NCBI GenBank assembly: GCA_022226935.1
Contig: CP092081.1
Span: forward strand, 130,902 to 194,901
DNA: 64,000 nucleotides
Source: Nitrospira sp.
GTDB lineage: Bacteria; Nitrospirota; Nitrospiria; Nitrospirales; Nitrospiraceae
Direction of reading: 5' to 3'
Shown in pieces: positions 1-64,000 of this stretch; the first letter of the stretch is position 1; every line of letters starts with the position of its first letter. The notes under the pieces are model-generated. The model saw only the letters and a program-made list of their open reading frames with translations. It was not told where the DNA came from and did not search any database. Both the position numbers and the translations under genes were made by a program.

Positions 1-5
1 GCGCC

Positions 6-1370
6 ATGTTCTCCGCAGCGGTGATACCGCGTCTGTATGAAGTCGGCCGGCATGGAGCGGTCGATCTGAGTCCGGATCCGGAATTGGCGTCTGCCGCACT
101 TCCCAGCATCCACTTGCCTCGTTCCGATGTGGATCGAACGACCGGCGCCCTGCGCCTGCCGCCGCTCCGCACGATCGGTCTCCTGCTGTGCGCCGCCGGG
201 CTGATGGTGTTCTGTGCGATCCTGATCAACAGCGAACTCTGGTCGTTGTCCCGGGGGCGTCGCCGCACAGGTCTCGTGGCTCTGCTCGCCTTGTCGGGTG
301 TGATCGTGGTCGCATTTGTGGCCGGGGCCCGATTGGATGGGACAGGCGGCGAACCGTTGAGTGTCACTGACGGGATCAGCGTCTGGCCCACGGCGAGTCT
401 GCGGCTCCTCGCGTTTGTGCTCTGCGTGATGTTCTTTGCTCATTCGTGGTGGCGGCTGTGGGAAAGTGATCGAACATTGATTCGGAGATTTCGATTGCTG
501 CGTCTTGATGCCGTGCTCTCGCGCCCGTTCCGTTCGTGGATCGGCATCCATCGCTGGCTGCCGCCTCTCTTGGGTCATGCGGAGGCGCGGGAGCTCTGGC
601 ACGAGTATCGTATACTAGGGGCGTGGCAGGAACGAGTACGGCGCGTGGTCCCGCAGGCGGTGGCCTATGGGCTCTTCGGCGTCGTGTTGATGGTACAGTT
701 CGGCTTTCCCGTGATGCCTTGCCGGGGCGACGCCTGCTTTACGCTCAATTACATCATCCTCGGATGCAGCGTCGTCGCCATGACGCTCTTGATGTTTTAT
801 GTCGTCGATGCGACACGCTTGTGCCGCCGCCTGATTACGATCATGATCGGGACCCGGATTGAATGGCCCCGGCGGCTGCTCGCGCGAGAAGCCGCCAAGT
901 ACAACGTGGAGCAGACGTACGTACACGAATGGCTGGGCATCCAGTTCATTGCGAAGCGGACGGCGGTTATCAGCGCCATGATCTATTATCCGTTTGTGAT
1001 CGTCTTCCTGATGGCGGTGGCGCGGCATAGTTATTTCGACCGTTGGGATTTTCCGGCGGGCTTGCTAGTGATCTTCGCCCTGAACGCGCTCTATGCCTTT
1101 GGCAACGGGGTCCTCCTGCGCCGGTCGGCCGAACAGGCGAAACGCGAAGCGGTCCGTCAGTTGAAGGACCGGCTCAAAAATCTGTCCGGTGAACCAGTCG
1201 GAAAACAGATCAAGCGACGGCACATCGAGCGCATGGTCGAGTTGATCGAACACACGCAGGAGGGCGCATTCCTGCCGTTCACCCAACATCCGCTGTTCGG
1301 CGCGATTGCCTTGCCGACGGGCGGTACCGGGCTTGTATTTCTGTTGGAGTATTTGGCCACGCTCTTCTGA
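6..1370 (+). CDS. Polytopic membrane protein, probably 5'-truncated by the window edge
   Basis: I do not recognise this family. The visible 454 residues contain about eight hydrophobic spans, at roughly residues 56-75, 88-107, 130-148, 216-234, 247-267, 318-338, 347-370 and 430-452. They are joined by basic cytoplasmic-looking loops, and a charged helix lies near residues 372-400. The first 50 residues are soluble and do not look like a signal peptide. The first ATG lies only five bases into the window, so the real start may lie upstream. The stop is 60 bp before the TPR gene start at 1431, so the two may be co-transcribed. An integral inner-membrane protein is clear from the sequence; any function is unknown. 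Confidence 0.7.
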   Translation: MFSAAVIPRLYEVGRHGAVDLSPDPELASAALPSIHLPRSDVDRTTGALRLPPLRTIGLLLCAAGLMVFCAILINSELWSLSRGRRRTGLVALLALSGVIVVAFVAGARLDGTGGEPLSVTDGISVWPTASLRLLAFVLCVMFFAHSWWRLWESDRTLIRRFRLLRLDAVLSRPFRSWIGIHRWLPPLLGHAEARELWHEYRILGAWQERVRRVVPQAVAYGLFGVVLMVQFGFPVMPCRGDACFTLNYIILGCSVVAMTLLMFYVVDATRLCRRLITIMIGTRIEWPRRLLAREAAKYNVEQTYVHEWLGIQFIAKRTAVISAMIYYPFVIVFLMAVARHSYFDRWDFPAGLLVIFALNALYAFGNGVLLRRSAEQAKREAVRQLKDRLKNLSGEPVGKQIKRRHIERMVELIEHTQEGAFLPFTQHPLFGAIALPTGGTGLVFLLEYLATLF

Positions 1371-1430
1371 GAAGGGCGGTGCCGCATGAGGACGATCGGC
1401 GGCAGGGCGGATAGGAAGGAACAGCTATTC

Positions 1431-2249
1431 ATGACCAAGAAATCCCCCCGCACCGGTACAGAGGGGAAGCACCCTGCCATGCCGGCGTCTACGCATCCCG
1501 TTCTCAAAGCGAGCCACACCATGGAACAGGCTCAAGCCTTGATCTCTCAGGCTTGGGAAGCCAGGACCGCCCGGCAAGCGGCGGCGTTCGCGCGCCAAGC
1601 GCTGGCGCTCTGTCCCGATTGTGCGGATGCTTACACAGTGTTGGCGGAATCTCAGGCGCGATCCCCAGAAGAAGCCTGCCTCTTGTATCAACAAGGCGTG
1701 GAGGCCGGACGACGTCATCTCGGCGAGGCATTCTTTGACGGGCAGACGGGCCACTTCTGGGGACTGATTGAGACCAGGCCCTATATGCGCGCGCGTCAAG
1801 GTTTGGCCGACTGCTTATGGGCTCTCGGCCGGAAGGAGGATTCCATCGCCCATGGCGAAGCCTTATTGGAACTGAATCCTGACGACAACCAAGGGGTGCG
1901 TTATGGCTTGTTGAGCCGGTACTTAGCCGTGGGAGATGAGGCCGGAGCAACACGTCTTTTTCAGCAGTATGCGCATGATTCGTCTGCGGCGTTTCTCTGG
2001 AGCCATGTCTTGCTGGACCTTCGCCGGGGAGACCAGATCGCCGCGAAGAAGGCCTTGCAAGCGGCGATGCAAGGCAATCCGCATGTGGCCGATTTGTTCA
2101 GCGGGAAACGGACGCCTCCGGCCTGGCTATCCGAACGCTTCACGCCGGGAGACCGGCATGAAGCGGCCTTCTATTTTGCGGGGTTTGCCGAGGCCTGGCT
2201 CGCGTCCTCAGATGCGATGGCATGGCTGCTGGATCAGTTGACGGATTGA
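1431..2249 (+). CDS. TPR protein of the ST7-like type
   Basis: This is a 272-residue soluble tetratricopeptide protein without a signal peptide. A leading TPR-like segment covers the ARQALALCPDCADAYTVLAE stretch. It is followed by the segment typical of bacterial ST7-like proteins: a YQQGVEAG...FWGLIETRPYMRARQGLADCLW block, an ALLELNPDDNQG helix and a C-terminal NPHVADLF...PPAW block. The family is a protein-interaction scaffold with no assigned reaction. An in-frame ATG exists at 1386, but I prefer 1431 because AGGAAGGA at 1413-1420 sits at proper spacing before it. It is flanked by a membrane protein and NnrS on the same strand. Confidence 0.8.
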   Translation: MTKKSPRTGTEGKHPAMPASTHPVLKASHTMEQAQALISQAWEARTARQAAAFARQALALCPDCADAYTVLAESQARSPEEACLLYQQGVEAGRRHLGEAFFDGQTGHFWGLIETRPYMRARQGLADCLWALGRKEDSIAHGEALLELNPDDNQGVRYGLLSRYLAVGDEAGATRLFQQYAHDSSAAFLWSHVLLDLRRGDQIAAKKALQAAMQGNPHVADLFSGKRTPPAWLSERFTPGDRHEAAFYFAGFAEAWLASSDAMAWLLDQLTD

Positions 2250-2326
2250 AGTACACGGGTGGTATCGAGCCGTGCTTCTGCGGAAAGAGCCTGGGGTGAC
2301 CGTGAGAAAAGATAAGGGAGGAACGT

Positions 2327-3514
2327 GTGGAGAGTGATCCCGTCGAACGTCGAGGCACTTGGCCGGAGTGGGCCGTGTTTTCGTACGGATTCCGACCGTT
2401 TTTTCTCGGCGCCGCCTGGTTTGCGGGGCTGGCTGTTCCAGCCTGGATCGTCATGCTGTCGCTCGGGATTGGTTCAACCAATCTGGCTGCGCCGCGTGAA
2501 TGGCATGTGCACGAAATGCTGTTCGGATTTCTGCCGGCGGTGATCACCGGGTTTGTGCTGACGGCCGTCCCCAATTGGACGGACCGACCGGCGATCAAAG
2601 GGCGGGCATTGGCGGGCCTCTTCTGCTTGTGGTTCGCGGGCCGTGTGGTACTCGCATTGCCCCGGGTGCCGCCGGTCTTTGCGGCCATCGTCGATGCGGC
2701 CTATCTTCCGGTGCTGGCAGGAATGCTGTGGCGCGAGATCGCAGGGGGAAAGAGCTGGGGTCATGCGCCGATCGGCGTCTTGCTCAGTCTCTATGCGGTC
2801 GCGAATCTGCTCTTTCATCTCCTCGCGCTGAATGTCATGGCGACGGATCTTCCCGAGCGTTTGGCGCTGGGACTGGACATGACGCTGTTGGCCTTCATCG
2901 GCGGTCGCGTGACGCCGAATTTTACACGGGAGATTTTGGCTCAGGCACGACGGCCGGAGAAACCGGCGCCGTTTTCCCGTCTCGATAGGGTGGCGATCGG
3001 GGGGGTCGCGTTCGCCGCAACGATCTGGGCGGCGTTTCCGCAGGGGACCGTGGCCGGTTGGTTCCTGATCCTCGCCGGAGTCCTCAATCTCGTTCGCCTG
3101 TCGCGATGGTACGGGTGGTTCACATGGCGAGAGCCGCTCGTGTTTGTGTTGCACTGGGGCTATGGGTGGCTTGTTCTGGCGCTCGTCCTGCTCGGGTATG
3201 CGGCGCTTGGCGTCGGTCTGCCGAAGGAAGATGCGGTGCATGCCCTGACAACAGGAGCGGTGGGCGTCATGACCTTGGGCATTATGACCCGCGCGAGTCT
3301 GGGACATACGGGGCGCGCGAGGCATGCCGACTCGGCAACGGTCGCCATGTATGGGCTGGTCACCTGCGGGGCCATCCTGCGAGTGTTCGGGGCGGGTACC
3401 GGCCTGCCGACCGGCCTCGTACTCGGTGCTGCCGCGTTCTGTTGGAGCGGCGCGTATCTCCTGTTCGCGTTGGTCTATGGGCCATACCTCTTGCGTCCAA
3501 GTCTGGACGAGTAG
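2327..3514 (+). CDS. nnrS: NnrS family membrane protein
   Basis: NnrS is a heme- and copper-containing integral membrane protein linked to nitric-oxide stress tolerance in denitrifiers. The 395 residues match the family length. They open with the family-typical FSYGFRPFFLGAAWFAGLAVP segment, followed by the EWHVHEMLFGFLPAVITGFVLTAVPNWT region, whose histidines are candidate metal ligands. HVHEM and the later TRASLGHTGR segment are family hallmarks. About twelve hydrophobic spans are visible. The start is a GTG with GGGAGG at 2316-2321, five bases upstream. A NO-detoxification role fits the nirK-type gene 46 kb away in the window, but the two are not linked in an operon. Confidence 0.9.
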   Translation: MESDPVERRGTWPEWAVFSYGFRPFFLGAAWFAGLAVPAWIVMLSLGIGSTNLAAPREWHVHEMLFGFLPAVITGFVLTAVPNWTDRPAIKGRALAGLFCLWFAGRVVLALPRVPPVFAAIVDAAYLPVLAGMLWREIAGGKSWGHAPIGVLLSLYAVANLLFHLLALNVMATDLPERLALGLDMTLLAFIGGRVTPNFTREILAQARRPEKPAPFSRLDRVAIGGVAFAATIWAAFPQGTVAGWFLILAGVLNLVRLSRWYGWFTWREPLVFVLHWGYGWLVLALVLLGYAALGVGLPKEDAVHALTTGAVGVMTLGIMTRASLGHTGRARHADSATVAMYGLVTCGAILRVFGAGTGLPTGLVLGAAAFCWSGAYLLFALVYGPYLLRPSLDE

Positions 3515-3553
3515 TGGAAGGCAAGTCTATCAAGCATGAGGCCCTCAAGTTTC

Positions 3554-4342
3554 CTACGGTATTCGGGTGCAATCCATCCCGCGCTGAAGCCGGATCTCCT
3601 CGAGCCCTGACGCCACGGCCAGCCGGCAATACAACGCGTCCGCGAGGGGTTGCAGGTTCACGCAATCGGCTTCGTTGTATGCGAGCAAGAGGTCCCGCGC
3701 GCTTTCATCGCGTTGGTGCCGCCACCGGTTCCATTGGCGGACGGCATCTTCTCCCGAAAATCCTTGCAGCATAGGCATGCGACTAATGCCCATCTGACGC
3801 TCAATGGACTTGAGTCCCCCGCGATACCCCAACTGCCGGCCGATGCCACAAAGATCGATGTGGGGCTGGCCGAAAGTCAGGTCCGAAAACTGCGCCCGCA
3901 ACATCGGAAGATCGAACGTCGAGCCGCAGAAGGTCACCAGGAGATCGTATTGAGACAATGCCTCTCTCAGGCGAAGCAGGCTCAGCGACTCGTTTCTCAT
4001 GAGCGCGGTGTAGAGTCCCCGGCCATACAATCCCACCACCGTGATCTGCCCGAACGAGTCGGTCTCGATATCGAGATAGAGCGCCCGTTCCCGCAACCAT
4101 TCATAGAGACGCCACTGGTGACGAGCGGCCAGGGTTTTCGCAAAGTAATGGCTATCCTGTCGCGCGAATCGGTCTTGCGCCTCGATGATTCGGTGGTCGA
4201 AGAGGGACTTTCTGGCGGCGCTGAGCCCGTCCAGGTCGCGGGTCGACACAAAGTCATCCCACGTACAAGCGCCTTCTCCCCAGAACCGCCGTTCCGTGCG
4301 CAGGCCGACTCCCGACAGCAGGCAGAAGGTGGACGTAATCAT
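3554..4342 (-). CDS. YprB-like RNase H-fold (DEDD) exonuclease domain protein
   Basis: The 262-residue protein carries an RNase H-like 3'-5' exonuclease domain over roughly residues 85-255. The DEDD acidic residues are recognisable: YLDIETDSF (motif I, D and E), LLVTFCGSTFDLPML (motif II), and YNEADCVNL (motif III, last D). The SIERQMGI segment between motifs II and III is typical of the YprB/DnaQ-like group. The first 80 residues are a helical extension (SHYFAKTLAARHQWRLYEW) also seen in this group. The substrate is not known; a role in nucleic-acid processing is likely. The gene is convergent with nnrS and lies downstream of the coiled-coil gene at 4432. Confidence 0.8.
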   Translation of the reverse strand: MITSTFCLLSGVGLRTERRFWGEGACTWDDFVSTRDLDGLSAARKSLFDHRIIEAQDRFARQDSHYFAKTLAARHQWRLYEWLRERALYLDIETDSFGQITVVGLYGRGLYTALMRNESLSLLRLREALSQYDLLVTFCGSTFDLPMLRAQFSDLTFGQPHIDLCGIGRQLGYRGGLKSIERQMGISRMPMLQGFSGEDAVRQWNRWRHQRDESARDLLLAYNEADCVNLQPLADALYCRLAVASGLEEIRLQRGMDCTRIP

Positions 4343-4431
4343 GCAGGGTATCCGAATGGATCGACACAGCGGGCAGCAGAAAAAATCTGGAATAGCAGCG
4401 AGGAGGGAGCGGGCGGCCTGGTCGGGACGGA

Positions 4432-5682
4432 CTATAGTTCCTCACCGTATTTCAGAAAATGTTGTTCCTTGGCGCCCGCGATCCAATTGTCGTGGCGGAT
4501 GCGATCCGGGAACGTGTTGAGTTCCGAGGCCATATGTTCGACGTCTTGCTCCTTCCATTCGGCGATCTGGCGAAACGTGAACATGCCCATGCGATTCAAC
4601 ACGCGCTCCATCACCGGTCCGATCCCATGAATCTGCTTGAGATCGTCTTTCTGGGCGGCGCGTGATTTTCCGGTACCGCGTGCGGCGGTCGAAGCGCTGT
4701 GTGCCCCCGCTTCGGCTGGGCTGGTCGATTTGGCCTGCGCTTGGTGCCGCTGGGCGACGCGGTATTCCACCAGCCGCTTGCGCAGCGCGCCGATTTCTTC
4801 TTCCCGTTCGCTGACCTCCATCACCCGCCGTTCTTCCGCTTCGCGCAGTTGAATCTCCTTCTTCTCGACCTCGCCGCGGAACACTTCCAGTTCTTCCACC
4901 GTGGCTCGGAGGCGTTGAATATCCTGATCCCGCTGTTGCAGCGTTTCGGTGAAGCGCGTGAGGTCTTCTTGGTTCTGAGTTCGCAGGCGAGCGAGTTCCG
5001 CCTCCATTTCACCGATGTGTGTCTGGTGCCGGGAGAGTTCCTTGTCTTTCGTCTGGATCGCGGCCGATGCGCGCGCGCGATCCTGCTCGAGTTCGCGCTC
5101 CAATCGCCTGGTTCGCTCCTGGAACGGTTCCAGTTCTTCGGTACGCGCGCGCAGGCGGGCGATTTCGGCATCCTTCGGCGCGAGTTGCTCCACCCAGGTT
5201 TTCAGTGTGGCGATTTCCTGATCCCGGCTGACCAACACGTCTTCCGCATTTTCCATCTGCGACTGCATGTCGGCGAAGCCGGCCTGTTGCGCCTTGAACT
5301 TGTTTTCTGCAGCCTCGACTTCCCGCCTGAGCGTATCCCGTTCGCGCTCGGCCGCATGGAGGTGCACCCCTTTTTCCCGGAGTTCGGTCTGCAGCGCCGA
5401 GAGTTGTTCGACCTTCGTGGCGAGATCGGCGGTCAAATCTTTGAGCGCCGCTTCGGAGGTGATCATCTTGCCTTCCAGCATCTGCACGGCGGAAGTGCGC
5501 ACTTTCAACTCATGGTTGAGAGTGTCCAATTCATGTTCGCGACCGCGGAGCCGGGTGGCGATTTCGGACAACTGCTGGCGTTTCTCCGACGTGGCAAAAC
5601 TCCGCAACAGCCAGCCCATCATGAGCCCGATGGTCGCCGCCACCAGTAAGCATCCGATCATTTGCAGAATGAAGGCTCCCAT
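4432..5682 (-). CDS. Membrane-anchored coiled-coil protein with C-terminal helix-hairpin-helix domain
   Basis: The 416 residues begin with one transmembrane helix (about residues 4-27), followed by some 290 residues of heptad-rich, charged coiled coil (residues 40-325). A low-complexity linker leads to a C-terminal domain of about 65 residues, LKQIHGIGPVMERVLNRMG...FRQIAEW. This resembles the H3TH-like COG3743 domain, a 'predicted flap endonuclease-1-like 5' DNA nuclease'. That domain binds DNA in relatives but has no demonstrated catalysis here. Topologically it looks like a membrane-tethered rod carrying a nucleic-acid- or protein-binding tip. The OmpA/BON gene ends 4 bp upstream, suggesting one transcript. 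Confidence 0.75.
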   Translation of the reverse strand: MGAFILQMIGCLLVAATIGLMMGWLLRSFATSEKRQQLSEIATRLRGREHELDTLNHELKVRTSAVQMLEGKMITSEAALKDLTADLATKVEQLSALQTELREKGVHLHAAERERDTLRREVEAAENKFKAQQAGFADMQSQMENAEDVLVSRDQEIATLKTWVEQLAPKDAEIARLRARTEELEPFQERTRRLERELEQDRARASAAIQTKDKELSRHQTHIGEMEAELARLRTQNQEDLTRFTETLQQRDQDIQRLRATVEELEVFRGEVEKKEIQLREAEERRVMEVSEREEEIGALRKRLVEYRVAQRHQAQAKSTSPAEAGAHSASTAARGTGKSRAAQKDDLKQIHGIGPVMERVLNRMGMFTFRQIAEWKEQDVEHMASELNTFPDRIRHDNWIAGAKEQHFLKYGEEL

Positions 5683-5686
5683 ACGT

Positions 5687-6592
5687 TCACCGTTCCTCTT
5701 TCACACGAAATTCAATCCGCCGGTTCTTTTTGGATGCGGCGCGCGTCCGGTCCTGGCTCAGGGGACGGGAGGCGCCATACCCTACGGCGGTCAATCGATT
5801 GGTCACCCCATGATCGGCCAGATATTGCCGAACCGACTCGGCTCGCGTCCGGCTCAGCTGGAGGTTGTAGTCGGGGTCGCCGTAGGAATCGGTGTGGCCG
5901 CCGATTTCGATGACCGCTTCAGGCGAGCGCTTGAGCGCGGGAATGATCTTATCGATGACCGCTCGTCCTTTAGGGGTGAGCACGGCGCTGTTGCTCTCAA
6001 ACGCGATATGTTCTCCGCGCACGATCTCATCCAAACTTGCCTGCACTTGTGCGCGAGACGCATGCGAAGTCGGAGGGGTAGATGCCAGCGTCGGTGCCGA
6101 TGACGGGGAGGTGTGGCCGGCCGAGGCGACGGTCACCTGGTCCTGCACATGTATCGCGCTGCCGAGCAGCGAGCTCATCTCATGCACGAGTTTCGTTTTG
6201 GCGTCCGCGTTCGCGGCGGCCCCCTTGACGGTCGCCGTCTGGCCCGCGACCGTGAGACTGGCTTGGTGTTGATGCAGGGCGGCTACCTGGGTGAGCAAGG
6301 CAGGCACGGCGGCTTCCCACGCCGCGGCTCCGCCTTCTTCTAGAACATCGAGATTGTCGGTGACACGTAACTTGAGGTTCTTGGCGAGCTCTTGCGCACG
6401 TGCGACGGCGGCGACTTTGGCTTCTTCGCTTCCCATCGCTCCGGAGAGCGTCAGGTGGCCGTTTTCAATTTGAGCACTGAATGAGGGATGCCCTGTGGCC
6501 GACGACGTCACCGGCAGGTGTCGAGGGATACAAATGAGCGCCAATAGTGTGAGTGCAAATAGCCCTACGCCGAAAATGATTCCGCGCGACAT
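5687..6592 (-). CDS. OmpA-like peptidoglycan-binding protein with BON domain
   Basis: A signal-anchor helix (MSRGIIFGVGLFALTLLALI) is followed by a region of about 120 residues with BON-like beta-alpha repeats (GHLTLSGAMGSEEAKVAAVARA, then LTVAGQTATVKGAA). The C-terminus is a canonical OmpA domain: IAFESNSAVLTPKGRAVID, IEIGGHTDSYGDPDYNLQLS and RAESVRQYL...VGYGASRP, with the diaminopimelate-binding Asp and Arg present. It is expected to sit in the periplasm anchored in the inner membrane and hold peptidoglycan. An upstream in-frame start at 6649 would add 19 polar residues before the hydrophobic helix; I prefer 6592. It pairs with the coiled-coil gene 4 bp downstream. Confidence 0.85.
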   Translation of the reverse strand: MSRGIIFGVGLFALTLLALICIPRHLPVTSSATGHPSFSAQIENGHLTLSGAMGSEEAKVAAVARAQELAKNLKLRVTDNLDVLEEGGAAAWEAAVPALLTQVAALHQHQASLTVAGQTATVKGAAANADAKTKLVHEMSSLLGSAIHVQDQVTVASAGHTSPSSAPTLASTPPTSHASRAQVQASLDEIVRGEHIAFESNSAVLTPKGRAVIDKIIPALKRSPEAVIEIGGHTDSYGDPDYNLQLSRTRAESVRQYLADHGVTNRLTAVGYGASRPLSQDRTRAASKKNRRIEFRVKEER

Positions 6593-6846
6593 GCGCCAGC
6601 CCTTATCATCGCCTCGGGGACGAGGCCTCGCTATGGCGTCGTACGCCACAGGATGTGGTGCGGTTGAAGACTTCGAGTGTTACTTGACTTCCTATTTTGG
6701 CAGCGCCAGGCTGCCGCATCACGAATTGCAAAGGGTATCACATCGCTGGAGCTCATGCTAGCCTGGATCTCGGTGACGGAGCTGTTCCTGATTCTCTCCT
6801 CGGATTCCGAGGCTGCGCCGACGGGGTGAGGCCATACTCAATCGGC

Positions 6847-6876
6847 TTGCAGTGGCGTCGAGGCATCTGCTATTGT
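6847..6876 (+). promoter_or_regulatory. Candidate sigma-70 promoter for purH
   Basis: TTGCAG at 6847-6852 and TATTGT at 6871-6876 are separated by 18 bp, about 64 bp before the purH ATG. The match is moderate (4/6 and 5/6). Confidence 0.4.
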
Positions 6877-6939
6877 CACGGCGTTTTTTCGTCCAATGTG
6901 ATCCCACCCACACGATATCCATAGTTGAAGGAGTTCATC

Positions 6940-8493
6940 ATGGCCAGCATTGCGCGGGCACTGATCAGTGTTTCTGACAAGACCGGAGTGGTCGAGATGG
7001 CCAGGGGTTTGGCTGCGCTCGGCGCAGAAATATTGTCCACGGGCGGAACCGCCAAAGCCTTGCGTGATGCGGGCGTGGCGGTCACGGATGTGGCTGCCTA
7101 TACGGGGTCTCCGGAGATTCTCGACGGCCGCGTGAAAACGCTGCACCCGAAAATCCACGGCGGCTTGCTGGGGCGTCGGGGCGTTCCCGACCATGTCAAG
7201 CAGATGCAACAGCACGGCATCGGCAACATCGATGTGGTCGTGGTGAATCTGTATCCCTTCGAAGCGACGATCGCCAAGCCCAATTGTCCGTTCGAGGAGG
7301 CGATCGAGAACATCGACATCGGCGGCCCCTCCATGTTGCGCTCCGCCGCGAAGAACCATGAAGATGTGCTCGTCTTGGTCGACCCCTCTGATTACACCCG
7401 CGTGCTGGAGGCCGTAAAGGCCGGTTCCGTGACGCCGGCGTTACGCCGCGAACTGGCCATGAAGGTGTTTCAGCACACGGCGCAGTATGACAGTCTGATC
7501 GCCGGCTATCTCGAAAAGCAGGTGCAGGGGAGCGAGGTCAAGTTTCCCGCCATTCTGTCGCTGCAGTTCGAGCGCGTGGAGACGCTGCGTTACGGCGAAA
7601 ATCCGCACCAGCAGGGCGCGTTTTATCGTGAACTGAACGCCAAGGAGCCGGCAGTGTCGCGCGGGAAAATCCTGCATGGCAAAGCCATGTCCTACAATAA
7701 TTTCCTCGATTCCAATTCGGCGCTCGAACTCGTGAAGGAATTCGACGAGACCGCGGTGGCGATCATCAAGCACAACAATCCCTGCGGCTGCGCCCTCGGC
7801 GCCACACCGGTGGAAGCCTATGTGAAGGCGCGCGCGACGGATCCCGTGTCGGCGTTCGGCGGGGTAATCGCGTTCAACCGCCCGGTGGATCTGGCGGCGG
7901 CGAAGGAGATCACCTCCACATTTGTCGAAGTCGTGATCGCGCCGGGTTTTGCGGAGGACGCGCTGGCGGAGCTCAAGCGCAAGAAAGACATTCGCCTGCT
8001 GGATGTCGGCCCGCTCAGCAAGGCGACAGCCGAAGGGTATGACCTCAAGAAGTTGGTCGGCGGATTGATCGTTCAGGATCGGGATCTCGGTGCAATCAAA
8101 GACATCAAGACGCTCGCTGTGCCGACCTCACGCAAACCGACCGAGCAGGAATATGCAGCCTGCGCATTTGCCTGGGTGGTCTGCAAACATGTGAAGTCGA
8201 ACGCCATCATCTACGGGCGGCCGGGTGAAATCGTCGGCATCGGCGCGGGGCAGATGAGCCGGGTGGATTCGGTGAAATTGGCGGCAATGAAAGCCCAGTC
8301 GTCCGTGAAGGGCTGTGTCATGGCGTCCGACGCATTCTTCCCATTCCGGGATGGTATAGACGCGGCGGCAGAAGCCGGTATCACCTGTGTGATCCAGCCC
8401 GGTGGATCCATCCGTGACGCCGAAGTGACCAAGGCGGTGGATGAGCATGGGATGGCGATGATTCTGACGGGCATGCGCCACTTCCGCCATTGA
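6940..8493 (+). CDS. purH: Bifunctional AICAR formyltransferase/IMP cyclohydrolase
   Basis: PurH catalyses the last two steps of de novo IMP synthesis: formylation of AICAR with 10-formyl-THF, then cyclisation of FAICAR. The N-terminal MGS-like cyclohydrolase domain starts at ARALISVSDKTGVVE and includes GRVKTLHPKIHGGLL. The C-terminal AICARFT domain carries YGENPHQQGAFY, IIKHNNPCGCA and the terminal VIQPGGSIRD block. The length, 517 residues, is normal. An in-frame TTG at 6925 exists, but AAGGAG at 6928-6933 positions the ATG at 6940. It is followed by repeat copy A and purD, giving a two-gene purine unit. Confidence 0.97.
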   Translation: MASIARALISVSDKTGVVEMARGLAALGAEILSTGGTAKALRDAGVAVTDVAAYTGSPEILDGRVKTLHPKIHGGLLGRRGVPDHVKQMQQHGIGNIDVVVVNLYPFEATIAKPNCPFEEAIENIDIGGPSMLRSAAKNHEDVLVLVDPSDYTRVLEAVKAGSVTPALRRELAMKVFQHTAQYDSLIAGYLEKQVQGSEVKFPAILSLQFERVETLRYGENPHQQGAFYRELNAKEPAVSRGKILHGKAMSYNNFLDSNSALELVKEFDETAVAIIKHNNPCGCALGATPVEAYVKARATDPVSAFGGVIAFNRPVDLAAAKEITSTFVEVVIAPGFAEDALAELKRKKDIRLLDVGPLSKATAEGYDLKKLVGGLIVQDRDLGAIKDIKTLAVPTSRKPTEQEYAACAFAWVVCKHVKSNAIIYGRPGEIVGIGAGQMSRVDSVKLAAMKAQSSVKGCVMASDAFFPFRDGIDAAAEAGITCVIQPGGSIRDAEVTKAVDEHGMAMILTGMRHFRH

Positions 8494-8502
8494 GAGACGT
8501 TG

Positions 8503-8607
8503 AAACGGGCCTCCAACTTCGTTCTCGGCTCGAAAAAATCCTCAACGTAGCCAGCAGGCTACGCCTCCGGTTTTTTCTCGCCTGCGGCCTCGTTGGACGA
8601 CCCGTTT
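8503..8607 (-). repeat. Palindromic intergenic repeat, copy A
   Basis: The outer arms are imperfectly complementary: AAACGGGC-CTCCAAC at 8503-8517 against GTTGGA-CGACCCGTTT at 8592-8607. The centre is a perfect 7-bp hairpin, CGTAGCC/GGCTACG (8546-8552 and 8557-8563) with loop AGCA. Read on the minus strand it contains GGCCGCAGGCGAG, ACCGGAGGCGTAGCC, TTGAGGATT and CCGAGAACG, which recur in the copies at 22947 and 40354. On the plus strand the hairpin is followed by GCCTCCGG and six T, so it could also terminate or attenuate transcription between purH and purD. Confidence 0.85.
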
Positions 8608-8652
8608 GAACGCCCTCACAGAATGCTAATCACTGAAAGCAAAGGTTGAACT

Positions 8653-9930
8653 GTGAAGATTCTGGTTGTCGGCAGTGGTGGACGCGAGCATGCGCTGGTC
8701 TGGAAGATTGCGCAGAGTCCGCGGAAGCCGCAGATTTTTTGCGCGCCGGGCAATGCCGGCATCGAGGGACTGGCGACCTGCGTGCCGGTCAAGGCGGATG
8801 ACATTGCCGGGCTGAAGGCCTTTGCGCTGAAGGAAGGGATTGATTTGACCGTCGTTGGTCCAGAGGCGCCGTTGGCCCTTGGTATTGCTGATGAATTCAG
8901 AAAAGCGCGTTTGAAAATTTTCGGTCCTACGAAGGCTGCTGCGCGGTTGGAGTCCAGTAAAAGTTTTTCTAAAGACATCATGGCTGCCAATCGCATCCCG
9001 ACGGCCGTTTCGCGCAGCTTCGAGCAGATGGATCAGGCGCTGGCCTATCTGGATGCTCAACCCGTTCCCATTGTCGTGAAGGCCGACGGCCTTGCGCAGG
9101 GCAAGGGGGTGGTGGTGGCGACGACCCGCGAGGAAGCCAAACAAGCGGTCCGCGACGCCATGGAAAAATCCGTCTTCGGCCAGGCCGGCCAACGGGTGTT
9201 GATCGAAGAGTTTCTCGACGGCGAAGAGCTGACCATCATGGCATTTACCGATGGAAACACCGTCGTGCCGATGATCCCGGCGCAGGATCACAAACGCATC
9301 GGTGATGGGGATGCCGGACCCAATACCGGCGGCATGGGCGCCTACGCTCCGGCTCCCATTGCGACGGCTGCGCTACGCGATCAGGTGACGCGGCAGGTGC
9401 TGCAACCGACAGTGGATGCAATGGCTCGTCTGGGCTGCCCTTTCCAGGGCGTGCTCTACGCGGGCCTCATGATCGTGAACGGTACGCCTTACGTGTTGGA
9501 ATTCAATGCGCGCATGGGAGATCCGGAAACGGAAGTCGTGCTGCCCTTGCTGAAGACCGATCTGATCGATGTGATGGAAGCGGTGGTTGAACATCGCCTC
9601 GACGAGCTTCAGGTTGAATGGCGGCAGGACACCGCTGTCTGTGTGGTAATGACCTCACCGGGCTATCCCGGGTCCTATGAGACGGGGTTCCCTATTCAAG
9701 GCTTGCCGGCGCAGTCCGGTACGTCACCCATTGCGGTATTTCACGCCGGCACCAAAAGGGAAGCAGGGCAGGTGGTGACGGCCGGGGGACGGGTGTTGGC
9801 CGTGGCGGCCTGGGCTCCGTCGTTACTCCAAGCGCGAGCGCAGGTCTATCAGGCTGTGCCGGGGATCAGCTTCCAGGGACGCCACTATCGCACAGACATC
9901 GCACACCGCGCCCTTCCACGCCAGTCTTGA
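8653..9930 (+). CDS. purD: Phosphoribosylamine--glycine ligase
   Basis: PurD (GAR synthetase) joins glycine to phosphoribosylamine in purine synthesis. It shows the N-terminal MKILVVGSGGREHALVWK, the ATP-grasp block VKADGLAQGKGVVVA, VLIEEFLDGEELTIMAF, the QDHKRIGDGDAGPNTGGMGAY motif and the metal-binding LEFNARMGDPETE. The 425-residue length matches the family. The start is GTG at 8653, because the next in-frame methionine would delete the nucleotide-binding loop. It follows purH after repeat copy A and is 22 bp upstream of the YrdC-family gene, so the three may be co-transcribed. Confidence 0.97.
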   Translation: MKILVVGSGGREHALVWKIAQSPRKPQIFCAPGNAGIEGLATCVPVKADDIAGLKAFALKEGIDLTVVGPEAPLALGIADEFRKARLKIFGPTKAAARLESSKSFSKDIMAANRIPTAVSRSFEQMDQALAYLDAQPVPIVVKADGLAQGKGVVVATTREEAKQAVRDAMEKSVFGQAGQRVLIEEFLDGEELTIMAFTDGNTVVPMIPAQDHKRIGDGDAGPNTGGMGAYAPAPIATAALRDQVTRQVLQPTVDAMARLGCPFQGVLYAGLMIVNGTPYVLEFNARMGDPETEVVLPLLKTDLIDVMEAVVEHRLDELQVEWRQDTAVCVVMTSPGYPGSYETGFPIQGLPAQSGTSPIAVFHAGTKREAGQVVTAGGRVLAVAAWAPSLLQARAQVYQAVPGISFQGRHYRTDIAHRALPRQS

Positions 9931-9952
9931 ACCGGGCTCGACAGGCCGCAAC

Positions 9953-10600
9953 ATGGCTCTGGTTCTTCCCTTCATCGACGAAACCTGCGACAGCATCCTG
10001 CCGGAAGTCGAACGTGTATTGGCTGCGCAGGGGGTCATCGCACTGCCGACTGAAACCTATTATGGCTTAGCGGTTCGCCCCACCGATGCGGGTGCGGTGC
10101 GTCGGCTGATTGATGCCAAAGGCCGGCCGGACGACAAGCCGATTCTCGTGCTCATCGGCGGCCGCGATCAGTTGTCGACATTGGTCTCCTCAATCCCTCC
10201 GGCTGCCGCTGTGCTGATGGATCTGTTTTGGCCGGGCCCCTTGACCATCGTGTTTCCCGCTGCGGCCGGCTTGTCACCGTTATTGACGGCGGGCACCGGC
10301 ACGATCGGGGTTCGATGGTCACCGCTGGCGACGCTGCAGCGCTTGCTCAATCGGACTGGTCCGCTGACGGGGACCAGCGCCAATCGGTCATCCGAACCGC
10401 CTCTCGATCAGGCAGAGTCTGTCCAGCAAACGCTCGGCCCTGTTCTCGATCTGATTCTGGACGGCGGGCGCACGCCGGGTGGATCTGCGTCGACCATCGT
10501 GGACGCACGTGAGCAACCGCGCGTGCTGCGGGCAGGGGTGTTGTCGACGGACCGGATCCGTGAAGCTCTCGCTCAACAGGGATACACACTTTCATCATGA
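9953..10600 (+). CDS. tsaC: Threonylcarbamoyl-AMP synthase (Sua5/YciO/YrdC family)
   Basis: This family makes L-threonylcarbamoyl-AMP from threonine, bicarbonate and ATP for the t6A37 modification of ANN-decoding tRNAs. The 215 residues contain the YrdC signature IALPTETYYGLAVRPTDAGAVRRLIDAKGRP, then KPILVLIGG, WPGPLTIVFPA, IGVRWSP and the PLTGTSANRSSEPP motif near the C-terminus. The length fits the short TsaC form without the Sua5 linker domain. It begins 22 bp after purD. A YciO-type paralogue without proven synthase activity is the alternative. Confidence 0.9.
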   Translation: MALVLPFIDETCDSILPEVERVLAAQGVIALPTETYYGLAVRPTDAGAVRRLIDAKGRPDDKPILVLIGGRDQLSTLVSSIPPAAAVLMDLFWPGPLTIVFPAAAGLSPLLTAGTGTIGVRWSPLATLQRLLNRTGPLTGTSANRSSEPPLDQAESVQQTLGPVLDLILDGGRTPGGSASTIVDAREQPRVLRAGVLSTDRIREALAQQGYTLSS

Positions 10601-10648
10601 TTTGATGGTGCGTTGTGGGTATAATTCACCCACATGGGAGGACCACTT

Positions 10649-11092
10649 ATGCTCATTCGTTCACGTCGCGTGCTGATGGGACTGTCGATGCTCGGGTTCA
10701 GCAGTATGCTGCTGCTGGCAGGCTGTGACTTTTGGCCGCCGGCGCTCCAGGCCCAAATCGAACAACTGCATTCGGAAGCGCAACAGGCTGCAGCGGATAA
10801 GGCGCTCCTACAGAATCAGCTCAACGCCGCGAATAAGGCCAAAGAAGAGCTGCAAATTCGTGTCGAAGATCTCACGCGAGTGAACAAAGAAAAGTCGGCG
10901 ATGATTGCGAGCTTGGAGCATACGATTGCCGCAGCGAAGGAGCGCGCTGTGAAAGCCGCCAAGACTCCTGCGGTCAAGCCTGCCGCAAAAACGACGGTGA
11001 AGAAGCCGGTCAAAGCGCCCTCGAAAGCGACGTCGAAATCCGCTGCCAAATCCTCGACCGTCAAGAAACCCAAATCCGTCCAGCTTCGATAA
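10649..11092 (+). CDS. Lipoprotein with coiled coil and lysine/alanine-rich histone-H1-like tail
   Basis: The 147-residue product has a lipoprotein signal ending in MLLLAGC (lipobox LAGC) and an acidic coiled coil (about residues 35-90, ALQAQIEQLHSEAQQAAADK onward). The tail of about 50 residues is almost entirely Lys, Ala, Pro, Ser and Thr, with KKPVKAP-like repeats resembling histone H1. GGAGGA at 10637-10642 fixes the ATG at 10649. A good -10 (TATAAT at 10620-10625) precedes it, without a well-spaced -35. A periplasm-facing basic tail could bind LPS or peptidoglycan; that is inference. It begins 49 bp after the YrdC-family stop, probably from its own promoter. Confidence 0.8.
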   Translation: MLIRSRRVLMGLSMLGFSSMLLLAGCDFWPPALQAQIEQLHSEAQQAAADKALLQNQLNAANKAKEELQIRVEDLTRVNKEKSAMIASLEHTIAAAKERAVKAAKTPAVKPAAKTTVKKPVKAPSKATSKSAAKSSTVKKPKSVQLR

Positions 11093-11195
11093 GCCTGCTC
11101 AAGTCAGCCTGCCAGGCCGGCCAACCGTTTCCGCAGGCCCACGTCAGAACGATCGAGCGGCGTGAGTCTTCTTTTCGTGGGAAGGCAGGAGCCGG

Positions 11196-11606
11196 TCAAG
11201 ATTTACTGGGAGATGACGTGGACGACGGAGACCCTGCTGCACTGGCGTTGGATGTGCTCGTGCTGCTGCTCGAAGATGGAGCACTGGGTGTCGTGGCGGC
11301 CGGCGCTGCAGGCGTCGACGTGGACGCCGGGCTGGTGCTTGTGGCATCCGACGAGGCCGGAGTTTTCGCCTTGTCTGTCCCAGTTGCTGCCGGCTTGTCT
11401 GACGTATCGCTGCCTCCCGGTTTCATTTTGTCCGAGTAGTCGGTGATATACCATCCGCTGCCTTTGAACATAATGGCCGGGGGCGAAATCAGCTTCGTTA
11501 CTTCCTTTCCGCAACGCACACATTCCTTGATAGGCTCATCCTTGATGCTTTGCTTCACCTCGAAGCGGTGTGCACAGCTGGAACATTGATACTCATAGAT
11601 TGGCAC
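11196..11606 (-). CDS. FmdB-family zinc ribbon protein with long Ser/Thr/Ala-rich tail
   Basis: The first 60 residues form the FmdB/CxxC putative regulatory domain: MPIYEYQCSSCAHRFEVKQS, then IKECVRCGKEVTKLISPP and FKGSGWYITDYSDK. The two CxxC pairs form a single zinc ribbon. The remaining 75 residues are low-complexity Ser/Thr/Ala/Pro and probably disordered, longer than in most FmdB proteins. The family is conserved, but its biochemical role is not established. A strong GGAGGAGGAGA Shine-Dalgarno lies upstream of the ATG at 11606. It is a single gene between two convergent or divergent neighbours. Confidence 0.9.
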   Translation of the reverse strand: MPIYEYQCSSCAHRFEVKQSIKDEPIKECVRCGKEVTKLISPPAIMFKGSGWYITDYSDKMKPGGSDTSDKPAATGTDKAKTPASSDATSTSPASTSTPAAPAATTPSAPSSSSSTSTSNASAAGSPSSTSSPSKS

Positions 11607-11728
11607 GGGTCTCCTCCTCCTATGGCGTCACTCGGTGTTGGTTGGCTCGATCCGTCAGCTGCAGAACCTCTCCCTGATAACATCATGTCTCGAGGAGTCA
11701 AGGGACCGAGGTGTCGAGACCCTGTTGA

Positions 11729-12922
11729 TCAAGACAGCCGACGAACGGCGGCTTCGATGCGGGTCAACCCGCGTTCGATCGCTTCCATCGAGGTGGCGTA
11801 GGATAGCCGGATATGGACGTCGCTTCCAAACGGTTCACCAGGCACCAACGCCACTTGCGCTTCGTTGAGTAAATAAGTCGCCAGGTTCGCCGCCGAGCCG
11901 ATAGGTTGATCTTTCCAGCGCTTGGTCAGCAGGCCGCTCACATTGGGAAACGCATAAAATGCGCCGGTCGGCATGCGACAAGTAATACCGGGCATGTTGT
12001 TGAGGCGCTCGACCATAAGGCGACGCCGGCGATCGAATTCCGCGACCATCACGGTGGTAAAGGGGTTTCCCAAACGGAGCGCCGCCACCGCGGCTTTTTG
12101 CGAAATGGAGCAGGGGTTCGAGGTGCTTTGACTTTGGATATTCGCCATCGCTGTCAGCAACGGCTTCGGACCTGCGGCATAGCCGATGCGCCAGCCGGTC
12201 ATTGCATAGGCTTTCGAGACCCCGTTGATGACCACTGTGCGTGCTGCGACTTCCGGGCTCAGGCTGGCGATGCTGATGTGCTGCATTCCGTCGTACAACA
12301 CCTTCTCGTAAATCTCGTCTGAAATGATGACGAGGTCATGACGCAAGGCGACGGCGGCGATACGTTCCAGCGTGGTCCGGTCGTACGTGGCACCGGTGGG
12401 ATTGCAGGGGCTGTTGACAATAATCGCTTTGGTGCGCGGGGTGATGACGGCTTCCAGCGCGTCTTGTGAAATCGTGTACCCATCCCGTTCCTCGGTCTGC
12501 AGCAGGACCGGCGTAGCGTCGTTCAGCAGGGTTTGATCCTGATATGACACCCAGAAGGGGACCGGGATAATCAGTTCATCGCCCGCCTCCAACAGGGCTT
12601 CCGCGACGTTGTAGAGGGAATGCTTGGCGCCGCAAGACACCAGAATTTGGGACTTGTCATAGTAAAGTCCTTGTTCCTCTTTCAACTTGTCCGCGATGGC
12701 GTTGCGCAGTTCGTCGATGCCTGATGAAGGCGTATATTTCGTAAAGCCTGCGCGAATGGCGGCTTCGGCCGCAGCTTTCACCGGTTCCGGCGTATCGAAG
12801 TCCGGTTCACCGGAAGCAAAATCGATCACGTCGATGCCTTGCGCCGCCATGGCTTTGGCGGTGGCGGTAATGCTCAGGGTTGGGGAGGGCACAATGCGTC
12901 CGACACGGGCTGCCAGTTTCAT
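11729..12922 (-). CDS. PLP-dependent class I/II aminotransferase (aspartate aminotransferase-like)
   Basis: The 397-residue fold-type I aminotransferase has FASGEPDFDTPEPVKAAA near the N-terminus, SCGAKHSLYN for PLP phosphate binding, and NSPCNPTGATY with the substrate-carboxylate Asn. The Schiff-base lysine is in VINGVSKAYAMTGWRIGYAAG, and the terminal RLSYATSMEAIERGLTRI contains the arginine that binds the substrate carboxylate. It most resembles thermophile/AspB-type (subgroup I-gamma) aspartate aminotransferases; a prephenate-accepting variant is possible. Its ATG overlaps the coaD stop by 4 bp, so it is the third gene of the rsmD-coaD operon. Confidence 0.9.
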   Translation of the reverse strand: MKLAARVGRIVPSPTLSITATAKAMAAQGIDVIDFASGEPDFDTPEPVKAAAEAAIRAGFTKYTPSSGIDELRNAIADKLKEEQGLYYDKSQILVSCGAKHSLYNVAEALLEAGDELIIPVPFWVSYQDQTLLNDATPVLLQTEERDGYTISQDALEAVITPRTKAIIVNSPCNPTGATYDRTTLERIAAVALRHDLVIISDEIYEKVLYDGMQHISIASLSPEVAARTVVINGVSKAYAMTGWRIGYAAGPKPLLTAMANIQSQSTSNPCSISQKAAVAALRLGNPFTTVMVAEFDRRRRLMVERLNNMPGITCRMPTGAFYAFPNVSGLLTKRWKDQPIGSAANLATYLLNEAQVALVPGEPFGSDVHIRLSYATSMEAIERGLTRIEAAVRRLS

Positions 12923-13407
12923 CCTTTGAAACTCCGAATTCGTTCTTGGAGCCTCCGCGCCACTTCGGGGTGCACAAAATCTTGCAGCGACCCGCCGTGG
13001 CTGGCGACATCCTTGATGATGGTGGAAGAGAGATAGGAATATTCTTCGCTGGGCATGAGGAAGACCGTCTCGACGGTTTCCGCTAGTTTTCGATTGACCA
13101 GTGCCATTTGAAACTCGTGCTCGAAATCAGAAATTGCGCGGAGTCCCCTCAGAATAGCATGGGCGCCGCTGGTGCGCACAAAATCCACCAACAGTCCCTC
13201 GAAGGTCGTGACCTCCAGGTTCGGGAGATCCTTGGTGACGAGGCGCACCATGTCCAATCGTTCCTTCGTGCTGAACAGCGGATGCTTGCCTGGATTGGGA
13301 GCGATGGCCACAATGACCCGCTCGAACATCCGGAATCCGCGCCGGATGATATCGCTATGTCCATGCGTGATCGGATCGAATGTACCGGGATAGACGGCGG
13401 TCTTCAT
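12919..13407 (-). CDS. coaD: Pantetheine-phosphate adenylyltransferase
   Basis: CoaD transfers AMP from ATP to 4'-phosphopantetheine in CoA synthesis. The 162 residues carry the nucleotidyltransferase signature AVYPGTFDPITHGHSDII with the T/HxGH motif, FEGLLVDFVR and RGLRAISDFEHEFQMA. They also carry the terminal SEEYSYLSSTIIKDVASHGG, which contains the ISS(T/S)xxR-like ATP-binding segment. I chose ATG 13407, which overlaps the rsmD stop by 4 bp (ATGA) and matches family length; upstream in-frame sequence belongs to the rsmD coding region read out of frame. The next gene, an aminotransferase, also overlaps by 4 bp. Confidence 0.96.
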   Translation of the reverse strand: MKTAVYPGTFDPITHGHSDIIRRGFRMFERVIVAIAPNPGKHPLFSTKERLDMVRLVTKDLPNLEVTTFEGLLVDFVRTSGAHAILRGLRAISDFEHEFQMALVNRKLAETVETVFLMPSEEYSYLSSTIIKDVASHGGSLQDFVHPEVARRLQERIRSFKG

Positions 13408-13976
13408 GCCAGGTGGACTTCTCTCGGCGTGAGGTGAAAGCGGGTCAGCGCGGTGTCGCCGTAGTCGTAGCGCTTCACCTGCGAGAGCGGCCCCAGGACG
13501 GACGGAATATTCGCTTTCCGTCCATGTTCCAGGACGACGATGGCGTCGTCGGCCAGCCAACCGGCGCGCCATTCTGCCGCGAGGGCAATCAATTCAGGCG
13601 TGAGTTGATAGGGGGGATCGCAGAAGACCACGTCATAGGGGCCAGACCATTGCGTGCCGCGGCGAAAAAACTGACTCACCTGACAGGCGCAAATGTTGGC
13701 GGACTGTTCCAACCCGCATTGCCGAAGATTCGAGTGGACCAGGCGTAACGCGTCACGATCGGCTTCCACGAACGTCGCGTGCGCCGCCCCGCGGCTCAAG
13801 GCCTCAATGCCGATCGAGCCGGTCCCCGCATAGAGGTCGAGTACGCGAGCCCCCGTGATGCGTTCGCCCAGAATAGAAAAGAGAGCTTCTTTGACGCGGT
13901 CAGAGGTCGGGCGGATGGCCTGTCCCTTGGGACCCACCAATCGTCGGCCCCGATGAAGCCCAGCGATGACGCGCAT
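13404..13976 (-). CDS. rsmD: 16S rRNA (guanine(966)-N2)-methyltransferase RsmD
   Basis: RsmD methylates G966 of 16S rRNA using SAM. The 190-residue protein begins MRVIAGLHRGRRLVGPKG, with the SAM-binding VLDLYAGTGSIGIEALSRGA loop (motif I) and the catalytic VVFCDPPYQL (D/NPPY, motif IV). RPTSDRVKEALFSILGE is a family hallmark. It is the first gene of the rsmD-coaD-aminotransferase operon, with 4-bp overlaps throughout. The rsmD-coaD pair is widespread in bacteria. Confidence 0.96.
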   Translation of the reverse strand: MRVIAGLHRGRRLVGPKGQAIRPTSDRVKEALFSILGERITGARVLDLYAGTGSIGIEALSRGAAHATFVEADRDALRLVHSNLRQCGLEQSANICACQVSQFFRRGTQWSGPYDVVFCDPPYQLTPELIALAAEWRAGWLADDAIVVLEHGRKANIPSVLGPLSQVKRYDYGDTALTRFHLTPREVHLA

Positions 13977-14023
13977 GATCGTATTCAGGTGAGAGCCATT
14001 CGTCTCTGGCTAAGAAGTGAGAG

Positions 14024-14053
14024 AATGTAACACAGCGTTTTTGAAGGGGTCAA
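14024..14053 (-). promoter_or_regulatory. Candidate sigma-70 promoter of the rsmD-coaD-aminotransferase operon
   Basis: Read on the minus strand, TTGACC (14053-14048) and TACATT (14029-14024) are separated by 18 bp, about 50 bp before the rsmD ATG. Confidence 0.5.
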
Positions 14054-14097
14054 GGTAACTGGAAGCGGTGGGGAGCGGCCGTGAGCCGAAAGGTCTT

Positions 14098-14119
14098 CTC
14101 CCCGCCGCGGGGCGGGGAG
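14098..14119. other. Strong GC hairpin in the 13977-14283 gene-free stretch
   Basis: CTCCCCGCC and GGCGGGGAG form a perfect 9-bp stem with loop GCGG. No T-run follows on either strand, so a Rho-independent terminator is not proven. The surrounding 307-bp gap also holds the rsmD promoter (14024-14053) and an orphan promoter (14152-14180). Confidence 0.6.
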
Positions 14120-14151
14120 CGCTGTAGACGTCAAGGAGGAGTTCGCGCGCT

Positions 14152-14180
14152 TTGACGCGCAAAAGGAGGCTCGCTATAAT
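14152..14180 (+). promoter_or_regulatory. Near-perfect sigma-70 promoter with no annotated gene downstream
   Basis: TTGACG at 14152-14157 and TATAAT at 14175-14180 are separated by exactly 17 bp. Transcription would start near 14187 and run rightwards into the 3' end of the minus-strand zinc-ribbon gene (14284-14457). No plausible protein gene follows on the plus strand. AGAGCC near 14274-14279 could pair with GGCTCT (14321-14326), which is followed by a short pyrimidine run. A short non-coding or antisense RNA is the simplest reading, but no known RNA family is recognisable. Confidence 0.65.
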
Positions 14181-14283
14181 CGGGCGACACCAAGACTCGG
14201 TTCAAGCGGGCTGAGGAGGTGGCCAAATCCTGGGCCGTCACACCGCCACATCACACACTAAGAACAGAGCGAGAGAGCCGCGC

Positions 14284-14457
14284 TTAGCGGGTCGCCACGG
14301 GCTGCGCGTCGCGAGCGGCGAGGCTCTTTCTACGATTGGCCGAAATGGTTCGGTCGATGATGGCTCCGCAGTTGATGCATTTCCAGGCATAGAAAATGAG
14401 AAAGAAGTCTGAGAATCGTTCCAACATCATCATGCCTTTGCACTTCGGACATTCCAT
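14284..14457 (-). CDS. Small zinc-ribbon protein (57 aa)
   Basis: The protein is 57 residues: MECPKCKGMMMLERFSDFF, a hydrophobic stretch (FLIFYAWKC) and CINCGAIIDRTI, followed by a basic tail. Two CxxC pairs, 25 residues apart, would bind one zinc ion. A classic AGGAGG lies before the ATG at 14457. The open frame extends upstream to 14745, but without a ribosome site and over sequence that looks non-coding, so I use the short form. The function is unknown; such ribbons often bind nucleic acid or protein. A -35-like TTGACA (minus strand, 14526-14521) lies upstream without a clear -10. Confidence 0.75.
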   Translation of the reverse strand: MECPKCKGMMMLERFSDFFLIFYAWKCINCGAIIDRTISANRRKSLAARDAQPVATR

Positions 14458-14640
14458 TGTTTCCTCCTGGGTGTTGACGTTTACAGCTGTATCTGCTCTC
14501 AAGCAAGAGCTGCACCAAAATGTCAAGTTGTGATATTTCAATAGGTTATCTAATGAAAGTGCCCTACATGACATGCGCCAGGCGTCAAGTCTCCGGCACA
14601 AAATCGTGCATGCTGACATTTTTTTGTCGTGGATGAGGAT

Positions 14641-15357
14641 ATGACGCGCAAAAAGGCAGGTCGTGGAATCGGGGATTGGCCGAAAACTGAACGGCCGCGC
14701 GAACGATTGCTCAGCGAGGGCGCCGAAAGCCTGTCCGACGCGCAATTACTGGCGATTCTCTTACGCGTGGGACGGCAGGATGCGTCGGCCGTCAATGTCG
14801 GCATGGAGGTGCTCGGCCGTGTAGGAGGCATTGTCGGGCTATTGCATTGCAGCACTGAAGAACTCTGCGCGATTCCGGGGGTCGGGCCGGCGAAGGCCGC
14901 GCAATTGAAGGCGGCGGTGGAGGTGGGCAAACGCGCCGTCTCGGCGCCATTGACGACCGGCACGCGGATCAATTCCAGCGCGGATTTGTTTAAGCATTAC
15001 CACGCGCGCTTGCGGGACCTGCGGCATGAAATTTTCGCTGTGGTGTTGCTGGATGCCAAAAATCAGGTCATTCGCGACGTGACGATTTCTGAGGGCAGTC
15101 TCACGCTAAGCATTGTGCATCCGCGGGAAGTCTTCATCCCCGCCATGCGGGCGTCAGCCGCCGGAGTCATTTTTCTCCATAATCATCCCAGCGGAGATCC
15201 TACCCCAAGTCAGGAGGACCGTGTGCTGACGGCCAGGCTCGTTTCGGCGGGCGCGCTGCTGGGCATTCAGGTGCTGGATCACCTTATCGTGGGAGACGGC
15301 CGGTATGTCAGTTTCGCCGACCAAGGATGGCTCGGCGGAGAGGCCTCAACAGCGTAA
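14641..15357 (+). CDS. radC: RadC/MPN(+) JAMM-domain protein
   Basis: This is a RadC family protein of about 238 residues, once called a DNA repair protein; the biological role is unsettled. The N-terminal UPF0758 part has RPRERLLSEGAESLSDAQLLAILLR and a helix-hairpin-helix (LCAIPGVGPAKAAQLKAA). The C-terminal MPN domain has the JAMM metal motif in IFLHNHPSGDPTPSQEDRVLT (E in the preceding strand; HxHPSGDxxPSxxD). A GTG at 14629 is an alternative start adding four residues. GAGG at 14634-14637 sits close to the ATG. It stands alone, divergent from the zinc-ribbon gene. Confidence 0.92.
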   Translation: MTRKKAGRGIGDWPKTERPRERLLSEGAESLSDAQLLAILLRVGRQDASAVNVGMEVLGRVGGIVGLLHCSTEELCAIPGVGPAKAAQLKAAVEVGKRAVSAPLTTGTRINSSADLFKHYHARLRDLRHEIFAVVLLDAKNQVIRDVTISEGSLTLSIVHPREVFIPAMRASAAGVIFLHNHPSGDPTPSQEDRVLTARLVSAGALLGIQVLDHLIVGDGRYVSFADQGWLGGEASTA

Positions 15358-15484
15358 CGGACTCCGCTCGCAGCACTCATGCCTGTCACCACGGGACGAA
15401 CTCGGACGCATGAAGAAAGGATGGTGTCGCCCACAGGTCTCTTTCTAACCAGGCCACAGCGGCCGCCGACTACCGGAGGAGGTC

Positions 15485-17593
15485 ATGATGAATGTTCCCC
15501 TCACCGAATCCATCAGGAATGTGGCTGTCGTCTCGAACACGGGATCGGGAAAAACCTCACTCGTCGAAGCGCTCGCCTGCTGCGCAGGTAGCCTCTCTGC
15601 TCCCGGATCTATCCAGGCCGGCACAACCATCTCCGATTTTGAGCCGGAAGAAATCCATCACCGGACGTCACTCCACACCAGCATCGTTCGTTGCCTCTGT
15701 AACGGTAGCGTGCTCAATCTCCTCGATACCCCGGGATCCCCGAGTTGTATGGCCGAAGTGCGATCGGCATTGCGTGTCGCGGATGGGGTCGTGCTCGTCG
15801 TGAATGCGGCCACGGGGGTACGCAGTGACCTGGAGCGCCTCTGGTCTCTCATCCGGGAGGCCGGCCTGCCCTGCGTGGTCTTCGTGAATGATCTGGATAA
15901 GGAGAGAACGACATTCGCGACGACATTTGAACAGGTGACGAAGGACCTGGAGATGCCTGCGGTCCCTTTGATCCTCGCGAATGGAGAGGGCGCGGGATTG
16001 GAGGGCATCGTGGATTTGCTTCAGAACTGCGTCGTGACAGGGCGGCCGGATCGACCTCAGGGAGAGCCATCTGCGCTTCCGTCCGAATGGCGCGACCGGA
16101 TCGACCAGGCTCGCCGCCGCTTGATCGAGATGGTCGCCGAAAGCGACGAGGCCTTGCTTGAACGATACCTGAACGAGGGGACATTAACGGATACAGCCTT
16201 GCTGGAGGGATTGCGGGCCGGCGTTCAACGAGGAGCTCTGGTTCCCGTGGTCGGAGGATCGGCGCTGCGCAACGTGGGGGTGGAGACATTGCTACAGGAC
16301 CTGCTTCACCTCATGCCGTCACCGAGCGCTCGAGCTCGGATCGCGCCCGTTCAGGGGATCGGACTCACTGAGGGTTCGCAGCCCGTCATGAGAGAGCCGG
16401 TGGCGACCGCCCCCTTCTCGGGACTGGTGTTCAAGACCATCATCGATCCGTTTGTCGGGCGTCTATCGTATGTGCGGCTGTATTCAGGAACCTTGGAGGC
16501 GGATAGCAGTCTGTACAATGCGACAAGGCAGGTGCGGGAACGCGGTGGCCATCTATTTTCGATCTTCGGGAAAAAGTATACGCCTGTCTCACGCGCGGTG
16601 GCCGGCGATATCGTCGCAATCGGGAAGCTGAAAGACAGCTTAACCGGCGATACGCTGTGTGATGAGCACGCTCCGATTCGGTTGCCCGGCATTCCACTTG
16701 GGCGGCCGGTGATGTCGTTTGCCATCGAGCCCAAATCCAAATCTGATATCGAAAAGGTGAGTGTCGGATTGCACAAGTTGATTGAAGAAGATCCCAGTTT
16801 GGAGTTTGTCCGGCACATGGAAACGAAAGAGATGGTGCTGAGCGGAATGGGCCAATTGCATATCGACGTCGCCCTGGAAAAACTGCATCGGAAGTACGGC
16901 GCGGACGTGACGCTCCATGCTCCGAAAATTCCCTATCGCGAAACGATTCGCAGTGTGGCGCAGGCGCAGGGAAAGTATAAAAAGCAAACCGGCGGCCACG
17001 GCCAATATGGAGATTGCTGGGTGGAAGTCGGTCCGCTCCCGCGCGGCCAGGGATTTGAATTTCAGAATAAAATCGTCGGCGGCGCCATTCCGCGCAATTT
17101 TGTGCCGGCCGTCGAGAAGGGGGTCGTGGAGGCGCTGCATGAAGGCCCATTGGCGGGATATCCCGCCGTGGATGTGCGGGTGACCGTCTACGACGGCTCA
17201 TACCATGTGGTCGATTCGTCTGAAATGGCGTTCAAGATCGCCGGATCGATGGGAGTGAAAAAGGCCATGGAAGCGGCCCATCCGGTCCTGCTTGAGCCGC
17301 TCATGACTGTGGAGGTCGACGTTCCGGCTGAGTGCGTCGGCGCGGTGCTGGGAGATCTCAACGCCCGGCGTGGGCGAATTGTCTTGGTGGAGGCCAGCGG
17401 CCATATGGAAACCGTGAAGGCTCTCGTGCCTCAGGCAGAGATGATCAGCTATGCTCCATCACTCAATTCGCTGACCGGAGGACAAGGCAGTTATGTGATG
17501 GAATTCGCACACTATGAGGAGGTGCCGCGAGACCTGGCCGGTCGCATCGTTGAAGAGCACAAGGCGGAACGCCACGGGGTAGTGGCCCATTGA
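15485..17593 (+). CDS. Elongation factor G-like GTPase with degenerate G motifs
   Basis: The 702-residue protein has the full EF-G architecture: G domain, domain II (PFSGLVFKTIIDPFVGRLSYVRLYSG), domain III, domain IV (GKYKKQTGGHGQYGDCWVEV) and the domain V C-terminus. The G motifs differ from canonical EF-G. The P-loop is NTGSGKTS (residues 18-25). G3 is DTPGSP, so the catalytic His after DTPG is Ser85. G4 is NDLD (135-138) instead of NKxD. The TTISDFEPEE segment near residue 48 places it in the 'EF-G-like' clade related to actinobacterial FusA2. It is probably not the main translocase. GGAGG at 15477-15481 precedes the start. No str operon is nearby. Confidence 0.9.
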   Translation: MMNVPLTESIRNVAVVSNTGSGKTSLVEALACCAGSLSAPGSIQAGTTISDFEPEEIHHRTSLHTSIVRCLCNGSVLNLLDTPGSPSCMAEVRSALRVADGVVLVVNAATGVRSDLERLWSLIREAGLPCVVFVNDLDKERTTFATTFEQVTKDLEMPAVPLILANGEGAGLEGIVDLLQNCVVTGRPDRPQGEPSALPSEWRDRIDQARRRLIEMVAESDEALLERYLNEGTLTDTALLEGLRAGVQRGALVPVVGGSALRNVGVETLLQDLLHLMPSPSARARIAPVQGIGLTEGSQPVMREPVATAPFSGLVFKTIIDPFVGRLSYVRLYSGTLEADSSLYNATRQVRERGGHLFSIFGKKYTPVSRAVAGDIVAIGKLKDSLTGDTLCDEHAPIRLPGIPLGRPVMSFAIEPKSKSDIEKVSVGLHKLIEEDPSLEFVRHMETKEMVLSGMGQLHIDVALEKLHRKYGADVTLHAPKIPYRETIRSVAQAQGKYKKQTGGHGQYGDCWVEVGPLPRGQGFEFQNKIVGGAIPRNFVPAVEKGVVEALHEGPLAGYPAVDVRVTVYDGSYHVVDSSEMAFKIAGSMGVKKAMEAAHPVLLEPLMTVEVDVPAECVGAVLGDLNARRGRIVLVEASGHMETVKALVPQAEMISYAPSLNSLTGGQGSYVMEFAHYEEVPRDLAGRIVEEHKAERHGVVAH

Positions 17594-17636
17594 TCAGCCA
17601 CTTTCCCTGTGAGGCGATGCGACTCTGCGGAGGCGG

Positions 17637-19040
17637 CTAGTGGTCGGCTGGTTTCAGCACGACATAAAAAGCGCGTCCTTCACGTAAAACGCGCAGGAGA
17701 ATTGTGTCGCCGCGTTTGACCTTGGCAACGGCGACGGTAAATTCTCCGACCGTGCCGGTGTCGACGCGGTTGACCTCCTTGATCAGATCGCCTTCCCGCA
17801 ATCCCTCGGCCTGGGCAAGGCTTCCCGCGTCCACCTTTGAGATCAGCACGCCACGGCTTTCATTCAAGCGAAACTTTTCCGCCAGACCGGCCGTCAAGTC
17901 CTGCACATCGATGCCCAATTTTAGGTCGGTCCGGCTCTGCGGCAACGAGGCCGTAACCACCGTATCTCGGCGCTCGCTCAGGGCGACTTGGAGATTGAGG
18001 CGTTTCCCGTCGCGGACCACTTCGACACGTGTCGTCGACCCAGGGTCCAAAGCGGCAACGAGGCGAGACAGTTTGTTCGGGGTATCCACAAGCGCCCCAT
18101 CGACCTTCGTAATGACATCTCCCGGCTTGATGCCGGCCAATGCCGCCGGATCCCGTTCAAACACTTCATTGACCAGCACGCCTTCGTTCTCATCCACGCC
18201 GAACTTGCTGGCCAGATCCGGCGTCAGCGGTTGTAGCCCGACACCCAACCAGGCTCGCACGACTTTGCCTTTGGCGATCAGCTGATTCATGACCTGCTTG
18301 GCCATGTTGGACGGGATGGCGAAACCGATGCCCTGCGCAAAATTGATAATGGCGGTATTGATGCCGATGATGTCCCCTCGGAGATCAAACAGCGGCCCGC
18401 CGGAATTGCCTGGATTGATCGACGCGTCAGTCTGGATAAAATTTTCGTAGCGGGAGAGATTGATGTTCTCGCGTCCGATCCCACTGACCACGCCCAGCGT
18501 CACGGTGCGATCCAATCCGAAGGGATTCCCGACCGCCAGCACCCATTGGCCGACCTTCACGCCGGACGAATCACCGAAATGAGCGGCGGGTAGGGGATGG
18601 TCGGCAGTGACTTTGAGCACGGCCAGGTCGGTGTCCGGATCCTTGCCGATCACCTGCGCAAACAACTTCGTTTTGTCTGAGAAGCGAACCTCGACTTCCC
18701 CGGCATCGCCTACCACATGATTATTCGTAATGATGTGGCCGGCGGCATCGACAATGACGCCGGACCCTGACCCGGTCGAGCTGGGAACCCGCTCTCCTCC
18801 GTCTCGAGATCGTCCGGTGGCCTGGATCGGGAAGATACTGACGACCGATGGCTTAGCCTGCTCGGCCAGGTCGGTGATGACGGTCTGCAGCTCTTCCAGC
18901 AAGCGCAATCCCGGCGACACGGGGCGTGGCGTGGAGACGACGTCGGCTGCGGCAACGGTGGAGAGGGGACTTCCAAGAAACGATCCGGCGAGAACAAGTC
19001 CAAGCAACAGCACGGGGGAACATGACAGCGGTGTTTTCAT
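17637..19040 (-). CDS. htrA: Do-family periplasmic serine protease (HtrA/DegP/DegQ)
   Basis: The 467-residue protein has a signal peptide (LLLGLVLAGSFLGSPLSTVAAA), a trypsin-like domain and two PDZ domains. The catalytic triad is visible: His in HIITNNHVVGDA, Asp in DPDTDLAVLKV and Ser in DASINPGNSGGPLFD. PDZ1 begins at AWLGVGLQPLTPDLA and PDZ2 near KLGIDVQDLTAGLAEKF. DegQ-type length without a long LA loop suggests periplasmic quality control of outer-membrane proteins. It is the last gene of the long lepA-to-htrA block and lies 89 bp after the TrkA_C gene. Confidence 0.95.
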   Translation of the reverse strand: MKTPLSCSPVLLLGLVLAGSFLGSPLSTVAAADVVSTPRPVSPGLRLLEELQTVITDLAEQAKPSVVSIFPIQATGRSRDGGERVPSSTGSGSGVIVDAAGHIITNNHVVGDAGEVEVRFSDKTKLFAQVIGKDPDTDLAVLKVTADHPLPAAHFGDSSGVKVGQWVLAVGNPFGLDRTVTLGVVSGIGRENINLSRYENFIQTDASINPGNSGGPLFDLRGDIIGINTAIINFAQGIGFAIPSNMAKQVMNQLIAKGKVVRAWLGVGLQPLTPDLASKFGVDENEGVLVNEVFERDPAALAGIKPGDVITKVDGALVDTPNKLSRLVAALDPGSTTRVEVVRDGKRLNLQVALSERRDTVVTASLPQSRTDLKLGIDVQDLTAGLAEKFRLNESRGVLISKVDAGSLAQAEGLREGDLIKEVNRVDTGTVGEFTVAVAKVKRGDTILLRVLREGRAFYVVLKPADH

Positions 19041-19129
19041 CTTGAGGCAAGCTCCGAGGGCGATACCGAAGCACTCTAGCGACGCCTCAGAATACCAGAT
19101 TTTCGCGTGACGGCGAAAGGAAGGGCGGG

Positions 19130-19768
19130 TCAGGCTGATTTCGACGCGGCCGGATGCTGGAAATGCGGGAGCCAGTGGACCAAGTCGTGGCGAAGGCCGA
19201 CAAGGATGACGATGTCATCTGGACGAAGCGTCATGGTATGGGAGAGAGGCAGAAGAAACGGTCCGCGAAAGACGGCGACGAGGCGGGTCGTGGGGGGTAA
19301 GTCGAATTCGCCGATGGGATGGCCGATGACCGGCGCGCCTCGGGCGACCACCACGCGTTCGATGGCGGCGTCGCGGAGACCCAATTCGCGCTGCATCGTC
19401 AACAAGTCTTCGTGAGCGAGCTCGACCTTGAGCTCCCGGATCTGGCGTTCCACGAGCTGCAATGCGGCTTGGTGGCCTTTGATGCGGTCGGAAGCGGTGC
19501 GGATCGCGTCGTGCAACGAGGCCAATTCGGCAGGCGCCACCGGATGGATTCCCGCAGCCGGTTTGGCCGCAAGGGCGGCAACGCGTTGTCCGATCTGGCG
19601 ATGAATGGCATGCGTCTGGTTCAGAATCGTCGTGGCCTGACCATGGAGGCGCAACACATGGACTTTGCGGTTGACGCGTTCCGCGATGGCGACAATCGTC
19701 TCGTACAGTGCGCTGCCGGTGAGGAACAGCTCTTTGCGAATGCGAGCCAACAGCTCAAAAGACAGCAT
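19130..19768 (-). CDS. TrkA C-terminal (RCK_C) domain protein with helical N-terminal region
   Basis: The 212-residue soluble protein starts with a helical region of about 120 residues (ALYETIVAIAERVNRKVHVLRLHGQ onward), which contains a coiled-coil stretch ending near LVERQIRELKVELAH. The C-terminal 75 residues resemble a TrkA_C/RCK_C ligand-binding domain: LGLRDAAIERVVVARGAPVIG, then GPFLLPLSHTMTLRPDDIVILVG. Such domains gate K+ transport or sense nucleotides, but no transporter gene is adjacent and no Rossmann TrkA_N domain is present. A PhoU-like helical part is an alternative description. It is separated from plsY by only 29 bp, which hold a perfect AT palindrome. Confidence 0.7.
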   Translation of the reverse strand: MLSFELLARIRKELFLTGSALYETIVAIAERVNRKVHVLRLHGQATTILNQTHAIHRQIGQRVAALAAKPAAGIHPVAPAELASLHDAIRTASDRIKGHQAALQLVERQIRELKVELAHEDLLTMQRELGLRDAAIERVVVARGAPVIGHPIGEFDLPPTTRLVAVFRGPFLLPLSHTMTLRPDDIVILVGLRHDLVHWLPHFQHPAASKSA

Positions 19769-19782
19769 AGCAGTAATGTCTG

Positions 19783-19796
19783 ATAATATATATTAT
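19783..19796. promoter_or_regulatory. Perfect 14-bp AT palindrome between plsY and the TrkA_C gene
   Basis: ATAATAT followed by ATATTAT makes an uninterrupted dyad with flanking TGA/TCA symmetry, in the 29-bp gap just upstream of the gene at 19130-19768. TTGACA overlaps its upstream side on the minus strand. It could be an operator for that gene or simply part of an AT-rich promoter. Confidence 0.45.
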
Positions 19797-19797
19797 G

Positions 19798-20403
19798 TCA
19801 ACTTGACTGTCCGATGCGAGATTCTGTCCCACTCCACAATCGAATCAAATTGTCTTTGTGTCTTATCCAGATCAGGACGCTGACAACACAGGCAAATCCG
19901 ATAAACGTCCATGACCGATGCAACAGCAGCGCCACAATCGGAAACATGCCGAACGCGAATAGCGCGCCTCCTGACGAATACTTCCACAAGAACACGGCGC
20001 CGATCCAGAGGACCATGAGTGTCAGCCCGACCCAAGGGGCAACCCCTAGTGCCGCCCCTAACGCCGTGGCCACGCCTTTTCCACCCTTCAAGCCAAGGAA
20101 TATCGAGTGCAAATGGCCGATGATCGACGCCAGGGCAACCCATAAAATCGCGGCTTCCTGATGCAGTACCAGCGTAGCCACCCACCCTGCCAGCCAGCCT
20201 TTTCCAATGTCTCCCGCCAGTGTCAGCACACCGGCCTTCTTCCCGCTCACGCGCAGGACATTGGTAAAGCCGACATTCTTACTGCCGGCGGTACGCGGAT
20301 CGACGGCGCCCAACAGGCGTGACACGACGACTCCAAAAGGAACCGAGCCGAGGAGATAGGCGAAGAGGATGAGAATGCCGATGAGCCAGGGACTGTCCAT
20401 CAC
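19798..20403 (-). CDS. plsY: Glycerol-3-phosphate acyltransferase PlsY
   Basis: PlsY acylates position 1 of glycerol-3-phosphate from acyl-phosphate at the inner membrane. The 201 residues contain five hydrophobic spans and the three conserved loops: AYLLGSVPFGVVVSRLLGAVDPRTAGSKNVGFTNVLR (motif 1), GHLHSIFLGLKGGKGVAT (motif 2, His and the glycine-rich phosphate loop) and a later HRSWTF segment. It sits directly downstream of pgsA, so two phospholipid-synthesis enzymes are adjacent inside the LPS/phospholipid block. Confidence 0.96.
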   Translation of the reverse strand: MMDSPWLIGILILFAYLLGSVPFGVVVSRLLGAVDPRTAGSKNVGFTNVLRVSGKKAGVLTLAGDIGKGWLAGWVATLVLHQEAAILWVALASIIGHLHSIFLGLKGGKGVATALGAALGVAPWVGLTLMVLWIGAVFLWKYSSGGALFAFGMFPIVALLLHRSWTFIGFACVVSVLIWIRHKDNLIRLWSGTESRIGQSS

Positions 20404-20430
20404 CGAGTGGTTGCCGCCGGATTATCCAAC

Positions 20431-21045
20431 CTAGAGACCTTTTGCTCCGACCTGCCGCCAGAAGCTCCAGACGTATTGTGCGCCCGACACATATCCCAGG
20501 ATCAGAGAGAGGTACAGCGTCACGATGCCGGCGAGATGCAGGTTGCCGATCGTTTCCACGACGGTGCCTTCCAGCACCAGAAGAACGATGGCGATGACCT
20601 GCAGGGCCATTTTGTATTTGCCCGTGACTTCGGCGGACATGATCAATCCTTCGGAGGCCGCGATCGCCCGCAACCCGGTCACGGCGACTTCTCGCGCGAT
20701 GATCAGAATCGCCACCAGCGCGCTGACCCGGTCGACCTGTACCAGCAGGATTAAGGCCGACAGCACGAGAAGTTTGTCGGCAATGGGATCCAGGAGGCGT
20801 CCGAGTTTGGTGATTTGGCCGGTCTTGCGCGCGACGTACCCGTCCAGGAGGTCTGTCACGGCTGCGACGACGAATACGATGGCTGCGGCCAGGGCGCGAT
20901 CCGGCGTCGGGTCGATGAGCAGCATGACGAAGACCGGGATCAAGAGAATCCGGACGAGCGTCAGCACATTGGGCAGATTGATGTTGCTTTCCTGCCCTGC
21001 CGACCGCATCAGTACCAGCCCGGCTTGTTTCCAGTTTTCTGCCAT
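20431..21045 (-). CDS. pgsA: CDP-diacylglycerol--glycerol-3-phosphate 3-phosphatidyltransferase
   Basis: PgsA makes phosphatidylglycerol-phosphate, the first committed step to phosphatidylglycerol and cardiolipin. The 204-residue membrane protein carries the CDP-alcohol phosphatidyltransferase signature TDLLDGYVARKTGQITKLGRLLDPIADK (DGxxARxxxxxxxxGxxxDxxxD) after the opening NLPNVLTLVRILLIPVFV. About 20 residues of hydrophilic extension precede the family start; an internal methionine 13 residues in is an alternative. It is followed by plsY after 27 bp. Confidence 0.95.
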   Translation of the reverse strand: MAENWKQAGLVLMRSAGQESNINLPNVLTLVRILLIPVFVMLLIDPTPDRALAAAIVFVVAAVTDLLDGYVARKTGQITKLGRLLDPIADKLLVLSALILLVQVDRVSALVAILIIAREVAVTGLRAIAASEGLIMSAEVTGKYKMALQVIAIVLLVLEGTVVETIGNLHLAGIVTLYLSLILGYVSGAQYVWSFWRQVGAKGL

Positions 21046-21078
21046 AGATCCTTGGACGCGCAGCGCGTGATGGCGCCT

Positions 21079-22116
21079 CTATACAATGCCGTGTTTGAGC
21101 AGGTCATGCAAGTGAATCACTCCCGCCAGGCGATTCGGCGGTTCGATGACCACGAGCGCCGTGATGGAGAAACGCTCCATCTCTGCCACGGCAGTCGTAG
21201 CCAATTCGTCCGGGCCGATTGTCTTCGGATGGCGGCTGGCCAGGTCACGGGCTGTGACTCGGCTGAAGTCCCCGCCGGCTTGAATGAAGCGCCGTAAGTC
21301 GCCGTCGGTCACGATTCCGTAGAGCGCGCCCTTCGCATCGATCACCGTCGTCAAACCAAGCTTCTTCGAGGTCATCTCCAGAATGGTGTCCGCGCCGGAT
21401 ACGCTGGCACACACGCGCGGCAAATGGTCGCCATGTTGCATGAGGTCACGTACCTTCACGAGCAAGCGACGCCCCAAGCTACCGCCTGGATGAAACTGCG
21501 CGAAATCGTCGTGTTTGAAGCCGCGTTTTTGCAGCAACGCCACGGCCAACGCGTCACCCATTGCGAGCGTGGCCGTCGTGCTGGCAGTCGGGGCCAAGCC
21601 CAGCGGGCAGGCTTCCTCATTGACGGACACATCCAGCGTGACATCGCTGTTTTTCGCCAGGGTGGAAGTCATCTTTCCCGTCATGCCGACGACCGGTACG
21701 TTCATTCGTTTGACGAACGGTAGCAGTTGAAGGACTTCCTGCGTCTCGCCGCTGTTGGAAATGGCGATGAGCACATCACGCCGCGCGAGCATGCCCAGGT
21801 CGCCGTGGACGCCTTCGGCCGGATGCAGAAAGAACGAGGGCGTTCCCGTACTGGCCAGCGTCGCTGCGATTTTTTGCCCGATCAGGCCGGATTTGCCCAT
21901 ACCGGAAATGACGACTTTTCCCTGGCACTCGTAGAGCAGCGTCACGGCTCGGGCGAATCGCTCGTCCAGACGGGCCTTGAGATCGAGCACTGCGCGCGCT
22001 TCGATATCGAGCACGCGAATACCCTCGCGCACGCTCGCATCGACGGTGACAGAACGCACGGCTGAGCTCTTGGTCTTGCGTGTTACCGGACCGGTTGTGG
22101 GGCGGCTGCGTCGCAT
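21079..22116 (-). CDS. kdsD: D-arabinose 5-phosphate isomerase (KpsF/GutQ family)
   Basis: KdsD interconverts ribulose-5-phosphate and arabinose-5-phosphate, the first step of Kdo synthesis. The 345 residues begin with a basic extension of about 30 residues, then a SIS domain: [57 protein letters not shown] and [22 protein letters not shown]. Two CBS domains follow ([11 protein letters not shown] and [16 protein letters not shown]). It overlaps the 3' end of kdsA by 34 bp, implying translational coupling. KdsC phosphatase is not found between these genes. Confidence 0.94.
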
Positions 22117-22916
22117 ATCCGTAATACCCGTTCAAGGAGTGAATGAAGCGCATGGAGCGGGACCATGTTGGGTCCATCGGACAAGGCGGAATCGGGATCC
22201 GGGTGCACTTCCATGAAAAACCCGTCGCAACCGGCTCCCGCCGCCGCGCAGGCCAAGGGTTCGACGAATTCACGCTGGCCGCTGGATTTCGTGCCGCCTC
22301 CGCCGGGCAATTGCACGCTATGGGTCGCGTCGAAGACCACCGGATAGCCGAATCGGCGCATGATCGGAAACGATCGCATGTCCACGACGAGATTGTTGTA
22401 GCCGAAGGAGGAGCCCCGCTCCGTCAGGACGATGCGCTGGTTGCCGGCATCTTCCACTTTCTTGACGGCGTTGCCCATCTCCGGCGGTGACAGGAACTGT
22501 CCCTTCTTGATGTTCACGACCTTGCCGGTCTTCGCCGCGGCAATCAACAGGTCGGTCTGGCGGCAGAGAAAGGCGGGAATCTGCAGTATGTCTACGACAT
22601 GGCCGGCTTCTGTCGCCTGCTCTTCCGAATGAACGTCGGTGAGAATCGGCACGCCGATCTGCTGCTTGACCTTGGCCAGGACGGCCAGTCCCTTCTCCAA
22701 CCCCGGTCCTCGAAAAGACGAGATGGAGGTGCGATTCGCCTTATCAAAGGAAGATTTAAATACGTAAGGCATGCCGAGCGCCTTGGTGATGTCCGCGATG
22801 CGTCCCGCCGTGTCCATGACGAGCTGTTCACTTTCGATCACGCACGGGCCGGCAATCAAAAACGGTCGATGCCCCGCCCCGATCTTAAACTGTCCTAAAT
22901 TCACTTCGTGCGCCAT
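22083..22916 (-). CDS. kdsA: 3-deoxy-8-phosphooctulonate synthase
   Basis: KdsA condenses arabinose-5-phosphate with PEP to Kdo-8-phosphate. The 277 residues show [86 protein letters not shown] and [15 protein letters not shown]. The catalytic and metal residues follow the E. coli pattern. The TTG at 22925 is in frame, but the ATG at 22916 matches family starts. It heads the kdsA-kdsD pair downstream of repeat copy B. Confidence 0.97.
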
Positions 22917-22946
22917 AGTTTCCAATGAGTTTCGTGTAAGTCAGGG

Positions 22947-23062
22947 GATGCTCAAACTGATCTTTCAGCAAGGCCGCAGACGAGACAGAACCGCAGGCGT
23001 AGCGGAGCTACGTCGAGGATTGTGTCGAGTCGAGAACGCTGTTGAAAGGCAGTTTCAGCATC
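22947..23062 (+). repeat. Palindromic intergenic repeat, copy B
   Basis: The outer arms are GATGCTCAAACTG and CAGTTTCAGCATC (12 of 13 positions complementary), followed inward by CTTTCAGC against GCTGTTGAAAG. The central hairpin is CGTAGC-GGA-GCTACG (22998-23012). Blocks GGCCGCAGACGAG, ACCGCAGGCGTAGC, CGAGGATTG and TCGAGAACG match copies A and C. It occupies nearly all of the gap between pyrG and kdsA. Confidence 0.85.
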
Positions 23063-23067
23063 ACCGT

Positions 23068-24669
23068 TCAGTGGCCGCATTTGCGCCGTAGCGCCGCCCC
23101 CACAAATCCGCTAAACAAGGGATGCGGATGATGCGGCCGCGACTTGTATTCCGGATGGAACTGCGTGGCCAGGAACCAGGGATGGTTCTGCAGTTCGACG
23201 ATCTCGACCAGGCGGCCATCCGGAGACAGGCCGCTCAGAATCAGTCCTTTCGCCGTCAATTGCTCACGATAGGCATTGTTGAATTCATACCGGTGGCGAT
23301 GCCGCTCCTGCACCTCGTTCACGCCATACGTTTTTTGCGCCAACGTGCCTTCACCAAGTTTACAGGCGTAGGCTCCGAGCCGCATCGTGCCGCCCTTATC
23401 GTTGACGGATTGCTGGTCTGACATGAGATGAATGACCGGATGCGGCGACTGCGCATCGAACTCCGCGCTGTTCGCGCCGGTGAGGCCGGCGACGTTGCGC
23501 GCAAATTCGATCGTGGCGCATTGCATGCCGAGACAGAGGCCGAGGAAGGGAATCCGGTGTTCCCGCGCATACTGAATGGTGACAATCTTGCCTTCGATTC
23601 CCCGTGAGCCGAACCCGCCGGGAATGAGAATGCCATCGGCCTCTCGCAGGATTCGCTCCGTCCCCTGCCGTTCCACGTCTTCGGATTCGATCCACGTCAC
23701 GTTCACACGGGTTTCGTGGTCGATTCCGCCGTGGACCAGGGCCTCTGCCAGGCTCTTGTAACATTCCTTCAGCCCGGCATATTTTCCGACCAGCGCGATC
23801 GACACCTCGTGCTTAGGATGCTTGATCTTCTGCACCATCGCATCCCACTCACGCAGATTGGGCGGGCCGGTTTCCAGCTTCAGCTGGCGCACGATCAGTT
23901 CATCCAGCCCTTCCTTGCGGAACACGATCGGCACTTCATAGATGGTTTCCACATCCTTGGCCGTGATGACCGCATCCTTCTCCACGTTGCAAAACATGGC
24001 GATCTTGGCCTTGAGTTCAGGCGGAAGATAGCGATCCGTGCGGCACAGCAGGATGTTCGGCTGAATACCGATTTCGCGCAGCTTGTTGACGGAATGCTGG
24101 GTGGGTTTCGTTTTCAACTCACCGGCGGCGCCGATATACGGGACGAGCGTCAGGTGTACATAGAGCACGTTGTCGCGCCCCACGTCATAGGGAATTTGCC
24201 GAATGGCTTCCAAAAAAGGCAGGCTTTCGATGTCGCCGACCGTGCCGCCAATCTCCACGATCGTGACATCCATGCCTTGGGACGTCCGCATGATACATTG
24301 CTTGATCTCGTCGGTCACATGCGGCACCACCTGCACTGTCCCGCCCAAATAATCACCGCGCCGCTCTTTGGTGATGACCGAGTGATAAATGCGGCCGGTC
24401 GTATAATTGTTCTCACGCGTCAGCGTGAGCGAGGTATAGCGCTCGTAATGTCCCAGGTCGAGATCGGTCTCGGCCCCGTCCTCTGTCACGTAGACCTCGC
24501 CGTGCTGGTAGGGATTCATGGTACCGGGGTCGACGTTGATGTACGGGTCGAGCTTCAAAAAGGTGATCTTCAACCCGCGGCTCTCCAGGAGATTGCCGAT
24601 AGACGCAGAGGCCAGTCCCTTTCCGAGCGACGAGACGACACCCCCGGTCACAAAGATCAGCTTGCTCAT
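23068..24669 (-). CDS. pyrG: CTP synthase
   Basis: PyrG aminates UTP to CTP with glutamine. The 533 residues start [25 protein letters not shown] (P-loop). The synthetase domain includes [21 protein letters not shown] and [21 protein letters not shown]. The C-terminal class I glutaminase has [12 protein letters not shown], the nucleophile Cys in [11 protein letters not shown] and His/Glu in FHPEYKSRP. An upstream in-frame start at 24780 would read into the end of kdsB; 24669 fits the family. Placement next to kdsB is functional, since KdsB consumes CTP. Confidence 0.98.
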
Positions 24670-24700
24670 CGTGACACCTTTTTGTGAATGCGGCCAATAG

Positions 24701-25471
24701 TCATGGTTGAGTGCTTCCCGCTCTGCCGGTATGAGCCCGGAGTTGAGCCAACGCGACCGGCACGTCCTCGGGGCTATCAATGCGTAAAGACATCTGGGAG
24801 GTTTCCCAGACGCGAATTTGAATGCCGTTCTCCAGTGCGCGCAGCTGCTCGAGTTTTTCCGCCTCTTCCAGGATCCCGGTCGGTAATGCCGTCAGGCTCG
24901 CGAGGGTCTCGCGCGTATAGATATAGAGACCCAAATGAATGAAATGTAATCCCGGGACGGCCGACCGTTTCGGATCGTCGCGAACCAGCGGAATCGGTGC
25001 CCGTGAAAAGTAGAGGGCATTGCCCTGGCGATCCGTCGTGACCTTGACCACGCCGGCATTCTGCAAATCCTGGTCGGAGTCGATCCGCCGTTTGAGGGTG
25101 CCCATCGGCGCGTCGCTGGCCAGGAATGGTTCGACCAGGTCCGTGATCAGGTCGGGATGCAGCAGAATTTCATCCCCCTGAAGGTCGATGTAGCAATCAC
25201 CCCCACGAGTCTTGGCGACGGCCGCCACGCGATCGGTGCCGGTGCGATAGGGCTCCCTCATCATGAGGACCTGGCCACCGAATCCTTCGACGGCCCTCTT
25301 GATACGATCGTCGTCCGTGGCCACCAGCACGTCATCCACCACGCGGCAGGCCTTCGCCTGCTCATAGACATGTTGGATCATCGGCTTGCCCAGGAGATCG
25401 ATCAACGGTTTCCCCGGAAACCGTGAGGACCCGTACCGAGCTGGAATCACCACCGTGACCGAACGTGTCAC
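24701..25471 (-). CDS. kdsB: 3-deoxy-manno-octulosonate cytidylyltransferase
   Basis: KdsB activates Kdo as CMP-Kdo for lipid A glycosylation. It shows [72 protein letters not shown] and [12 protein letters not shown] chose GTG 25471, one base after the rfaE1 stop, giving 256 residues close to the usual 248. An ATG at 25492 overlapping rfaE1 is the alternative, and neither has a decisive ribosome site. Its gene neighbours supply heptose phosphate (rfaE1), CTP (pyrG) and Kdo-8-P (kdsA). Confidence 0.95.
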
Positions 25472-25472
25472 C

Positions 25473-26546
25473 TCAGCTGTGCCCCAAGGCATCCGCCAAT
25501 TGGGCGGCCGTGACCGTGGCGGTGCCGACCATCCCAACCACCACCCCGGCAGCTTGATTGGCGAGGATGGCCGCCTCCCGCATGCTGGCTCCTGTCGAAA
25601 GGGCTAAGGCTAGCGTCCCGACCACTGTGTCGCCGGCTCCGGTCACGTCAAAGACTTGTCTCGCGCGGGTGGGAATATGCCAGTGGTCGCCGTGGCCCTG
25701 GTACACGCTCATCCCACGCTCTCCCCTGGTCACCAGCACGGTCTGGCATCCCAAACGTTGGCGAAGGACCATCCCGGCTTTATTGATCGTCTTGTCATCT
25801 TCGCCTTGCACGCCGGCCGCTTGGGTGGCTTCCAAATGATTGGGGGTGACGACGGTCACGCCCTTGTAATAGCTGAAATGCTCGACCTTGGGATCGACGA
25901 CAATGGGGATCTTGCGCTGTCCCGCCAAGCGAGTCAACTCTGTCATCAGCGAGGCCGTGACGACACCCTTGGCATAGTCGGAGACCACGAGACAGGAGAG
26001 CTCCTTCAGGCGTGATTCGACGTACCGAAGAATGCGCCGCTGCAGGAGGCCGGACAGTTCGTTGCGACGTTCAACGTCATACCGAACGATTTGCTGATTG
26101 TGGGCGACGACGCGTGATTTTCTGGTCGTCGGCCGGCTTTGATCGATGACGACGCCGCCCCGTCCCTGCCTACGCCCACCCAATTCCTTCAGGAGGAGGC
26201 GTCCGCTTTCGTCCGCCCCGATGACACCGCAGATATCTGCCTGGCCACCGAGTGCCAGAATATTGTTGAAGACGTTCGCCGCGCCGCCGAGCTTCAGTGA
26301 TTCCGATTCGACATGCACAACCGGCACGGGAGCCTCCGGAGAAATCCGGCTGACCCGGCCCCATACGTAATGATCCAGGATCAAATCGCCGATGACCAGC
26401 ACGCTGGCCCTAGAAAACCGCTGGATATAAGCACCGAGTGCGGTGTGATCCGCCGCCACCTCTGCGCCTGTATGCCCGTTCGACGGTCCGGCATGACCGG
26501 ATCGCCCTACTGGATGGCTTTTCCTAACCTTTCCCATCGTACCCAT
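25473..26546 (-). CDS. rfaE1: D-glycero-beta-D-manno-heptose-7-phosphate kinase (RfaE1 domain only)
   Basis: This PfkB-family kinase phosphorylates heptose-7-phosphate at C1 for LPS inner core synthesis. It carries VLVIGDLILDHYVWGRVSRISPEAPVPVV, LGGAANVFNNILALGG, VSDYAKGVVT, IVVDPKVEHFSYYKGVTVVTPN and the catalytic VFDVTGAGDTVVGTLALAL (GAGD). The protein ends after the kinase domain, so the RfaE2 adenylyltransferase fused in E. coli HldE is missing and must be elsewhere. The N-terminus is uncertain (ATG at 26546 or 26537, both overlapping the lepB 3' end). About 40 extra polar residues precede the domain. Confidence 0.93.
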   Translation of the reverse strand: MGTMGKVRKSHPVGRSGHAGPSNGHTGAEVAADHTALGAYIQRFSRASVLVIGDLILDHYVWGRVSRISPEAPVPVVHVESESLKLGGAANVFNNILALGGQADICGVIGADESGRLLLKELGGRRQGRGGVVIDQSRPTTRKSRVVAHNQQIVRYDVERRNELSGLLQRRILRYVESRLKELSCLVVSDYAKGVVTASLMTELTRLAGQRKIPIVVDPKVEHFSYYKGVTVVTPNHLEATQAAGVQGEDDKTINKAGMVLRQRLGCQTVLVTRGERGMSVYQGHGDHWHIPTRARQVFDVTGAGDTVVGTLALALSTGASMREAAILANQAAGVVVGMVGTATVTAAQLADALGHS

Positions 26547-27286
26547 TCCGTCCACGATCCTTGGCCGCTCCACGACCAGTAAATGCGAAATGCTTTGCCG
26601 CGCACTTTTTCCGTGCGCACATATCCCCAGAACCGGCTGTCGAGACTATGATCCCGGTTGTCTCCCATCACGAAGTACGCGTCTTCCGGCACCGTGACCG
26701 GGCCGAAATTGTCTCGCGGGCTGATGTGCCCGTCATGGACGGGCGGATCGGTGTGTTGCGTGAAAGCATGGTCATCGAACGGAGTCCCGTTGATATGCAC
26801 CACCTTGTTGCGCACCTGAATGGTGTCGCCGGGCAGCCCGATCACGCGCTTGATGAAGTCCTTGTCTTCATCCTCGGGGAATCGAAACACGATGATGTCG
26901 CCGCGCTGAATCGATCCGAATGGAATGACGGTGCGTGAGGAATAGCAGGTGACCGGTGGAAAACCTGGTTGAAACTTGCAGTCCGTCGGCCACTGGAGAC
27001 CGTAGGATAATTTGCTGACCAGAATATGATCTCCCACCAGGAGCGTGGGAATCATCGAGCCGGATGGAATTTTGAAGGCCTGCACCACGAAGACACGGAT
27101 GGCGAACGCGAGCAACATCGCGATGATGATGGCTTCCGCATATTCGCGGAGGATCGACTTGTGGGCCGGCTGGTTCGCCACGACCAGGCGTGGTTCAGTA
27201 GCCGCCGGTTCGGTAGGCGTGGGTGGCGTCGCCGGTGTATTCGATGCAGGGACTTCCTCCGGGCGGGCATTGGGATCCACGCTCAT
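26507..27286 (-). CDS. lepB: Signal peptidase I
   Basis: LepB cleaves Sec signal peptides at the outer face of the inner membrane. The 259 residues begin with a Pro/Thr-rich cytoplasmic leader, then a transmembrane helix ([20 protein letters not shown]). The catalytic Ser is in [20 protein letters not shown] and the general-base Lys in [11 protein letters not shown]. The later boxes [18 protein letters not shown] and [10 protein letters not shown] follow. ATG 27286 overlaps the lepA stop by 4 bp (ATGA), so lepA-lepB are coupled; that order is common in bacteria. The 3' end overlaps rfaE1. Confidence 0.96.
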
Positions 27287-29094
27287 TCCTCGCCCACCTT
27301 GAGGATGGCCAGAAACGCTTCCTGCGGCACTTCCACGCGGCCCACCGCTTTCATGCGCTTCTTGCCTTCCTTCTGCTTCTCCCACAGTTTGCGCTTGCGG
27401 GAAATGTCGCCGCCGTAGCATTTCGCAGTGACATTTTTCTTGATGGCGCCGATGGTTTCACGAGCGATGATTTTGTTGCCGATGGCCGCTTGAATGGCGA
27501 TTTCGAACATCTGCTTGGGAATGAGCTCTTTCATTTTTTCGGCGACCTGGCGGCCGCGCTGATAGGCCCGTTCCTTATGGGTGATGAACGAGAGGGCGTC
27601 GACCGGCTCGCCGTTGAGCAGAATATCCAAACGCACCAGTTCCGACTCGCGGTAGCCGAGCAGTTCGTAATCGAGCGACGCGTACCCCTGGGTTTTGGAC
27701 TTGAGCTTGTCGTAAAAATCGAGAATCACTTCATTGAGCGGCAATTCATAGGTGATGACGACGCGCGTGGGATCCAGATAGTGGATGCTCCGTTGAACGC
27801 CGCGCCGTTCCTGGCATAACTGCAGCAATGTGCCGAGGTACCGTTCCGGCGCAATGAGCGTTGCCAGAATGAACGGTTCTTCGAAGGACTCAATCGAACT
27901 CGGTTCAGGCAATTCCGCCGGGTTATTCAGTTCGAGGACATCCCCTTTGGTGGTAAGGATCCGGTAGATGACGGTCGGCGCGGTGGTGATCAGGGTCAGC
28001 CCGTATTCCCGCTCGAGCCGCTCTTGAATGATTTCCATGTGGAGCAGGCCGAGGAATCCGCAACGGAATCCGAATCCCAGCGCCAGCGAGGTTTCCGGCT
28101 CGTAAATGAAGGAGGAGTCGTTCAGGCGCAACTTCAAGAGCGCATCGCGCAGATCTTCGTAGCGAGCGGTGTCCGTCGAATAGAGTCCGCAAAAGACCAG
28201 CGGTTTGACTTCCTTGTACCCAGGGAAGGGCTGGTCGGTCGGGCGCGCAGCATCGGTTAAAGTATCGCCGATCTTCACGTCGGCCACTTCCTTCATGTTG
28301 GCGCAGAGATAGCCGACCTCTCCCGTCAGGAGTTGCGTGCCCTTCGTGCGCTTCGGGGTGAACTGTCCGACTTCCGTCACTTCGAACAATCGGTCGTTCG
28401 ACATGACCTTGATCTTCATGCCCGGGCGTACGGACCCGTCGATGATGCGGGTCAGCACGATCACACCTTGATAATTGTCGAACCAGGAATCGAAAATCAG
28501 CGCCTTGAGCGGGCGGGTCGGATCGCCGGATGGTGGCGGGATTCGTTTGACGATCGCCTCAAGCACCTCCGGCACGCCGAGTCCCTCCTTCGCGCTCACG
28601 AGCATGGCGTCGGTGGCATCCAAGGTCAGCACATCCGAGATCTGCTGCTTGGTGCCTTCGACGTCGGCGCTGGCGAGATCGATCTTATTGATGACCGGGA
28701 TAATCGTGTGATGGTTGCCCATGGCCAGGTTCACGTTGGCGATGGTCTGGGCCTGAACACCCTGAGTCGCGTCGACAAGCAGCAACGAGCCTTCGCAGGC
28801 CGCAAGACTGCGTGATACTTCGTACGTGAAGTCGACGTGCCCCGGCGTATCGATCAAATGTAGTAAATAGGTCTTCCCGTCCTGAGCCTTGTAGCGGATG
28901 GCGACGGCGTGAGCTTTGATCGTGATGCCGCGTTCACGCTCCAAGTCCATCGCATCAAGGATCTGCTCTTTCGCTTCCCGGGCGGTGACTGCGCCAGTTG
29001 CGTCGAGGAGCCGGTCGGCGAGGGTCGATTTACCGTGATCGATATGGGCGATGATCGAGAAATTTCGGATGAGACTTTGCAAATCCTGGCTCAT
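27283..29094 (-). CDS. lepA: Elongation factor 4 (LepA)
   Basis: LepA is a ribosomal back-translocating or initiation-assisting GTPase. The 603-residue protein begins [30 protein letters not shown] (P-loop). It has [15 protein letters not shown] (switch I), [18 protein letters not shown] (DTPGH intact) and [14 protein letters not shown] (NKID). The C-terminus has LepA-specific [56 protein letters not shown]. Starts upstream of 29094 would cover the promoter at 29113-29141, so they are excluded. It heads the long block reaching htrA. Confidence 0.98.
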
Positions 29095-29112
29095 GTTCCC
29101 CAAAATCGGTTC

Positions 29113-29141
29113 ATTATAGTGACCGCTCCCAACGTTGTCAA
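29113..29141 (-). promoter_or_regulatory. Fully consensus sigma-70 promoter of lepA
   Basis: On the minus strand TTGACA (29141-29136) and TATAAT (29118-29113) are separated by exactly 17 bp. The -10 ends 18 bp before the lepA ATG, so the leader is very short. The -35 overlaps that of the divergent bioA promoter. Confidence 0.85.
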
Positions 29142-29163
29142 AGAAATCGCCCGCCGTTATAAT
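29135..29163 (+). promoter_or_regulatory. Near-consensus sigma-70 promoter of bioA
   Basis: TTGTCA (29135-29140) and TATAAT (29158-29163) are separated by 17 bp, giving a leader of about 67 nt before bioA. It shares five -35 bases with the lepA promoter on the other strand. Confidence 0.8.
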
Positions 29164-29236
29164 CCGCAAGCGGCGCGGCATTTCATGCATTGACGCATTC
29201 ACATCGCGCACTCGCCGCGTCACATCGTCGCACCAG

Positions 29237-30619
29237 ATGACACATCCATCCACACGCCAACCGCTCGCTGCCTGGGATCATGCGTATTTGTGGCATCCGT
29301 TCACGCAGATGCAGGAATGGGAACAGGAGACGCCCCTCATCATCGAAAAGGGCAACGGTTCCTATCTCATCGATACAGAAGGACGGAAGTATCTCGATGG
29401 CACCGCTTCCATTTGGGTGAATCTTCACGGGCACCGGCATCCTCGGCTGGATCGCGCCCTCACCGCGCAGCTCCGGCAGATCGCACATTCCACCTTCCTT
29501 GGGCTCACGAATCCGCCGGCCATTCGTCTGGCTCGCGAACTCATTCGCCTGGCGCCGAAAGGCCTGCGGCGGGTGTTCTATTCCGACAACGGCTCGACGG
29601 CGGTCGAAGTGGCGCTCAAGATGGCGGTGCAATACTGGCAACAAATCCAACCGGCGGCGGGACCGAAGCAGTCCTTCGCGCATTTGAAAATGGCGTACCA
29701 CGGCGACACGATCGGATCAGTCAGTGTAGGCAACATCGACCTGTTCCATGCGCGCTTCAAGCCGCTGCTCTTTCCCACGCATCAGGTCGACCCGCCCTAC
29801 TGTTATCGCTGTCCGTTGGCCAAGACCTACCCATCGTGTGACATGGCGTGCATTGATCCGCTCGAACGCCTGCTCAAGACCCGGCATCGCGAGCTGGCTG
29901 GTGTGATTGTCGAACCACTGGTGCAGGCCGCCGCCGGGATGATGGTGGCCCCGCCGGGATATCTGGCACGCGTACGAGAGCTCTGCACGAAATACCACGT
30001 GTTGCTGATCGTTGACGAAGTCGCGACCGGCTTCGGACGGACCGGCAAGATGTTCGCCTGCCAGCATGAGGGGGTGACGCCGGACCTGATGGCGATCAGC
30101 AAAGGGTTGACCGGCGGGTATATGCCGCTGGCCGCGACGCTGACGACGGAAGCGATCTATCGCGCGTTCTTGGGACGGTATGACGAGTGGAAGACGTTTT
30201 TCCATGGGCATAGCTATACGGGCAACCCGCTGGGCTGCGCCCTGGCCCTCGCCAATCTCGAGATTTTCCGCCGCGAACACACGCTCGCGCAGGTGCGGAA
30301 GAAATCGCGCCTGCTGGGCCGTCTCTTACAACCATTGGCCGAGTTGCCGAAGGTGGGTGATATTCGCCAGTGCGGGTTCATGGTCGGCATCGAGTTGGTG
30401 CAGGATCGTCAAACCAAAACACCCTATCCGTCCGAACATCGCATCGGCCATCGCGTGGCGCAGGCCTGTCGGCTCCGTGGACTGCTCCTGCGGCCGCTCG
30501 GCAATGTGATGGCACTGGTCCCTCCCCTTTCGATCTCGCCTCGTGAGCTCACCAAGATGATCGCAATTTTGCACAGTGCCATTCGTGAGACGACTGAAGA
30601 ACCAGCTGCCTCGCGCTAA
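29237..30619 (+). CDS. bioA: Adenosylmethionine--8-amino-7-oxononanoate aminotransferase
   Basis: BioA makes 7,8-diaminopelargonate from KAPA using SAM as amino donor in biotin synthesis. The 460 residues start near [19 protein letters not shown] contacts are [17 protein letters not shown] and [41 protein letters not shown] precedes the Schiff-base Lys in [35 protein letters not shown] also fits. The start at 29237 is downstream of the mapped promoter; an upstream in-frame codon at 29135 lies inside the -35. No other bio genes are in the window. A GC hairpin at 30660-30688 may terminate it. Confidence 0.95.
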
Positions 30620-30659
30620 AATCGCTCGTCTGTCCTGCTGATTGTTACTCTCCCGCTGT

Positions 30660-30688
30660 GACTGTTCGGTGTTCACGCCGGAACAGTC
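30660..30688 (+). terminator. Hairpin downstream of bioA, possible terminator
   Basis: GACTGTTC/GAACAGTC (8 bp) encloses GGTG/CGCC around loop TTCA, making a stem of about 12 bp with one bulge. A weak T-rich stretch (ATTTTGT) follows 11 nt later. Confidence 0.5.
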
Positions 30689-30728
30689 TCTCGACAGATT
30701 TTGTACACTGCCGCTGCGGCCGGTAGCG

Positions 30729-30756
30729 TGAAAATCAAGTGCTACACTTGATTTCA
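30729..30756. promoter_or_regulatory. Long inverted repeat upstream of the beta-barrel gene
   Basis: TGAAAATCAAGTG and CACTTGATTTCA flank CTA. The arms are perfectly complementary except for one missing T. It lies 38 bp before the ATG at 30794. The sequence is AT-rich with no T-run, so an operator is more likely than a terminator; the binding protein is unknown. Confidence 0.5.
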
Positions 30757-30793
30757 TGCTGTTGTACGTAGTGGCCTCGACGAGCACGGTTTC

Positions 30794-32020
30794 ATGACGA
30801 TGGGCCGGATCATCCGGATCCTCTGCCTGCTACTTCTCCTACCATCCTCGGTCCGGGCTGAAGACCAGCAACAGTCGGAACTCCTGCTCCAGCGCATTCA
30901 GTTCAGCGACACGGCCCGTGAATCCGGAACCTCCGCGATTCCCTTTTCGATTGCCTCGCCGGTCTTGCATACATCCTTTCAGGCGACGTCCTTTGCGCCG
31001 CCGGCGACATCCACCAGGTTGAAAGATCTGGTCCCTGATTCTGAACGCCCCCAAACCAAAGGGCTCGGCGCCAATTCCACCTGGCTCAAGGGCCAGCTCA
31101 CGGCAGAAGGCGAAGTGGCAAACAATGCGACCAACGATGCTGGTCTCACCTCGCGCATCGATCAGCGCGATGACGGCGCCAAACGCATGGTGCGCATGGC
31201 GCTGACCGGCACCAACGGTCCGGTACGATACGGCGTCAACTATCGATCGGCCGGCAAAGCCTTTTTCAACTCGCCGGATCAGACGGTGCGGGAAATGTGG
31301 GCGGAATGGGGGCTGGGAATTGCGAAGCTGCGCAGTTCATCGGGCCAGACCTGGAACAATGTGGACCTGGAGCCGAATCGGCCGCGTATTCAACAGGACG
31401 TCAGCCGTATCGGCATCGCGTTGGCGAAGCCGGCCTGGCCCGAGCTGAGCCTGACCTACGCGCGAAGCGCCCTGACGAGCAGCTACATCCCTGCGGGAAT
31501 GACGGCTCAGCGCAGCCAAAGTAACAGTATGGAAGCCGCTCTGGCCTATACGGCCCTGACCTGGAATGCCAGGCTCTCATCCAGCTATATTCTGACGAAC
31601 GATGAGATGCGGGGGGGCGCCCAATCCAGTACCTTTGCTCAGACCCTGGTCGCGACCTATCGTCCGCTCAATACCCTCACGCTCGCGCCGACATTGAGTT
31701 ACCGCACGGAAACACAGAGTGGATCCGGCGCAAAGATCCAAACGCCGATGGCCTCCGTGTCGCTGCTGTACAAACAAAGCCAGCGCTTACTGGTGAGTGC
31801 GATGGGCGGCTACACCAGCACGAAGTCGAGCGACGGGTTGATGGACACGGAGAGTATCGTGGGCCGGGGCATGTTTGCGTTTCATCTCAACCCGATTTAC
31901 GGACACCCCACGACCCTGTCACTGGAAGCCTCGTATACGAATACGACGAATCGGACGGTGGCGGGACTCGATACCGAGGATCTGTCGGGGTTGGTCCGGA
32001 TTCTCGTCGCGGCGCTATAA
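30794..32020 (+). CDS. Exported protein, probable outer-membrane beta-barrel
   Basis: The 408 residues begin with a signal peptide (IIRILCLLLLLPSSVRAED). From about residue 95 the protein consists of short alternating strands separated by Gly/Asn/Ser turns, e.g. WLKGQLTAEGEVANNATND, GPVRYGVNYRSAGKAFF, WNARLSSSYILTN and LTLAPTLSYRTETQSG. These are about 10-12 residues each with aromatic girdle residues. It ends LSGLVRILVAAL without the usual terminal Phe/Tyr. This looks like an outer-membrane barrel of about 14-16 strands, but I recognise no named family. It is convergent with the RND adaptor gene 20 bp away. Confidence 0.65.
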   Translation: MTMGRIIRILCLLLLLPSSVRAEDQQQSELLLQRIQFSDTARESGTSAIPFSIASPVLHTSFQATSFAPPATSTRLKDLVPDSERPQTKGLGANSTWLKGQLTAEGEVANNATNDAGLTSRIDQRDDGAKRMVRMALTGTNGPVRYGVNYRSAGKAFFNSPDQTVREMWAEWGLGIAKLRSSSGQTWNNVDLEPNRPRIQQDVSRIGIALAKPAWPELSLTYARSALTSSYIPAGMTAQRSQSNSMEAALAYTALTWNARLSSSYILTNDEMRGGAQSSTFAQTLVATYRPLNTLTLAPTLSYRTETQSGSGAKIQTPMASVSLLYKQSQRLLVSAMGGYTSTKSSDGLMDTESIVGRGMFAFHLNPIYGHPTTLSLEASYTNTTNRTVAGLDTEDLSGLVRILVAAL

Positions 32021-32040
32021 CACCGTTGCCGCGAGCCCGT

Positions 32041-33189
32041 TTAGGCGCCGCCGGCTGAGGTGTCATCGGCAGCCAGATGGTGAAGGGACGAAGGGCTGAG
32101 GACGATGCGTTCTCCGGTCGCGACTCCTGCTCGAATCGTCACCTGATTGTCCGTCACACTGTCGATCGTCACGGCCCGCTCCTCAAATCGGCTTGGACCG
32201 AGTTCCACTACGATCCATTGCTTGCCGGATCGTTCCAAGACCGCCTGCTTGGGAATTATTATTTTCGGGCGCATGGTGTGGCCTGCGATCGTCAGCCGGG
32301 CAAACATTTCCGGCTTCAAGCGCCGGTCCTGATTGGAAACCGTCGCGCGAATTTTGATCGTTCTGGTCGCCGGATCGACGACATCGCCGATGACGGCAAT
32401 CTTCGCGGGAAATTCGGCAGCGGGATAGGCCTCCACCGTCATGGCCGCGAGCGCGCCGACCTGGATTCCGGAGAGGTCGTGCTCGTACACATCCGCCACC
32501 ACCTGGAGTCGATCCAGATTGGCCACGGTGAACAGCGGCTGGTCCGAGGCCGTCCCGACGATTTGGCCCGGCGTCACATTGCGTTCGACGACGGTCCCCG
32601 TCAACGGGCTCCGGAGCTCGAAACGCGACGTGATCTGTTGTTGCGCGAGGGGTTTGCTGAGTTCGGCGGCCGGCACGCGCAGAGAAAGTAATCGCTCCTT
32701 TGCCTGTTTGAATTCGGCTCGCTCGCGATTCAGATCGTTTTCCGCATGTTCGAGATCCTTCCGGGACATGGCCTGAGCGTCGTACAGATCCTTGGTCAGT
32801 TCATAATTCCGTTCGGCGAGCCCCAACTCTGAAATTTCTTCCACATAGGCCGCATAGGCACGCGCGATATCCGCCGCATCAATCACCATCAAGACGTCTC
32901 CCGCCTTGATCGCCTGACCGAGTTTGACCCGCACGTCGAGCACCGGGCCCTGAAGAGGTGACGAAATCTTTGAGTATCCGTCTTCGGCGTAGGTTACTCT
33001 GGCCGACAAGGTCAGGGCCGGCTGGGAGGGCGATGCATCGATGCGCATCGTCTGAATATCCGGTTGGCTGTTGGTGACGACTGATGGCGACTGGGGCTTG
33101 GCGGATGGCGCCGGAGGATCCGGGCGTGTGCAGGCCACGACGGTGACACAGAGCAGGATAGCCGAGAGATATCGCACAGGTCGTTTCAT
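32041..33189 (-). CDS. RND/HlyD-type periplasmic adaptor lipoprotein (orphan)
   Basis: The 382 residues start with a lipoprotein signal (YLSAILLCVTVVAC). They continue with the membrane-fusion-protein order: beta-barrel segment, lipoyl half-motifs (SSPLQGPVLDVRVKLGQAIKAGDVLMVID and RSPLTGTVVERNVTPGQIV), a helical hairpin (residues about 120-190) and a C-terminal barrel (MEAYPAAEF... VRAGVATGERIVLSP). The pattern is CusB/CzcB-like, an adaptor bridging an inner-membrane RND pump and a TolC-type channel. No pump or channel gene is adjacent on this strand. I chose 33189 because the signal peptide begins there; upstream in-frame residues are not signal-like. Confidence 0.88.
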   Translation of the reverse strand: MKRPVRYLSAILLCVTVVACTRPDPPAPSAKPQSPSVVTNSQPDIQTMRIDASPSQPALTLSARVTYAEDGYSKISSPLQGPVLDVRVKLGQAIKAGDVLMVIDAADIARAYAAYVEEISELGLAERNYELTKDLYDAQAMSRKDLEHAENDLNRERAEFKQAKERLLSLRVPAAELSKPLAQQQITSRFELRSPLTGTVVERNVTPGQIVGTASDQPLFTVANLDRLQVVADVYEHDLSGIQVGALAAMTVEAYPAAEFPAKIAVIGDVVDPATRTIKIRATVSNQDRRLKPEMFARLTIAGHTMRPKIIIPKQAVLERSGKQWIVVELGPSRFEERAVTIDSVTDNQVTIRAGVATGERIVLSPSSLHHLAADDTSAGGA

Positions 33190-33544
33190 GGAACTCGGTT
33201 CCCTTTTAGTATGTATCGGTCGATCTGTCGTCCGAGCACAGTCTCGTCCTCCGCGCATGGTGCCGGGTCCGCGCGAAGCGGGTACGCCGGTAGGAATTCC
33301 TCACGACGGACACACCTGTATGCAGGGACGGTGAAGGCGGGATGCAGGACCAACCGGAATGGCGTGCTTCACACATGCCGGACAAAATACGCAAGAAGAT
33401 CAGCCTATTCCGTGATGGCCATGTCGTGCATACCGGCCTGCGAGCTCACAATTTCATTAAAGCACCGGCCACTTTCAGCTGTCAATTCCAGGAGGTCGGA
33501 ATAGAGCGCAAAAGACGCCTCACTGGGATCCGAGATGGTGGGGT
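33190..33544. other. 355-bp stretch with no supported gene
   Basis: It lies between the adaptor start and the SAM hydrolase stop. I see a weak AAGGGAA ribosome site for the adaptor and a 57-codon plus-strand frame (33375-33548) with no ribosome site or recognisable product. I see no clear promoter or repeat. Confidence 0.5.
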
Positions 33545-34345
33545 TTAACTGAGCTCGATGCGCGCGCCTCTGGCCACATTCAACCGGTCGGCCGCGCGAC
33601 CTTCCTGCAGGAACACTTCGACGTATCCATTACTGTTGATCAGCGCCTGGGGCGTATCGGCTGACCCCTCTCCGTAACTATGCACCAGGCGGTCGATCGT
33701 CAGGCCGCCGAGGCGGATATACGGGTCGGCCCGTTTGGTGACCCCGCGGACCTCCCGGATATGGTAGGCGGTGAGGTTTGAAATCAGGTTGCCGAAACGA
33801 TCGATATAGACGATCTCTCCGGCCATCACATGTTTGTCCCAGGACGGTTCGGAAATCGGTAGGCGTTCGTAATTGGGGATGAGCCGGCCGAACGACCCGA
33901 TCGGTTGTCCTTTGGTCAACCAGGCTGCGGCGGGGGCGAAGAGATCGCGCCCGTCGAAAGTAGCGCCTTCTGAATCGAGCCGGTATTGCCGGTTTTCGAG
34001 GTACCGCACTTCCACACCCGTTTCTTCCTGGTAGATGTGGGTAAAGAGACCGTTGTCCGGACCGACAAAATAGTAGCGTGAAGATGATACCAGCAGCGGG
34101 CGTCTGGTGGTGCCGACGCCAGGATCGACGACGGCGACATGGATGGTGCCGTCCGGAAAATAACGATAGCAGGATTTGAGCAGATAGGCGGCATCCTCCA
34201 CGTCGTGCGGCGTGACATGATGCGAGAGATCCACGATCTGCGCCTGAGGATTGATGTTGAGAATGACGCCCTTCACACTGGCCACGAAATAATCGCGGTC
34301 GCCGAAATCCGTCAACAGCGTGATGAGGGGGATGGTTACCGGCAT
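33545..34345 (-). CDS. SAM hydrolase (adenosine-forming), DUF62/fluorinase-like family
   Basis: The family splits S-adenosylmethionine to adenosine and methionine, or in rare members halogenates it. The 266-residue protein starts ITLLTDFGDRDYFVASVKGVILNINPQAQIVDLSHHVTPHDVEDAA. It has HVAVVDPGVGTTRRPLL, YFVGPDNGLFTHI, DGRDLFAPAAAWL and GEIVYIDRFGNLISNL. These are the hydrolase-type Asp/Arg/His residues (RD, DPGVG) of the two-domain fold, and no 23-residue fluorinase insertion is evident. It lies 78 bp downstream of greA at the end of the pyr block. The in vivo role is not established. Confidence 0.92.
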   Translation of the reverse strand: MPVTIPLITLLTDFGDRDYFVASVKGVILNINPQAQIVDLSHHVTPHDVEDAAYLLKSCYRYFPDGTIHVAVVDPGVGTTRRPLLVSSSRYYFVGPDNGLFTHIYQEETGVEVRYLENRQYRLDSEGATFDGRDLFAPAAAWLTKGQPIGSFGRLIPNYERLPISEPSWDKHVMAGEIVYIDRFGNLISNLTAYHIREVRGVTKRADPYIRLGGLTIDRLVHSYGEGSADTPQALINSNGYVEVFLQEGRAADRLNVARGARIELS

Positions 34346-34423
34346 GACACAAACCGGGCCTGGGCATGGGAGCCTGATGTTGAGCGAGACACCAGGGGGA
34401 ATGACCTGCGCGATAACATGCGT

Positions 34424-34900
34424 TTACAATTCCTCGAAGCGGATTTCCATCACTTCGTATTCCACCACTTTGGCGGGAGTCGTCACCTCCACCAGATCTC
34501 CGACTCGCTTGCCGATCAGAGCGCGGCCGACCGGCGATTGAACTGAAATACGAGAGAATTTGAGATCGGCTTCATCCTGGCCGACCAGCGTATATTGCTT
34601 CTTGGCCTGCGCCTCCTGTTCGATCAACACGACGGTGGCGCCGAAGACCACGGTGTCGCTGGTGCGGCCGGCAATGTCGATGATCCGGCAGTCGGCCAGT
34701 TTGCCCTTCAACTCCGCCAGGCGCGCTTCGATGAAGCCCTGTCGCTCTTTCGCGGCATCGTATTCGGCATTCTCGCTCAGATCGCCATGCGCGCGAGCTT
34801 CTGCGATGGCCTCGATGACGCGCGGCCGTTCCACTTTATGCAGCCGGTCCAATTCGGCTTTCAGCGCTTCGTATCCTTTTCTCGTGATCGGTGTCGGCAT
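34424..34900 (-). CDS. greA: Transcription elongation factor GreA
   Basis: GreA rescues backtracked RNA polymerase by stimulating transcript cleavage. The 158 residues contain the N-terminal coiled coil: MPTPITRKGYEALKAELDRLHKVERPRVIEAIAEARAHGDLSENAEYDAAKERQ, with the acidic tip D and E in GDLSENAEYD. The C-terminal FKBP-like domain holds VFGATVVLIEQEA and ISVQSPVGRALIGKRVGDLVEVTTP. GGGGGAAG precedes the ATG. It follows carB after 143 bp; that gap has a -35-like TTGACA on the minus strand but no convincing -10. Confidence 0.97.
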   Translation of the reverse strand: MPTPITRKGYEALKAELDRLHKVERPRVIEAIAEARAHGDLSENAEYDAAKERQGFIEARLAELKGKLADCRIIDIAGRTSDTVVFGATVVLIEQEAQAKKQYTLVGQDEADLKFSRISVQSPVGRALIGKRVGDLVEVTTPAKVVEYEVMEIRFEEL

Positions 34901-35043
34901 ATCTTCCCCCCGATGACCATTGAAACCGGCTTCCGGTTGGACCTTTCGGCCTCTTCCGGTTGCCCTGCGTCCAGGAACGGTGCGACGGACTCATGTCCGG
35001 TCCTGGAACATGTTGTCAATTGTCCCTCTGTCAGGACCTTCGC

Positions 35044-38000
35044 TCAATTCACCCGGTGATACTCCTGCAATGCTCGAATGGCAAGCCCCTTTTTCAACAG
35101 CGCTTCGACCCCCATCACCGCAGCCAGGGCGCCCCGCATCGTGGTGTAGTAGGGCACGCCTTTGTGCAGCGCTTCGCGACGAATGGACAGGGAGTCGGTC
35201 TGCCCGGACGCCGTTCTCACGGTATTTACAACCAGGGCCACATCTCCATTTTTGATATGGTCCACGATGTGCGGGCGGCCTTCCTGTACCTTGTTGACGA
35301 CATCGACCCGCATCCCCTGCTCGGTCAGATATGCCGCCGTGCCGGAGGTCGCAGTGATCCGAAATCCCAGCGCGACCAGCCGTTGGGCGACATCGCAAGC
35401 CCCGGCGCGGTCTTCACTTTTGACGCTGAGAAAGGCGGTGCCTGAAGTCGGCAAGATGGCGCCGGCGCCGGCTTGAGATTTGACGAATGCCCAGCCGAAA
35501 TCGCTATCGATGCCCATGACTTCCCCGGTGGACTTCATTTCCGGGCCGAGCAGCACATCGACCCCGGCAAATTTGGTGAAGGGGAAGACCGCTTCCTTGA
35601 CTGAAAGATGGGACGGCATGGGCGCGGTGGTGAAATTCAATTGCTTGAGCGATTTGCCCACCATGACCTTCATGGCCAGTTTAGCCAGCGGGACGCCGAT
35701 AGCTTTGCTGACGAAGGGCACGGTGCGCGAGCCGCGCGGATTGACCTCCAAGACATAGATCGTCTGATCCTTCACCGCGAACTGGGCATTCATGAGGCCG
35801 ATGACGCCGAGTTCCAAGGCAAGCGCGGTCATCTGGCGACGAATTTCTTCGATCGTCGCGGAGTCAAGTGTATAGGGCGGCAACGAACAGGCGGAATCGC
35901 CCGAGTGCACACCCGCTTCCTCGATGTGTTCCATGATGCCCGCCACGACCACCGTGGTGCCGTCGGAAATCGCGTCGGCATCGATTTCGATGGCGTCGCG
36001 CAAATACTTATCGATCAGCACCGGATGTTGCGCCGACGCTTTGACCGCGGAATTCATATAGTGCAGCAAGCCGGCTTCGTCGTAGACGATCTGCATCGAG
36101 CGACCGCCGAGGACGTACGACGGCCGCACCATTACGGGATAGGTGATAGCGGCCGCAATTTTCAGCGCCTCATCGACGGAGTGAGCCATGCCGCTTTCGG
36201 CCTGACGCAGGCCGAGTTTGTCGAGGAGTTCGCGGAACCGCGCACGATCCTCTGCGCGGTCGATGGCATCCGGGCTGGTTCCCAGAATATTCACCCCCGC
36301 GCGCGACAGGGAGAGCGCCAGCTTCAGGGGGGTTTGCCCGCCGAATTGGAGCACCACGCCCATGGGCTGTTCGCGCTCCACGATGTTCAGCACATCTTCC
36401 TCCGTGAGCGGCTCGAAGTAGAGCCGGTCGGAGGTGTCATAGTCGGTGCTGACCGTTTCCGGATTGCAATTGACCATGATGGTTTCGATTTGTTCTTCGC
36501 GCAACGCCATGGCGGCATGCACGCAGCAATAGTCGAACTCGATCCCCTGCCCGATCCGATTCGGTCCGCCGCCCAGAATCACGACCTTTTTCTTGACGGT
36601 CGGCCGCGCCTCGCATTCGCGCTCATAGGTGGAGTAGAGGTACGGCGTGTGCGCTTCAAATTCTGCGGCGCAGGTATCGACGCGCTTGTACGTCACATTG
36701 CGAGGGATGTTTCCTTGCCCCAAGGCCAAGCGCCACCCTCTAACCGTACTTTGCGGAACCCCCAGCAATTGCGCCAGGCGTTCGTCGGCGAAGCCTAATT
36801 GTTTCGCTTCGATCAGCAGCTCCGGGTGTAGTCCTGAGTCGCCGAGTTTGCCCCGTTCCGCCACGAGCCGCGGTTCGAATTCGACGATTTCACGAATTTG
36901 TTCCAGAAACCAGGGATCGATTTTGGTCAGAGCAAAGAGTTCCTGGTTAGTCATGCCGAGCCGCATGCCGTCGGCCAGGCGCCAAAGCCGGTCCGGGAGC
37001 GGTGTGCGCACCGCCTTGCGGACCTGTTCTACCGCCTCTTCACGGTCGAGCGATGACGGCACGCCGAGATCCAGCCCCATCTTCGAGCTGAATCCGAACT
37101 GGTCGACTTCCATCGAACGGATCGCCTTCTGCAGCGATTCTTTGAACGTACGTCCGATGGCCATGACTTCGCCGACCGATTTCATCTGGGTCGTCAGCGT
37201 CGGGTCGGCGCCGGGGAATTTCTGAAATGCAAAGCGGGGAATTTTCACGACCACGTAATCGATGGTCGGCTCGAAGGAGGCTTTCGTGACGCCGGTGATG
37301 TCGTTCGTGATTTCATCCAGCGTATAGCCGACGGCCAGCTTGGCGGCAATTTTTGCGATGGGGAATCCCGTCGCTTTGGAGGCCAGCGCCGAACTTCGGG
37401 AGACACGCGGGTTCATTTCAATCACGACCATGTCCCCGTTCACCGGATTCATGCCGAATTGAATATTGGCTCCGCCCGTATCGACGCCGATTTCGCGGAT
37501 GATGCGCACGGCCGCGTCGCGCAGCATCTGGTATTCCTTATCGGTCAGCGTGAGCGCCGGCGCCACGGTGATGCTGTCCCCGGTGTGGACGCCCATCGGG
37601 TCGAGATTCTCGATCGGGCAGATGATGACCACATTGTCTTTCAGGTCGCGCATCACTTCGAGTTCGAACTCTTTCCAGCCGATGACGGACTGTTCGACGA
37701 GCACCTGACGGACCGGGCTCATGGCCAGGCCCCATTCCACTTGCGTCCGGAACTCTTCGATGTTGTAGGCGATGTTGCCTCCGGTTCCGCCCATGGTGAA
37801 GGACGGGCGCACAATCGCCGGGAACTGCGTGCGGCGGACCACCTCTTCGGCTTCTTGGAGCGACGTGGCCACGCCGCTGTCCGGTACCCTCAGGCCGATT
37901 TTCCACATGGCCTGCCGGAATGCATCACGATCTTCGGCTTTGTGAATGGCCTCGATCGACGCGCCGATCAATTTCACATTGTATTTTTCAAGGACACCCC

Positions 38001-38313
38001 GTTTGGCGAGACCGATGGCGGTATTCAACGCCGTCTGCCCGCCCATAGTCGGCAGCAGCGCATCGGGACGTTCGTACTCGATGACCTTCTCCACCACGTC
38101 GAGCGTGATCGGTTCGATGTAGGTCCGGTCGGCAAAGTCCGGATCGGTCATGATCGTGGCCGGATTGCTGTTGATCAGGATGACGCGGTAGCCCTCTTCC
38201 TTGAGCGCCTTGCACGCCTGGGTTCCCGAATAATCGAATTCGCAGGCTTGCCCGATCACGATGGGGCCGGAGCCGATCAAGAGAATGGAGCGGATGTCTG
38301 TCCGTCGTGGCAC
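35044..38313 (-). CDS. carB: Carbamoyl-phosphate synthase large subunit
   Basis: CarB makes carbamoyl phosphate from bicarbonate, ATP and CarA-derived ammonia for pyrimidines and arginine. The 1089-residue protein has the duplicated ATP-grasp layout. The first half begins [34 protein letters not shown] and includes [14 protein letters not shown] and [20 protein letters not shown]. The second begins [26 protein letters not shown] with [18 protein letters not shown] and [19 protein letters not shown]-terminal MGS-like allosteric domain follows (about residues 950-1080). It lies downstream of the M48 protease gene and upstream of greA. Confidence 0.98.
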
Positions 38314-38334
38314 AATTAACCTCGAATCAAGAAG

Positions 38335-39315
38335 TTAGCCGGTCGGCAGAGGCGCCTCAGGCATGGGCCCCACCGGCGGCCGGTAGGGTTGGATCGGACC
38401 GGACGGGATTGCCGGAGCCTTTCCTGCGGGATGATAGTGTTTCATGGCGTCCGGGATCCAGGCCTCGATCTGATTGATGCGGGTGACATCGGACGGATGT
38501 GTCGAGAGAAATTCCGGGATCGCCTGTTGCGAACGGAAGCAGAGCTTGTTGATCATGGCGCGCGGGCAGCCGCTCATCCGTTCCCAAAACGACACGGCTT
38601 CGCGCGGGTCGTATCCTGCCTCGGCCATCAGGCGCAGGCCGATAAAATCCGCTTCCGATTCCTGGCGGCGGTCGAAGGGCAAGGAGACGCCGACGCCATA
38701 GACGGTCATCGCAGCCATGGCCGCATCCGGCCGTCCCACGGCCGCGCCGGCGCCCAGGGCAGCCAGTTGTCCGATCTGTTCGAGAATGCCGCGACTCATC
38801 CGTTCCGCTCCATGGCGCTGCAACGCGTGCGCCACCTCATGACCCATGACGGTGGCGAGCCCGTCTTCGGTCTTCGTGACCTTCAAAATTCCGGTAAACA
38901 CTGCAACCTTGCCGCCCGGTAGCGCGAAGGCGTTGATCGTCCGATCGTCCTGAATCACGGCGAATTCCCATTGGTATTCCGGTTTGTTCGCCGCTTTGGC
39001 GATACGGTTGCCCACCCGGTGCACCATTTCGTTGAGCTCGGGGTTCTCGCTCAAGGGCGCTTGCCGGAGCACTTCCCGGAAGGCCGAGAGGCCCATCGCC
39101 ATTTCTTTTTCTTCCGACAGATAAATGAACTGGTCGCGCGCCGTACCCGGCGCCCGTTGACAGCCCCCGAGCGATTGCAGCAGGCCCGTCGCTGCTCCAA
39201 GACCCATGGTCGTGGCCAACAGCGAGGCGGCGCGCGCGCCCAGCGCGAGGGCGGCACGTCGTCCGATCGGCGCCTTGAGCAGCGTTTCGATTGAATGTGG
39301 ATCTGACGGAGTCAT
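38335..39315 (-). CDS. M48-family zinc metalloprotease, Tat-type lipoprotein
   Basis: The N-terminus has a twin-arginine and hydrophobic stretch (GRRAALALGARAASLLATTMG) ending in LGGC, suggesting Tat export and lipid anchoring. The catalytic domain carries VMGHEVAHALQRHGAERM (HExxH) near residue 165, ALPGGKVAVFTG upstream and ESEADFIGLRLMAEAGYDPRE, which provides the third zinc ligand Glu. This is a BepA/LoiP-like periplasmic quality-control protease layout without TPRs. The preceding in-frame methionine at 39333 would add six residues. It sits between sppA and carB in the pyrimidine operon, an unusual place for a protease. Confidence 0.9.
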   Translation of the reverse strand: MTPSDPHSIETLLKAPIGRRAALALGARAASLLATTMGLGAATGLLQSLGGCQRAPGTARDQFIYLSEEKEMAMGLSAFREVLRQAPLSENPELNEMVHRVGNRIAKAANKPEYQWEFAVIQDDRTINAFALPGGKVAVFTGILKVTKTEDGLATVMGHEVAHALQRHGAERMSRGILEQIGQLAALGAGAAVGRPDAAMAAMTVYGVGVSLPFDRRQESEADFIGLRLMAEAGYDPREAVSFWERMSGCPRAMINKLCFRSQQAIPEFLSTHPSDVTRINQIEAWIPDAMKHYHPAGKAPAIPSGPIQPYRPPVGPMPEAPLPTG

Positions 39316-39365
39316 CACGTCTCTTCCATTCAATCAGCCGCGGACGGTGGAAGCAACTCACCGGC

Positions 39366-40520
39366 CTACGGCATCCACAGATACATGAATTGCGGCGATC
39401 CCCCTCGCACGACCGAGAGCAGATCGACGTTCGCCAGACTGGCCAGGCTGGGCGCCGGCGCGACGAGCCGCGAATAGACATTGTTCTGGTATTCGCCGGG
39501 ACGGCGATAGGTCACGACCTTCGCTTCCATCAAGCCGGATTTTTTCTTGGCCAGGTCAATCGCATCGTCGAGATATCCGATATCATCGACCAGCCCAGAA
39601 GCCTTGGCCTGTTCGCCGGAATAGATCCGGCCGTCGGCCAGTTTCTTGATGGTCTCCCCGTTCATGCCCGGGCGGCCTTCCTGCACCACCTGCAGAAATC
39701 GCTGGTAAAAACCGTCGATCACGCTTTGGAAAATCGCCCGTTCTTCCGGCAGCATCGCTCGAAACGGCGAGCCCATGTCTTTGCGCGGACCGGACGTCAC
39801 CGCATTCGTTTCGACGCCGACCTTTTCGAGCAATCCTCTCGCATTCACGGTCAGCATGATGACGCCGATGCTGCCGGTGACCGATGAGGGATGCGCCATC
39901 ACCGTATCGGCCGCGGCGGCGATATAGTATCCGCCTGACGCGCCCACATCCATGATGGAGGCGACGATCGGAATTTTCCGGCTGGTCTTAAAGTGTTTGA
40001 GTTCGTGATAAATGATGTCGGACGCGGTGACGGTTCCTCCAGGGCTGTTGATCCGCAGGACGATCGCCTTGACCCGTTCGTCTTTGGCGGCCCGCTCCAG
40101 TTCTTCTTTCACCGTGGCGAGCATGCCCGGCGAAGAATAAAACCCGTCCTTGTTTTCGGAACTGATCACGCCAGACACATCCATCAACAGCACCTTGTCT
40201 TTGCCGGTCCCGCTGACCTTGTGTTCTTCAAGGGCGCTGGGGCCTGGCGGCAGGTTGATCGTGACGCAGGCCGCTTGCATCATGGCCAGGGCCAGCACAA
40301 GAAGAGCGGTCGAGAGATGCCAGACGCCGGGAGCCTGACCGGCGTTGCGGTTCGTGGCGAGGCGAAGAAGGTGCGGCCAGGTGCAAGGCCGCAAGCCCGA
40401 CAAAACCGGAGATGTATTCGCAGAAGTACATTGAGGATTGTGGAGGGCTGAGAACGACGCAGATGGCCGTAGTTCATTCGCCACAGCAGAGCGGTCAATG
40501 CCGGACAGGCTCCTAGGCAT
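39366..40520 (-). CDS. sppA: Signal peptide peptidase SppA-type S49 protease; N-terminus uncertain
   Basis: S49 peptidases degrade cleaved signal peptides in the inner membrane. The domain begins [18 protein letters not shown] and includes [23 protein letters not shown], the nucleophile Ser in [16 protein letters not shown] and [10 protein letters not shown]. The general-base Lys is in [14 protein letters not shown]. The short, single-domain form of about 300 residues is present. The start is uncertain. The open frame reaches 40520, overlapping the carA stop, but codons about 13-56 pass through repeat copy C. Closer starts (a TTG near residue 40, a GTG before [10 protein letters not shown]) give odd signal peptides. 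[10 protein letters not shown] resembles a lipobox. Confidence 0.85.
40354..40484 (+). repeat. Palindromic repeat, copy C (overlaps the sppA 5' region)
   Basis: The outer arms are GTGGCGA...GGCCA (40354-40380) and GGCCGT...TCGCCAC (40465-40484). The centre is TGTATTC-GCA-GAAgTACA. Blocks GGCCGCAAGC, ACCGGAGATGTATTC, TTGAGGATTG and CTGAGAACG align with copies A and B. The hairpin bases differ but stay paired. Confidence 0.75.
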
Positions 40521-41697
40521 GGTGTGTCTCCATCAAGGCAATAAATTGTTCAAACAGATAGGCGGAATCATGAGGGCCGGGAGAGGCCTCGGGATGGTAT
40601 TGCACCGAAAACACCGGGCGATCCAAACATCGCATGCCTTCCACCGATCCGTCGTTCAAGCTGGTGTGGGTCAATTGCACGCGACCGAAGGGCGTGTCCA
40701 CGATCGGCAACTCCTGCCCTGCAGCCGGCGTTTTGCCCGGAAAGCGCACGGCAAAGTTGTGATTTTGAGAGGTGATTTCCACTTTTCTCGTGCGCAGGTC
40801 GATGACCGGATGATTGGCGCCATGATGGCCGAACTTCAGTTTGTACGTAGAGAATCCCAGCGCGAGGCCGAGCAATTGATGCCCCAGGCAGATGCCGAAA
40901 ATCGGCACGCGGCCGATGAGCTCACGGAGCGCTGTCATGGCGTAGGGCACGCCCTCAGGGTCGCCGGGACCGTTCGAGAGGAACAATCCTTGCGGCTTCA
41001 GGGCCAGCACATCCTTCGCCGGAGTCGAGGCCGGCACCACGGTGACCTCGCAGCCCACATCTACCAGCCGCCGCAGAATGTTCTGTTTGACGCCGAAATC
41101 ATAGGCCACCACTCGCCAGGTTTTTCGCGGCGCCTGGGCCGCGCCCGGTTCCGGCATCGTGATCTTGGGCGCCCACTCGCCCGTGCCTTCCGTCCAGGGA
41201 TAACGGTGCTCGCAGGTGACGGTGGCCGCCAGATCACGCCCGATGATGCTCGGCGCCTGCCGCGCCTTTTCGGCCACGCGGCGCGGGTCGAGATCGACGT
41301 GAGAAATCACGCCCTGTTGCGCACCCTTTTCTCGCAGATGCCTGGTCAGGGCTCTGGTGTCGATGCCCTCAATTCCTACGATCTGTGCCGCCTGCAGATA
41401 CTCTTGTAGCGTCGCCTTGCCGCGCCAGTTGCTCGCCAGCCGGCTGGATTCCTTGACGACGAACCCTTCGGCCCAAATTTTTGTCGACTCGACATCCTCC
41501 GGCGTGACGCCGTAATTGCCGATCTGCGGAGACGTCATGGTGACGATCTGGCCGCAATACGAGGGATCGGTCAGCACTTCCTGATAGCCGGTCATGGCCG
41601 TATTGAACACGACTTCGCCGCCGGTCTCCCCTTCCGCGCCCAACGCGCGCCCTTCGAACCAGGTTCCGTCGGCCAGCGCAAGAATCGCTTTCTTCAC
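40513..41697 (-). CDS. carA: Carbamoyl-phosphate synthase small (glutaminase) subunit
   Basis: CarA hydrolyses glutamine and channels ammonia to CarB. The 394 residues begin [19 protein letters not shown] and [20 protein letters not shown]. The class I glutaminase domain has [14 protein letters not shown], the nucleophile Cys in [16 protein letters not shown], and the catalytic His/Glu in [17 protein letters not shown] chose GTG 41697, five bases after AAGGAG (41708-41703) and just inside the upstream stop; a GTG at 41703 overlaps the ribosome site. It is separated from carB by two protease genes. Confidence 0.97.
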
Positions 41698-41699
41698 TC

Positions 41700-42209
41700 T
41701 CACTCCTTCACTCGGATCCAGGACCGCACGCGCAGGGTCAACAGCGCGATACCGAGTCCCACATTCAGGATATACAGCACCCGTACCGGTTTATGTAGCT
41801 GAAAGAACGCCTCAAAGGCGGCTTTCCTCGCCTCTTCCCCTTTGGAGGCAAAGGCCTGCGCCTGCAGGGCGGCTGCTTGAGGATGCAGCACAAACGTGAT
41901 CACACCGGCCGTGAGCAGCATCGCGCCCAATAACAACCACTCGGTTCTGGTGATGGCCTCGTCCGTCAGCCCCTGTTGATACAACCAAGCGCGCCAGAGA
42001 ATGCCTGCCATCAGGATTGCCGCTGCGCCAAGCACCAGTCGATTATACCCGTCGAACGCGCGCGTCAGGAAAAATCCTCCCGTATCCTGCCCGCCGAACG
42101 TATTGAACACAGCGGGGATCACGGCTGCCACGAGGACGAGAAGCCCGCCGATCCAGACGGCTAAGGCCAGCATCTCGCAGGTCACGCAGGCAATCAATCC
42201 TTGACGCAC
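41700..42209 (-). CDS. DUF4149-like four-helix membrane protein
   Basis: The 169-residue integral membrane protein has four hydrophobic spans, at residues about 7-32, 55-72, 88-106 and 143-160. It has the [17 protein letters not shown] opening and a hydrophilic loop ([28 protein letters not shown]) before the last helix. This resembles the DUF4149 family, whose function is unknown. Its stop is only two bases before the carA start, and it lies 12 bp after the pyrC stop, so it is co-transcribed with the pyrimidine genes. Whether it has a role in pyrimidine metabolism is not shown. Confidence 0.75.
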
Positions 42210-42221
42210 AGTCGCCTCGTC

Positions 42222-43514
42222 CTACGCCGGGCGTCCGGGGCGATCGAGTTCGTAGACGACTCGTCCGGAGACGATCGTCGTGGTGACGCGCCCCTTAACC
42301 TTCCACCCGGCGAACGGCGTGTTCCGGCTCTTGGAACGAAACCGCGAGGGGTCGACTTCCCATTCAAGATGGGGATCGACGATGGCCACATCCGCCGGCG
42401 CGCCGACTGCCAGGGTACCGGCGTTGAGGCTAAACGCCTTCGCCGGAGCCGTGGCGAGTTTATCGATTGCCGATTCGAGCGTCAGCACACCTTCTTCGAC
42501 AAGAGCCAGCGTCAGCGGCAAGGCGGTTTCCAGCCCCACGATGCCGAACGGCGCCTCGGTAAACTCCTGTTGTTTCTCCTGGCTCGCATGCGGCGCATGG
42601 TCAGTTGCAATGACGTCGATGGTGCCGTCGCGTAGTCCATCCTTGATCGCCTGCACATCCTGACTGGTCCGCAATGGAGGATTCATTTTCGCGTGTGTGT
42701 TGTAGCCGCGGGTCGTTTCCTCCGTGAGGGTAAAGTGATGGGGGCAGGCTTCTGCCGTCACTTTAAGCCCGCGCGCCTTGGCTTCGCGCACCATCCGGAC
42801 CGAGCCGGCCGTGCTGATGTGCGCCAGATGGAGTCGCGCCCCGGTCAGTTCGGCGAGCGAGACGTTGCGCGCCACCATCACATCTTCCGCGGCCGAGGGA
42901 ATGCCCGGGAGTCCAAGTTCGGTCGAAATCACCCCTTCATTCATGCAGCCGCCTTCGGAGAGATGTAAGTCTTCGCAGTGGTCGACGACCGGCACGTCGA
43001 AGGCGCGCGCATATTCCATAGCGCGGCGCATCACGAGGCTATTCATCACCGGCTTGCCATCGTCGGAGATCGCGACGCAGCCGGCACGGCGCAGGTCGCC
43101 GATCTCGGCCAATTCTTTGCCTTCGGATCGTTTCGTGATGGCGCCGATCGGGTAGAGGTTGGCAGTGCCTGCCGCTTTCGCCCGCTCCAGCATGAACTCG
43201 GTGACCGCCTGATTGTCGTTCACGGGATTGGTATTGGGCATCGCGCAGACGGTGGTAAACCCTCCCGCGACGGCTGCTTCCGTTCCCGACTGGATCGTCT
43301 CTTTATATTCAAAGCCCGGTTCGCGAAAGTGCACATGGAGATCCACGAAGCCCGGCAGCACCAACCGTCCGCCGGCCGGTAGCACCGTCGCGCCGGCCGG
43401 TGCGGCAAGCCCCTGCCCGACCGCGGCAATCTTCCCGTTTTCAATGAGGACATCCGCGACGCCGTTGACGCGTCCGGGATCGATGACATGTCCGCCCTTG
43501 ATCAAAATCATCAT
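42222..43514 (-). CDS. pyrC: Dihydroorotase
   Basis: This amidohydrolase cyclises carbamoyl-aspartate to dihydroorotate. The type I (long, 430-residue) form shows LVLPGFVDLHVHFREPGFEYKETI with the HxH metal pair. NTNPVNDN, VVDHCEDLHLSEGG, LHLAHISTAGSVRMV and ACPHHFTLTEE provide the other His ligands, and VIATDHAPHASQEK the catalytic Asp. Start 43514 (MMILIKGG) matches the family; 43535 would add seven residues. It lies between pyrB and the DUF4149-like gene. Confidence 0.96.
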   Translation of the reverse strand: MMILIKGGHVIDPGRVNGVADVLIENGKIAAVGQGLAAPAGATVLPAGGRLVLPGFVDLHVHFREPGFEYKETIQSGTEAAVAGGFTTVCAMPNTNPVNDNQAVTEFMLERAKAAGTANLYPIGAITKRSEGKELAEIGDLRRAGCVAISDDGKPVMNSLVMRRAMEYARAFDVPVVDHCEDLHLSEGGCMNEGVISTELGLPGIPSAAEDVMVARNVSLAELTGARLHLAHISTAGSVRMVREAKARGLKVTAEACPHHFTLTEETTRGYNTHAKMNPPLRTSQDVQAIKDGLRDGTIDVIATDHAPHASQEKQQEFTEAPFGIVGLETALPLTLALVEEGVLTLESAIDKLATAPAKAFSLNAGTLAVGAPADVAIVDPHLEWEVDPSRFRSKSRNTPFAGWKVKGRVTTTIVSGRVVYELDRPGRPA

Positions 43515-43591
43515 GCGCTGCTCAACTCCCCCCATTGGACTGTGTGAACCAGAGTGTCATGTGTGAGTGATTCGCTTGCATCATCAATTTC

Positions 43592-44515
43592 CTACGCATT
43601 GGCTCCCGACATGAGATACAAAATGCCCATGCGCACCGCGACGCCGTTGGCCACTTGATCCAGAATGACGGACGACAGGCTGTCGGCTACGTCCGGTGCG
43701 ATTTCGACGCCCCGATTGATGGGACCCGGATGCATGACGATGGCGCCCGGTTCAGCCAGTTTTACTCGTTCGTTGGTCAATCCGTACTGCCGTGCATACT
43801 CGCGGATGGTCGGGAACAAGGCGCGGCCCTGGCGCTCGAGTTGAAGCCGCAGCATCATGATCACATGCACGCCCCGCAGCCCTTCATCCAGGTTGTAATA
43901 GACCTGCGCGCCCAGTTGGTCGATGTGCAACGGAATCATGGTCGGGGGGCCCACGAGGCGCACCTCGGCCCCGAGTTTCGTAAGGGCGAAAATATTGGAG
44001 CGAGCCACGCGGCTGTGCGCGACGTCGCCGACGATGGCCACCTTGAGCCCAGAAAACCCCATGCCCCGGCTGCGGATGGTGTAGAGATCGAGCAGCGCCT
44101 GAGTCGGATGTTCGTGCCACCCGTCGCCGGCATTGATGACGGAAGACTTGACGCCTCTCGCCAGGGTTTCCGCCGCGCCTGCCGACGAATGCCGCAAGAC
44201 GATGATATCCGCCTGCATGGCTTCGATATTCCGCGCGGTATCCAATAATGTTTCACCCTTCACCACACTGCTGGACGAGGGTGAAAAGTTGATGACATCG
44301 GCGCTGAGTCGTTTGGCGGCCAGTTCAAAGGAGGTTCTGGTTCTCGTGCTCGGCTCAAAGAACAGGTTCACCACGGTCTTTCCCCGCAAAGCCGGTACCT
44401 TCTTGATCTCCCGGCCGGAGACTTCTTTGAAGGAGTCCGCGGTGTCCAGGATCAGGGCAATGTCGGCAGCCGACAGGTTGGTCAGGCTGAGCAGGTCTTT
44501 TCGTTTGAGCCCCAC
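43592..44515 (-). CDS. pyrB: Aspartate carbamoyltransferase catalytic subunit
   Basis: PyrB transfers the carbamoyl group to aspartate. The 307 residues contain [30 protein letters not shown] (carbamoyl-phosphate loop STRTRTSFE), [34 protein letters not shown] (HPTQ) and [31 protein letters not shown] and [15 protein letters not shown] complete the pattern. No pyrI regulatory subunit gene is adjacent, as usual in pyrR-type operons. It starts 15 bp after the pyrR stop. Confidence 0.97.
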
Positions 44516-44529
44516 GACAATGTCTCCGG

Positions 44530-45217
<688 letters not shown>

Positions 45218-45232
45218 GTTAAAGGCGAGCCG

Positions 45233-45261
45233 ATCTTAACCACTTGATCCTACCGTGTCAA
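45233..45261 (-). promoter_or_regulatory. Promoter of the pyr operon
   Basis: On the minus strand TTGACA (45261-45256) and TAAGAT (45238-45233) are separated by 17 bp. Transcription would start near 45226, giving a leader of about 137 nt. The 333-bp gap 45090-45422 therefore holds this leader, this promoter and the divergent tkt promoter. Confidence 0.75.
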
Positions 45262-45305
45262 GAATTCACTGCAGAGGATGAATCGATCGGAGGGAGATGC
45301 CTTCA

Positions 45306-45334
45306 TTGACTCCATGCATGCCATTTGTTAGCTT
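45306..45334 (+). promoter_or_regulatory. Candidate promoter of tkt
   Basis: TTGACT (45306-45311) and TAGCTT (45329-45334) are separated by 17 bp, 88 bp before the preferred tkt start. The -10 is weak. Confidence 0.35.
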
Positions 45335-45422
45335 CGACCCACAGAGAGCGGACTCTCGCTCTCGATCTCTTTGTCGTCCAGGTCACCCAGAATCATCGGC
45401 TCCCATCGTGAAAGGATCGCGC

Positions 45423-47309
45423 ATGACTTCCCCTTCTGGTTCCACCGCATCCCCTGATCTGTTGACCGCGTTGGCCAATAAAGCGACCACCCTCCGCATC
45501 GACAGCGTAAAAGCGACGAGCGAAGCCGGGAGCGGACATCCGTCCAGCTGTTGCTCGGCCGCGGACATTCTTGCGGTACTGTTCTTCTCGGTCATGCGGT
45601 ATGACCCCAAAAATCCCAAGCTGCCGAATAGCGACCGGTTTGTCCTCTCCAAGGGGCACGCGGCGCCTCTGCTCTATGCGGCTTGGGCGGAAGCGGGATT
45701 GTTTCCCACATCGGAATTGCTGAAGTTGCGCACGCTCGGCTCCGATCTTGAAGGTCATCCGACTCCCCGCTTGTCCTTCGTGGACATGGCGACCGGTTCC
45801 TTGGGCCAGGGGCTCCCGGCCGGCGTCGGCCTCGCGTTCAATGCGAAATCCATCGACAAGACCGATTACCGCACCTATGTCTTGATGGGCGACGGCGAAT
45901 CCGTCGAAGGGTCGGTGTGGGAAGCGGCGGAAGTGGCCCGGCAAGCGAAGCTGGACAATCTCTGCGCGATCGTGGACGTGAATCGTTTGGGGCAAAGCGA
46001 CCCGACGATGCTGCAGCATGATATGGAGGCCTATCGCGCCCGTTGGAGTGGATTCGGCTGGAATGCCATCGTCGTAGACGGGCACGATATCGGCGCCCTC
46101 CTCGCGGCGTTCGGTGAGGCTTCAAAAACCAAGGGACGTCCGACGGTCTTGCTGGCGAAGACCTTCAAGGGGCGCGGCATTTCCTTCATAGAAAATCATC
46201 CGGACTGGCATGGGAAACCGCTGAAGAAGGGCGAGGAAACGCAAAAGGCGCTGGACGAATTGACGCGTCAGTTGAAACCGAGCTCGACTCAACTCCAGAT
46301 CTCGTTGCCGAACGCGCCCAAGACGGCTCCCGCCACGAAGGGAACGGTGGCACCGGCCCCGTATAAGGTGGGTGACTCGGTTGCGACGCGCGAAGCCTTC
46401 GGGGCCGCGCTTCTGGCGCTTGGGGAGGCGAACCCGCAGGTGGTCGCCCTCGACGCAGACGTGAAGAACTCCACGTATAGCGACAAGTTCGGCAAACGGT
46501 TTCCAGATCGGTTCCTCGAAAATTTTATCGCTGAACAGAATATGCTGGGCGCTGCGGCCGGCATTGCCGCCTGCGGCAAGATTCCGTTCGTGGCGACGTT
46601 CGCGGCGTTTTTCACGCGCGCGTATGATTTCATTCGTATGGCGGCGATCAGCCAATCGAACATTAAACTGGTAGGGACGCACGTCGGTGTCAGCATCGGC
46701 GAGGACGGCCCGTCGCAGATGGGATTGGAAGATCTCGCCATGATGTCGACGCAGCCGGGCGTGACCGTGCTCTACCCGTCCGATGGCCTGTCGATGTACA
46801 AATTGATGGAATCGGCCGCGGCCCACAAAGGCATGGTGTATTTGCGCGCCGGCCGTCCCAAGACTCCGGTGATCTATGGCGCAGACGAGACGTTTCGGAT
46901 CGGCGGGGCCAAAGTGCTTCGGCAGAGCGCCGGCGATCAGCTCACGATCGTCGCCGCAGGCGTCACGCTGTATGAAGCGCTCAAGGCCCACGATCAGCTG
47001 AAGGCGGCTGGCATCGCGACCCGCGTGCTAGATTTGTACAGCATCGTTCCCGTCGATCAGGCGATCTTGATCGACTGCGCGCGCTCGACCGGCGGGCGGT
47101 TCCTGACGGTCGAAGATCATTATGCGCACGGCGGGATCGGCGACGCCGTCTTGAGCGCCCTGGCTTCCGAAGGCGTACGGGTTCGCAAGTTGGCCGTCCG
47201 GGACATTCCGCGCAGCGGGAAGCCGGATGAGCTCGTGGATCATTTCGGAATTGGAGTACGCTCGATTGTCGAAGCGGCCAAAGACATCGCCACAGCAGCC
47301 CACCGCTGA
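45423..47309 (+). CDS. tkt: Transketolase, animal-type (single chain)
   Basis: Transketolase moves two-carbon units between sugar phosphates in the pentose-phosphate or Calvin pathways using ThDP. The 628 residues contain ATSEAGSGHPSSCCSAADILAVLFF, RFVLSKGHAAPLLYAAWAEAG, ATGSLGQGLPAGVG, MGDGESVEGSVWEAAEVA (ThDP motif GDG) and IVDVNRLGQSDPT. The catalytic Glu is in NFIAEQNMLGAAAGIA. The SCCSAADI, NRLGQSDP and KGHAAP wording and the length match the animal TKT (about 623 aa) rather than E. coli TktA. An upstream ATG at 45297 has GGAGG close by, but the added 42 residues are not TKT-like, so I use 45423. Confidence 0.96.
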   Translation: MTSPSGSTASPDLLTALANKATTLRIDSVKATSEAGSGHPSSCCSAADILAVLFFSVMRYDPKNPKLPNSDRFVLSKGHAAPLLYAAWAEAGLFPTSELLKLRTLGSDLEGHPTPRLSFVDMATGSLGQGLPAGVGLAFNAKSIDKTDYRTYVLMGDGESVEGSVWEAAEVARQAKLDNLCAIVDVNRLGQSDPTMLQHDMEAYRARWSGFGWNAIVVDGHDIGALLAAFGEASKTKGRPTVLLAKTFKGRGISFIENHPDWHGKPLKKGEETQKALDELTRQLKPSSTQLQISLPNAPKTAPATKGTVAPAPYKVGDSVATREAFGAALLALGEANPQVVALDADVKNSTYSDKFGKRFPDRFLENFIAEQNMLGAAAGIAACGKIPFVATFAAFFTRAYDFIRMAAISQSNIKLVGTHVGVSIGEDGPSQMGLEDLAMMSTQPGVTVLYPSDGLSMYKLMESAAAHKGMVYLRAGRPKTPVIYGADETFRIGGAKVLRQSAGDQLTIVAAGVTLYEALKAHDQLKAAGIATRVLDLYSIVPVDQAILIDCARSTGGRFLTVEDHYAHGGIGDAVLSALASEGVRVRKLAVRDIPRSGKPDELVDHFGIGVRSIVEAAKDIATAAHR

Positions 47310-48006
47310 ACGGTCCGACCCCGGCGCTCCAGCCGGATTGAATCAGATTCCCCTGCTCCAGATCCTCAGCGCCCAGGATCGCCAAAAGGTCCTGGGCGAA
47401 ATGACCGAAACCCGCTACGGCAAGGGCGAATATATCTTCCGCGAGGGCGATCCGACCGAATACTTCCACATCGTCAAGGAAGGGTCGGTCAAGTGCGTCA
47501 AGTCGTCCCTCGACGGGAAGGAGTGCACGCTCAAAGTGCTGATGCCGGGTGATTTGTTCTGTTGCGATGCCTCGGCCTTCGACGGCGCGTCCCATCCCGG
47601 CACGGCCCAGCCCATGGGTGATGTCAGTGTGCTCCGCATGAAGAAAGAGGCCTATTTCAAGATGCTGCGGGCGAATCCGGATGCCGCGATGGAAGTCATC
47701 CGGTATCTCGGAAACCGGCTCAATGAAGCCCAGGAAAAGGCCAAGGTGCTCGCCCTCGATCGGGCCGATCAACGATTGGCCTCCTTGCTGGTGAATCTCG
47801 CCGAACGCAGCGGCATCAAGGATCCCAACGGGATTCGGGTGACCGTTCGCCTGACACGTCAGGATATGGCGAACATGGTGGGCGTGACGACCGAAACCGC
47901 CATCCGGATCATGGCGCGATTCAAAAAGGATCGTCTGGTGACCGGTACCGCTGCTCGTCTGGTCATTCGTGATCTCCCCAAGCTGAAACTCCTCGCTTCC
48001 ACGTAA
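47227..48006 (+). CDS. Crp/Fnr-family transcriptional regulator
   Basis: The protein has an N-terminal cyclic-nucleotide-binding fold (about residues 40-160: YGKGEYIFREGDPTEYFHIVKEGSVKCVKSS, LMPGDLFCCDASAFDGASHPGTA) and a long dimer helix. The C-terminal Crp-type HTH is VRLTRQDMANMVGVTTETAIRIMARFKKDRLV. The cAMP-contacting Arg-Ser/Thr pair of E. coli Crp is not evident, and there is no N-terminal FNR Fe-S cysteine cluster. The longest start overlaps the tkt 3' end by 83 bp; TTG at 47338 is an alternative. It directly precedes nirK, with a perfect palindrome between them, so it may control nirK and itself. Confidence 0.9.
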   Translation: MSSWIISELEYARLSKRPKTSPQQPTAERSDPGAPAGLNQIPLLQILSAQDRQKVLGEMTETRYGKGEYIFREGDPTEYFHIVKEGSVKCVKSSLDGKECTLKVLMPGDLFCCDASAFDGASHPGTAQPMGDVSVLRMKKEAYFKMLRANPDAAMEVIRYLGNRLNEAQEKAKVLALDRADQRLASLLVNLAERSGIKDPNGIRVTVRLTRQDMANMVGVTTETAIRIMARFKKDRLVTGTAARLVIRDLPKLKLLAST

Positions 48007-48036
48007 TTTCTTTCACGACAGACCGGGTATTTCAAG

Positions 48037-48058
48037 AAACATGACAATAGTCATGTTT
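48037..48058. promoter_or_regulatory. Perfect Crp/Fnr-like palindrome upstream of nirK
   Basis: AAACATGAC-AATA-GTCATGTTT is a perfect 9+4+9 dyad with the TGAC-N4-GTCA geometry of Fnr/Crp sites. A -10-like TATGGT at 48078-48083 would put the dyad centre near -42 (class II activation) of a transcript starting near 48090. Confidence 0.7.
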
Positions 48059-48180
48059 TATTGGTGCCGCCATCCCGTATGGTGCGGGCAGAGGCGCAGT
48101 ATTCCGGACGGGAATATGAAAAAGGGAACGAATGACCTTCCCCGGCGCTGAGTGAATCAATCGAATGATAGGAGGCGGAA

Positions 48181-49182
48181 ATGCAAAAACAGGCATGGAA
48201 GAGTAATCACAGACGCGGTCGGTGCAAGACGGCGTCGCTGTTGGGGTTCACGCTGGGGATGGTGGCGAGCATGGCGCTCTCCGTCCAGGCCAAAACTCAC
48301 GATATCCAGATGACCGCGGTGGAGACAGATATCGTCATCGACGGTGGCGGTGAAAAGTATGCCGCCTGGACCTTCAATGGGCAGTTCCCGGGCCCCGTCG
48401 TGCGGGTCACGGAGGGGGATACGATTAATTTCACGTTGACGAACCCTGCCACGAATAAGAATCCGCATGCGATGGATTTCCACGCGGCGGAAATCGACTT
48501 CCTGAAAAACTATCGGGCGGTCAATGCCGGAGAGAGCATCAGCTTCACCTTTGTGGCGAAAAAACCGGGGTTGTTCTTCTACCACTGCGGTGCGCCGCCC
48601 ATGATCCAACATGTGGCGCGCGGCATGTTTGGCGCGATCATCGTCGATCCGAAGGACGCCAAGGTCTGGCCGAAAGCCGATCGTGAATATGTCTTGGTGC
48701 AATCGGAGTACTACAAGAACCCAAACGATGTGCAGGCGATGTTCGATCGGAAGTACGACGGGATCATGTTCAACGGCGGCATCTTCAAATATCACCCCTT
48801 TGTGACCGGCGGGGGAAAACTCGATGCCAAGCCGGGCGAACGCGTGCGCATTTATTTCGTCAATGCCGGACCGAACGAGTTTTCCTCATTCCATCCGATC
48901 GGTGAGATTTGGGACAACGTGTACGAGAGCGGCAATCCGGCCAACAATCTGAAGGGCGTGCAGACGTACGTGGTGGGTCCCGGCAGCGCCGCCACCTTTG
49001 ATGTCGTCGTGGAATCCGCCGGAGCGTATCCGCTCGTCACGCATTCCTTGACGGGAGCGTTGCGCGGCGCGATTGCGGTGTTGCTCGCGGGGCCGGATGC
49101 GAAACCGGCGCCGTTAATGCCGATGGTGCCGTGGGAGTTGCCGGCCTCGAAGACCGAGACCACGCCGCCTCCGGGTCACTGA
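48181..49182 (+). CDS. nirK: Copper-containing nitrite reductase (two-domain NirK)
   Basis: NirK reduces nitrite to NO in the periplasm. The 333-residue protein has an export signal (about residues 17-37) and two cupredoxin domains. All expected ligands are visible: type 1 Cu H96 (NPHAMD), C136, H144 and M149 (YHCGAPPMIQHVARGMFG); type 2 Cu H101, H135 and H288 (VTHSLTG); and catalytic D99 and H238 (SSFHPIGE). These numbers nearly match Alcaligenes NirK. GGAGG precedes the ATG. It follows the Crp/Fnr gene and palindrome; a long hairpin after the stop may terminate it. Confidence 0.93.
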   Translation: MQKQAWKSNHRRGRCKTASLLGFTLGMVASMALSVQAKTHDIQMTAVETDIVIDGGGEKYAAWTFNGQFPGPVVRVTEGDTINFTLTNPATNKNPHAMDFHAAEIDFLKNYRAVNAGESISFTFVAKKPGLFFYHCGAPPMIQHVARGMFGAIIVDPKDAKVWPKADREYVLVQSEYYKNPNDVQAMFDRKYDGIMFNGGIFKYHPFVTGGGKLDAKPGERVRIYFVNAGPNEFSSFHPIGEIWDNVYESGNPANNLKGVQTYVVGPGSAATFDVVVESAGAYPLVTHSLTGALRGAIAVLLAGPDAKPAPLMPMVPWELPASKTETTPPPGH

Positions 49183-49187
49183 CCGTC

Positions 49188-49225
49188 AGGAGGGCCGGCC
49201 GTCCATACGGACCGCCGGCCCTCCT
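49188..49225 (+). terminator. Long hairpin after nirK, probable terminator
   Basis: AGGAGGGCCGGC and GCCGGCCCTCCT form a perfect 12-bp stem that encloses GTCC/GGAC. Only TT follows, so it may act as a transcript-stabilising 3' hairpin or a non-canonical terminator. Confidence 0.65.
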
Positions 49226-49281
49226 TGGGAGATATCAAACCGTGATCCATACAGATATCCAACGTTCATGGTTTCTGGGAG

Positions 49282-49635
49282 ATGCCGATGCAGAATCCTG
49301 GGACGATACGCTTCTTCCTCTTCCTGCTGAGCGGATACCTCGCAATTCCGGCCGCTGCCGAAATCTCACAGGAGCGCGTGGCGCTTTTCTTGTCAGGACC
49401 CGATTGTTCCGCTCAACACCAGTCCATCGCCGCGGCATTGACTCCGATTTCAAGCGTGACGCGCGTGGACGTGGAGAGCGTCCCTGAACATGTCTTGGTC
49501 GATGTGGTGAGCGGCGCGGTGCCTCCGGAGGATCTCCTGGCGGCCGCGCGCCGTGCGCTGCTCAAGGGCGAGCATTGTCGGGTGGAGATCATGAAGTCCT
49601 GCATCTCCGCCGGCCGTTCAGCAGCCGACCGATAA
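49282..49635 (+). CDS. Small exported protein with HMA-like fold pattern
   Basis: The 117-residue product has a signal peptide (TIRFFLFLLSGYLAIPAAA). The mature part of about 85 residues has the order strand-helix-strand-strand-helix-strand (RVALFLSGPDC, SIAAALTPIS, VTRVDVESVPEHVLVDVV, PEDLLAAARRALL, CRVEIM). This resembles a heavy-metal-associated domain but lacks the CxxC copper motif; single Cys residues occur in PDCSA, GEHCRVE and KSCIS. It is not a recognised family. It lies between nirK and a beta-barrel gene. A periplasmic role is likely; metal binding is speculative. Confidence 0.6.
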   Translation: MPMQNPGTIRFFLFLLSGYLAIPAAAEISQERVALFLSGPDCSAQHQSIAAALTPISSVTRVDVESVPEHVLVDVVSGAVPPEDLLAAARRALLKGEHCRVEIMKSCISAGRSAADR

Positions 49636-49698
49636 CCAGCGCGTGCAATGAGTTGACCGATCAGAGAGACTGGACTACGCTCACCTCCACGATCTGTC

Positions 49699-50328
49699 AT
49701 GCGGACAACGGTTGCCATGGGGCAAAGAGGGATCGCTTTGGCCTGCCGGCTGGCTGCGATGGGAGCGGTCTGGCTGCTGCTGGGGGCGCCGGTGGCCGCT
49801 CAGGAGGCGGTGCTTGAATTTCCCATCCGGCCTTTTAATGTCGATGTGATGCTGCGGCAGCAGACGTTTGCGCCAGACGACCGTGAGATCGGCGTGCAGC
49901 TCGGGATTACGGCCGTACGCTACGGCAATGTCGAAGTTCGGACCATCTATCAATTCTTCAGCATTCATACGCAGGAGTTCAGTACCGACCAGCATTCCCT
50001 GTTTCTCAATCCCCGTTGGAATAACTTCATCGACATCCTGGATTTTCCCAAGCATAAACCGATCAGCCGCATCATCCGCCACGTGCTGTTTGGACCGTTG
50101 GAGGATCGGGCGGTTCCTTACGTCGGAATGCTGGCCGGCGGTGTCCTGCCCGGTCCGGGCAACCATGCGCCCGGGCATTTGATCGGCGGCCAGGTGGGCG
50201 TGCGGTTTCCGGTTGCACAGAGCCTTTCGGTCGACATCAGCGTGCAGTACAGTCAGTACGGGGTGGATTTTCGGGGGGACGCGGGGCAGGCGCAACAATG
50301 GGTATTCCTGACAGGCGTGCGATTTTAA
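49699..50328 (+). CDS. Exported beta-barrel outer-membrane protein (small)
   Basis: The 209 residues start with a signal peptide (LACRLAAMGAVWLLLGAPVAAQE). Then come short amphipathic strands with aromatic ends: DVMLRQQTFAPDDREIGVQLG, VEVRTIYQFFSIHTQEF and VPYVGMLAGGVLPG, ending WVFLTGVRF with the C-terminal Phe of outer-membrane barrels. An eight-stranded OmpW/PagL-sized barrel is plausible; I recognise no named family. It overlaps the next gene by 31 bp, indicating coupled translation with the substrate-binding lipoprotein. Confidence 0.7.
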   Translation: MRTTVAMGQRGIALACRLAAMGAVWLLLGAPVAAQEAVLEFPIRPFNVDVMLRQQTFAPDDREIGVQLGITAVRYGNVEVRTIYQFFSIHTQEFSTDQHSLFLNPRWNNFIDILDFPKHKPISRIIRHVLFGPLEDRAVPYVGMLAGGVLPGPGNHAPGHLIGGQVGVRFPVAQSLSVDISVQYSQYGVDFRGDAGQAQQWVFLTGVRF

Positions 50329-51359
50329 TCAAGCCGGTATGGATCGGCCGAGTCTGGCCTCTTCTGGCCTGCGTGCTGTTTTCCGGCTGCGGATTGCTCA
50401 TCGATGCGGTCGAACATGTCTGGCCGGTCGCCGGCAGTAAAGTCGATATCATCTGTGAACGCGGGCGCGTCCAGGTCGGTCTGGCGATGGAGCCGTTCAG
50501 GCCCTTCGTCTTTCCGACCATCTGGACGGATGAAGGAGCTCGTGTCACGGGGCTCGATGTCGAACTCACCCGAGCCATGACCGACGAACTCTCCCGGCGG
50601 TGCGGCCACCCGGTGACTCCCGTTTTGCATCTGGTGCGCTTCAGGGATCTGTTCCGGCTTTTGAACGAAGGACACTTGGATTGGTTCGTGTCGGCCGTCG
50701 CGACCAACACGCCGGCCCCTTCCCGTGCCGGCGTCGCCTATTCCCTGCCCTATTTTTACGGGGGAGGTATCAGCGGGATCACGACGAGCGCGACGGTGCT
50801 GGAGCGGGTGCGAGCGAATATTCAGCAACAGGCGATGCATCCTGCAGCCGATCGGCTGGCGGCCACGAGTCATGCGCTAGATGGCCTCACCGTTGCGGTG
50901 CAGGATGAAACCAGTGCGTACTACTATGCCGAGGCCAACTGGGGCGCCAGCCGGCTGATCGTGTGCGATTCGTTACCGGCAGCATTCGAATATGCCGACG
51001 CCCAGACCGAGCCGCGTATCGATATCATTCTGGGCGCGCAACCGGTGTTGGAATATATGGTCAAGCAGGTTCGCAAGGACTGGTCGCTCTTGACCCGTGA
51101 GAACGGCCGTCCCCTGTTCCTGACCAAGGCCGATTACGGGGTGGTTGTGGCTGAGGAAAGCTATCGCCTCCGTTGGCTGGTCAACGATCTGCTGTTGAAA
51201 TTGGATGAATCCGGTCGCCTGGGTGAGATGCGTACACGTTGGCTCGACGAGGCGTATGCCTTTCCCCGGAGAGCCTCGTTGGAAGGACTGCCCTTCGATG
51301 TGGAGAAGATGGCGTCCCACTACATCCAGGGCACCTGCCGCATCAGGCCCGGGGCATGA
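50298..51359 (+). CDS. Periplasmic solute-binding (SBP family 3-like) lipoprotein
   Basis: The 353-residue protein has a lipoprotein-like signal (PLLACVLFSGCG). A periplasmic binding domain of the family-3 type follows: RVQVGLAMEPFRPFVF, GLDVELTRAMTDELSRRCG, RFRDLFRLLNEGHLDWFVSAVATN, LTVAVQDETSAYYYAEAN and DIILGAQPVLEYMV. The last part, YRLRWLVNDLLLKLDESGRLGEMRTRWL, is the usual C-terminal helix. No permease or ATPase gene is adjacent, so it may be a sensor or scavenger rather than an ABC import component. It overlaps the barrel gene and is followed 22 bp later by the heme protein gene. Confidence 0.8.
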   Translation: MGIPDRRAILIKPVWIGRVWPLLACVLFSGCGLLIDAVEHVWPVAGSKVDIICERGRVQVGLAMEPFRPFVFPTIWTDEGARVTGLDVELTRAMTDELSRRCGHPVTPVLHLVRFRDLFRLLNEGHLDWFVSAVATNTPAPSRAGVAYSLPYFYGGGISGITTSATVLERVRANIQQQAMHPAADRLAATSHALDGLTVAVQDETSAYYYAEANWGASRLIVCDSLPAAFEYADAQTEPRIDIILGAQPVLEYMVKQVRKDWSLLTRENGRPLFLTKADYGVVVAEESYRLRWLVNDLLLKLDESGRLGEMRTRWLDEAYAFPRRASLEGLPFDVEKMASHYIQGTCRIRPGA

Positions 51360-51381
51360 CCGCCTGGAGAGGAGCACAATC

Positions 51382-52140
51382 ATGAGACGTCGTGTATGGA
51401 TGATCCTGGCTGCAGCGGTGCTGTTGATGTCCCTGCATCCTTCGATGGGCTTGGCGGTTGAGCGAGCCGAGGCGGAAGAAACCGCGCGTCTGCTGGCCAA
51501 ACTGTTGGAATCCGGGCGCGCCGTCATTGAACGCAACCAGTCATTGATCGACGATCCTCACAAGGGCGAAAAGGGATTTACGCCGGAGTTATTCGAGCAG
51601 CAATTGGTGCGGGAGTTTCAATCGAAGACGGGGATTGATTTGACGGCGCTGCCCACGGCGCCGGTGTCCATGCTCATACCGCCGATGGTGAAGGAACTTC
51701 TCCCTGCGCTGGTGCAGGCCAGCCGGGAGGTCATACGCGACGCGCAGGTCGTCATCAATCAGCGCGGCATCGGCTATAAGAATTTTATACCGGCCACCTA
51801 TGGCAGTCAGGCGTCAGCGCGGTTCTCCAAGGCCGCGCATGTGCGGCTGAAACAAACCACGATTCAACCACGGAACCCAAAAAATGAGCCCGACGAGTAC
51901 GAAGCGTCGGTGTTGAAATGGCTTTCCGCCAGGCCGAGGGCCGAAGCCTATGTGAGCGAATTGACCGATGGGGGGCGTACCTTGCGGGTAGTCATGCCGA
52001 TTTATTATGCCAAGGACTGTCTGGCCTGCCACGGTGAACCGAAAGGTGATCTCGACATTTCCGGGTATCCCAAGGAAGGGCATCAGGAAGGAGATCTTGC
52101 CGGAGCCATTACAGTCATTGCTCCGCTGGGGAATCGATAA
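51382..52140 (+). CDS. Exported c-type heme protein, DUF3365/Tll0287-like
   Basis: The 252-residue protein has a signal peptide (WMILAAAVLLMSLHPSMGLAV). It continues with a helical region with heptads and a PAS/DUF3365-like sensor core: GIGYKNFIPATYGSQASARFS, PDEYEASVLKWLSARPRAEAYVSELTDGG, LRVVMPIYYAKDCLACHGEPKGDLDISGYPKEGHQEGDLAGAITV. The single heme c motif CLACH (residues 213-217) sits in the C-terminal part. In related proteins this domain senses redox or gas state. No transmembrane signalling domain is fused. RBS AGAGGAG lies before ATG 51382. It ends a four-gene run of exported proteins behind nirK. Confidence 0.85.
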   Translation: MRRRVWMILAAAVLLMSLHPSMGLAVERAEAEETARLLAKLLESGRAVIERNQSLIDDPHKGEKGFTPELFEQQLVREFQSKTGIDLTALPTAPVSMLIPPMVKELLPALVQASREVIRDAQVVINQRGIGYKNFIPATYGSQASARFSKAAHVRLKQTTIQPRNPKNEPDEYEASVLKWLSARPRAEAYVSELTDGGRTLRVVMPIYYAKDCLACHGEPKGDLDISGYPKEGHQEGDLAGAITVIAPLGNR

Positions 52141-52142
52141 CC

Positions 52143-52460
52143 TCAGGGGTTCGGCGCGACAAACACGAGCACTTTCAAGCGCTCAGCGCTGTGATTCTTG
52201 ACTCCGTGTTCTTCACCTGCCGCGGCCATCGTCCCCTGCCCGGCTTTCAGCACCCGTTGTTCCGAACCGACCTGAAAGGTGCCCTCGCCTTCCAACACGA
52301 GGTAGACCTTATCCTGTTCGCCGTGAATATGCCCCTTCTGTTCCTGTCCCGGTTCGAAGCAATAGATGTCGCAAAAAAACCGCGGCGTTTCGAACAAGTT
52401 ATTCTTCTTCATTTTCTCTTGGCTGAACTGCTGAAAATTTGAAAGGGCGATGACCTTCAT
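52143..52460 (-). CDS. Cupin domain protein
   Basis: The 105-residue single-domain cupin has RFFCDIYCFEPGQEQKGHIHGEQDKVYLVLEGEGTFQVGSE (motif 1, G-HxH-E-G pattern with HIHGEQDKVYLVLEGEG) and MAAAGEEHGVKNHSAE (motif 2 with His). The metal-binding His/Glu are present; the substrate is unknown. The start at 52460 overlaps the stop of the HdrB-like gene by 4 bp, so the two are coupled. A longer open frame upstream of 52460 is only HdrB sequence read out of frame. Confidence 0.85.
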   Translation of the reverse strand: MKVIALSNFQQFSQEKMKKNNLFETPRFFCDIYCFEPGQEQKGHIHGEQDKVYLVLEGEGTFQVGSEQRVLKAGQGTMAAAGEEHGVKNHSAERLKVLVFVAPNP

Positions 52461-53380
52461 GTCCTGGGCTCCGCGGGTAAAGATGAATGGGTAGTGTCCG
52501 GACTCTGCAAACGATTGACGATACGATCGACTGAAATCAGGTGGCGCGAAAGCCCCAGATCTTGCGCGGGAATCCCCATGGCGAGACCGAGGAGTTGCGG
52601 GAGATGGAGAATCGGGAGGTTCAGTTCGGTCTTCACCGCCCGCCCTGCGCGCTCCTGGTAGATATCCAGGCTCATGTGGCAGAGCGGGCAGGGCGTCACC
52701 ATGAAATCCGCGCCGTGATCCCGCGCGTCTTTCATGTTCGTGCCGGCCATGGCTACCGCGATGGCCTCTTTCTCCAGAATAATCGGGAAGCCGCAACATT
52801 TGGTCCGGCCTGCGTATGCGACCGGCTCTCCACCGACGGCACGAATGATTTTTTCCAGCGAACTGGGATTTTCGGGATCATCGAAACCCAGTTCCCAGGA
52901 TGGGCGCAGCATGTAGCATCCATAGAAAGGAGCGATGCGAAAATCGCGAAACGACGAGCGGACCGTGCCGGCCACCCGGCTCAACCCGAGATCGCGCACC
53001 GCGATCCAAAGGAGATGTTTCACCTGCACGCCGCCGCCGTAGGAGATGCCATCCTGCGCGAGAATCTTATTCACCCGTTCGAGCGTAGCCGGTTCGCTTT
53101 TCAGTCGCCGATTGGCTGCGCTCATCACGCCCTGGCAGGTACCGCAAATGGTCATCACGTCCAGCCCCATGCGCTCGGCTTGCGCGAAGGTGCGGGCATT
53201 CAAGGCGAGCGCCAGGTCCGGGTCTGCTTCTCCGATCACGCCGGCTCCGCAACAGGACGACGCCGCGAGTTCGACGACCTCGATGCCGAGGCGGCCGACG
53301 ATGGCCATGGTGGATTGGTACAGTTCAGGTGTCGCGCCTTTCGCGGCGCAACCGGGATAGAGGGCAAATTTAAGCGGCAT
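52457..53380 (-). CDS. HdrB-like CCG-domain iron-sulfur protein
   Basis: The 307-residue protein has two CCG domains: FALYPGCAAKG...AASSCCGAGVIGEAD with MTICGTCQG, and PFYGCYMLRPS...TKCCGFPII with TPCPLCHMSLD. These Cys-rich motifs bind the non-cubane [4Fe-4S] clusters of heterodisulfide reductase subunit B. In non-methanogens they occur in HdrB-like or SdhE-type subunits. No HdrA or HdrC is adjacent, although an HdrC-like gene end is at 63677. A C-terminal extension of about 30 residues carries no motifs. It is followed by the cupin gene. Confidence 0.9.
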   Translation of the reverse strand: MPLKFALYPGCAAKGATPELYQSTMAIVGRLGIEVVELAASSCCGAGVIGEADPDLALALNARTFAQAERMGLDVMTICGTCQGVMSAANRRLKSEPATLERVNKILAQDGISYGGGVQVKHLLWIAVRDLGLSRVAGTVRSSFRDFRIAPFYGCYMLRPSWELGFDDPENPSSLEKIIRAVGGEPVAYAGRTKCCGFPIILEKEAIAVAMAGTNMKDARDHGADFMVTPCPLCHMSLDIYQERAGRAVKTELNLPILHLPQLLGLAMGIPAQDLGLSRHLISVDRIVNRLQSPDTTHSSLPAEPRT

Positions 53381-53508
53381 AAGTCTCGTCGTGCGGTTGG
53401 CCTGATTCTCTTTGCACCATACCGTATTTTCCCCCTCGATGAACAGCTCGGACCGCGATTCGTTGAGCGGGGTAAAAACGGGGGCCCATGAAGGCGTTGC
53501 CGCCTTGC

Positions 53509-53955
53509 TCAGGGCAATTTCGAAACCGTCTCCTTATAGCTTTTCTTGAGATCCGCGACGGCTGCATTCACGTTGTCTTTCAACGTGCTCCAGGCCGAAC
53601 TGGTCGAATGGCTGACCTCGTCCAGCTGCTTGCGGGCTTCGTCTTTCTTGCGTTCCAAATCCTGCAGGGCCTTCTGCATGTCCTTCCTGGCTTCCACGGA
53701 AGCGGCGCTGGTTTTCGTTTGGAGCTCGGCAATCTTCGCCTGCATCTCCGCCAGTTCGGCTTGAATCGTCTTTTGAAAGATGTCCTTTTGCTGCAGCGTA
53801 TACTGTTTCGTGGATTCGACGGCCTCCTTCGTGTCCCGGATCATTTTCTCCGTGGTCGATGGCGGAGCCTGATCGCCGGCAGCGAGGGCTCGTGGAACCG
53901 GAGCGAGCATGACGCCCATGAGACAGAGGACCATTAGCACTCTTCCTGCGATCAT
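53509..53955 (-). CDS. Exported coiled-coil protein
   Basis: The 148 residues start with a signal peptide (LMVLCLMGVMLAPVPRALAAG). The mature region of about 120 residues is almost all helix with heptad spacing: TKQYTLQQKDIFQKTIQAELAEMQAKIAELQTKTSAASVEARKDMQKALQDLERKKDEARKQLDEV. It shows some resemblance to small periplasmic stress coiled-coil proteins (sll1863-type), but I assign no function. A good AAGGAG lies before ATG 53955. It is upstream of the HdrB-like gene on the same strand and divergent from the HDOD gene. Confidence 0.75.
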   Translation of the reverse strand: MIAGRVLMVLCLMGVMLAPVPRALAAGDQAPPSTTEKMIRDTKEAVESTKQYTLQQKDIFQKTIQAELAEMQAKIAELQTKTSAASVEARKDMQKALQDLERKKDEARKQLDEVSHSTSSAWSTLKDNVNAAVADLKKSYKETVSKLP

Positions 53956-54146
53956 GGCTGGTACTCCTTCGTGAATGGAAACGGCCTGGAGGAGAAGGGG
54001 TGAGGGTGATGCGGAATACCTCAAGTTATCTGGCATGTTCTGTGCCCTGTTCCATCGCTGCCGGAGGTTAAGGTTTTCGGCGGAACGAGCCGAAAAGGAT
54101 GTACAACGAAGACAATCCAGCAACCTTGACCTGTGGTGTGAGCCCT

Positions 54147-55016
54147 ATGAGTGCTGAACTTGCCCCTATGTCAGACCCGGCCTCAACCAGCCCGTTAGAA
54201 CAGCTCCTGATCGAACGGATCCGCAAAGGAGCCATCGAACTCCCGTTGTTGCCGCAGGTGGCTTCCCGCATTCTGGCCATGGTGTACGATCCCGATGCCG
54301 AAGCGGCCAAACTGGCCGCGCTCATTCATCAAGATCAGGCGCTGGCCGCGCATGTCATCCGCATTGCCAATTCTCCGGCGTACATGACCCGCAATCCCGT
54401 CGTCTCGCTGCAGCATGCCGTGTCCATGCTGGGTATGAACTTGATGTCCGAGCTGGCCTTCTCCGCGTCCATCAAAGGCAGCGCATTCAAAGTGCCGGGA
54501 TGGGATGGTGAAGTCAAGAGCCTCTGGCATTATTCCCTCGCCAGCGGGGCCTATGCCAAAGAAATTGCGCGTATGCGCCGCTTCAACGTCGAAAGTGCCT
54601 ACCTCTGCGGTCTCCTGCATGGGATCGGGCGGCCGGTCGTGTTGCAGACGTTGGTGGCCCTGGCAAAGGAACAGGGCAGCGCACTGACACAAGAGCTGCT
54701 CCATCAATTGCTCGACGGGTACTACATCCAAGTGGGCCTGCTGGTCGCGGACGAATGGGGCCTTCCTCCGCCCGTGGTGGAATCGATCGGGTTCCACGCC
54801 GATTATCATTATGCCAAAACGGCCAAGCAGGAATGTATGACGACCTGCCTGGCCGGTCGCTTGGCCAAACACTTTCTCGATCCCGAGGGCTTCGATGAAG
54901 CCGCCGTGCGAGACCATCCGATCTTTGCCGACTTGAACCTGTACCCCAAAGATATCGATGCGCTCTTGGCCCATAAGGACAAGGTGCAAGCCGTCGTGGA
55001 GGCGATGCCATTGTGA
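54147..55016 (+). CDS. HDOD domain signalling protein
   Basis: The 289-residue protein consists mostly of one HDOD domain: AIELPLLPQVASRILAMVYDPDAEAAKLAALIHQDQALAAHVIRIANSPAYMTRN, then SLQHAVSMLGMNLMSELAF and AYLCGLLHGIGRPVVL (HD-like HGIGRP without a canonical HD pair). VGLLVADEWGLPPPVVESIGFH follows. HDOD proteins act in c-di-GMP and stress signalling as effectors. ATG 54147 is preferred over 54099; neither has a strong ribosome site. Its stop overlaps the sthA start by 4 bp, so the two are coupled. Confidence 0.9.
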   Translation: MSAELAPMSDPASTSPLEQLLIERIRKGAIELPLLPQVASRILAMVYDPDAEAAKLAALIHQDQALAAHVIRIANSPAYMTRNPVVSLQHAVSMLGMNLMSELAFSASIKGSAFKVPGWDGEVKSLWHYSLASGAYAKEIARMRRFNVESAYLCGLLHGIGRPVVLQTLVALAKEQGSALTQELLHQLLDGYYIQVGLLVADEWGLPPPVVESIGFHADYHYAKTAKQECMTTCLAGRLAKHFLDPEGFDEAAVRDHPIFADLNLYPKDIDALLAHKDKVQAVVEAMPL

Positions 55017-56434
55017 TGCCGGCCAGCGCCTATGACATTGTCGTGGTCGGCAGCGGACCGGCGGGCCAAAAGGCCGCGATCCAGGGCGCCAAGGCCGGCA
55101 AGAAGGTCGTGCTGATCGAGCAGGAGCCGGGCATCGGCGGAAATTGCGTGTACCGTGGCACGATCCCCAGCAAGACCTTGCGCGAGACGGCGGTGCAGTT
55201 TGAGCGCCTGAAACGGTCCAGCGAAGTCTTCGAAGGCAAGATGTGCCTCGACGTGCCCATGACGGTCCTGCTGCATCGCCTCGACGAAGTGGTGAAAGCG
55301 CATGAGTGTTACATGGCCGGGCAACTCACGCGCAATGGCGTGACCTACCGGCACGGACGCGCGCGACTCCTTTCGCCGCACGAAGTCCAGCTGGAAACGG
55401 TCGACGGCGCCTGTCAAACGCTGCGGGCCGAAACGATCGTCCTGGCGACAGGGTCTCGCCCCGCCTCGATTCCCGGGATCCCGGTCGACCATGAGCATGT
55501 GCTGGATAGTGACTCCATCCTCTCGATGATTTACCTCCCCCGTTCGTTGACGATTCTGGGCGGCGGCGTCATCGCCTGCGAATATGCTTCGACCTTTGCG
55601 TTGCTGGGGGTGGAAGTCACCATTATCGATCGAGCCAAACGCCCGCTGCCCTTCATGGACCAGGACATCGTTGAAGTGTTTCAGCGCAGTCTGGAGCGCC
55701 AGGGCGGACGGTTTTACTCCGGCCAGACGGTCACCGAAGTCGCCTGGGACGGTGTGTCCTCCGTTGTCGCCCGACTGGCGAACGGGATGGCGGTGAAGAG
55801 CGAAAAAATGCTGGTGGCACTGGGCCGGCAACCGAATGTCGAGGAGTTGAATCTGGAGGCGGCGGGATTGTCGCTCGACGAAAAGGGGCACCTCCCGGTG
55901 ACCGATCACGGGCAAACTGCAGTCCCTCACATTTTTGCGGCCGGCGACATGTTGGGGCGCCCGCCCGCATTGGCTTCTCAGGCCATGGAAGACGGTCGAC
56001 GCGCCGTCAGTCACGCGTTGGGGCTGCCGGTCGGAGATTCGGCCAATCAGGTGCCCATCGGAATTTATACCATTCCGGAAATCGCCTCCATCGGTCTCGA
56101 TGAGGAACAGGCTGCCGCCCGCTATCGGGGTCCGATCGTCGGTCGCGCGCCGTTTACGGAAATTGCCAAGGGGCAGATCACCGGCGCGTGCGACGGGCTC
56201 TTGAAACTGGTCGCCGATCCGTCCGGGGAGCGTCTCCTCGGCGTGCAGATCGTCGGCGAGCATGCGACGGAACTGATCCATCTCGGTCAAATGGCGTTGC
56301 AGGATGGAGCGGCCATCGATCGGTTCATCGATACCATTTTCAGCTTTCCCACGTTTGCCGAAGCCTATCGCGTCGCCGCCCTCGACATTCTGGGCCAACG
56401 CCGTAAACGGCAAGACAAGGCCCAAGCGGCCTGA
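55013..56434 (+). CDS. sthA: Soluble pyridine nucleotide transhydrogenase
   Basis: SthA transfers hydride between NADPH and NAD+. The 473-residue flavoprotein has YDIVVVGSGPAGQKAAIQGA (FAD), then GGNCVYRGTIPSKTLRE. The second Cys of the lipoamide-dehydrogenase disulfide is replaced (CVYRGT instead of CxxxxC), as in Sth enzymes. STH-typical DSDSILSM, TILGGGVIACEYAS (NAD), PHIFAAGDMLGRPPALASQA, GIYTIPEIASIGL, HATELIHLGQMAL and FAEAYRVAALDILG follow. Lipoamide dehydrogenase is ruled out by the missing second Cys. It is coupled to HDOD by a 4-bp overlap. Confidence 0.95.
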   Translation: MMPASAYDIVVVGSGPAGQKAAIQGAKAGKKVVLIEQEPGIGGNCVYRGTIPSKTLRETAVQFERLKRSSEVFEGKMCLDVPMTVLLHRLDEVVKAHECYMAGQLTRNGVTYRHGRARLLSPHEVQLETVDGACQTLRAETIVLATGSRPASIPGIPVDHEHVLDSDSILSMIYLPRSLTILGGGVIACEYASTFALLGVEVTIIDRAKRPLPFMDQDIVEVFQRSLERQGGRFYSGQTVTEVAWDGVSSVVARLANGMAVKSEKMLVALGRQPNVEELNLEAAGLSLDEKGHLPVTDHGQTAVPHIFAAGDMLGRPPALASQAMEDGRRAVSHALGLPVGDSANQVPIGIYTIPEIASIGLDEEQAAARYRGPIVGRAPFTEIAKGQITGACDGLLKLVADPSGERLLGVQIVGEHATELIHLGQMALQDGAAIDRFIDTIFSFPTFAEAYRVAALDILGQRRKRQDKAQAA

Positions 56435-56491
56435 CCGTTCGTACCCCTCCCCCCGCTTCCTTTGACCCCTGTCCCCGATCTGCGCTACTCT

Positions 56492-56521
56492 CTCCATCGG
56501 CCGGTCTTCCGATCGATGGAG
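56492..56521 (+). other. Hairpin that sequesters the ribosome site of the TPR-oxygenase gene
   Basis: CTCCATCG (56492-56499) pairs perfectly with CGATGGAG (56514-56521). The downstream arm contains the GGAG of the Shine-Dalgarno GGAGGG (56518-56523) that serves ATG 56530. Confidence 0.55.
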
Positions 56522-56529
56522 GGTTGTTC

Positions 56530-58227
56530 ATGAATCGTGAGGAGCGTCGCCGCGAAGAAAAATTACATGGGCGCAATGCCGCAGGCGCAGCAGCAGCCTC
56601 GGCCAGTTTGCGCGAGGCCCAGATGCATCATCAGGCCGGACGCCTGGATGACGCGGAACGGGGCTATCAGCAGTTGCTGGCGCGGACCCCCGCCCAGCCG
56701 GATGCCCTCCACGGCCTCGGCCTGTTGTTGTACCGGCGCGGCAACCTTCGGGACGCGCTGACCCGCCTGGCCCAAGCACGCGCGGCCGATGCGCGTAACC
56801 CCGTCTATTGTTTCAACCATGGCGTCGTGCTCCAACGAGCGGGACTCCTCCTCGACGCGATTGAGGCCTACAGTCGAGCGATACAGCTCAACCCGCACTA
56901 CATCGACCCCCGCACGAACCTCGGGAACGTCTATAAAGAGTCAGGGCGTCTGGCCGACGCACAAACGACCTACGAACAGGTGCTGGCGCTCAATCCGGAT
57001 CATGCCGAGGGGCAAAACAATCTCGGCGTGGTGTTGAAAGAACAGGGCCGACTCGATGCGGCGGCGGACGCGTACCGAAAGGCCATTACCCTCAAGCCGG
57101 CGCATGCCGAAGCCCACAACAATCTCGGACTGGTCTTGCTGGAGCAGGGTTTGGTGGATGACGCTATCCGTTCCTTCGAACGCGCGCTCCAGGCCCATCC
57201 CGGTTATGGCACGGCGCTGTACAACCTCGGCATCGCGTGGATTTGGCGGGAGGATATTCCTCGCGCCCTGCGCTGTTTTGCTGAGACAGCCAAGGCCAAG
57301 TTTGGGCACGGTCACCCCGTCACCGACTCCGCCGTCTTTCGCTCCCGTGTGAAGCATGACACCGAGCAAATCGGCTACTTGTTTGAGCGCGGCGTAATCG
57401 GCGAGGAATGGCGAGGGTATCACGAGGCGCTGATTCGTTTGCGGACGCGGCTCGAACCGGCTCCCGGCGCCGTTTCGCCCAATCGCGTCACCCTTACCCC
57501 TGCCGATCTCCAGCCGATCGCCCCTTCATTCAACCGGCTCCTGTACATGGCGCCTTGCGACACGATCGCTGAAGGGGCGCTGGCGTCTGACTTGGACCAT
57601 GCCGCGATCGAAGCACGGTATCTGGCGACGCAACCGGAGGTGACCTTTATCGATGGGCTGCTGTCGAAAGAAGCGCTGCGGCGTTTGAGGGAGTTCTGCT
57701 GGACGTCGACGATCTGGAAGAAGGACTATGAGAACGGGTACATCGGGGCGTTTCTCGGCGATGGGTTTGCGTCTCCCCTGCTGCTGCAGATTGCGGAGGA
57801 ACTTCGCCGTCGTCTGCCGCGTATTTTCGGCACGCACCGCCTCACGCAGGCCTGGGCGTTCAAGCACGATAGCGCCAGACGCGGACTAAACATTCACGCC
57901 GATGCCGCCGCGGTGAACGTCAATTTCTGGATTACGCCGGACGAGGCCAATCTCAATCCCGAGAGCGGAGGGCTGGTGGTCTGGGACAAGGAAGCGCCGA
58001 GGGAGTGGGACTTCAAAACCTACAACAGCGACAAGGCCCGCGGCAGTATTTACGAGTGGCTCACGTCGCAAGGCGCGAAGGAAATCAAGATCCCCTATCG
58101 GGCCAATCGAGCGGTGGTGTTCAATTCAGATCTGTTTCATGAAACCGACGACATTGCGTTCAAGGAAGGGCTCACCAACCGGCGGATCAACATCACGCTG
58201 CTGTACGGGCATCGGCATCGCCCTTGA
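56530..58227 (+). CDS. TPR protein with C-terminal Fe(II)/2-oxoglutarate dioxygenase domain
   Basis: The 565-residue protein starts with about six TPR repeats (residues 25-250, e.g. ADAQTTYEQVLALNPDHAEGQNNLG). An interdomain region follows, then a 2OG-Fe(II) oxygenase domain from about residue 375. Iron ligands are H456/D458 (NIHADAAAVNVNFW) and H537 (LFHETDD), and the 2OG-binding Arg is R551 or R552 (NRRINITL). Such enzymes hydroxylate protein side chains or small molecules; the substrate is unknown. The TPR part may present a peptide, as in O-GlcNAc or prolyl-hydroxylase-like proteins. The 3' end overlaps the opposite-strand GGDEF/EAL gene by 35 bp. Confidence 0.88.
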   Translation: MNREERRREEKLHGRNAAGAAAASASLREAQMHHQAGRLDDAERGYQQLLARTPAQPDALHGLGLLLYRRGNLRDALTRLAQARAADARNPVYCFNHGVVLQRAGLLLDAIEAYSRAIQLNPHYIDPRTNLGNVYKESGRLADAQTTYEQVLALNPDHAEGQNNLGVVLKEQGRLDAAADAYRKAITLKPAHAEAHNNLGLVLLEQGLVDDAIRSFERALQAHPGYGTALYNLGIAWIWREDIPRALRCFAETAKAKFGHGHPVTDSAVFRSRVKHDTEQIGYLFERGVIGEEWRGYHEALIRLRTRLEPAPGAVSPNRVTLTPADLQPIAPSFNRLLYMAPCDTIAEGALASDLDHAAIEARYLATQPEVTFIDGLLSKEALRRLREFCWTSTIWKKDYENGYIGAFLGDGFASPLLLQIAEELRRRLPRIFGTHRLTQAWAFKHDSARRGLNIHADAAAVNVNFWITPDEANLNPESGGLVVWDKEAPREWDFKTYNSDKARGSIYEWLTSQGAKEIKIPYRANRAVVFNSDLFHETDDIAFKEGLTNRRINITLLYGHRHRP

Positions 58228-60319
58228 GGAGTTTTTCAAAATCCTCCGCGCAGACAGGGCGACTGAAGAGATATCCCTGCACCTCGTCGCAGCCTTCTTC
58301 CCGCAACTTCGCCAATTGACCTTCCGTCTCCACGCCTTCGGCCAGCACCGATAAGTTCAAGCTATGGGCCATGGCGATGATGGCCCGTGTGATCTTCACG
58401 TTATTTTCATTCGTCAACAAATCCCGTACGAAGGATTGATCGATTTTCAACCGGCTCAGCGGAAACCGTTGGAGGTAACTCAACGATGAATACCCTGTGC
58501 CGAAATCATCGATCGAGAGCCGCACACCCATGGTCCGTAGCCCCTCCAGCATGGTGACGGAGGCTTCGACATCCCGCATCGCAATGGACTCGGTCAGTTC
58601 GAGTTCGAGCTGCGCGGGATTCAATCCGGAGTCCCGCAGGGCATCGGCGACCGTGGTAGGCAGCGTGCGCCCGTGGAAGAGCGAGTTGGAGACGTTGGCG
58701 GAAATCGTGATCGCGGGGAGGCCCGCCCTCTCCCAAGCCTTGACCTGGCGGCAGGCCTCGCGCAGTACCCATTCGTCCATGGAGCGGATCAAGCCGGTAT
58801 CGATGGCGGCATTCAAAAACACGCCCGGCGGCACGAGGCCGCGTTTGGGGTGTTTCCATCGCACCAGCGCCTCGGCACCGAGAATGCGGCGCGAGTGAAT
58901 ATTCAGCTTCGGCTGGTAAAAGACGACGAACTCTTCGCGTTCCAGCGCGCGCCGGAGTTCGTTTTCGAGATCGAGGCGTTCGGCCGCCGCGGCATTCAGG
59001 CCGGAGGAATAATACTGGCAATTGTTCCGACCCTGTTCCTTCGCATGGTACATCGCGGTATCGGCGTTCTTCAGCAGCGCCTCGACCGTGGAGCCGTCGG
59101 ACGGGAAGATCGAAATGCCGATGCTGGCGGAGATAAAGATTTCATGCCCTTCAATGCTGAAGGGATGGGCCAGGGAGTCCAGGATCCGCCTGGCGACCCT
59201 GCCCGCATCTTCCGGCTGCGGCAACGCCGTCAACAAGATGGTGAATTCATCTCCTCCGAGCCTGGCGAGGGCATGCGTCGGTTCGTGGTCGGCATGGCGA
59301 CTGACCGAGTCGCTTTGACGAACCGAGTCGCTGAGACGCTCCGCCACATGCGTCAGCAGCAGATCGCCCACGGTATGCCCCAGTGTGTCATTGATGATCT
59401 TAAAGCGATCTAAGTCGATGAACAGCGTGGCAAGATGCTGGTGATGGCGCGCCGCATAGGAAAGGGCATTCGACAGGCGATCCTTGAACAAGACCCGGTT
59501 GGCGAGCCCGGTCAGGCTGTCGTAATAGGCTAACTGATGGATAGCCCGCTCCGCCTGTTTCCGCTCGGTGATGTCCTGAGCCGTCCCGATCACGGTGATG
59601 TCGTCGGTCTCTTCTTCGCGCACGCCTTCGGCTTGGAGATGGATGACGAAGTCGGTGCCGTTGGGCAGCACGATGCGATGATCGATATCGCAGGGCGTCT
59701 GTTGCCCGACGAGTTTCTGCAAGGCACCCGTCACGATCGGGCGGTCGTCCGCGTGTACGAGAGCAAGGAACGCTTCGAAAGTGCCGGCGAACTCCTGCGG
59801 CCGCACCCCGACCAGGCGGCACAATTCATTCGACATGGCGAAGCGATTGGTCTTGGGATTCCAATCCCAGTTTCCGATGCGCGCGATGCGTTGCGCCAGT
59901 TCCAGCCGGGACTCGCTGCGAATCAACGCGTGCAGCACGTTATTAGTGCGAAGCATATACCGGACGTGATGGCAGAGAATCGTGGCATTGACGGGTTTGG
60001 TGATGAAATCCGTGGCGCCATGCTGATAGGCCTGCCCGATGGACTGCGCATCATCCAGGCCGGTGAGCACCAGAATGGGAACCCGTTTCCCGCGCGGAAG
60101 CGAGCGGATCCGTGAACAGGTGAGATACCCGTCCATATCCGGCATCATGATGTCGAGAATCACGAGATCCGGCCCGATGGCTTCAAACTTCGCCAGCGCG
60201 TCCTTTCCGCCGATCGCCTCCAGGACGACCATCCCGGCCGGTTCCAATGCGTTCTTCACGAACAGCCGCGCGAGCGGATCGTCGTCGGCGATGAGGATCT
60301 TGGGATTCGCTTGGCTCAT
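58193..60319 (-). CDS. REC-PAS-GGDEF-EAL cyclic-di-GMP signalling protein
   Basis: The 708 residues are a response-regulator receiver (phospho-acceptor D56 in ILDIMMPDMDG, K108 in FITKPV) and a PAS domain (about 135-255, ending TAQDITERKQAERA). Then come a GGDEF domain (LGGDEF, residues 355-359) and an EAL domain (GAEALVRW, 482-489; DDFGTGYSS; QGYLFSRP). Both catalytic signatures are intact, so synthesis and degradation of c-di-GMP are possible. An inserted segment (DSVSRHADHEPTHA) precedes GGDEF, and no RxxD I-site is seen there. No Shine-Dalgarno is obvious. A partner histidine kinase is not in the window. Confidence 0.95.
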   Translation of the reverse strand: MSQANPKILIADDDPLARLFVKNALEPAGMVVLEAIGGKDALAKFEAIGPDLVILDIMMPDMDGYLTCSRIRSLPRGKRVPILVLTGLDDAQSIGQAYQHGATDFITKPVNATILCHHVRYMLRTNNVLHALIRSESRLELAQRIARIGNWDWNPKTNRFAMSNELCRLVGVRPQEFAGTFEAFLALVHADDRPIVTGALQKLVGQQTPCDIDHRIVLPNGTDFVIHLQAEGVREEETDDITVIGTAQDITERKQAERAIHQLAYYDSLTGLANRVLFKDRLSNALSYAARHHQHLATLFIDLDRFKIINDTLGHTVGDLLLTHVAERLSDSVRQSDSVSRHADHEPTHALARLGGDEFTILLTALPQPEDAGRVARRILDSLAHPFSIEGHEIFISASIGISIFPSDGSTVEALLKNADTAMYHAKEQGRNNCQYYSSGLNAAAAERLDLENELRRALEREEFVVFYQPKLNIHSRRILGAEALVRWKHPKRGLVPPGVFLNAAIDTGLIRSMDEWVLREACRQVKAWERAGLPAITISANVSNSLFHGRTLPTTVADALRDSGLNPAQLELELTESIAMRDVEASVTMLEGLRTMGVRLSIDDFGTGYSSLSYLQRFPLSRLKIDQSFVRDLLTNENNVKITRAIIAMAHSLNLSVLAEGVETEGQLAKLREEGCDEVQGYLFSRPVCAEDFEKLLKGDADARTAA

Positions 60320-60348
60320 ATGTTGGAATCACCCGTGCTGAAATCGCG

Positions 60349-60381
60349 GCGCCGTCTCAGGGGCGGGCACCCCTCCGGCGC
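60349..60381 (-). other. Two-tier GC hairpin upstream of the REC-PAS-GGDEF-EAL gene
   Basis: GCGCCG/CGGCGC (6 bp) encloses AGGGG/CCCCT (5 bp), 30 nt before the start codon. No match to a c-di-GMP riboswitch is seen. Confidence 0.45.
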
Positions 60382-60531
60382 ACCGGCCAGCCCGCCGATT
60401 CTACGTTCGTCTCAGCCTATCAAACTTTTGAAGAACTGCCAGAGAAATAGCACTTGTCGAGCGTCTTCTTGGTAGGTTGACTTCCTAGGTGAAAGCGAGA
60501 GAGCCCGCGCACCGTTCAGAATGATGAACTC

Positions 60532-61260
60532 TCAAGCCATCTCGCCCCTGTCCGGGATTTCGACGGATGCGGGCATCGTATGAGGAGCCTGCTGCCTGGC
60601 TTCGAGCACAATGCCGGCCAGGAGTGAGCGGACCCGGCTCATGAGCCCGCGCATGGTCAGCATCAACAAGGTCGCCATCAACAGCAACAGCGGGGCGATG
60701 ACGAGGGCGACATCACGGCCTAAATCATCATCGGAGCGCGGCGCCGCTGCCTCGGGTGGCGCCGCGACGGCCAGCCTGATCCAACCGACCACGCGGTTGT
60801 CACGGCGGAACGGCTCCACGACGACCACAGCCGGTCTCCCCTGTTCGATGCCGGGCGTAATGACACCGCTCTGTGTCCGGCGCGCCGCCAGCCAGGCCGC
60901 GTCTTGGAAGGTGGTCCCGATGGCGGCCGGATTGCTGGACGCGACCACGACATTGTCTTCCATGATGACGGCCGCCGCGAGGAGATTGGCCTGCTGGGCA
61001 TGCTGTTCCAGGGTTTGCTGGACGGAGGCGAAATTCTCTCCGCCCATCGATTCGCTGAACCAGGCGAGGGTTCGCGCCGTGGCGCGCGCGCTGTATTCCG
61101 TCGCCATGACGACTGAGGCATTGCGTTGCGCCACGAGCGAGCGGTCATGCTGAGCCAGAAGCATGTAGAGCGCAGCGGCGCAGAATGCGGAAAGGATGAT
61201 GCTGATCAGCAGCGCCGGAAGCCAGGTTCGGGGCAATCGCGATGCGGGAGCGTCAGCCAT
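60532..61260 (-). CDS. Two-TM membrane protein with periplasmic Cache-like sensor domain
   Basis: The 242-residue protein has a transmembrane helix at about 13-34 (LPALLISIILSAFCAAALYMLL). A periplasmic region of about 150 residues has single-Cache-like helices and strands (TARTLAWFSESMG, LLAAAVIMEDNVVVASSNPAAIGTTF, VVVVEPFRRDNRVVGWIRLAVA). A second transmembrane helix lies at about 185-206, followed by a short cytoplasmic tail. It looks like the sensor half of a chemoreceptor or sensor kinase without an output domain. It lies between the GGDEF/EAL and PilZ genes on the same strand, so a c-di-GMP signalling role is possible but unproven. Confidence 0.7.
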   Translation of the reverse strand: MADAPASRLPRTWLPALLISIILSAFCAAALYMLLAQHDRSLVAQRNASVVMATEYSARATARTLAWFSESMGGENFASVQQTLEQHAQQANLLAAAVIMEDNVVVASSNPAAIGTTFQDAAWLAARRTQSGVITPGIEQGRPAVVVVEPFRRDNRVVGWIRLAVAAPPEAAAPRSDDDLGRDVALVIAPLLLLMATLLMLTMRGLMSRVRSLLAGIVLEARQQAPHTMPASVEIPDRGEMA

Positions 61261-61288
61261 GCTGTATCCTCCTCGGCAGGAACGGGCG

Positions 61289-61645
61289 CTAGGCGCCGGG
61301 GTGTTCCTGCGTCTCGTGGGTCTGTTCGTAGGGGTGCCGAGTGAGTGCTTTGACGAGGCGTTGAAGGCGAGCCCATTCCTCAGGCGACAGGGAGAGAAAC
61401 TCGAGACCGATGCGCCCGTCCCGGCACCAGCGCACGACGGCTTGCCGAACGGTCAGCGCCGTCTCTGGACCAGGCACCTGGATGCGGAGGGTGAGCGTGG
61501 TACCGGGATGAATAGCCGTTCGACAGACGATCCCGCAGCCTCGCAAGGAAAGATCGACCACGGTGCCCTCTCCTTCGACACGATTCACTGAACTGAAGGC
61601 GCTCCGGAAGTGAGCGGGAAACCGTTCGTGCTGGCGTTGTTCCAT
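61289..61645 (-). CDS. PilZ domain protein, putative c-di-GMP receptor
   Basis: The 118-residue protein is a single PilZ domain. The c-di-GMP motif RxxxR is RQHER (residues 4-8), and the (D/N)xSxxG motif is VVDLSLRGCGI. The beta-barrel strands follow (GTTLTLRIQVPG, RIGLEFLSLSPEE). The chosen ATG 61645 starts just before RQHER; 61675 would add ten residues. It is encoded beside the Cache-like sensor and downstream of rtcB. Confidence 0.88.
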   Translation of the reverse strand: MEQRQHERFPAHFRSAFSSVNRVEGEGTVVDLSLRGCGIVCRTAIHPGTTLTLRIQVPGPETALTVRQAVVRWCRDGRIGLEFLSLSPEEWARLQRLVKALTRHPYEQTHETQEHPGA

Positions 61646-61730
61646 CGTGAGGCGGCGCTGAATGAATGACGACACGCTCTCTGTGCTGAGTTCCCCAGGA
61701 GCCGCGCATGTGTGTCGAATGCATGCCGTG

Positions 61731-63182
61731 CTAGCCCTTTATATTGCCGATTGGTTTCAGTTCCGCCACTTTTTTTGTGATTCCCGCTTGGTCCACCGTG
61801 TTCACCACTTCGGAAATATTTTTGTACGCCAGTCCGGCTTCTTCGGCGAGGCCTGACATCGATACCGCCTTCACCAGAATACCGTGTTGTTTCATGTCGC
61901 GGAGCAGTTGTTCGCCCCGCACGGTGCGTTTGGCTTGCGCGCGAGACATGGTGCGGCCGGACCCATGCATCGTGGAGCCGAAGGTGTCGTGCATGGCGCG
62001 ATTGGTCCCGACCAGCAGATAGGAGCCGGTTTCCATCGAGCCGCCGCAAATCACCGGTTGACCGATCGCGCGATAACAGTCCGGCAGTTCCGCACTCCCG
62101 GGTCCGAAGGCGCGCGTGGCGCCTTTGCGGTGCACCAGCCACTCCCCGTCTCCGTACCGTTCCACCTTCGCAATGTTATGCGTGACATCGTAGATCAGCT
62201 GCATGCCGAGCGCATGCGGCGTCGAATCGAACACGGCTGCGAAGGCTTCGCGGATTTGATGCGTGATGACCTGGCGATTGGCAAACGCGGTGTTGGCGGC
62301 ACAGTTCATGGCGCCGAAATAATCCTGCCCCTCGGGTGAACGAAAGGGCGCGCAGGCGAGTTGCTGATCTTTGACGGAGATTCCGTAGCGGCGCATCGCT
62401 TTCTCGAATATTTTAAGGTAGTCGCTCGCGACTTGATGGCCGAACCCGCGTGAGCCGCAATGGACCATCACCACGATTTGGTCGCGGCCGGTCAAGCCCA
62501 TCGCGGCGGCCGTGCCTCGATCGAAGATGCGCTTCTCTGAGACGACCTGCACTTCCAGATAATGATTGCCTGATCCCAGCGTCCCGAGCTGGTTGATGCC
62601 CCGCTCGATGGCGTAATCCGTGACATGCGCCGGAGCAGCGCCGTCGAGGCAGCCCCGCTCTTCGATCCGCTCCAGGTCCTCTTCCCACCCATAACCCTTG
62701 GCGACGCACCAGGCCGCGCCCTTGCGCATCACCTCGCGAAACTCGCGCCGGTTCACATTCACGAAGCCGCGCGATCCTACGCCGGCCGGCACGCGACGAA
62801 ACAATTCGGTCATCAGCAGTTCCAGTTTCGGCTGCACCTCAGCGAGTGTCAGGTCTGTACGGATCAGCCGCATGCCGCAGTTGATGTCATAGCCGACACC
62901 GCCGGGAGAGATGATGCCATCTTCCGGATCGAATGCCGCGACGCCGCCGATGGGAAACCCATACCCCCAATGGCCGTCGGGCATGCACAACGCATAGCGA
63001 TGAATGCCGGGCAGACAGGCGACGTTGGTGACCTGATCGAAGACGCCGCGATCCATGGCGCCGAGAATGGCCGGACTCGCATAAATTCTCGCGGGAACCA
63101 GCATGCCCGCCTTCTCGGAAGGCGGAATTTCCCACAGGTAGTCGTCGATGCGGTTGACCTGCATGCCGGTGTTGAGTGTCAT
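61731..63182 (-). CDS. rtcB: tRNA/RNA-splicing ligase RtcB
   Basis: RtcB joins 2',3'-cyclic phosphate and 5'-OH RNA ends with GTP and Mn2+. The 483 residues include LPGIHRYALCMPDGHWGYGFPIGGVAAFD, GGVGYDINCGMRLIRT (metal Cys), VMVHCGSRGFGHQV (metal His), AANRQVITHQIREAF-type segments and GSMETGSYLLVG. The nucleophile-His region is GSTMHGSGRTMSRAQAKR (HGxGR), which accepts the GMP. Start 63182 (MTLNTGMQ) fits; 63203 would add seven residues. It lies downstream of archease in the same operon. Confidence 0.96.
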   Translation of the reverse strand: MTLNTGMQVNRIDDYLWEIPPSEKAGMLVPARIYASPAILGAMDRGVFDQVTNVACLPGIHRYALCMPDGHWGYGFPIGGVAAFDPEDGIISPGGVGYDINCGMRLIRTDLTLAEVQPKLELLMTELFRRVPAGVGSRGFVNVNRREFREVMRKGAAWCVAKGYGWEEDLERIEERGCLDGAAPAHVTDYAIERGINQLGTLGSGNHYLEVQVVSEKRIFDRGTAAAMGLTGRDQIVVMVHCGSRGFGHQVASDYLKIFEKAMRRYGISVKDQQLACAPFRSPEGQDYFGAMNCAANTAFANRQVITHQIREAFAAVFDSTPHALGMQLIYDVTHNIAKVERYGDGEWLVHRKGATRAFGPGSAELPDCYRAIGQPVICGGSMETGSYLLVGTNRAMHDTFGSTMHGSGRTMSRAQAKRTVRGEQLLRDMKQHGILVKAVSMSGLAEEAGLAYKNISEVVNTVDQAGITKKVAELKPIGNIKG

Positions 63183-63230
63183 CGGTTCACCTGACAGTCG
63201 CACAAAGGTTGCAGAGAATCCTGTCTTTCA

Positions 63231-63671
63231 TCAGACATCCAAGACCACCCTGGCCTTCCAACCGGTCCCGGTCTGCGTCACGGCATACAGATGTTTGGTG
63301 ACGCCTTTGACGTCGGATCGAAGGTCCTGCGTCGTTTGATCCACCGGCGCTCCGACCAGTTCGGCCTGGAGGTGCCAGGCGGAGTGATCAGGCATTGCGC
63401 GCACCGCCAGGGTGGCATGATGAAAGACGACGGCTTGCGCATCTTTCAGGTAGACGAGCCGGTTCAGCCACTCGAAGAGCAACGTATCAATGTCCGATTC
63501 TTCCATGTCGATGGTCTGTCGCCAGGTCTGTGTAACGGTAGCGGGATCGGCCAGGCTCTGGATGAGCGCCTGTGTCGCGGCATCGAAGAGTGCCGGAAGA
63601 GAATCGCCCTCGGCCTCGAAAGCCATGTCGGCGACGGCAATCTCATCGAGGAATCGGAAGGTGCCCGGCAT
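63231..63671 (-). CDS. Archease (RtcB activator)
   Basis: Archease accelerates RtcB guanylylation and gives multiple turnover. The 146-residue protein shows the family pattern: TFRFLDEIAVADMAFEAEGDSLPALFDAATQALIQSL, a DMEESDIDTLLFEWLNRLVYLKDAQ block and the terminal LRSDVKGVTKHLYAV. Conserved acidic metal-binding residues are present (D9, D15 and others). It begins five bases after the stop of the HdrC-like gene and precedes rtcB, so the RNA-repair pair is kept together. Confidence 0.94.
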   Translation of the reverse strand: MPGTFRFLDEIAVADMAFEAEGDSLPALFDAATQALIQSLADPATVTQTWRQTIDMEESDIDTLLFEWLNRLVYLKDAQAVVFHHATLAVRAMPDHSAWHLQAELVGAPVDQTTQDLRSDVKGVTKHLYAVTQTGTGWKARVVLDV

Positions 63672-63676
63672 GGGCG

Positions 63677-64000
63677 TCAGACGCGCGTGGCCCGCCGTCG
63701 TGCCGCAGCGAAGATTGCCCGGACCTGTTCGATCCCTGGAATGGTATGTCCGAACGGCAATGGGACTTTGCCTTTGAAAAACATGCGGACACCGAGCGGC
63801 ATGACGTCGAGCACGCGTTGCAGGTTAAACCCGAGAACCTTGAGCGGCATCAAGGCCTCGTTCAAACGCCCTTCCTGGCGGACAAGATCGACGAACCCGG
63901 TAATATGCCGAGCGCCCTCGGCCGTGGTCAGACCATGCCGCAGCGAAGACCGGCGCAATCGAATGATTGCCTCCATGGGCTGAACATCTTTCGGGCAAAC
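63677..64000 (-). CDS. HdrC/succinate-dehydrogenase-type Fe-S subunit, 5' end outside window
   Basis: The frame runs off the window edge. The visible 107 residues begin VCPKDVQPMEAIIRLRRSSLR, where VCP is the end of a 4Fe-4S ferredoxin CxxxCP motif. A helical C-terminus follows (FVDLVRQEGRLNEALMPLKVLGFNLQRVLDVMPLGVRMFFKGKVPLP) of the kind found in HdrC-like subunits. The methionine at 63976 is internal, not the start. It is the upstream gene of the archease-rtcB operon. HdrB-like protein 52457-53380 could be its partner. The electron donor and acceptor are unknown. Confidence 0.8.
   Translation of the reverse strand, partial: VCPKDVQPMEAIIRLRRSSLRHGLTTAEGARHITGFVDLVRQEGRLNEALMPLKVLGFNLQRVLDVMPLGVRMFFKGKVPLPFGHTIPGIEQVRAIFAAARRRATRV

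Follow-up and report, generated by a model that had tools for sequence, protein, structure and literature searches.

The window, i.e. the whole stretch of 64,000 nucleotides of a Nitrospira genome analysed here, contains three copies of a fold-back DNA element of about 120 nt. They belong to a large family of structured palindromes, one end of which often lies directly behind the stop codon of a gene. On balance, we are inclined to regard this family as non-autonomous mobile palindromic elements, REP- or ERIC-like in kind.

Three copies in the window and their common fold

Copy 1 (8494..8615, minus strand; 133 bits in the covariance model described below; -64.6 kcal/mol, z = -6.4 against shuffled sequences) lies in the purH-purD gap and starts directly 3' of the TGA stop codon (8491-8493) of purH (6940..8493, plus strand; Pfam AICARFT_IMPCHas, 1.7e-119). 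Copy 2 (22946..23064, plus strand; 111.3 bits; fold z = -6.7 against shuffles) is found 3 nt past the stop codon of pyrG, the CTP synthase gene (23068..24669, minus strand; Pfam CTP_synth_N, 2.8e-127), and before a DAHP synthase gene. Copy 3 (plus strand), whose model core covers 40361-40483 (87.6 bits; z = -6.1 against shuffles), seemed offset from the stop codon of carA (40513..41697, minus strand; Pfam CPSase_sm_chain, 1.5e-54). Its outer arms, GAGCCTG.CCGGC/GCCGG.CAGGCTC, lengthen the palindrome to 40331..40512, and thus it is flush with that stop codon (complement of 40513-40515). The preliminary description of this DNA had located all three copies properly and had given an order of sequence blocks that is indeed common to them; the third copy, real as it is, had been drawn too short, at 40354-40484. 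It was also right that the central stems change in sequence and still pair, except that the stem of copy 3 is ATGTA/TACAT and not GTATTC/GAAgTAC. The single orientation reported for the three copies holds as well, the strand written there (called R1 below) being antisense to every flanking gene.

The element is an imperfect palindrome of ~120-190 nt, whose helices stack into a rod. Its core, CCGGAGGCGTAC-loop-GTACGTYGAGGA, is fixed, and its arms are nearly free in sequence but keep their pairing. On the R1 strand, the outer arm bears a conserved 1x1 mismatch (GCT-C-AAAA/TTTT-C-AGC in Nitrospira) and is followed by a purine-rich internal loop (GGCCGCAG / CGAGAACG). The middle stem leads from there to the inner loop (CCGGAGG / TTGAGGAT), beyond which the apical stem (GCGTAC/GTACGT) contains two G-U pairs that hardly ever change. 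In an alignment of ten copies, 92% of the cells pair, compared to 81% after shuffling, and changes on both sides, i.e. compensatory ones, are seen in 22 of the 43 pairs; none of 500 shuffles reached the observed pairing or covariation. The earlier assertion that structure rather than sequence is conserved is thus strongly supported. Among 253 copies, R1 gave the more stable fold of the two strands in 223 with RNA parameters (mean -62.1 vs -55.6 kcal/mol for the complement) and in 219 with DNA parameters. In the helices of R1, G-U outnumbers A-C; the cross-phylum set, for instance, holds 118 G-U against 16 A-C oppositions, 51 of the former in the two conserved pairs, a count that leans toward the model, as this alignment was fitted to it.

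Size and distribution of the family

The 13-base core pattern TACRTYGAGGATT occurs 10 times in the genome, compared to 0 occurrences of a reversed control. These ten copies align and fold as one rod, and the search with a covariance model gave 73 copies at E<1 in the 4.23-Mb single-contig Nitrospira genome, which rules out chance as the source of the repeat. None of the 73 overlaps any predicted gene by more than 15 nt (gene context was taken from ~320 kb of loci with a simple gene caller). The preliminary description had named two outcomes that would speak against it, namely no further copies in the genome or pairing broken in most copies; neither was found, since the model search yielded many copies and the arms vary yet pair. 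Relatives within the genus typically bear from 30 to at least 87 copies. G004, a member of the same genus with a genome of 4.16 Mb, has only 2. One of these is a sense copy located 6 nt before the start codon of a moeB-like gene, as in the window genome.

A covariance-model search across Nitrospirota, as had been proposed together with the repeat, gave matches at E<=1e-5 in 136 of 296 sampled genomes. In an exact-pattern scan of GTDB species genomes, the matches listed include Nitrospira defluvii and N. moscoviensis, records titled Rokubacteria, Methylomirabilota, Riflebacteria, Spirochaetia, Phycisphaerae (Planctomycetota), Eisenbacteria, Deltaproteobacteria and others, as well as several Clostridia, e.g. 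Eubacterium plexicaudatum ASF492. Most of the listed matches also score with the covariance model; the taxonomic labels need care, because most of the non-Nitrospirota records are MAGs. When the core was held fixed and the left arm was shuffled 100 times, the real arms beat all 100 shuffles in 27 of 27 non-Nitrospirota copies (median z -7.7).

The family is uncatalogued. Neither ten of our own copies nor nine loci from other phyla matched any of the 4227 models of Rfam 15 as an element at E<=1, and within the window no element match was obtained at the gathering score. Plasmid and phage collections, queried by distant blastn with one copy each, gave no match. The core pattern is present in five IMG/VR contigs, of which only L333 was scored as an element by the model; L334 resembles the element by eye. 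We found no description of such a family in the open-access literature, subscription literature being outside the search. The RepRanger resource covers N. moscoviensis, with a default palindrome limit of 32 nt (PMC12306157).

Two further observations concern neighbouring sequences. A match to the Rfam model 5_ureB_sRNA (93.8 bits), located beside the element copy of a urease gene (L008 1010-1302), may be only coding similarity. Low-scoring hits in family f3 (L200, L202, L206 and L212), which have the common start TTATTGCACTATCG after CTCTGAT or CTCTTGAT, perhaps represent a separate palindrome family.

Stop-codon junctions and the history of sites

Abutment was scored when an ORF that runs toward an element end and has 100 codons or more had its stop codon within -4..+6 nt of that end, and the sample comprised 253 distinct copies, mostly but not all from Nitrospirota. 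The R1 3' end abuts a stop codon in 124 of them, including 67 at exactly 1 nt, and the identical test at the R1 5' end was positive for 10. The abutting codons are TAG (62), TAA (39) and TGA (23), with TAG over-represented and TGA under-represented in comparison to the genome's genes (p = 0.0014, own genome). The same rule was observed elsewhere in the order, where 20 of 26 listed copies from other families obey it, and also in other phyla, and TGA+C junctions are present in distant families. It is because one element end usually abuts a stop codon that the orientation of the copies is constant.

Junctions away from stop codons are enriched in YTAR (25% vs about 1% background). A preference for this motif would also account for the fixed orientation, since an element in the opposite orientation would disrupt the gene. 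YTAR sites at stop codons and in intergenic DNA stand in a ratio of about 70:356, and YTAR-flanked copies in a ratio of 65:25. The excess at stop codons is thus accounted for in part only by this preference; a pure YTAR target combined with selection against gene disruption predicts too few copies at stop codons and was rejected. The abutting genes are quite ordinary ones, among them purH, pyrG, carA, ureC and genes for ABC transporter ATPases or radical SAM proteins, and they have no pathway in common. Two simple ideas could be discarded. The element does not supply the stop codon of purH, as the C-terminus RHFRH* is identical in filled and empty sites, and it is no intrinsic terminator, as the copies inspected have no T-run behind the hairpin. 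GC skew, determined locus by locus with a view to a replication-strand bias, was too mixed for placing the origin and terminus.

Comparison of ~50-60 kb of syntenic DNA with relatives revealed three lineage-specific insertions. The carA copy is present only in the window genome, with the orthologous site empty in five relatives; another copy, before the DAHP synthase gene, is specific to G014, and a third one, at a different stop codon, to G015. The empty orthologous sites in relatives point to insertion, and carA provides the clean case, because the two other sites have rearranged flanks. No target duplication was seen at the filled and empty sites compared. The closest paralogues are only 90% identical, which speaks against a recent burst.

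Other sites are old. The purH site is filled in most relatives, including almost every member of the genus, and in two genomes of another family it holds the only copy found. The pyrG site is filled in nearly all of the genus members examined (13 of them, G004 being an exception), with several unrelated element types. Replacement at one and the same stop codon is seen as well: at these two sites, the element types of relatives are 70-75% identical and hence no closer than random paralogues (median 0.70), despite 93-99% identity of the proteins. At one locus (L148), a new element stands at the purH stop codon and is followed by the distal half of an older type. The fact that several sites are kept across families, purH even as the sole copy, suggests selection for retention. 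Tandem arrays, with a period of 131 bp, occupy the space between a MoCF gene and a CBS-domain gene; they begin flush at the stop codon of the CBS gene and comprise 2-3 copies depending on the genome, and orthologous arrays were noted at L041-L044, L048, L246 and L070 6420-6762. Model scores displayed no consistent gradient by which the copies within arrays could be ordered by age.

A minority of copies are sense and lie just 5' of start codons, most often at a distance of exactly 6 nt. The genes having a copy at this distance are moeB-like, ureC and a MoCF gene, and several of the start-codon copies are orthologous to one another. Sense copies whose end is exactly 6 nt from an ATG were recorded at L006 1435-1556, L072 9121-9243, L070 5674-5795, L193 and L269. 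In several copies of this kind, no Shine-Dalgarno sequence is visible between the element and the start codon.

Possible origin and role of the element

If the family is mobile, which is the simplest account, a host or element enzyme would probably recognise the rod with its fixed internal loops, best formed by the R1 strand, as folded single-stranded DNA. Insertion would proceed with no detectable target duplication, preferably at (Y)TAG/TAA, placing the R1 3' end at the stop codon of a gene that runs toward the element. Copies would be kept mainly behind stop codons, where the gene is left intact and an element could persist very long, with further copies replacing or joining it at the same junction; at some sites it might have been recruited as an mRNA-end or leader structure. 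The number of copies, the lineage-specific insertions, the changed element types at purH and pyrG, the tandem arrays, the strand bias of the fold and the stop-codon and YTAR junctions speak for this reading. Against it count the long retention of several sites, the share of the stop-codon excess that YTAR leaves over, and the lack of a recent burst and of a target duplication. As for the mobilising enzyme, Y1 (PF01797), Y2 (PF04986) and integron integrase are all absent from the window genome, which is a further point against it.

Like REP, BIME and REPIN sequences, the element is a dispersed extragenic palindrome (73 copies here, tens to hundreds in those families) that forms tandem arrays, makes no target duplication and is often near stop codons; in E. 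coli, 446 of 4,072 predicted REPs lie within 15 nt of a stop (PMC12306157). These traits, together with the short target-like motif, would fit mobilisation by a RAYT, on which REPINs depend (PMC3116915). However, the Nitrospira element is a rod of about 122-190 nt with a fixed core that is the same in many phyla, it is strongly oriented and usually within 3 nt of the stop codon, and its junction consists of YTAR or of a stop codon followed by C rather than of GTAG/GGAG at the hairpin foot. Moreover, PF01797 has 0 matches in the window genome (G000) and in G002, G003, G005, G010, G012 and G024, the last six of which are relatives holding 30-84 copies. Present-day RAYT/IS200 mobilisation is ruled out here, there being no Y1 gene in the genome; a lost ancestral RAYT is possible, and we consider the RAYT explanation as a whole highly improbable. 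An attC-like recombination site, with gene and element as a cassette and a tyrosine recombinase acting on the folded bottom strand, would on the other hand explain the position right after the stop codon, the fixed orientation, the folded bottom strand and the conservation of structure over sequence. In Nitrospira inopinata, IntegronFinder gave two attC clusters without an integrase (PMC9024848), which might count in favour of this explanation and may be mis-called copies of the palindromic element. Yet the element is dispersed among syntenic housekeeping genes (purH, pyrG, carA), it has a conserved apical core unlike attC, and GTTRRRY/RYYYAAC boxes are not evident by eye at the ends of the aligned copies. 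Integron integrase (TIGR02249) passes the cut-off in just 4 of 41 relatives and does not do so in G000; an integron origin was rejected on this ground, and an attC-like site seems very unlikely. IS200/IS605 and IS91/Helitron transposition through single-stranded DNA involves a terminal hairpin beside a short target motif, no target duplication and tandem copies. The element shares a hairpin beside YTAR and the two latter features, but neither a Y1 nor a Y2 enzyme is encoded in the window genome and no autonomous partner was found; Y2 being present in only 3 of 41 relatives, mobilisation of the IS91/Helitron type was rejected. ERIC is an imperfect palindrome of about 127 bp, intergenic and of conserved structure, known from enterobacteria. 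Our element resembles it in being intergenic, of similar length and of conserved structure, and ERIC likewise has no known mobiliser, but sequence and core appear to differ. ERIC is confined to a few gamma-proteobacteria and is not known to abut stop codons.

The main rival is a host role. The rod would then be an RNA element, regulatory or structural, that selection keeps after stop codons or before start codons, where it could protect mRNA ends, slow terminating ribosomes, couple translation or block antisense transcription into the gene. Stop-codon abutment that is precise across phyla, the strong fold with covariation, persistence at purH and pyrG, and copies exactly 6 nt before the start codons of moeB, ureC and the MoCF gene are all in line with this; in E. 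coli, a REP hairpin no more than 15 nt from a stop codon reportedly lowers translation (cited in PMC12306157). The preliminary description had in fact deduced a role at the RNA level, such as attenuation or mRNA processing, from the common orientation. This is not supported: as the abutting genes run toward the R1 3' end, the strand with the conserved fold is mostly antisense to that gene, which argues against a role in its mRNA. Sites are also gained and lost between close relatives, G004 of the same genus and equal genome size has almost no copies, and the abutting genes lack a common pathway. We therefore find the RNA explanation rather unlikely for the family as a whole, although an antisense-RNA or DNA role may be compatible with the antisense fold and an RNA role may apply especially to the few sense copies about 6 nt before start codons. 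Pairing might also be maintained by mutation rather than selection, through template-switch correction of quasi-palindromes, which could yield compensatory changes between copies. This we disfavour as barely plausible, because the internal loops keep their mismatches and are conserved from one phylum to the next, and because the excess of G-U over A-C indicates a strand-specific constraint.

Returning to mobile palindromic elements, the stop-codon excess beyond YTAR is the most interesting part of the finding. All three codons, a near-exact junction and a fixed strand might mean that the insertion machinery reads translation stops and not only a DNA motif, for instance by a step involving RNA where mRNAs have been cleaved in the A site of the ribosome, or by a nuclease or recombinase acting where ribosomes terminate, but we hold this idea to be quite doubtful. 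We know of no repeat family reported to obey a stop-codon rule so strictly. In practical terms, the element may be confused with attC sites by integron finders, the near-loss in G004 is a natural case useful for finding the mobiliser, and the numerous filled sites that have an empty natural counterpart lend themselves to tests of how a post-stop hairpin affects expression. The element would be a structured one of very wide distribution that follows a positional rule, the base of the palindrome directly after the stop codon and on one strand only, and it offers a concrete way of studying how palindromes can spread through intergenic DNA when no transposase is recognisable.
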